The notes beneath the pieces are model-generated. The model saw only the letters and a program-made list of their open reading frames with translations. It made no database searches and was not told the DNA's origin. A stretch of DNA of 23,566 bases, from IMG/VR virus record IMGVR_UViG_3300032053_000534, positions 1-23,566 of that record. One strand, written 5' to 3'. Shown here piece after piece: positions 1 through 23,566 of the stretch (position 1 is its first letter; every line of letters starts with the position of its first letter). Origin of the DNA: a virus. Position numbers and translations under genes: made by a program.

Positions 1-130
1 CAAACCGTTCAATCTTCTCAAAGATGAGCGGCGTACGGTCGAGCGACTCGAAGTAACGCGGCTGTAGCATGGAAGCCGGCGTTTCTTCCGCGAACAAACG
101 GTGAGTAGCGTCAGCCGGCGCCCAGGACAT
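1..130 (-). CDS. Partial CDS, N-terminus of an unidentified protein
   Basis: A reading frame on the minus strand begins at an ATG at 130 and runs off the left edge of the window, giving 43 residues. It starts MSWAPADATHRLFAEETPAS and ends ...LIFEKIERF. A GAGGT ribosome binding site lies 6 nt before the ATG. A second in-frame ATG at 70 is possible but has a poorer site. The sequence is ordinary protein in composition with no recognisable domain in the visible part. It diverges from the plus-strand gene at 152 with only 21 nt between the two start codons. Confidence 0.6.
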   Translation of the reverse strand, partial: MSWAPADATHRLFAEETPASMLQPRYFESLDRTPLIFEKIERF

Positions 131-151
131 ACTAGACCTCGGAGGAGTTCG

Positions 152-358
152 ATGGCGCTGCGATTGTACTCCCGGGTCATGATCAAGAGGAGCCTCTGCG
201 ACGACGAGGGCACGATGGTCCCCGCCGGAGTGACCGTCGTAATCGCCGAAGAGCTGGGTTCGGACCGCTACCGCGCCGAGATCACCTACAAGGACGCGCT
301 TGGCCCTCGAACAGTTTCCATCGCGGTGATGGATTCCGAAGTTGAACCGGTGCAATAA
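152..358 (+). CDS. Small hypothetical protein, 68 aa
   Basis: The product starts MALRLYSRVMIKRSLCDDEG. I chose the ATG at 152 because GGAGGAG lies just upstream; the longer frame from a GTG at 101 would overlap the divergent gene and has an Arg-rich, unlikely N-terminus. The protein alternates short beta-strand-like stretches with turns (VPAGVTVVIAEEL, YRAEITYKDALGP) and ends in acidic residues, suggesting a small all-beta domain. I cannot assign a function. It converges on the gene ending at 360, with one base between the two stop codons. Confidence 0.7.
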   Translation: MALRLYSRVMIKRSLCDDEGTMVPAGVTVVIAEELGSDRYRAEITYKDALGPRTVSIAVMDSEVEPVQ

Positions 359-359
359 C

Positions 360-583
360 CTACGCCTTCAGGAGCTTACGCAGCGCACCGGGTGGAAGAT
401 GCGAGTGCGCTGGGTTCTTCTTGTTCTGGGTGAGAAGACGCTGCGTCTTTGCCTTCGCTGCCGTAATACGCGTTGCTTCGAGACTACGGTCTGCACAGCG
501 CTTGCACCGTGCAGCAGGTGACAGCACGGGCAGCGGCGCTCGGCGACACACTCGGCGTAGGTCTGCTTGCGTCGTGCGGGCAT
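360..583 (-). pseudogene. Small Zn-knuckle protein gene, apparently frameshifted
   Basis: Two minus-strand frames each look real in only one half. The first starts at the ATG at 583 and reads MPARRKQTYAECVAERRCPC, then turns Arg/Ser-rich after about residue 26. The second, one frame back, ends at 360 and carries RCKRCADRSLEATRITAAK and a normal Lys/Asn/Pro-rich tail. Joining them near 505-511 (one extra base inside a CACGG) gives CPCCHLLH-RCKRC, a CX2C-X5-CX2C metal-binding knuckle. The second frame also stops exactly one base from the convergent gene at 358. No slippery heptamer is visible, so a mutation or sequencing indel is likelier than programmed frameshifting. An AGGT lies 11 nt before the ATG. 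A terminator-like hairpin for the upstream gene lies just before it (622-654). Confidence 0.45.
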
Positions 584-621
584 GGAGATGTTCTACCTAT
601 CGCGAAGTAGAGGGATCGCCA

Positions 622-654
622 TGAAACGACAAGGCCCTGGGATTACCCAAGGCC
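622..654 (-). terminator. Intrinsic terminator after the ParB-like gene
   Basis: An inverted repeat GGCCCTGGG-ATTA-CCCAAGGCC (633-654; 9 bp with one mismatch, 4-nt loop) lies 10 nt past the stop codon of the gene ending at 664. On the minus strand it is followed by TTGTCGTTT, a moderate U-rich tail. The same tail follows the capsid-gene terminator at 3083-3120. Confidence 0.7.
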
Positions 655-663
655 GTGTCCTTG

Positions 664-1929
664 TTACGCGACCTCGCTCTCCAGAGCGTCGTGGTCCTCC
701 GCCTTCTCCGGCGCGTCGTCCAGACTGGTCTCCATGGAGACCTGCTCACCGAGCCTCATGGCACGCACCCCGGACTCGTCCTTCGACTTGACCCGCCGAT
801 CGTCCTGCCTGGCTACCGCCTTCTCCGACGAGTCATTGCAGATGCTCACGTAGATCGGCTCGTAGCCGGTGGTCGTAATGCCGTCCTTGGTGACGAACGG
901 CGTCTCGTCAAACCACTGGGCCGTCTGTCGGGAGACCTTCCGCTCGGGCATCTTCAGCTCCGGCATGGCGTGACGCACAGCACCGTCCGGGAACCTGTTC
1001 GGCTTGCCCTCCTTGAGCGAGACATGATCGACGAGGCGACCACGACAGAAGAAGTTCCACCCGTTGAACAGCAGCGCGAGCTGTGTGTGGAGCTTGTTGT
1101 AGCGCGTCATCTTGGCGCGATCCGACAGCGTCTTGATACCGCGAGCGCGGATGTGAGTCACCGGGTCCTTGTCGTTCAGCTTCACCGGAGACTGACCGAG
1201 CACCTGATACATGTAGTAACGCGCCGAGACCGGATCGATGCCGAGGAAGACCGTGAAGGCGAAGGCGAGCACGTCCTTGGGGAAGATCGCGTCACGGGAG
1301 ACGCTGGATACATAGTTGATCGCCTCGGACATCCTGGTGTCGTACTTCCTGATGATGTCCAGGCCCTCCTCCTGAGCTGGCGTGTAGTGCTTCCGCTCGA
1401 AGCACAGCTCCCGCTCGAAGCGGAACAGATGCGACGCGACCTTCTGACGGATGTTGTCGTCGGTCTTACCGACCGTCTGCACAGCGTGAACGAGCTTGCG
1501 CTTGTTGTGGCCATCGATGGTCGTGAACGCCGTGATGGGCACGCCGAAGATCGCCGGCCACGTCGTCTCCAGGCCGGTCGACTTCACCATCATGAGACGG
1601 TGGCTGGAGTCGATCACCTTGCCGTCGCGGTCGAACACCAGCGTCGAGCCGTTGATCCGCCACTTGTTACGGATACGCTGGATCGCGAGCTTCCTGACGT
1701 GGTCGTCGCTACGGAAGCGGTTGTGGTCGTTGAACCTACTGATAAGCGTGGTCGCCGCCGACTGGGTCACGGTGACGAAGGTCACGAAGTAGGTTCCGTG
1801 TTCGTCTATGAAGGTGGCGTAGCCGGAACCCGCCTGCTTGAGACCGGTGTTCTCCATGATCTGAAGCACATCGTTCCAACCGAAGCTCGACCCATCCTGG
1901 ATCGACTTCTTCTTCTTCATAACGGTCAT
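664..1929 (-). CDS. ParB-like (DGQHR/SxHRL-type) phage protein, 421 aa
   Basis: The core at about residues 60-165 follows the pattern of phage ParB/sulfiredoxin-superfamily proteins: NDHNRF (67-72), NKWRINGSTLVFD (88-100), then GKVIDSSHRLMM (103-114), where most relatives have D-G-Q-H-R-L. The rest is mostly helical and the C-terminus (about 370-421) is highly charged. Members of this superfamily bind nucleotides and act as NTPases, nucleases or DNA-binding partition-like proteins; which applies here cannot be told. The glycine-glutamine of the usual motif is replaced by Ser-Ser, but His110 and Arg111 are kept. The start at 1929 is supported by AGGAGG 5 nt upstream, which overlaps the stop of the preceding gene (1939), so the two are probably translationally coupled. 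Confidence 0.65.
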   Translation of the reverse strand: MTVMKKKKSIQDGSSFGWNDVLQIMENTGLKQAGSGYATFIDEHGTYFVTFVTVTQSAATTLISRFNDHNRFRSDDHVRKLAIQRIRNKWRINGSTLVFDRDGKVIDSSHRLMMVKSTGLETTWPAIFGVPITAFTTIDGHNKRKLVHAVQTVGKTDDNIRQKVASHLFRFERELCFERKHYTPAQEEGLDIIRKYDTRMSEAINYVSSVSRDAIFPKDVLAFAFTVFLGIDPVSARYYMYQVLGQSPVKLNDKDPVTHIRARGIKTLSDRAKMTRYNKLHTQLALLFNGWNFFCRGRLVDHVSLKEGKPNRFPDGAVRHAMPELKMPERKVSRQTAQWFDETPFVTKDGITTTGYEPIYVSICNDSSEKAVARQDDRRVKSKDESGVRAMRLGEQVSMETSLDDAPEKAEDHDALESEVA

Positions 1930-1938
1930 GCCTACCTC

Positions 1939-2631
1939 CTATCGCTCGATGCCATTCAAGAAATGAAACAGCCTTGTGCCTTGTGTATTGAGCAGGACCG
2001 AAATCTCACCAAGCAGCTTGATTAGTGAGGCGCCTTCAGCAGGCTCACAGTCGAGTTTTCCAACCATCGATGAGATGGTGACCGCCTGTGCCTCCGCCTT
2101 TGCCAGGGCGGTGGCAAGGTCCAACAGCAGGTTGTCCGCCATGGAAAGACGGACAGATGGTGCGGTTTGCAGGAACTCAGACGTAACAGCCGGACCGCCG
2201 ACGCCCGGGCTGTTGGTGATCGCTACCGCGGCCTTCTTAGCCCTTGTATGCTTGACCTTGTTCCGACTGGTCGTACGTGCAGCGCATGCAAACGCATTGG
2301 TAGCGCTGTCTTCGCCGTTACGAACCGCCCGCTCAACCTCATTACCCACCGTGCCTTTGGTGACGCGGTAGAGCAGCAGATAGGCGGAGTAGACCTCCGA
2401 CGGCGTAACGCCGAGCGCGGCGGCTACGTCGCCTGTTAGTGCATCCCCCTGTCCAGGGCGCCACATACCTCGTGGTGCTTCGCCGACGATAACCCCGAGG
2501 TGAGCGAACCACCGATCAACGAACGCTAGGGTGCGTTGACCGGTGGATGCCGGTTTCCCATCCGGCCGACACATATCTCTCAGCGACTTGGCGATCCCAA
2601 CCGCCTCAGCATTGACGTTCGCGTAAGCCAT
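1939..2631 (-). CDS. Hypothetical protein with possible helix-turn-helix, 230 aa
   Basis: I chose the ATG at 2631 (MAYANVNAEAVGIAKSLRDM); a GTG at 2643 with AAGG upstream is an alternative and would add 4 residues. Residues 63-95 (DALTGDVAAALGVTPSEVYS and on) have the spacing of a helix-turn-helix, and a Lys/Arg-rich stretch follows at 120-135 (RTTSRNKVKHTRAKK), consistent with nucleic-acid binding. The C-terminal part is helical and rich in Leu/Ala. No named family is recognised. It is the first gene after a gene-free stretch of ~440 nt, and its stop codon sits in the ribosome binding site of the ParB-like gene, so the two form a pair. A regulatory role is inference from the HTH-like segment. 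Confidence 0.65.
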   Translation of the reverse strand: MAYANVNAEAVGIAKSLRDMCRPDGKPASTGQRTLAFVDRWFAHLGVIVGEAPRGMWRPGQGDALTGDVAAALGVTPSEVYSAYLLLYRVTKGTVGNEVERAVRNGEDSATNAFACAARTTSRNKVKHTRAKKAAVAITNSPGVGGPAVTSEFLQTAPSVRLSMADNLLLDLATALAKAEAQAVTISSMVGKLDCEPAEGASLIKLLGEISVLLNTQGTRLFHFLNGIER

Positions 2632-2749
2632 CGGCAGCCACACCTCTGCCTTGTTATACCCACGAGGAGAGGAAAAATCTGAATCTCCCGGCTGGCCTCG
2701 CTAAATCCTTCTGCGGCATACCGTTGCTGTAGTGCTACCCATCGGTCGG

Positions 2750-2767
2750 TTAGGATAGACTATCTAA
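2750..2767. promoter_or_regulatory. Quasi-palindromic candidate operator
   Basis: TTAGGATAG-A-CTATCTAA is symmetric apart from one extra G. It lies ~120 nt upstream of the HTH-like gene starting at 2631. On the minus strand it also contains TATCCT, a weak -10 look-alike, with TTGGAA 19 nt further upstream, a poor spacing. It could be an operator for the HTH-like product or chance. Confidence 0.2.
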
Positions 2768-2885
2768 GTCCTTTGATTCCAATGCCTGGTAACCGTTGCA
2801 GTGCCGTATTGCTCCCGATCAGGGTGCGGCAGGAAGAACGTGAAAACTCGGCAAGCCGCTGACGCTCAGGAGCGCAGGTTCCGCG

Positions 2886-2922
2886 GCGCGGGGAGTTGGA
2901 ATCTCAACAACTCCCACCGCGC
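2886..2922 (-). ncRNA. Very stable hairpin, candidate structured RNA
   Basis: The arms GCGCGGGGAGTTG (2886-2898) and CAACTCCC-AC-CGCGC (2908-2922) pair over 13 bp with a two-base bulge and a 9-nt loop. No U-run follows on either strand, so it is not an ordinary terminator. It is outside any gene. Whether it is part of a small RNA, a leader structure or a processing site cannot be decided from the sequence. Confidence 0.35.
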
Positions 2923-3082
2923 TTACGCAAATCATTACGGCCATTGTAGATAGGGCGTTCTGTTCCACTCGGAAAACCGTAGGTGGATTTTGCCATCCTT
3001 GTGATGCAGACTAAGTCGTTATGGCCGTAGCATATACCCCATGCGGCCTGCGATTGATCATTGAGTCGCCGCAATCACCACC

Positions 3083-3120
3083 GAAAACGACAAGGCCCCG
3101 GGGAGTCACCCGGGGCCTTG
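3083..3120 (-). terminator. Strong intrinsic terminator after the capsid gene
   Basis: CAAGGCCCCGGG (3091-3102) pairs perfectly over 12 bp with CCCGGGGCCTTG (3109-3120) around a 6-nt loop. On the minus strand the stem is followed by TCGTTTTC. It lies 23 nt past the capsid stop codon and probably ends the head-operon transcript. Confidence 0.88.
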
Positions 3121-3142
3121 GCGAACTGGACTAGCCGGAGGA

Positions 3143-4570
3143 CTAGTTCAGATTGTCGACGATCACCTTCGAGTAGAACTCGGGGCGGATCAGCGTGACC
3201 TTGTGACGCGTGCGGATCGCGCGGCGCAGGCTGAAGTCGTTCGGGTCTACGAAGTTAGGCGTGATCTCCATCGGGATGTACGGGCTGTAGATCAGGCCCG
3301 TGTCCAGAATCGACGGACCCTGGTAACCCATCAGGATCTCGTTGCTCGGGAACATCGGGTCGACATAGACGACCCACTTGCGGCTGAGCACGCCGCCCTT
3401 CATGAGGCCGCCCTGGTAGACGTGGCCCTCGTCCACCGACGCGAAGCCGGGCATCGTGTCGAGGAGCGCCGCGATCTCCGAGCTGGTGATCACCCAGTTC
3501 GCCGACGACCGCTGGGTCCGACGGTGGATCAGGTGGCTCGCCTCCGACATGCGGATCAGGAGCGACTGGAGGTGCTCCGGATCGCTGACGGCCGACGGGG
3601 TCGCGCGGTCCCAGTGGAGCATCGCACCCGGCTCGACGGCGTTCAGAGCCGTGCCGGCGATCTCGCGGTCGATCTCGGCCGTCATCTCGTCGCTCATGTG
3701 GGCGACGAGGTCGGCGTCGATGTCACGACCCCAGAGAGCGCGGAGGTCGTCCGCAGCCTCGACCGACGCCAGGCTCTTGAGCTTGCGGCTCTCGGCCTGG
3801 ATCGACTGGATCGCGATGTCGAGCTGGACCTCGGGAATCCGGGGGTTCAGCTCGTTGTCGTAGCGGTAGCGCAGACGGATGTCCGCGTTGGCCGCGGGCG
3901 CCGTACCGAACGTCACCGACGTTACGCCCGTCTGGTAGTTCAGCGTGCCACCACCAGCGGTCATGACGCCGGACAGGTTGATCCAGTTCTGATTGCCGTC
4001 GTCCGTAGCGACCTGGACGTTGTTGACCAGGAGGATCACCGAGCCCGGGATCATGCGCGGGAAGGCGAGGTTCTTGTTGAACGCGACGGTGCCCGCGTCA
4101 CCGGTGCCGAACAGCTCGCCGTCGATGAAGTTCGAGCTGTACCACTTGTTCAGGGTCTTGTTCATCTCCTGACCCTTGACAACCTGGCCCTTATCGGTCG
4201 CGTAGCGCGGCCGGTAGAAGGCGATACCACCGATCGGCCCAGTCATGGGCTGGACCGAGGCGATCTGGGTTGCCACCAGGCGGACGGCCGCACGGCGGAT
4301 GACGGGGAGGACGAACTTCATGAAGGGGCCGACGCTCAGGGCGCGGGTCTCCTCAGAGAGCCGGCGGAGGTGACCCGCCTGGTTCTCCAGCATGAAGGCC
4401 GCGATCGAACGGACATAGTCCGCCTGACCACGGGGGGCGAACTTGTCCAGCTCGCCCTCGATACCCTCCAGAAGGGGCTCCCACTTCTGGATGTAGCGCT
4501 TGACGAGACTGCTGTCAGCGAGGGCACACCCCTCAGCCGACTCAGAAAACGTGGATCGGGCGGTGAACAC
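3143..4570 (-). CDS. Major capsid protein, T4 gp23-like, 475 aa
   Basis: This is the HK97-fold shell protein of a T4-like head. The N-terminal part (about 1-75) is the helical segment that should be removed in maturation. Then comes the family signature IRRAAVRLVATQIASVQPMT (91-110), followed by GPIGGIAFYRPRY. Internal motifs include TAEIDREIAGTAL and a C-terminus ending RPEFYSKVIVDNLN, both typical of gp23-like proteins. The start is GTG at 4570, placed by AGGAGG 6 nt upstream; the longer frame runs into the protease gene and is not real protein there. Length is somewhat below T4 gp23 (521). RLSE at 70-73 fits the T4 protease rule of cleavage after [LI]-x-E. It follows the protease-scaffold gene by 10 nt and is closed by the terminator at 3083-3120. 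Confidence 0.93.
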   Translation of the reverse strand: MFTARSTFSESAEGCALADSSLVKRYIQKWEPLLEGIEGELDKFAPRGQADYVRSIAAFMLENQAGHLRRLSEETRALSVGPFMKFVLPVIRRAAVRLVATQIASVQPMTGPIGGIAFYRPRYATDKGQVVKGQEMNKTLNKWYSSNFIDGELFGTGDAGTVAFNKNLAFPRMIPGSVILLVNNVQVATDDGNQNWINLSGVMTAGGGTLNYQTGVTSVTFGTAPAANADIRLRYRYDNELNPRIPEVQLDIAIQSIQAESRKLKSLASVEAADDLRALWGRDIDADLVAHMSDEMTAEIDREIAGTALNAVEPGAMLHWDRATPSAVSDPEHLQSLLIRMSEASHLIHRRTQRSSANWVITSSEIAALLDTMPGFASVDEGHVYQGGLMKGGVLSRKWVVYVDPMFPSNEILMGYQGPSILDTGLIYSPYIPMEITPNFVDPNDFSLRRAIRTRHKVTLIRPEFYSKVIVDNLN

Positions 4571-4580
4571 GTAGTTCCTC

Positions 4581-6419
4581 CTAGACCTTCCGCTGTGAGT
4601 TCTTCTTGCCGACACCAGCGAGCTGCCGCAGCTCATCCATTCCGATGCCGAGACCAGTAAGCGAGCGAGGTGTCGTCTCCGTTCGGTGTTCTGAGGAAGC
4701 ACGCTGCTCCTCAGTCAGGGCTTCACGTCCCCGACCAAGCGAGCGGCGGACGCGCTCGCTTACACCACCCGGCTCCTCACCGTGAATATCCCATTCCTCG
4801 GCAAGAGAGTTGATTGCCTCAACCGAGTTCAGATGACCATTCTCCACGCGCGACAGGATGTCCTGCCGACGAGGGTGGCCTAGCGTCCGACGATCGGCGT
4901 GCGAAATCATCTCCGCAATGTTCGCCTTTTCGGACGCTTCTTGCAAGGCTCGCTCCAGCCTGGAGATCCGATCGGCGGCCTCCTGGATGGTGCTGTCGCG
5001 CTCCTTGATATTCTTCTCGAAGCGGTGAACGACGGTCTCGATCTGGCTTGCAGCCTTCTCGCGAACCTGCTCTACCGTCTCCTTCGCGATCGAAGCCTGC
5101 TTCTTAGCTACATCGACCTTGTGATTGGCGACCACGAGCGCACTATCCGTCTGCTCCTGAGCCGACGTACGCGCCCGATCGGCCGACTCGATCGCGACCT
5201 TCAACGAAGCCTGAAGATCCTCGACCGAGGCATAAGAAGCCGGGTCACCGACGATCCCACGAATGGTGTCCGTATCGGTCCGACCCTCAAGCGACCGCTC
5301 AATGTAGAGCGCCAGCCCGTAGCCCTTAGCCTTGCTGATCGCGGCCTGCTTGATCGACTCAGCCTTGACGAGCTGCTCCTTCAACTGAGCGATCTCGGCG
5401 GCATGCTCTTCGTCTACCGCACGATACTGCTCACCCAGGCTGACGATCTGCTCCTTGAGGTGCTGGGTCTCTTCGATCTGGAAGGAGACCTGCCGATCGT
5501 CAACGACGATCTGCTCACGAGCAGTCGACCCACCGTAGGGCTTGAGCATCTCCGCGATGGACTCCAGCGTCGTCTTGGCGCCGGCCACGTTCGGATCGGC
5601 GAGCAGCTCAGAGCGGACAACGTCCTCCACCTGGCCGCGCTGGCGCTGGAGCGCACGAACAAGACGAACGGAGAAATCGTCCTGCATCTCCTTACGGAGC
5701 TGGTGTCGCAGCTCAACGCCTACATGCTCACGCAGGCGAGCCTCAAGCTCAATGACTTCCTGCGTATGGACTTCCGACAGAACCGACTGCGCCTGCAGGC
5801 GCGCGCGCTCTTCGATCAACGCAACCGCGGTCGGGAACTGGTTACGGACCGCCGCTTCGGTGATCTTCGACGGCTCAATGCCCTCGGCGACGAGTTTGGG
5901 GTATGCATCTCCACATGCAGGATCACTTACAAAGTCATAGCCGTAGAGCCGGAAGTCTTCACCGACGAGCTGCCACCCCTCGGGCGCGGCGCGTGTCGAA
6001 CCGATACCACGGCTCGACATGCCCGGGCAACCGCCTGCGCGGATCACGCCCGCGAGGTCAGAGCCAGCCGCCGTTCCCTCGATGATCTCGTAACGACCGA
6101 TTACTCGGCCGTCCTGCTCGATCCGGAGGCCGACGCAGATCGCACCGGCATCACGAATCTTACTCTTGCCATCGGGTGGGTGATCAACCGATGCGAAGAG
6201 CGAACGAGCGGTGATACGCTCCTGCAGACGAGTGACCTCGCGCGACATGATCGGACGAGGGTAGAAACGACCATTTGCCGTAGCAAAGTCGCACATGCCG
6301 ACCTTGCCCTCGACAACGAGCTTACCGCCTGTGTCCTTCCCCTCCAGGATGGTGAGGGCGACCGGGCCGACGGACTCGACCAGGACCTGGCGATTGTCTT
6401 GCGCGATCTGGGCGGGCAT
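4581..6419 (-). CDS. Prohead protease-scaffold fusion protein, 612 aa
   Basis: Residues 1-180 are a prohead protease of the T4 gp21 type (MEROPS S80-like): GRFYPRPIMSREV (50-62), SVDHPPDGKSKIRDAG (77-92) with the likely catalytic His80, and GCPGMSSRGIGS (130-141) with the likely nucleophile at Ser135/136. From about 200 to 510 the protein is a long charged, heptad-rich coiled coil of the kind expected for a scaffolding core. The C-terminal ~40 residues (SLTGLGIGMDELRQLAGV) may contact the shell. In T4 the two functions are separate genes 21 and 22. Here the gene lies directly before the capsid gene, with no separate scaffold gene visible, so one protein probably both forms the core and digests it. 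The ATG at 6419 has GGAGG 8 nt upstream. Confidence 0.88.
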   Translation of the reverse strand: MPAQIAQDNRQVLVESVGPVALTILEGKDTGGKLVVEGKVGMCDFATANGRFYPRPIMSREVTRLQERITARSLFASVDHPPDGKSKIRDAGAICVGLRIEQDGRVIGRYEIIEGTAAGSDLAGVIRAGGCPGMSSRGIGSTRAAPEGWQLVGEDFRLYGYDFVSDPACGDAYPKLVAEGIEPSKITEAAVRNQFPTAVALIEERARLQAQSVLSEVHTQEVIELEARLREHVGVELRHQLRKEMQDDFSVRLVRALQRQRGQVEDVVRSELLADPNVAGAKTTLESIAEMLKPYGGSTAREQIVVDDRQVSFQIEETQHLKEQIVSLGEQYRAVDEEHAAEIAQLKEQLVKAESIKQAAISKAKGYGLALYIERSLEGRTDTDTIRGIVGDPASYASVEDLQASLKVAIESADRARTSAQEQTDSALVVANHKVDVAKKQASIAKETVEQVREKAASQIETVVHRFEKNIKERDSTIQEAADRISRLERALQEASEKANIAEMISHADRRTLGHPRRQDILSRVENGHLNSVEAINSLAEEWDIHGEEPGGVSERVRRSLGRGREALTEEQRASSEHRTETTPRSLTGLGIGMDELRQLAGVGKKNSQRKV

Positions 6420-6457
6420 GTACTAAGCCTCCGTCAACACGATTCTATGCTGGTGAT

Positions 6458-6485
6458 CGGCCGACTACTAGACAGTAGTCGGCCG
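6458..6485 (-). promoter_or_regulatory. Perfect 11-bp hairpin between core and protease genes
   Basis: CGGCCGACTAC-TAGACA-GTAGTCGGCCG lies in the 74-nt gap between the acidic core-like gene and the protease-scaffold gene. There is no U-run after it in the leftward direction, so it may be an mRNA processing or stability element, or a weak attenuator setting the ratio of proteins in the head operon. Confidence 0.5.
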
Positions 6486-6493
6486 ACCGCCAA

Positions 6494-7678
6494 CTAAGCC
6501 GCCACCGTCTTCATCGACTCGACACCACGCTCGACGTCTGCCGCCATGCGGGCCAGGTCTTCCTGCGCCGTGTCGTCGTCAAGCTCGCCCTCTGCAAGAG
6601 CAGCCAGGTGGTTCTCGCAGTCCTCGATGATCGACTCGAAGAACGCGCCGAGCTGCACCCGGTCGTCGTCGCCGTCGAGATCGACTGCCTCGTCCTCGGC
6701 TACGCCCGCCTCCGTCTGGAGGACACCCAGAATGCTCTGGCAGATCGAAGTGCAGGAGTCGCGCATCGACTCAAGGCCCTCGATCAGCGCCGCGTGACGA
6801 TCGACCGCGTTGGCCTCGGTCGAATCACCGGTCAGGCTCTCCTCAAGGTTCTTGAGGTCGTTGACCAGGCTGCCGAGACCCTTGTTCGACGACTCGGCCA
6901 TGAGACGACGGGCGCGGCCGATCGTCGGGGTCGCCGACTCCGACATCTTCAGGATCTGCTTGCCCTTGGGCGCGTCGTCCTCATCGCCGTCCTCGTCCTT
7001 GTCGTCGTCCTTGTCGTCGTCCTCGTCCTTGTCGTCGTCCGACTTCTTCTTCTTGGACTTCTTCTGGTAACGGGCGAAGGGGTTGTCGTCCGCGTCGTTG
7101 TCGTCGGTCTCCATGACCGACTGGAGCTGGCTGGTCACGCTCTCCAGCGTGGCATCGTAGGCGTCGGCGAGCACCGCGTAGGCGTCGATGACAGCCTTGT
7201 ACTCGTCCTCACCGAGCTGCTCGGTGTTCGCGTAGTAGGACTCGATCACGTCCGTCGCGCGGCTGACCAGCTCCTCACGAGCGGCCTCAGCCTCGGCGAT
7301 CGCGTTCTGCGTCTCGACGTCATCGCTCTCCTGCTTCTTCTGCAGCAGGAACGCAGGGAGCTTCTTCTTGCCGTGCGCCTCTTCGACCGACTCGCCGTCG
7401 GTGTACTCGTCCTCAGCCTTGGCCGTGCCCTGGCTGGTCGTGTCCGGCCGAACAGGAACGTTGACGCGCCAACCGGCGGCCTTGTCGTTCACCGAGACCG
7501 CATAGCCGGCCTCCTTGGGCTCGTCCTGACCCTGGGGCGGGCCGGCATAGTCGCCACCCCGATTATCAGGCTCCCGCACCTGAGGCTGCTTGGTCGACGG
7601 ACCCGCATCCTCCTGCAGAAGGTTGAACTCGCGGAGATCCTCCTCCAGCGAGGGAAGCGGGGCGTGGTTATACAACAT
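6494..7678 (-). CDS. Acidic probable prohead core / internal virion protein, 394 aa
   Basis: No domain is recognised. The protein has a Gly/Pro-rich N-terminal third, a helical segment (about 120-190), a Lys patch (KKSKKKK, 206-212) followed by an almost pure Asp/Glu/Lys tract (213-236), then a helical acidic C-terminal part. Its place between portal and protease matches T4 genes 67 and 68, and gp67 is also a highly acidic prohead core protein. A role as core component digested during maturation is therefore inferred from position and composition, not from similarity I can show. LLQE (20-23) fits the T4 protease cleavage rule. The ATG at 7678 follows the upstream stop by 4 nt, with GGGAG 8 nt before it. 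Confidence 0.72.
   Translation of the reverse strand: MLYNHAPLPSLEEDLREFNLLQEDAGPSTKQPQVREPDNRGGDYAGPPQGQDEPKEAGYAVSVNDKAAGWRVNVPVRPDTTSQGTAKAEDEYTDGESVEEAHGKKKLPAFLLQKKQESDDVETQNAIAEAEAAREELVSRATDVIESYYANTEQLGEDEYKAVIDAYAVLADAYDATLESVTSQLQSVMETDDNDADDNPFARYQKKSKKKKSDDDKDEDDDKDDDKDEDGDEDDAPKGKQILKMSESATPTIGRARRLMAESSNKGLGSLVNDLKNLEESLTGDSTEANAVDRHAALIEGLESMRDSCTSICQSILGVLQTEAGVAEDEAVDLDGDDDRVQLGAFFESIIEDCENHLAALAEGELDDDTAQEDLARMAADVERGVESMKTVAA
6970..7055. repeat. In-gene GTC/CTC trinucleotide-rich tandem tract
   Basis: Units such as GTCGTCC, CTCGTCC and TTGTCGTC repeat imperfectly and encode the Asp/Glu/Lys tract and adjoining Lys patch of the acidic core-like protein on the minus strand. 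Such tracts change length easily by slippage. Confidence 0.6.
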
Positions 7679-7682
7679 GATC

Positions 7683-8531
7683 TTACTCCCGGTCCGTGTT
7701 GGAGGCCGCGATCTGGCTCAAGAACTTCGCGCCAGTGATAAGGTAGTCAGCGACGGACAGTACGGACTCGTATACTGCCGCAATCTCTGATTCGTTGTCC
7801 GATTCGACGTTCAAGAGCGCCGAGATCGCATTCGTGATGTCGTTAGCGATGTCACCAGCGACTGACGATACACCAGGATCGGCTGGCATTGTATCGATTG
7901 TTCGCAAAGCCGCGGCGGCAGTGCCAGCCGACTCCTTGAGTCGAAGGACTAGGTCCTGATACGACTCGCGAAGTACGTTCGGTCCGTCCGTGTGCGGAGC
8001 AGGCGCGGTGAGAAGCGATCCGTTGAAATGCTCGCTGACAATGCTGTGCCACCAAGCGTTCCGATTGATCGCGCGAAGCGCGACCTCAGTAACGACTCGC
8101 CGCTGCAGATCACCGCTCGTGTCGAGCGCTTCGGTCATCGAGCTGATCATGGGGTCGAGACTATCGTAATCTTCGGCCATGATCCGGTCTACTGCGGCGG
8201 CGGCTGTGTGAAACAACTCAGCACCGATGTCAGGCGCCGGAGTTGTCGACTCAAAAACAGTCGAGCGACCAAGCGAACACTGGCCGAGCTTATTGGCGCG
8301 CCACTCAACGCGAACCAGATTGCCGTCAGTTGTGCGAGCAACGGCGTGATGCGCGAAGGTCGCCACAATCGCAGCAGGACCGTGCTTCCAATCGGAAGAC
8401 TCGACAAGCTGCTTGACGCTGACAAGCCGCTCTTCGAGCGAGTTCTCACGCAGACGTGCAACGCCATCGTCTGCGCGCCTCGCGGAGCGCAGCGATTCAA
8501 TCACGGTCGCTTGCTTGAGTTGAACAGCCAT
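7683..8531 (-). CDS. Hypothetical head-operon protein, 282 aa
   Basis: The product begins MAVQLKQATVIESLRSARRA. It is predicted mostly helical, with a basic N-terminal third and an acidic C-terminal third (LLNVESDNESEIAAVYESVL near 240-260). No family is recognised. It sits directly downstream of the portal gene and 4 nt before the acidic core-like gene, the place of T4 gene 67/68, so a head assembly or core role is likely by context. GGAAGGAAAC immediately before the ATG at 8531 supports the start. It has no Cys-rich or membrane segments. Confidence 0.7.
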   Translation of the reverse strand: MAVQLKQATVIESLRSARRADDGVARLRENSLEERLVSVKQLVESSDWKHGPAAIVATFAHHAVARTTDGNLVRVEWRANKLGQCSLGRSTVFESTTPAPDIGAELFHTAAAAVDRIMAEDYDSLDPMISSMTEALDTSGDLQRRVVTEVALRAINRNAWWHSIVSEHFNGSLLTAPAPHTDGPNVLRESYQDLVLRLKESAGTAAAALRTIDTMPADPGVSSVAGDIANDITNAISALLNVESDNESEIAAVYESVLSVADYLITGAKFLSQIAASNTDRE

Positions 8532-8587
8532 GTTTCCTTCCCAGTAGGTGTAAGGCCGAAACCTCTCACCGTCAAGGACCTGTGTGA

Positions 8588-11500
8588 TTAGAACCTACGC
8601 GCGGCCGATGGAAGAGCAGAAACATGACCGTTGCTGTTGCGCAGTGCGAGGCTACGCAGATCGTTCACCAGTCCGATAGCCTGCCCAACCTTATCGGACA
8701 ACGACTTATCGTTCTCCATCAGCCCGTGAATCTGATCAACCAGTCGTTGGTGATTCTGGCGCGACATCTTATCGCGCTTCTCTTCGAGCCGTTGAACGGC
8801 GTCGTAGTTACGAATCTGCTCGCTGCGACTAGGTGGCGCAAACGGCATTGACGCTGACGGAGGAGGTGGCGGCGCACCAACAGGCGCACCAGCAGGCGCA
8901 GCGCCGGGCGCGCCTTGAACGCCGGGCGCACCCGGTTGCACCTGGCCCATCGGATCGGCGGCAATCGGAGGCGCAGACATGAGTGCCTGCTGTTTCTGCT
9001 GCATTTCGGCCTGATGCATGGCCTCGTTATCCGACTGTGTCTCGATCGCCGCGATTTCTTCGTCGGAGAGCTTGAAGACGTGCTCTCGAATCCACCGCAT
9101 CGAGACGTAGGGCTGCACACGCGACGCGAAGTCAGCGCGAGCGTTCTTGACCTCCATCGCCGCGAGTTCATAGATGCCCGAAGGCACAGTCATGCAGACC
9201 TCAAAATCGGTCTGCCACGCGTTCGGGTAACCACGAGCTGCTTGATCAATGCGGACGAGCCGCTCGATCCCGTTACGCAGCTCCTTCTGCACCTGAAGCG
9301 TTACACGAGCGGCGCGGACGTCTTCGGACGAAAGGATCGCCTTGCCTTGGATCGGTGCATCCTGGCCGAGATAAGCGCGGGGCACCTTCAGCGCGCCGTG
9401 CAGCTTGCGCTGGAAATAGCCGACGTCGTCAATGTTCTGGTAGTCGGGGCCTGCTAGCACTTCGACGCGCGCGAGATTACGGCCGTCGGAAACGGCAATC
9501 ACGTAATCTTCATCCATGGAGTTCTTTACGAACACACCGGCTGATGTAGCGAACGTGTGTGTTTCGTCGACGGTAATGCAGTACGTGTCCTCACGCTCTG
9601 CGAGCCACTCGACCGAGACGACCTTGTGGTTGTCGCACGGAGCGAGCTGCTTGAAGTCGGCGAAGCTCTTGAACCCAAGGTCGCGCGCCATCCACCGGAG
9701 CATCTCGCGGTGGACGTTCTTGATCTTCTTCGTTTTGTTCGGGTTCGCCTTCTTCAGCAGCTCGACAAATCCGCATTCGTTCGCGATGGCCGCGATCCTC
9801 GGCGCGCCAGCGTCGGGTTCTTCCGCGACAAGAGCGCGAATCGCGTCGACGAACTCGTCTGAGTAAACGAGCTTGTTCTTCTCACTCACGGACGCACGGT
9901 TCTCGGGCACCGCCCAAAACGCGAGTCGGCCGGCTCGGCGGATCGTGTTATCGGCCTTGTGCTTCTTGGAGGCGTTGTATCGACGGATGTACTGACCTGA
10001 GTCGCGCGCACGGTTCTGTTCGCTCGTGCGAGCGCGCTTCTCTTCGGAGATGTTGTAGGCGGTGATGTTCCTCGCCGCAACCGCTCTCATCCGCTGATCG
10101 AGGTCTGGATCAGCTCGACGCGCTGCTGCTACCGCATTACCGCCATTGAAACCGGCCTCCCGATGAAGTGCAAGATGCGCCTCCCACTCCATGAGCTGGA
10201 GATTCTTCGGCGAGTTATTGAGCGGATTGAAGTCAACGTGGTGTGTGACGCGCCCGTCCCCCACGACCTTACCGAGTAGGGTCTTCGCAACGACCCTGTG
10301 CGTGTAGAACGATCGCTTCGCAGCAGGGTCGTAAACCAACTCGTAGCCGTCGAGCGTATCGCCGACCTTCTTGTCACTCACACGCCGACGGAAAGGCATG
10401 AGCGAATCACCTGGCTTCAGTGACCCGGCTTCGACGAACTCGCCATTACGTCGAATGAACTTGTGGTCCGGCGTCGCCTTGATCGACTCGCCGTTGTCGA
10501 GGGTGACCTTGACGATCTGTGCATCACAACGAGTCTTGCCAGCCCAGACCACCTTCCCTGGAGTAAGGGCGCCTTCGCGCGAGAGGTCGGTCGAGTAGAT
10601 CCACTGCTCCTCACCGCGCTCGAACGCAGCGGCGAGTTCGACCATGTCCCGCTCCGACCCGTCAAGGAGCGGCACCTTGGTCGCTGCCGCCAGACAGAGC
10701 GGGTTATATCGCATGTCCAGCCGACCAGTTCGTGGGTCGACCATGGACTTCTTCTTCAGATCGCGCTTCTGCTTCTGCAGAAAGGCTTCGCGCTTCGCAG
10801 GCGGAACGTCGGTGACGTCTACGTAGAAGGCGTTTCGTGCTGGAGAGCGTGTGAGCTTATAGATCATCACCGCGTCTTCGAGCATGACAAGACGCTTCCA
10901 GATCCAGCGAGCAGGTTCCTGCACCGCCGCCCCGTAAGGAGATCTACGCGCATGACCACGTAGACGGAACTGAACGATCTGCCAGTCCTCGAAGAGCGCG
11001 ACATGGGCAGGCACTTCAGATTGCCCAGCGAGCATTCGGCGTAGTTCGTCCTGCTCGGCAGTAAATCGTCCAGAGATGTCCTGGACGAAGCCGATCAATG
11101 TCCCGTCAAGCCGCTCAACCCGGCGGACCGTCGGCGCGGGAAGGTGATTCAAGCCGACGACGCCGTTCTCGGTGACGAGCACTTCCTCGAAGTCATTGCC
11201 CATTGAGCAAAGACCGAAGGCAAGACTGAACGCGTCGTCCTCAAGACGAAGCCGACGCTTCAGCATGGCGTTAGCAGACCCGACGATCGCAGCGTCGCGC
11301 GAAGTTACCCAAATAGTGCGACCGTTGTCAGCATTAGGCTGCGTCGCGTCTGAGGCGAAGTACTCGATCGCAGTACGAATGTCTGGGTAGTCTTGCATAG
11401 CCTCATAGTCCGCATAGCGGTCCATGAGGTTCTGGCTGATCGAGAGCAGACCACCGACGTCTTCGCGACCCCACACGGAATAAATCGAGGCGGGGGAGTT

Positions 11501-11602
11501 CCGCATCGCCTGCGCTGACGGCGACTCGGCGGCGATGCGGTCTTCGCGCTCCGCATCGAAGAGCGTTCGGAGCGACTTGAGAACATTGTCGCGAAGGCCC
11601 AT
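8588..11602 (-). CDS. Portal protein, T4 gp20-like, with an in-frame intein
   Basis: The translated 1004 residues are N-extein (1-302), intein (303-694) and C-extein (695-1004), giving a 612-residue mature portal. Portal features are a helical N-terminus, ILxxSQ-like LLSISQNLMDRYADYEAM (52-69), DYPDIRTAIEYF (71-82), and after the junction SMDEDYVIAVSDGRNLARVE (695-714) and DDVGYFQRKLHGALKVPRAY (725-744), equivalent to the E-D-Y-W and Y-F-x-K-K-L-Y-x-x-L-x-V-P motifs of gp20. The C-terminal region has a Gln/Pro/Ala-rich linker (860-925) and a coiled coil. It forms the dodecameric DNA-entry vertex and starts prohead assembly. The ATG at 11602 is 7 nt after the upstream stop. The intein splits the most conserved part, so splicing must be efficient for head assembly. 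Confidence 0.9.
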   Translation of the reverse strand: MGLRDNVLKSLRTLFDAEREDRIAAESPSAQAMRNSPASIYSVWGREDVGGLLSISQNLMDRYADYEAMQDYPDIRTAIEYFASDATQPNADNGRTIWVTSRDAAIVGSANAMLKRRLRLEDDAFSLAFGLCSMGNDFEEVLVTENGVVGLNHLPAPTVRRVERLDGTLIGFVQDISGRFTAEQDELRRMLAGQSEVPAHVALFEDWQIVQFRLRGHARRSPYGAAVQEPARWIWKRLVMLEDAVMIYKLTRSPARNAFYVDVTDVPPAKREAFLQKQKRDLKKKSMVDPRTGRLDMRYNPLCLAAATKVPLLDGSERDMVELAAAFERGEEQWIYSTDLSREGALTPGKVVWAGKTRCDAQIVKVTLDNGESIKATPDHKFIRRNGEFVEAGSLKPGDSLMPFRRRVSDKKVGDTLDGYELVYDPAAKRSFYTHRVVAKTLLGKVVGDGRVTHHVDFNPLNNSPKNLQLMEWEAHLALHREAGFNGGNAVAAARRADPDLDQRMRAVAARNITAYNISEEKRARTSEQNRARDSGQYIRRYNASKKHKADNTIRRAGRLAFWAVPENRASVSEKNKLVYSDEFVDAIRALVAEEPDAGAPRIAAIANECGFVELLKKANPNKTKKIKNVHREMLRWMARDLGFKSFADFKQLAPCDNHKVVSVEWLAEREDTYCITVDETHTFATSAGVFVKNSMDEDYVIAVSDGRNLARVEVLAGPDYQNIDDVGYFQRKLHGALKVPRAYLGQDAPIQGKAILSSEDVRAARVTLQVQKELRNGIERLVRIDQAARGYPNAWQTDFEVCMTVPSGIYELAAMEVKNARADFASRVQPYVSMRWIREHVFKLSDEEIAAIETQSDNEAMHQAEMQQKQQALMSAPPIAADPMGQVQPGAPGVQGAPGAAPAGAPVGAPPPPPSASMPFAPPSRSEQIRNYDAVQRLEEKRDKMSRQNHQRLVDQIHGLMENDKSLSDKVGQAIGLVNDLRSLALRNSNGHVSALPSAARRF
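9521..10696 (-). mobile_element. Intein with HNH homing endonuclease inside the portal gene, 392 aa
   Basis: The splice boundaries are Cys303 of the precursor (CLAAATKVPLLDG, block A) and Asn694, followed by Ser695 (TFATSAGVFVKN|S). Block B is GESIKATPDHKF with the T-x-x-H motif; block F is TYCITVDETHTFATSAG. Between them lies an HNH endonuclease, THHVDFNPLNNSPKNLQL (453-470) with a His further on (EAHLALHR). After it comes a basic helical region (about 485-580) that could bind DNA. The penultimate residue is Lys where most inteins have His, which can slow Asn cyclisation, though natural inteins without this His exist. Insertion is between Leu302 and Ser695, just before the conserved M-x-E-D-Y motif of the portal. 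Homing into intein-free relatives is inferred from family knowledge. Confidence 0.9.
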
Positions 11603-11609
11603 TCGGCTC

Positions 11610-12764
11610 CTACGAAGTCGCGAGGAAGACCCCGCCAGCTACGAAGGTATCAGAGGCTACAGGAGATAGCGAGAGGCAACGCGTCGAGTTATGGCACACA
11701 ATGCCATCAACTACGAGGTTACCCGTCTCAGTGGTCACGTCAAAGACTCGATATGGCTGCGTCATGTCCGGCTTCGGCGCGACCGTAACCCAGACGGTAC
11801 CGGGTGAATGGCTGGTCAAAACGGCGAGCGACTTCAGACTAAAGCCAGGGAAGGTGCTGATCACCCGATCCCCTACCTTGAGCGTGTAGGCGTCGACGTA
11901 TCCGCGATCGACTGTAAGTATCTGATGCTCTGGAGTTACCCGAAGCGTCGCGTGATTACTGAAGCCGATTTTGAGAACTGGTGCAGCCTTCTTGGTCAAC
12001 CAGGCGTTTGCGACCGCGACGTTCCGTAGGCTCTGTGACTTCTCGTCGTATCCAATGAGTGGGCGCCAGATTCCCTCGGCAGCATACAGATCAATCGCCA
12101 TGGGGCGCACCATAGCGCCCTCGGCTACGTAGACCTGCGAGGTCGACGCGAAGCAATGGCCTTGCTCGACTGAGGCCACTGCGTGATTACGTGACCGCTT
12201 GAATCCAGCCAAGAGCTTCTCGGCTGCTGCGAGCGCGGCGCCAAGCCCGGTCTTACGCACCTGGTGCGATAGATCGTGGAATACGACCTTGAGGTTCGAC
12301 GGATCGGCGTTGGTCTTGTCTTTGTCGACGAAACAGACCGACTCTCCTGGCTGAAGACGCCGACCGAGCATGTGCTCAGCTACTAGCCGACTGATCGGCC
12401 GCCACCGACGGCGATCAGACTCGGCCAGAGCGTCACAGTGCCACGAACCTGGATCTAGATAATGCAGATAGCCGTCGGTCCGACGGGTGTAGAACGCCAG
12501 AAGTGAGTCACCGACCTGAAGATCCTTCGCAGCCTTCCTGGACTTCTGCAGCAGGAAGATCTGGTCAGGACTTGCCTTGATTACCGTCTTATCGTCGAGC
12601 GTGACATCAAGTACGTCAACATCGTGTTCGACAAGCGTAGGCTTCACTACGCCAACGGTAGGCCGCGTACCATCCCAGGAGATCACTTGGGTCTCAGACC
12701 CTGCATACTTGAAGAGCGCATTCGGCCCCTGCAGGGTGGCGAGACTCGTCCACTCGTCGAGCAT
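11610..12764 (-). CDS. Degenerate Hint/HNH protein interrupted by a mini-intein, 384 aa
   Basis: Residues 1-203 plus 360-384 together make one intein-like unit. Block A is YAGSETQVISWDG (20-32), with Tyr where Cys1 belongs. Block B is DDKTVIKASPDQIFLL (57-72), where T-x-x-H has become S-x-x-Q. An HNH-like stretch, ESVCFVDKDKTNADPSNLKV (141-160), has the His-His pair replaced by Cys-Phe. NHAVASVE (193-200) and TRCLSLSPVASDTFVAGG (361-378) form block F. The end FLATS has Ala-Thr in place of His-Asn. All three splice-critical sites are therefore lost. The short N-terminal flank MLDEWTSLATLQGPNALFK may be all that remains of an original host protein. Residues 204-359 are a separate, intact mini-intein. 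ATG and the upstream TGA overlap as TGATG. Any role beyond carrying the inner intein is unknown. Confidence 0.75.
   Translation of the reverse strand: MLDEWTSLATLQGPNALFKYAGSETQVISWDGTRPTVGVVKPTLVEHDVDVLDVTLDDKTVIKASPDQIFLLQKSRKAAKDLQVGDSLLAFYTRRTDGYLHYLDPGSWHCDALAESDRRRWRPISRLVAEHMLGRRLQPGESVCFVDKDKTNADPSNLKVVFHDLSHQVRKTGLGAALAAAEKLLAGFKRSRNHAVASVEQGHCFASTSQVYVAEGAMVRPMAIDLYAAEGIWRPLIGYDEKSQSLRNVAVANAWLTKKAAPVLKIGFSNHATLRVTPEHQILTVDRGYVDAYTLKVGDRVISTFPGFSLKSLAVLTSHSPGTVWVTVAPKPDMTQPYRVFDVTTETGNLVVDGIVCHNSTRCLSLSPVASDTFVAGGVFLATS
11688..12155 (-). mobile_element. Intact mini-intein nested in the degenerate intein, 156 aa
   Basis: Residues 204-359 of the 384-residue product carry every splicing element: Cys1 in CFASTSQVYVAEG (block A, same spacing as the portal intein), T-x-x-H in LRVTPEHQIL (block B), RVFDVTTETGNLVVDGIV (block F), and the end CHN followed by Ser360. 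There is no endonuclease domain, and 156 residues is near the minimum for a splicing intein. Removal would join ...VASVEQGH to STRCLSLSPV..., which restores an uninterrupted C-terminal Hint segment in the host protein. That the flanks rejoin into a recognisable block F is the main support for nesting rather than two inteins side by side. Confidence 0.78.
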
Positions 12765-13030
12765 CAGTTACGACTGATGCGGTTACCTGGATACCGCATC
12801 GGCGGCTCTTCGTCGTCGTGACCGCACTGATCACAAGACGGGCCATTTGGCTCGATCGCAGCGACGAGCTTGCTCTCTGCTGCGATCGCGAGCTTGATGT
12901 TCGTAGCCGAGATCGGATCGATCTTGACGCGATAGGTCGCTCCGAACGGAGAGACCAACACAAGCGTGTCGGTCACTCCGGTCGCGGCGATCTCTGTCTC
13001 GAACGACGTAAGAAGCAGTGGATGGTTCAT
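12764..13030 (-). CDS. Small hypothetical protein with Cys pair, 88 aa
   Basis: The product starts MNHPLLLTSFETEIAATGVT. The first two thirds look like a beta-rich fold (TLVLVSPFGATYRVKIDPIS), with an Ala-rich helix after it. The C-terminus carries CDQCGHDD (75-82), a possible half zinc-binding site, then a Pro/Arg-rich tail. No family is recognised. AGGAACTC precedes the ATG at 13030. The stop codon overlaps the start of the Hint/HNH gene (TGATG), so the two are coupled. Confidence 0.7.
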   Translation of the reverse strand: MNHPLLLTSFETEIAATGVTDTLVLVSPFGATYRVKIDPISATNIKLAIAAESKLVAAIEPNGPSCDQCGHDDEEPPMRYPGNRISRN

Positions 13031-13041
13031 GAGTTCCTATT

Positions 13042-14079
13042 CTACGTGGCCGAGATTCCGTGAGACAGCCAAGAAAACGCACGCGCTCGCAGATCCGCGC
13101 CTGGACCGAAGGTCGAAACCTCCCACGCCCCCTGCCGCTTCGACCGGTTGGTCCGGTCGTGATCTACGAAGTAAGCCACGCAGTTGTAGAGCGCCCACTC
13201 GGTCTTACCGGCAACAGCAGCCCCCGGGCAGCCGCCCTCAAAGAGCGTAATGAGCTGCTCCCGCGCATGCAGCGCCTGCGGACTCGTCCTACGCTCGACG
13301 ATATTGCCCGTCTCGTCGCGCTCAACGATGTCCGGGAACATATTCTCGACGAAGTCCTGTGCGCGCTGCACCGACACGTCGCGCTTCGCCAGGTAGCGGT
13401 AGATGTTAGTCGCTCGCTTCCAGTATTCGTCGTTCTTGGCGAGCACCTTATGCGCGTTGTGAACGTACTTCTTAGCGTTCTTCGTGTGCCGAATCCGGAC
13501 ACGACCGTCATGCCGGGTCGTGTGCTGAATGCCCGAGTTCGAGAGCACGCGCCAGTTGACGAAGATCGCCTCGATGTTGCTGGAGCCATCATGCGTGTTG
13601 GTCAGCAGAATGTGCCGCTCGACCGGATCGCCCGGGACGATCTCCAGCATCTTCGGCATGGCCGCGAGCATGAACACACGGTTGCCGTAGAGGCCAGCAC
13701 GCCCGGCGCTCTCAATGCACGCCGCGTTCACGCCGAGCGCCTTATCGAAGAACTCGAACGCTTCAATGTTCTGCACCACCTCGTAACGGGCGCCAACCGT
13801 CCCCTGATAGGAGCTGACGCGAGCAGGCTTCTCGTCAACGATTGTGTCACGCACGCTGACGGTCATCCACTTCTCTGGGTTGTGGAGCTGCCCGACGTCC
13901 ATGCCGTCCTTGCCCGGCTGGGCCATCTGCGGCACCTTGATCACCAGGTCGTCGAGCCCAGCGACCTTTGCCGCCTTGGCAACGCTCAGGCGTGCCTCTG
14001 CACCTTCGATCCGAGTTCCGTTCTTCAGCCATGGATACGGGAACTGCGAACGATCAGGACGATCGATTTCGACTTCCAC
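13042..14079 (-). CDS. DUF932 family protein, 345 aa
   Basis: This matches the phage/plasmid DUF932 family (TIGR03299-like): ARYEVVQNIEAFEFFDKALG (98-117), ESAGRAGLYGNRVFMLAAMP (123-142), an HILLTNTHDGSSNIEAIFVN-like core (156-175) and RIRHTKNAKKYVHNAHKVLA (195-214). Length fits the family. Biochemical function is not known; members are common on phages and plasmids. The start is GTG at 14079 with AGGAGG 4 nt upstream. Near residues 275-300 the sequence GGCPGAAVAGKTEWALYNCV resembles the conserved C-terminal helix of the family. It sits 11 nt upstream of the small Cys-pair gene in the same leftward transcript. Confidence 0.85.
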   Translation of the reverse strand: MEVEIDRPDRSQFPYPWLKNGTRIEGAEARLSVAKAAKVAGLDDLVIKVPQMAQPGKDGMDVGQLHNPEKWMTVSVRDTIVDEKPARVSSYQGTVGARYEVVQNIEAFEFFDKALGVNAACIESAGRAGLYGNRVFMLAAMPKMLEIVPGDPVERHILLTNTHDGSSNIEAIFVNWRVLSNSGIQHTTRHDGRVRIRHTKNAKKYVHNAHKVLAKNDEYWKRATNIYRYLAKRDVSVQRAQDFVENMFPDIVERDETGNIVERRTSPQALHAREQLITLFEGGCPGAAVAGKTEWALYNCVAYFVDHDRTNRSKRQGAWEVSTFGPGADLRARAFSWLSHGISAT

Positions 14080-14112
14080 AGGGCCTCCTGGGGATTTCCC
14101 CCCAGATAGGAT

Positions 14113-14499
14113 TTACCTCTCCCCGCGTAGTCGACCTGCGACAAACGGTTTTACGAGTCCTTCGTCGAGTAAGACCTTATTCACGGTGCGGTTATGATCG
14201 GACGGCAAGAAGATCTCCACCGCCCACCTATCTCGTTTCCTTGTGCGGTGCGCCAGGAGAAGAACCTCGTAACCCTCGACCAGTTCAGCTAGACGACGCT
14301 TAGCTGCCTCGACGTCTCTCCCATCTTGGAAGATGCCTTGGTCTGCGTCTACACCACTAAGACGCAGCGTAAGCAGCGCGAACGTGTTGAAGCCTTTGTC
14401 GACCGTCGCGACAACGGTATCACCGTTGATCACCTGGTTGATGAACGCACGGAAGTACCAAAGCCGACTGTCTTTGAGCGAGAAGTCGACGGGCGACAT
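14113..14499 (-). CDS. Staphylococcal-nuclease-like (SNase fold) protein, 128 aa
   Basis: The order of motifs fits the SNase family: FINQVINGDTVVATVDKGF (19-37), LTLRLSGVDADQ (43-54), EAAKRRLAELVEGYEVLLLA (64-83), KRDRWAVEIFLPSD (88-101) and VNKVLLDEGLVKPF (106-119). Family members cut DNA and RNA with Ca2+ or act as binding domains. By alignment with the S. aureus enzyme, the active-site Arg35, Asp40 and Arg87 have counterparts in Arg46, Asp51 and Arg91. The general base Glu43 falls at Gln54. The protein could therefore be a weak or dead nuclease. No signal peptide is present, so it acts inside the cell. The ATG at 14499 has a modest CGGAG 8 nt upstream. Confidence 0.78.
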   Translation of the reverse strand: MSPVDFSLKDSRLWYFRAFINQVINGDTVVATVDKGFNTFALLTLRLSGVDADQGIFQDGRDVEAAKRRLAELVEGYEVLLLAHRTRKRDRWAVEIFLPSDHNRTVNKVLLDEGLVKPFVAGRLRGER

Positions 14500-14517
14500 C
14501 AGTCAGCTCCGAAAGAC

Positions 14518-14949
14518 TCACACAATCGACGTACGTGGAATCAAGTCTCGTGGTGTTCTGAGCTTACCAAGACGAAGACGGTAAAGAAAGTCCTCGATCG
14601 TATCGTGCCGCAGAACGAGCGGATGATAATAGAACAGGTGATCAGGTGACCCTTGAAGAATGACGTGCGCCTCTTTGTTCGCGCCAAGACGCGCGCCGAG
14701 TTCTGCATGGGCTCCATGCGATGTCACGTCGGTTCGTAGAAGAACAAAGAGGTCTGCAGAGATCGCAGCCATGATGTCCGCGACAACGAGCAGTCCGCCT
14801 TGTATTGAACCGAGTGGTGCGTCCTTCTCGGTGTAACGCGTCCAGTTGTGTGAGCAGGACCAATCAAATCCGCGTTCGGATAGATAGTCTGCGAGCTGCA
14901 TCGTCTGTGGAATGTTGTAGATGCTCGACGCGATGTAGAACGTCTGCAT
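14518..14949 (-). CDS. Nucleoside 2-deoxyribosyltransferase-like protein, 143 aa
   Basis: The fold pattern is FYIASSIYN (4-12) with a first strand and loop, ADLFVLLRT (65-73), then SHGAHAELGARLGANKEAHV (77-96). The last contains the Glu (83) that serves as nucleophile in deoxyribosyltransferases. Length fits. Members move or hydrolyse the base of deoxynucleosides or nucleotides, so a role in phage nucleotide salvage or base modification is possible. The family fold is also used by non-enzymatic and NAD-acting proteins, so the substrate is open. AGGAGAGCTA directly precedes the ATG at 14949, which overlaps the upstream stop as TAATG. Confidence 0.7.
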   Translation of the reverse strand: MQTFYIASSIYNIPQTMQLADYLSERGFDWSCSHNWTRYTEKDAPLGSIQGGLLVVADIMAAISADLFVLLRTDVTSHGAHAELGARLGANKEAHVILQGSPDHLFYYHPLVLRHDTIEDFLYRLRLGKLRTPRDLIPRTSIV

Positions 14950-15281
14950 TAGCTCTCCTGGAACATACGCCTTACCGCAACTTCGAGCTTCTTATCGGTC
15001 TCGTAGGTACCGTTCGCGATCTGACGCCTGATCGAGTCGATCAGATCATAACGTGGTGTCGAAACTCCATTACCGGCCAGCAACCTGCCAGCAGGCGTCG
15101 GCTGAAGTGGTCGCCAGTCACGTTCAACGGAGTAACTCACTGGATCAAACAATACGAAGTCGCCCTCGGCCGTGAACCCAACGGGCCGTTGATCCATCGT
15201 CCAGAGCATGAGGCCGCCGTCCGCTGTGTAGCGGAAACCGGTCGCGACCGTCGACAGCCGCTGCGCCTGCTGAATGTTCAC
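14949..15281 (-). CDS. Small protein of the local W-x-P family, 110 aa
   Basis: The start is GTG at 15281, set by GGAGG 6 nt upstream; the longer frame from 15317 has no ribosome binding site. The product reads MNIQQAQRLSTVATGFRYTA and has short beta-strand stretches (GGLMLWTMDQRPVGFTA), then DWRPLQPTPAGRLLAGN (about 55-71). This Trp-x-Pro segment recurs in the neighbouring genes at 15324 and 15861. A C-terminal extension (about 75-110) with charged helices is unique to this member. Function unknown. The stop overlaps the start of the deoxyribosyltransferase-like gene. Confidence 0.68.
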   Translation of the reverse strand: MNIQQAQRLSTVATGFRYTADGGLMLWTMDQRPVGFTAEGDFVLFDPVSYSVERDWRPLQPTPAGRLLAGNGVSTPRYDLIDSIRRQIANGTYETDKKLEVAVRRMFQES

Positions 15282-15323
15282 GAAGCACCTCCACTGGTGT
15301 TTCGGTAAGAGCGCCAAGAATCT

Positions 15324-15581
15324 TTAGAGGCCGGCGAGAACTTCCAAGCCGGTCTTCGGATCGATCGGCTCCCACGACTCGCTTCTATAGAGTAGTGAAG
15401 CCTCTGGGTCCATCCTAGCGATGGTCCAAATCAACTTCCGATGTTCATTCTTGATCGAAAGGAACTCGATCCCCGACGCGCTAGCAGCCGCAACCGCCGG
15501 CCTTATGATCGATTCAGGAGCATCTGGCCGTAGGATAGCCTCAGCACTCTTGCTAAGTCTTATCGCCTCAAAGAGTTTCAC
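15324..15581 (-). CDS. Small protein of the local W-x-P family, 85 aa
   Basis: The GTG start overlaps the upstream stop as GTGA. The N-terminus MKLFEAIRLSKSAEAILRP is an amphipathic helix, followed by strands (GIEFLSIKNEHRKLIWTIAR) and the tail SWEPIDPKTGLEVLAGL. The tail matches DWSPAIPMTPLEVLANV in the gene at 15861 nearly residue for residue. GAGGTT lies ~12 nt upstream. No function is known for the family. Confidence 0.68.
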   Translation of the reverse strand: MKLFEAIRLSKSAEAILRPDAPESIIRPAVAAASASGIEFLSIKNEHRKLIWTIARMDPEASLLYRSESWEPIDPKTGLEVLAGL

Positions 15582-15871
15582 TCGTCTGGTTGAACCTCGG
15601 GCAGCTCATCATCCTCGGCGTAGATCTCCTTTGCCAGCTCAAAGTCGGTAAGCGGCGGCGGAGGACCAGTCGGCTTGAAATCAAGTGGCTTCAGCTTCTC
15701 CATATCGTCAGCCGGAACCTCAACCCACGCATTCGACCAGTTGCCTCCCCAACCCGGCATCCACATGAGCTGGCCGCCATAGTTCGCGACCGAGACGACG
15801 CACTTGCCAGTGGTGTCATAGCCACGCGCAGCGTGGATCTGACTGGCGTTGAGCGCTTCCTCAAGCAACAT
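15578..15871 (-). CDS. Small hypothetical protein, 97 aa
   Basis: The product starts MLLEEALNASQIHAARGYDT, with a helix-then-strand order like its neighbours, and a Trp-rich middle (LMWMPGWGGNWSNAWVEVP). The second half is Pro-rich and strongly acidic (AEDDELPEVQPDE). GGAGG 9 nt before the ATG at 15871 supports the start; it lies inside the last codons of the upstream gene (11-nt overlap). It may be a distant member of the W-x-P group, but the motif itself is not clear. Confidence 0.68.
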   Translation of the reverse strand: MLLEEALNASQIHAARGYDTTGKCVVSVANYGGQLMWMPGWGGNWSNAWVEVPADDMEKLKPLDFKPTGPPPPLTDFELAKEIYAEDDELPEVQPDE

Positions 15872-16304
15872 TGGCGAGAACCTCCAGCGGAGTCATAGGG
15901 ATAGCCGGTGACCAATCGAGCGACAAGAAGAAGTCGCGGTTGTGATCGTCCATCGTCTCCCACGCGTAGAAGCTGTCGTCCCAGATCGACCGACCGGAGA
16001 AGACGCGGAACGGGGAAACCTCCAGGACCCACAGCGCGATCTTGCTCGCGATGACGTAGAGACGCCCTGCCTGCTGCGACTGATAGTTCATATCGATATG
16101 GGCCGTAGTCAAATAGCCACAAGCAAAGCTGTTACGCGACAGTGCAGTTGCTTCAATGAAGCCGCACACACCGTACTCTGGACACTTCTCTGGCAGCCTG
16201 CCCCACACTGGCACCGGCCAAAAGAACGGCGGCTTGCGGTCGGCCCTCCGAAGCGCAACTTCCGCGGCAGTAGGGGTAAACCCAGCGAAGATCGAGGGGG
16301 TCAT
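15861..16304 (-). CDS. Small protein ending in the W-x-P motif, 147 aa
   Basis: The C-terminal ~76 residues (from MNYQSQQAGRLYVIASK) resemble the neighbouring small proteins and end LDWSPAIPMTPLEVLANVA. The N-terminal ~70 residues contain CPEYGVCG (41-48) and Pro/Trp-rich sequence. The start is uncertain. The ATG at 16304 abuts a hairpin (16306-16322) that includes its only ribosome-binding-like AGG. An internal ATG at 16091 would give just the conserved part but lacks a visible site. The frame is open throughout, so I annotate the full length. Confidence 0.55.
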   Translation of the reverse strand: MTPSIFAGFTPTAAEVALRRADRKPPFFWPVPVWGRLPEKCPEYGVCGFIEATALSRNSFACGYLTTAHIDMNYQSQQAGRLYVIASKIALWVLEVSPFRVFSGRSIWDDSFYAWETMDDHNRDFFLSLDWSPAIPMTPLEVLANVA

Positions 16305-16305
16305 G

Positions 16306-16322
16306 CCTGGGTTTTACCCAGG
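16306..16322 (-). promoter_or_regulatory. Hairpin at the start of the 147-aa gene
   Basis: CCTGGG-TTTTA-CCCAGG forms a perfect 6-bp stem between the stop of the 825-residue protein gene (16324) and the ATG at 16304. In the leftward mRNA no U-run follows, and the second arm covers the AGG next to the start codon. It looks more like a translation-limiting structure than a terminator. Confidence 0.4.
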
Positions 16323-16323
16323 A

Positions 16324-18801
16324 CTAGCGTCGGAAGGCAGGCTGGTCCATGACCGTCTTACCGAGCTGGAGCTGAATCTTCTCCCAGCCCCAGCACTCGA
16401 CGTCGAGCGCGAACCACGATCCAGTAGGCGGGCGCACGAGGCACTGCTCACCCTTGGGAATGTAGGCGATCGTGGCGTGCGGCATGTAGCGCTCGGCATA
16501 GGCGTTCTTCACACCCTTGTTCTTGCCGTAGTCGTGCTTGACCTCGATCTCAGCCGCTTCGAGCGCCTTTCGCAGGTCCGCGTGCAGGACGTTGAGCGTC
16601 GGGAAGATACCCTTATCGTAGGCGCGAAGGGTTCGCGAGGTCGCGTTGGCGTAGAGAACGTCGTAGTCCTTGTCATTGTCGAAGACGTCGGCACCGTGCA
16701 TATCCATGAAGAACGGCTGATAGTTCGCAACGACCGTCTGCACCACGTCAATCATGGTCTTGTAGTCGGACGGAGAGAGTGATCCGACATGAAGCACTGT
16801 GACGTGTGGCACCACGCTACTGCAGTCGTTCGGACCGATCATTCGCGGGAACTGCCTAGCCAGATCGGTAGGGAGCGGAATCACGATCGAGCAGGAGACT
16901 TCTTTGCTCCCAGTCCGTGGGTCATGCATCTCCGGTGTCGGTGTGTCGTGTGTCTCGGCCGCGAACCAGTCGAGCGGGAACTCGTCTACGACGAGGTCAG
17001 GCTCAGGCGCATCGTCGGTGATGATCCCACCAGCGTAGACCGACTCGGTCGTCGGTTCCGAAGTAAGAGCCTCGTCCGGGAGCTGACCGTATGGGATCAC
17101 ACGAGCCTGGATGTGCGTGTCGCCGTTAGCGATAGCCTTGTGCAGGCGGTGCGACCCGTCGATCAGATCCAGCCCATGCTTTGGGTATTTCACCAGGAGG
17201 ATCGGGTGCATCACAGCCCGCGCAGCACGGGCCTTGAACGCGCCTGACCCGAGTGGTTCGCCGGCCTTGAGACCACTTCCTGGCTTCAGGAGGTGCGCCA
17301 GGGACTTCACAGGGATCGACTGCACTGGATGGCTCTCGACGGCGTAATCATGGACCTTGCCGATGTTCCAGAACCGAGGAGCCTCGTTACCGTAGCTGCC
17401 GCCGAACGTCTGATCACGCCACGGAATATCGGTCGACTCCTTGTGGATCTTCTTCAGCATCGTGTAGTAGCGCGGGTTCTCCTTCAGGTGATCGAGCGCG
17501 ATCTCCTTCGCGATCGCCTCACTCCTTGTGTGCTCCAGTTCGACCTTGATGCCCATCCGGAGCTGCTCCGGATCGACGTCCTTCTCGGACGTCTTGTCGC
17601 CCTTGCCACCGGGGATCAGGTCCTTACGCTCACCCAGAAAGAGCTTGACCACTGGCGCGGCTGCTTGCACCGCCTCGGAGTGGTGAGTCGGTGGTTCGTA
17701 AGTCACAAGACCACGGGCGTCACCACGCGGATGCCGGCGTAGCGTGAGCTTCTGGCCGTAGCCGTGGTGATCGTGCGCAGCCTGAAGAGCCGCCAAAATC
17801 TCCGGACGACTGTGATCTTCGTTGGGGTCAACCAGGCCGCGGAGCAACGTCTGGTGCATCACCTTGTCGCCATTATCAGGCGTAGGAAGATGCTTCGCAG
17901 CGTGCAGACCGACCTCATGCCGCTCAGTCGACTGACCACGACTCACCAAATCAGCACGAGCTGCGTCAAGCAGCTTGTGCTCGGCGTCGTCAACCGCACG
18001 TACTGCCGCCTGCGCAACACCATGAGCGGCAGGCTTTACGCCGCGCTTCGCCTCGTCCGCCGTAGGCTTCGCGATCGCAGCATTACGTCCTGTTACGATC
18101 TCGTGCTGCCTGGCCGCCCAAAGGGCATTGCCAGCATCCGCGACTGACAGCCCGCTCTCTTCCTTCTTCGCCTCCCCAAGCATCATCTCAATGATGGACT
18201 TGGTGTTTGCCGTGAACGCTCGACCGATCGACTCGTCAGTCTTCCGTGCGAGCTTCATGACGACCTTCTCGCCCTCCGCCGGGTCAACACCCAGCGAGCG
18301 CAAGAACGAGTGCATGTCTCCGTCGGTAGCCTTCGGATTTGCCTTGAGGAAGCGCTCAATCGACTTCTGGTCACCAGGGCCAGGCTGCCGATACCGCGAC
18401 GGACTGGGCTTCGGCGTCCCATCTGGGTTGAGATCGTCACGGCCGTCATTCTGAAACGGCTTGGCGTCTGCAGGCGGCTGCTCACTTGGGTCAGCCTGAT
18501 TACCGCCAACAGGCGGCTCAGGTGGTGCTGCAGGAGGCGCTGCGACGTCCGCCGGAGGCGCTTGATCCGGCGGTGCTTGATCCGGCGGTGCGTCTGCAGG
18601 CGGCGGCTGCTGGTCAGCCGGTGCCTCTTCTGGAGGCGCTTCCTCTGGGGGCAGCTCGTCCGCAGGAGGTGCGGCTGCGGCGCCAGGCGGCGGGACTGGT
18701 GGGATAGTCCCACGACGGACCTGCGGCGCCTCGTTGAGCACCGACTTGATCCATGCACGACCTACGAAGGCCGAGAGCGTCTCGGCGAGCTTCTTCTTCA
18801 T
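16324..18801 (-). CDS. Multidomain protein: Pro-rich, DUF5661-like, ParB-like, 2H phosphoesterase, 825 aa
   Basis: Order of parts: N-terminal helix; Pro/Ala/Glu-rich low-complexity stretch with PPDQAPPDQAPPAD repeats (about 33-115); helical region (140-400); DUF5661-like MGIKVELEHTRSEAIAKEIA (416-435) followed by LDHLKENPRYYTML; a ParB-like segment ending LDLIDGSHRLHKAIANG (544-560); and a C-terminal 2H phosphoesterase-like domain with two H-x-T motifs, VPHVTVLHVG (664-673) and MPHATIAYIP (773-782). 2H enzymes open 2',3'-cyclic or 2'-5' phosphodiester bonds; phage Acb1, which destroys CBASS signals, belongs to this superfamily. Whether this is a structural, injected or cytoplasmic protein is unknown. 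GAGGGG precedes the ATG at 18801 by 3 nt. All four catalytic His/Thr positions of the 2H domain are present. Confidence 0.75.
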   Translation of the reverse strand: MKKKLAETLSAFVGRAWIKSVLNEAPQVRRGTIPPVPPPGAAAAPPADELPPEEAPPEEAPADQQPPPADAPPDQAPPDQAPPADVAAPPAAPPEPPVGGNQADPSEQPPADAKPFQNDGRDDLNPDGTPKPSPSRYRQPGPGDQKSIERFLKANPKATDGDMHSFLRSLGVDPAEGEKVVMKLARKTDESIGRAFTANTKSIIEMMLGEAKKEESGLSVADAGNALWAARQHEIVTGRNAAIAKPTADEAKRGVKPAAHGVAQAAVRAVDDAEHKLLDAARADLVSRGQSTERHEVGLHAAKHLPTPDNGDKVMHQTLLRGLVDPNEDHSRPEILAALQAAHDHHGYGQKLTLRRHPRGDARGLVTYEPPTHHSEAVQAAAPVVKLFLGERKDLIPGGKGDKTSEKDVDPEQLRMGIKVELEHTRSEAIAKEIALDHLKENPRYYTMLKKIHKESTDIPWRDQTFGGSYGNEAPRFWNIGKVHDYAVESHPVQSIPVKSLAHLLKPGSGLKAGEPLGSGAFKARAARAVMHPILLVKYPKHGLDLIDGSHRLHKAIANGDTHIQARVIPYGQLPDEALTSEPTTESVYAGGIITDDAPEPDLVVDEFPLDWFAAETHDTPTPEMHDPRTGSKEVSCSIVIPLPTDLARQFPRMIGPNDCSSVVPHVTVLHVGSLSPSDYKTMIDVVQTVVANYQPFFMDMHGADVFDNDKDYDVLYANATSRTLRAYDKGIFPTLNVLHADLRKALEAAEIEVKHDYGKNKGVKNAYAERYMPHATIAYIPKGEQCLVRPPTGSWFALDVECWGWEKIQLQLGKTVMDQPAFRR

Positions 18802-18821
18802 GTGCCCCTCAGCGGTCGGGA

Positions 18822-19061
18822 TTATAGCGGCGGCGGCTGCTCGCCGAGCACCTTGAAGATCGCTTCGATCTCTTGCTTGGTCAGATCACCCGCTCGAATG
18901 TTGATCGAGTAGATCGGGTGGACACCACGACGGCTGACCACACCGGAGATGCCGCGTGCAGTGTTCTTGTTCGTGAATGTCGTGATCGAAAGGCCATGCC
19001 TGCCGCTGATCGAATCAACTTCATGATGCATCACTGGCGGTCTCGCGGTCGCAATGGACAT
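18822..19061 (-). CDS. Small hypothetical protein, 79 aa
   Basis: The body HHEVDSISGRHGLSITTFTN is followed by short strands (GVHPIYSINIRAG) and a C-terminal helix (LTKQEIEAIFKVLGEQPPPL). Two starts are plausible: ATG at 19061 with GAGGG 7 nt upstream, overlapping the previous gene by 31 nt, or ATG at 19031, which overlaps the upstream stop as TGATG but has no clear ribosome binding site. I give the first. The gene ends 20 nt before the 825-residue protein and is probably cotranscribed with it. No family is recognised. Confidence 0.62.
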   Translation of the reverse strand: MSIATARPPVMHHEVDSISGRHGLSITTFTNKNTARGISGVVSRRGVHPIYSINIRAGDLTKQEIEAIFKVLGEQPPPL

Positions 19062-19285
19062 ACGACAACCCTCATTCCACGAAAGCGTTTAGGGATGGCG
19101 GGATTAGGCCGTTCGTCACGAGCGATGACGATGAGTGAAGGAATCCCGTTGACCGGTGCGCCTACGATAACCGACACGAGTGTTGGGACAACGCCGGCAA
19201 TCTTCGTTGCGAACACAGCAGCAGCATTCTCAGCAGCGCCAGCCAATCGGTCCCCTGTCCAAGCAAGCATCCTCGTCGATGGCAT
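19031..19285 (-). CDS. Small hypothetical protein, 84 aa
   Basis: The product begins MPSTRMLAWTGDRLAGAAEN and has an Ala-rich helix, then beta-strand-like hydrophobic stretches (VPTLVSVIVGAPVNGIPSLI) and a basic tail (RFRGMRVVVCPLRPRDRQ). The ribosome binding site (GGTGGG) is modest. The frame fills the space between its neighbours, and its composition is that of a folded protein. Function unknown. Confidence 0.55.
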   Translation of the reverse strand: MPSTRMLAWTGDRLAGAAENAAAVFATKIAGVVPTLVSVIVGAPVNGIPSLIVIARDERPNPAIPKRFRGMRVVVCPLRPRDRQ

Positions 19286-19308
19286 TCGCCCACCGATCGA
19301 GCACGCAG

Positions 19309-19584
19309 TTACAAAATCGTAGACTCTACGTTCCGTAGATTCCCCAGTACGCAGGTCAAAAACTCGACTCGATGCTTGATTCTATCCGTAAGAGCAAGCA
19401 CTTCAAGTCCTTCGAGCGCGCGAAGTTCATTTGGGTTTAGCAAAACGGTCGAATCACTATCAAGGTGTCGCGCAATATAGGCCGGACCGAACGTTGGATA
19501 CTCCGACGTAAAGGACTGAATGATATAGATTTGGCCGTTAGATACCGCTCGGACGAGTTCATCCACGGCGAAGATTTGAGTCAT
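19309..19584 (-). CDS. Small hypothetical protein, first gene of the leftward block, 91 aa
   Basis: The product starts MTQIFAVDELVRAVSNGQIY, a helix followed by strands (IYIIQSFTSEYPTFGPAYIA), then NPNELRALEGLEVLALTDRI (about 51-70). The ELRALEGLEVLAL stretch recalls the TGLEVLAGL tails of the small proteins at 15324-16304, so a distant relation is possible. It is the most upstream gene of the leftward run, facing the HU gene across 128 nt. The site before the ATG is weak (GGGG 12 nt away). Confidence 0.62.
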   Translation of the reverse strand: MTQIFAVDELVRAVSNGQIYIIQSFTSEYPTFGPAYIARHLDSDSTVLLNPNELRALEGLEVLALTDRIKHRVEFLTCVLGNLRNVESTIL

Positions 19585-19712
19585 GTCTTTGTTGTACCCC
19601 AGAATGAAGTTGATGTCGTCGCGCGCACCGTTATGCTTACGCCCCAGTCAGATACGGCGCAGCACCGCGCGTCACATTACAGGTATCTACGTAGTCCTGG
19701 AGGACTCAGTCA
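19585..19712. promoter_or_regulatory. Divergent intergenic region with presumed promoters
   Basis: This 128-nt gap separates the leftward block (start 19584) from the HU gene (start 19713), so both promoters should lie here or nearby. I see TATCTA (about 19682-19687) as a possible -10 for the HU gene, but no matching -35 hexamer, and no clear leftward promoter. A phage-specific or activator-dependent promoter would explain this. Confidence 0.4.
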
Positions 19713-20024
19713 ATGGATCGTAAGACAGTGACGAAGAAGGAAGTCGCCGCGGCGATTTCCACGAAGACCGCTCTGCCAATCACCCAGGTGGGTGAAGTGG
19801 TGCAGCTCTGGATGGACCACTTGATCGAGGAGCTGGCTGACGGCAATCGAATCGAGCTGCGCGATTTCGGTGTATTCGAGGTGCGACAGCGTGCTGCACG
19901 CACCGGACGCAACCCGAAGACGGGTGAGAAGGTCAATGTTCCTGCGCGTGCGGCAGTTGTCTTCAAGGCCGGCAAGGTCATGAAGGCGAAGGTCGAGTCG
20001 AGCGCTACCGTCGCGAAGATCTAA
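19713..20024 (+). CDS. HU/IHF-family DNA-binding protein, 103 aa
   Basis: The whole length fits the family: N-terminal helices (MDRKTVTKKEVAAAISTKTA, then TQVGEVVQLWMDHLIEEL), the strand NRIELRDFGVFEVRQRAART (46-65), and the DNA-bending arm GRNPKTGEKVNVPARAAVVF (66-85). A short basic tail follows. HU-like proteins bend DNA and help replication, packaging or transcription; the binding specificity is not visible. GGAGG lies 9 nt before the ATG. The gene is transcribed alone and followed by a terminator. Confidence 0.93.
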   Translation: MDRKTVTKKEVAAAISTKTALPITQVGEVVQLWMDHLIEELADGNRIELRDFGVFEVRQRAARTGRNPKTGEKVNVPARAAVVFKAGKVMKAKVESSATVAKI

Positions 20025-20036
20025 CCACCTGTATCA

Positions 20037-20080
20037 AGACGCAGCCCAAGCGACGGTGAACCGTCTCTTGGGCTGTGTCT
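20037..20080 (+). terminator. Long hairpin terminator after the HU gene
   Basis: AGACGCAGCCCAAGCGACGG (20037-20056) pairs with CCGTCTCTTGGGCTGTGTCT (20061-20080) over about 20 positions with two or three mismatches, closed by a TGAA loop. It lies 12 nt past the HU stop. The following sequence (ACATTATG) has only a weak U content, so termination may be partial. Confidence 0.72.
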
Positions 20081-20124
20081 ACATTATGTCCGTGCTAAGC
20101 TAGATTACCGATTGGAGATGCCTC

Positions 20125-20325
20125 ATGCCCGTCTGCAACTGCACGCCGAACTCGTCCGGGATTCATAGCTACTCCTGCGCGATCTCGCAGCCGCCGTCGG
20201 CGCCATCGATGGGATGGACGTGCCCGTCTTGCTCGCGGAATAACTCGCCGGGCGTGCAGATCTGCTCCTGCTCGAAGCAGGAGAGCACATCTCCTCCGCG
20301 CAGAATGTTGACCGAGATCAACTAA
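20125..20325 (+). CDS. Small Cys-rich protein with zinc ribbon, 66 aa
   Basis: MPVCNCTPNSSGIHSYSCAI opens the protein, and MGWTCPSCSRNNSPGVQICS (29-48) contains a CX2C plus a later CxC, which suggests one zinc site. No catalytic motif is present. GGAG lies 8 nt before the ATG. The stop TAA is immediately followed by the GTG start of the HNH gene, so the two are probably coupled. Confidence 0.65.
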   Translation: MPVCNCTPNSSGIHSYSCAISQPPSAPSMGWTCPSCSRNNSPGVQICSCSKQESTSPPRRMLTEIN

Positions 20326-20784
20326 GTGGACAGCACACCGCACGAAGTGCTCAAGGGCACTGCAGCCACCAAGAAGACGCCGGCCAAGATCAAGCGCGTC
20401 CAGTCAGCGCGCGCCCGTGAAAAGGCCAAGGCGACCCAACGGTCCGGCAAGTGGGTCACGGTGCGGAAGAAGTTCCTCGCCAAGAACAAGAAGGCGGGCT
20501 GCGCCGCCTGCGGCAACACCGTCGGCCTGCAAGTACATCACGTCCGGCCGTACCACCTACACCCGGAACTTGAACTCGTCGAGTCGAACCTGCGCGCCAT
20601 GTGCTCGTCGGTGACAGGACTTGAGTGCCACGAACTGCTCGCGCATGGCGGTGGCTGGGGGTTTTACGTTCCGGTACTGGATGAGCTTTGCGCTGATCTT
20701 CGGGCAGACCCGTCTCGTCTGCGTGAAATCCGCGTTCGCGCAAAGCTGTCGAGGCTCCGCACTGATCCTGACGCCCCAAAGTAG
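20326..20784 (+). CDS. HNH endonuclease-like protein, 152 aa
   Basis: An N-terminal Lys/Arg-rich region (10-58) precedes a Cys-flanked HNH fold: CAACGN (59-64), LQVHHVRPYH (68-77) with His71-His72, ESNLRAMC (86-93) with Asn88, and CHELLAHGG (101-109) with the last His. The two CX2C-like pairs should hold a structural zinc. Such proteins are either free-standing homing endonucleases or, near packaging genes, terminase helpers; here no terminase gene is in view. The GTG start is inferred from its contact with the preceding stop. The ribosome site is weak, so translation may depend on coupling. Confidence 0.8.
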   Translation: MDSTPHEVLKGTAATKKTPAKIKRVQSARAREKAKATQRSGKWVTVRKKFLAKNKKAGCAACGNTVGLQVHHVRPYHLHPELELVESNLRAMCSSVTGLECHELLAHGGGWGFYVPVLDELCADLRADPSRLREIRVRAKLSRLRTDPDAPK

Positions 20785-20785
20785 G

Positions 20786-20932
20786 TGGGTTCAGCGCGGC
20801 ATCGGTACACCGAACGGCACCCTGGTCGGCTCCCCTGGTGACCTCTACGTGGACCTCACCGGTGGCGCCGGGGTGACCTTCTACGTGAAGGAGTCCGGCT
20901 CTGCTACGAACACAGGCTGGGTCAGTAAGTAG
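20786..20932 (+). pseudogene. 3' remnant of a virion appendage protein gene
   Basis: The frame ends GSPGDLYVDLTGGAGVTFYV (about 20828-20887) then KESGSATNTGWVSK before the stop at 20932. This is the repeated G-S-P-G-D-L-Y / Y-V-K-E-S-G / T-G-W motif of phage tail-fibre and structural proteins. There is no start codon with a ribosome site between the HNH stop (20784) and the motif; upstream residues in this frame overlap the HNH gene and are not similar to a fibre. It therefore looks like the 3' tail of a truncated gene. Confidence 0.5.
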
Positions 20933-20938
20933 AACTCG

Positions 20939-20994
20939 CTAAACGTCGTCCACCACTCCGTGGTGCCGGACCATCTCCGACAGCGAGTTGTTCG
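20939..20994. repeat. Direct repeat, left copy
   Basis: This ~56-nt stretch starting CTAAACGTCGTCCAC matches 22275-22330 in the same orientation with about six mismatches. The two copies bracket the deacetylase-like and zinc-ribbon genes. Confidence 0.8.
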
Positions 20995-21034
20995 CAGCGG
21001 TCTGCCGGTTCACGCGGCACTCGGCCAGGTGTAG
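20939..21034 (-). pseudogene. Duplicated 3' fragment of the Cys-rich 260-aa gene
   Basis: The minus-strand frame reads LHLAECRVNRQTAANNSLSE then MVRHHGVVDDV and stops at 20939. The Cys-rich gene at 22275-23057 ends HLAEIRANNSLSEIVRHHEV-VDDV. The copy has a 4-residue insertion, no start codon and only the last ~31 codons. The DNA match is strongest over 20939-20994 (about 89% identity). It lies just past the stop of the deacetylase-like gene. Confidence 0.7.
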
Positions 21035-21047
21035 CGCGCTGCCTCGT

Positions 21048-21929
21048 CTAAGCGACCTTTAGACATTCCTCGATCGTAGCGTTGTGGATGTCGAGCACAC
21101 GCTGCAGTGGCTTCTGATAGCCGCCGGCCAGATTCCACGTACACGGAACGCCCATACGCTTCAGCGTAGTGAAAACGATCCGATCACGCGCACGCAACTG
21201 GTCGTCGCTCAGTGCGCCGCCCAACGGGTCGTCCATGTGCGGGTCTGCACCTGCTTGATAGATCACCAGGCCGCAGTCTCCAAACGACTCGACGATGCCG
21301 GGAAGCCTCTGAAGCCACTCGTCGGCCTGCGGACCGCCGGCCCAACTTCCGCTATACGATTCGTCACCGCCGAAGGTGTAGTGCTGAACGTAGTCCAGTC
21401 CAGAGTGCTTGATGATCCCGGCGGTCCCGTCCCCGAAGTGGAAGTCAATATCGATAATGCCGATCTTCTTCTCCGGAAGTAGACCCCGTGACTTCACCGC
21501 AGCCACCATCAAGCCGTTGAACGTGCAGAAGCCGCTAGTCCGCCACCAGTCGGCGTGGTGGAAACCGCTGGTCGGGCTCGACGTATTCTCCCCCGATCGA
21601 ATCGCGTGCGCACACGCCGAGACCAGGCTTCCGCTGGTCCAGTAAAGAGACTGGGCGACTTCGTAACTCTTGGAGCCAAACCCGTTCTCCTTCTTTAGGT
21701 CGAGCACGTCGTCGACGTGCTTCTTGTCATGCACTAGGTAGAGGTCCTCACGAGTGACAGGCGTCACAGGCGCAAGCTCGAAGCTGAAACCGCGCCGCTG
21801 CCACTCCTCGACTACAAGCGCCGGCTTACCCGCGCTGGGCGAAAAGCTGGATTGATTCACCACGCTCTGCCGCTGATCGTAGAAGACCTTGAAAACCTTC
21901 GGCTGCATCGAAGAACTCGTATCGGCCAT
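21048..21929 (-). CDS. Histone-deacetylase-like amidohydrolase, 293 aa
   Basis: This belongs to the arginase/deacetylase superfamily (HDAC, AcuC, acetylpolyamine amidohydrolase). All active-site elements are visible: the His dyad in TSGFHHADWW (120-129), FCTFNGLMVAA (134-144), zinc ligands Asp162 and His164 in IDIDFHFGDGT (159-169), the third ligand Asp229 in YQAGADPHMDDPLGG (224-238), and Tyr271 in NLAGGYQ (266-272). Length is normal for a single catalytic domain. It should remove acetyl or similar groups from Lys or polyamines; the substrate is not visible. No signal peptide is present, so it is cytoplasmic. The ATG at 21929 is set by AGGAG 9 nt upstream; a TTG at 21935 is less likely. It lies between the direct repeats. 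Confidence 0.88.
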   Translation of the reverse strand: MADTSSSMQPKVFKVFYDQRQSVVNQSSFSPSAGKPALVVEEWQRRGFSFELAPVTPVTREDLYLVHDKKHVDDVLDLKKENGFGSKSYEVAQSLYWTSGSLVSACAHAIRSGENTSSPTSGFHHADWWRTSGFCTFNGLMVAAVKSRGLLPEKKIGIIDIDFHFGDGTAGIIKHSGLDYVQHYTFGGDESYSGSWAGGPQADEWLQRLPGIVESFGDCGLVIYQAGADPHMDDPLGGALSDDQLRARDRIVFTTLKRMGVPCTWNLAGGYQKPLQRVLDIHNATIEECLKVA

Positions 21930-21971
21930 GAGCAATATCTCCTACTGGAGACTTACCTCCGTCGGCCTCTC

Positions 21972-22271
21972 TTAGTCGACGATCGCCTTCCGCTTTCGCC
22001 GCGCGTAACGCAGACGATAGCGGACCAAGATCCGCTCACGCCGACACACCGTACATAGCCACTGTCGTCGCGACCCTTGACGATCGAGCTTATCCAATAA
22101 ACACCCGCAGTCGCTACACACTTGCCGCGAGAACGTTCGACTACTGTATCTGTCCCGCAATACCTTACGCGCGGCACGACTGCACTCAGCCGCAGCACAC
22201 TTCTTGGACTGCTTTCCAGTCAGTAGCGCTCCGCAGTAGATGCACGACTTACGTTTACGCGTATTTCCCAT
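21972..22271 (-). CDS. Two-zinc-ribbon basic protein, 99 aa
   Basis: Two Cys-quartets are visible: CIYCGALLTGKQSKKCAAAE plus the next Cys (10-30; CX2C-X11-CX4C) and CSDCGCLLDKLDRQGSRRQW followed by LCTVC (52-76; CX2C-X17-CX2C). The C-terminus is strongly basic (RRERILVRYRLRYARRKRK), consistent with nucleic-acid binding. It has no visible enzyme motif and is not a named family I recognise. The ATG at 22271 lies 3 nt after the upstream stop; the ribosome binding site is poor, so coupling is likely. Confidence 0.65.
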   Translation of the reverse strand: MGNTRKRKSCIYCGALLTGKQSKKCAAAECSRAARKVLRDRYSSRTFSRQVCSDCGCLLDKLDRQGSRRQWLCTVCRRERILVRYRLRYARRKRKAIVD

Positions 22272-22274
22272 CGT

Positions 22275-22330
22275 CTAAACGTCGTCCACGACCTCGTGGT
22301 GCCGGACTATCTCCGATAGTGAGTTGTTCG
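22275..22330. repeat. Direct repeat, right copy
   Basis: This is the 3' end of the Cys-rich 260-residue gene, including its stop codon. It matches 20939-20994 in the same orientation at about 89% identity. It is probably the parental copy because here it belongs to a complete gene. Confidence 0.8.
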
Positions 22331-23057
22331 CGCGGATCTCTGCAAGGTGTTCCGTACAGACATAGTAGACGAGCACGCCGTTTGACAGTTGCGCGCCGCG
22401 CTCTGTTCGGAAATGCCAACGCGGGCACCGCCGACACCCGCGAATCTCACAGGTGCCGTCATTTGGCTCCATGCTCCGCACGTCCGAACAGGTGTTTCCA
22501 TCCTGACGGCAGTAGCAGTCCAGGTCGCACGGACAGTGGCCGGGGTTCTCGTTGGCGTGGTTGCAGAGGATCGCGGAACCGGCGGGCACCCCGCGCGTCG
22601 GCACTGCATCGTAGGCACCGGTCGGATTACGACCGACGCAGGTGTGGGTAAGGCCGGAATAGAACGCTCCGCAGATCATGCAGGAGTGCGCCGTAACCTG
22701 CGCCGGGTGGATCGCCGGCCGCTCCACAGCGAGGAAATCCGTGCCCTGCTGACCGCGCATGATCGACGGCGGCTCCAGCCACTCACGACCGCCGCGCAGG
22801 AAGGAGACCATGTCGTCGGGCGTGACCGTCCGTTGAATCGCCTCGCGCATGGCCAAAGTTACACCGCCAGGCATTCGTAGCTCGTTGATCGCCAGAAGCG
22901 TGTTCAATCCACGCTGCGTCTCGATCACCCGGGCGATCAAGAAGGTCGAGTTCAGGCCGGTGCTACGCAGGACCGCCTGCACGTAGGCTTCGCCGTCCTG
23001 CGGCGCACCGCTGGCGCGGTAGGTTCTCTCGGCGTCGCGAATCTCTGAGTCGCTCAT
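22275..23057 (-). CDS. Cys-rich hypothetical protein, 260 aa
   Basis: The N-terminal half is helical (RTYRASGAPQDGEAYVQAVL, then STFLIARVIETQRGLNTLLA). The second half carries many Cys: CMICG (126-130), CNHANENPGHCPCDLDCYC (165-183), CEIRGCRRC (203-211) and a late YVCTEHLAE. This suggests two or three zinc sites of unusual spacing. I cannot assign a family. The ATG at 23057 is placed by GGAGG 4 nt upstream and overlaps the preceding stop as ATGA, so it is translated with the genes upstream. Its last ~31 codons are duplicated at 20939-21034. Confidence 0.72.
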   Translation of the reverse strand: MSDSEIRDAERTYRASGAPQDGEAYVQAVLRSTGLNSTFLIARVIETQRGLNTLLAINELRMPGGVTLAMREAIQRTVTPDDMVSFLRGGREWLEPPSIMRGQQGTDFLAVERPAIHPAQVTAHSCMICGAFYSGLTHTCVGRNPTGAYDAVPTRGVPAGSAILCNHANENPGHCPCDLDCYCRQDGNTCSDVRSMEPNDGTCEIRGCRRCPRWHFRTERGAQLSNGVLVYYVCTEHLAEIRANNSLSEIVRHHEVVDDV

Positions 23058-23290
23058 AGATCCTCCGGCTGAGTCTTGAGCCACGCGTCGTGCTCAACGA
23101 ACGTCCGCGTAGTATTCACCTTACCGGCGTCCCACACATGGGCCAACAGGTCCGTTGCGGTGTCGATACCCCAAAGGTGTATCAGTGATTCCGAGGCCGT
23201 CATGTCGACAGGAACAGAGAGGCTCTTTGCCCAACGACGGAGGATCGCGAGCGCCTTCTGGATCTTGACTTCATGTGTGTCGTCGCTCAC
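23054..23290 (-). CDS. Small hypothetical protein, 78 aa
   Basis: The GTG start at 23290 is supported by AGGGG 5 nt upstream and a GTGA overlap with the preceding stop; the longer frame upstream is an out-of-frame copy of the neighbouring gene. The product (MSDDTHEVKIQKALAILRRW and on) is helical with a Trp-containing core. Function unknown. The stop overlaps the start of the Cys-rich gene by 4 nt. Confidence 0.68.
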   Translation of the reverse strand: MSDDTHEVKIQKALAILRRWAKSLSVPVDMTASESLIHLWGIDTATDLLAHVWDAGKVNTTRTFVEHDAWLKTQPEDL

Positions 23291-23544
23291 GAGAGCCCCT
23301 TGATCGTGTTGACGATCTCCTCCAGACCGAAGCGGTCCATTGTGTCGATGGCCTTGGTGATCCGCGTGACGAGCTTCTTCCTGAGCTTGCTGGCGCACCA
23401 CCGCTTCAGCTTATGCACGCGCTCTGCTTCGACGCGCTGTTCGTAGCCCACGGCGAGCTTGACGCACTCCTCGCAGCGCGGCTGCTTGTAGACGCCGTTG
23501 AGTCCGCCGAACCGAGCGCCGCACAGCGCCGTGAAGCTGAACAT
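23287..23544 (-). CDS. Small hypothetical protein, 85 aa
   Basis: The product starts MFSFTALCGARFGGLNGVYK and includes PRCEECVKLAV (22-32), a CX2C pair, then a basic helical stretch (RVHKLKRWCASKLRKKLVTR) and a C-terminal helix. It may bind metal or nucleic acid but has no named domain. AAGG lies a few bases before the ATG at 23544. It is the first of three genes joined by 4-nt overlaps; any upstream genes are outside the window. Confidence 0.65.
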   Translation of the reverse strand: MFSFTALCGARFGGLNGVYKQPRCEECVKLAVGYEQRVEAERVHKLKRWCASKLRKKLVTRITKAIDTMDRFGLEEIVNTIKGLS

Positions 23545-23566
23545 GGGGCCTTGTGGAAAGGCGTGC

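Follow-up and report, generated by a model that had tools for sequence, protein, structure and literature searches.

An intact-looking mini-intein nested in a catalytically dead, intein-derived Hint-HNH protein of a T4-like phage

Directly upstream of the portal gene of a T4-like phage, an open reading frame of 384 codons (11610..12764, minus strand) holds, as far as its residues and those of its relatives tell, an intact-looking mini-intein nested in a catalytically dead Hint-HNH unit. What decides for nesting is that relatives of the outer unit exist in uninterrupted form. Very probably, the gene encodes a domesticated, non-splicing, extein-less, free-standing Hint-HNH protein of the head operon, with a live class-1 mini-intein inside. 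The nested arrangement is known from one metagenomic contig.

Results

The locus

The window, that is the whole stretch of DNA analysed (23,566 nucleotides, or 23.6 kb), carries T4-type head genes on its minus strand: portal gp20, prohead protease gp21 and major capsid gp23. Its source virus is a T4-like phage. The portal gene (8588..11602, minus strand; PF07230, E 1.2e-45, and PF14890) has an HNH intein of its own, 392 aa long (residues 303-694, 9521-10696, minus strand; PF14890), with intact motifs and inserted at NPL|C...KN|S. This site is empty in the portal of L002, which is 84% identical to that of the window and has a LAGLIDADG-type intein at a different position; the L002 contig stops 9 codons into its portal gene. 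Elsewhere in the window lie genes for a histone deacetylase family protein, unusual for a T4-like phage (21048-21935, minus strand; PF00850, E 1.4e-25), for an 825-aa protein with DUF5661 and a 2'-5' RNA ligase-like domain (16324-18801, minus strand; a weak Acb1 match, E 0.04) and for an HU-family DNA-binding protein (19713-20024; PF00216), the latter on the plus strand, opposite to the head genes.

The 384-aa reading frame is tightly packed between its neighbours. At its 5' end, the ATG and the stop codon of a preceding 88-aa ORF overlap (TGATG); at its 3' end, 8 bp separate the stop codon from the portal ATG. Pfam reports PF14890 (Intein_splicing) in two stretches, together with a degenerate HNH_3, in agreement with the two Hint units that the first-pass annotation of this DNA had read there. 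An AlphaFold prediction of the full ORF from six sequences reached a pLDDT of 43, and a single-sequence search of viral_contigs and phages for relatives of the whole ORF returned none past the HNH part.

The inner unit

Residues 204-359 (11688..12155, minus strand) make up a mini-intein of 156 aa, without endonuclease domain. The residues that were said to be intact in this unit are all there, as placed by sequence and alignment on the minus strand: Cys1 is Cys204 (12153..12155), the T-x-x-H of block B is T277-P-E-H280 (11925..11936) and the C-terminal junction is His358-Asn359|Ser360 (11685..11693). Besides PF14890, two NCBIfam models match, TIGR01445 (intein_Nterm) at residues 204-284 with 23.6 bits, for a cut-off of 24.5, and TIGR01443 (intein_Cterm) at residues 340-360 with 18.0 bits, for a cut-off of 15.6. 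Against a model of its relatives from which it had been left out, the inner unit scores 148 bits, the maximum of 200 shuffles being 2.6. With the portal mini-inteins of L148 and L149 it shares 44% and 41% identity, respectively, and the tree places it, with support 100/99, in the mini-intein clade that occupies the portal site (E/D)YPDI(N/G)|C...HN|S in L148, L149, L150/L151, L153 and L087. The block-F His is replaced by Gly (T-G-N-L); the portal mini-intein of L151 has Lys at this place, with the remaining motifs intact. By all the motifs tested the inner unit is a mini-intein of the ordinary kind, and it is apparently able to splice itself out. It is inserted in frame into a protein whose relatives occur uninterrupted.

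One unit inside the other

Excising residues 204-359 joins NHAVASVEQGH to STRCLSLSP... and restores a collinear match to these relatives, which bears out the proposal that one unit lies within the other. The profile used here was made from five uninterrupted relatives, the window being excluded. Against it, the N-terminal part of the outer unit (residues 1-203; 12156..12764, minus strand), comprising the Hint N-terminal region, a dead HNH and NHAVASVEQGH, scores 108.8 bits when taken alone, and 118.0 bits, as one end-to-end domain, when the C-terminal part is joined on (residues 360-384; 11613..11687, minus strand), which contains block F and ends in AGGVFLAT|S. This gain of 9.2 bits puts the real joined tail above all of 200 shuffled tails (109.8 +/- 1.1 bits, maximum 116.4); reading on from residue 203 into the inner unit gives 109.1 bits. 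Nearby cut points with equal excised length score about alike, so that it takes the Cys1 and Asn|Ser motifs to fix the boundary exactly. Since the 25-aa tail alone finds no match among family models, its assignment rests on the relative-based profile. Once spliced, the tail would count 36 residues from NH to the end, and the matching stretch of L087 is equally long. A joint alignment of the minis and the outer proteins put the two Hint units out of register and was rejected.

Relatives of the outer unit lacking the insert, which the first-pass annotation had suggested looking for, were found directly upstream of portal in L009/L010, L021/L022, L087, L148 and L150/L151, and L008 has a fragment of the same family. 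In genome_contigs, neither the outer nor the portal family was found. A search for a further nested pair, judged by the order of Hint halves in the loci of relatives, gave no convincing case.

Register and residues of the outer unit

The outer unit was rightly taken to be homologous to the intein of the window portal (local score 115, z 17 versus shuffles). Its beginning had been misplaced. A Tyr (TAT) was first read as the remnant of Cys1, but in MAFFT alignments, both to live inteins and to the uninterrupted relatives, it is the initiator, Met1 (12762..12764, minus strand), that falls on the Cys1 column (window MLDEWTSLATLQG, L148 MIAGDTLIHTLQG, live L006 portal intein CVTGDTLVRTLDG), and the structure predicted for the L148 protein aligns from intein residue 1. 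It follows that Tyr20 is not Cys1 and that there is no N-extein: the 19 residues that precede Tyr20 are intein sequence. Were Tyr20 the first residue, the block-B Gln would lie only 48 residues on; this distance is ~70-78 in the inner intein and in those of the window portal and of TerL. A block A in another upstream frame (CGIQVTASVVTDARR, a frameshift reading) was also considered, but Met1 and Cys1 align without a gap and the L148 protein has its start at this very position, so that this reading was given up. The outer unit is therefore without exteins, as it begins at the Cys1 column and meets its stop codon directly after the C-terminal Ser, one residue past the intein end.

The other losses are present as claimed: block B reads S65-P-D-Q68 (12561..12572, minus strand) in place of T-x-x-H, the terminal His-Asn has become Ala-Thr, and the catalytic His pair of the HNH is now Cys144-Phe145, which sets the protein apart from HNH endonucleases. 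The HNH_3 region itself (residues 125-161; 12282..12392, minus strand; PF13392, E 1.9e-4) matches at 21.4 bits, below the cut-off of 24.8. With Met1, SPDQ and Ala-Thr, the unit fails the residues that define inteins, and its relatives have lost them too; for this reason we describe it as an intein-derived protein and do not file it as an intein.

The outer family

Position 1 is Ser in L009 and L021, Ala in L087, Met in L148 and Gly in L150, while block B reads SADQ in both L009 and L021, SSEQ in L087, SNKC in L148 and SPSS in L150. Cys1 and TxxH are found together in none of the outer relatives, and in block B all six outer lineages have Ser at the Thr position and no His. This loss across relatives indicates that the death of splicing is old and common to the family. 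The six lineages are divergent (28-41% identity), and in each the frame is open and sits at the same location. Translation starts at position 1 in L148 and the window, and one residue earlier in L009, L021 and L150; only L087 has an N-terminal extension, of 18 aa. Starts and stops of the outer gene overlap or abut its neighbours in the window, L009, L021 and L148. In the tree the outer clade has support 99/95, and a second tree unites the family with the L149 portal intein at SH-aLRT 95. By their count of K+R, five of the six members are basic, only slightly.

The gene is under constraint. Its dN/dS, computed for one pair of lineages, L009 versus L021, the window not being included, is 0.19 (95% interval 0.12-0.29), where the same comparison at the locus yields 0.08 for portal and, for two further genes nearby, 0.21-0.34. 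Its fold has also been kept, to judge from L148: AlphaFold2 models the outer protein of that lineage, from 28 sequences, with pLDDT 89.6 and pTM 0.84, and residues 1 to 225 of the model align at Z 19-20 with inteins that include Mtu RecA, NrdJ-1 and Npu DnaE. In this uninterrupted relative, then, the C-terminal tail completes the Hint fold.

These observations tell against the idea, put forward initially, that selection on its content holds a dead outer unit open: in all six lineages the family is catalytically dead, and five of them lack the content. Selection on the content alone fits no better with an outer gene that is itself under purifying selection in the L009/L021 comparison. The outer unit would be better described as a domesticated ex-intein whose gene plays ordinary host to a live mini-intein.

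Mini-Hint layouts

The mini-Hint appears in three layouts. It lies in portal in L087, L148 and L150/L151, where the outer gene is uninterrupted; it forms a gene of its own in L009 and L021; and it is inside the Hint-HNH protein in the window. The portal mini-intein site is empty in L009, L021 and the window, the latter as seen from the sequence at DYPDI. Each of the six lineages thus has one mini-Hint per locus. In L009 and L021 the separate gene, of about 160 aa (~4498-4980), lies just upstream and extends to where the outer gene begins. These free-standing minis come from the lineage of the portal mini-inteins, in the clade of the inner unit, and are dead, with Gly at position 1 and the terminal His-Asn lost; their dN/dS of 0.49 (0.32-0.77, L009 versus L021) denotes a weaker constraint than that of the outer gene. 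That every full-locus lineage has one mini-Hint and one outer protein, three versus three, is suggestive only. It may be that the clade keeps a fixed exapted pair, mini-Hint and dead Hint-HNH, by way of three gene layouts, with splicing delivering both partners here, a conjecture that we hold to be on the improbable side.

In L149:1-1056 the portal has an HNH intein followed, eight residues on, by the mini-intein, with only SMDDYPDIN between them, and L103:2-7696 has a portal ORF of 2565 aa with about five Hint-HNH units.

Discussion

If the domesticated gene with its live insert is what we see, the 384-aa precursor would be translated whole, after which Cys204 and Ser360 would perform the N-S acyl shift and the transesterification. 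Cyclisation of Asn359 and ligation would then release a mini-Hint of 156 aa and an outer protein of 228 aa, in which residues 360-384, the C-terminal strands, could at last complete the outer Hint fold. As for function, we can propose, tentatively, that the outer protein acts by binding, DNA or packaging and portal partners being the likeliest targets, as a former homing endonuclease kept to bind and not to cut; the slightly basic character of five of the six members speaks weakly for it.

Other readings of the locus have to be weighed against this one. The outer unit could be the functionless, decaying fossil of an intein, left behind when its host gene, TerL for example, moved away. TerL does lie directly upstream of portal in L006 and L007, holding an HNH intein in L006; in the L009 phage about 125 kb separate portal from the TerL match. 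The loss of the catalytic residues and the long branch of the window outer protein (1.6-1.9 in the trees) also go in this direction. Yet the same dead protein, in the same position and in an open frame, recurs through six lineages as divergent as those described above, with a low dN/dS between L009 and L021, a complete fold modelled with high confidence in L148 and, in the window, a coding signal for the current frame, so that mere decay seems quite unlikely. Within the window no significant remnant of TerL was detected. In the tree, the live intein that comes closest to the outer family is a partial one, of HNH type, in the L149 portal, so that a portal intein is as probable an ancestor as a TerL intein. 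Very unlikely, in turn, is a simple tandem, where NHAVASVEQGHCFASTSQVYVAEGAMV would close the outer unit and the 25 residues at the C-terminus would be unrelated to it. In pairwise local comparison with the portal intein the two C-terminal readings score close to each other (40 versus 37), and L009 and L021 do carry the two units as separate tandem genes, an arrangement that the first-pass annotation had regarded as speaking against nesting. Nesting in the window stands nevertheless, since the outer gene of L009 and L021 goes on without interruption to a block F of its own and is preceded by the mini gene, which is not at its end; moreover, relatives run from NHK.. straight into block F, and the joined tail adds 9.2 bits to the profile score when the tandem reading adds 0.3.

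The inner unit, for its part, might be inactive or able only to cleave, leaving the precursor whole or cut. The Gly at the place of the block-F His and the demise of the free-standing minis of L009 and L021 would fit this. We still judge it unlikely, as Cys1, TPEH, His-Asn and Ser+1 are all kept, against a wholesale loss in the outer proteins and the free-standing minis, and as the host gene belongs to a family under purifying selection. Finally, a nested case seen in a single metagenomic contig brings to mind an assembly chimera of two phage loci. Such an accident is barely credible here: the insertion is in frame and bounded exactly by Cys1 and Asn|Ser+1, its excision leaves a tail as long as that of L087, and the flanks on both sides are the same gene beside the same portal. 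A domesticated Hint-HNH gene hosting a mini-intein accounts best for the locus.

What is at stake is a natural intein inside an intein-derived protein, with uninterrupted relatives for comparison, and a family where an intein became a free-standing, non-splicing and conserved phage protein. Nesting and domestication together bear on the open question of whether inteins can serve their host beyond splicing, and the shift of a mini-intein one gene over, to a new site and without endonuclease, bears on the spread of inteins devoid of homing endonuclease. Were the exapted pair real, protein splicing would make a single nested ORF the source of two functional proteins. We found neither an intein inside an intein nor a free-standing dead intein gene described in the open PMC literature, which was the scope of our search; the mentions of 'nested' inteins examined there concern nested endonucleases.

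Comparison with known systems

The inner unit is closest to the class-1 mini-inteins without homing endonuclease found at the DYPDI site of portal (L148, L149, L150/L151 and L087), with which it shares fold motifs, clade (100/99), a length of 154-165, Cys1, TxxH and HN|S. It differs from them by its host, which is the ex-intein gene next door instead of portal, and by the Gly at the block-F His. The outer unit has the Hint-HNH-Hint layout, the fold and the length (228-246) of the HNH inteins of phage portal and TerL (PF14890 with PF13392), the nearest live one being the partial intein of the L149 portal; portal and terminase inteins have been reported in mycobacteriophage surveys (PMC5050341). 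Unlike these, it is extein-less, with its start codon at the Cys1 position, has lost Cys1, TxxH and the terminal HN, and has degenerate HNH residues. Eukaryotic Hint domains and bacterial intein-like (BIL) domains have been proposed to be domesticated inteins (PMC5784728) and, like the outer unit, keep the Hint fold outside classical inteins; they are, however, parts of larger proteins, whereas here a non-catalytic Hint-HNH makes up the entire protein, encoded in a phage head operon. Exapted mobile elements of prokaryotes, too, are immobilised and kept by purifying selection, as the outer family is (reviewed in PMC8987985). The inteins cited among them are switches that still splice; the outer family, by contrast, has lost splicing, and it is the protein itself that has been kept.
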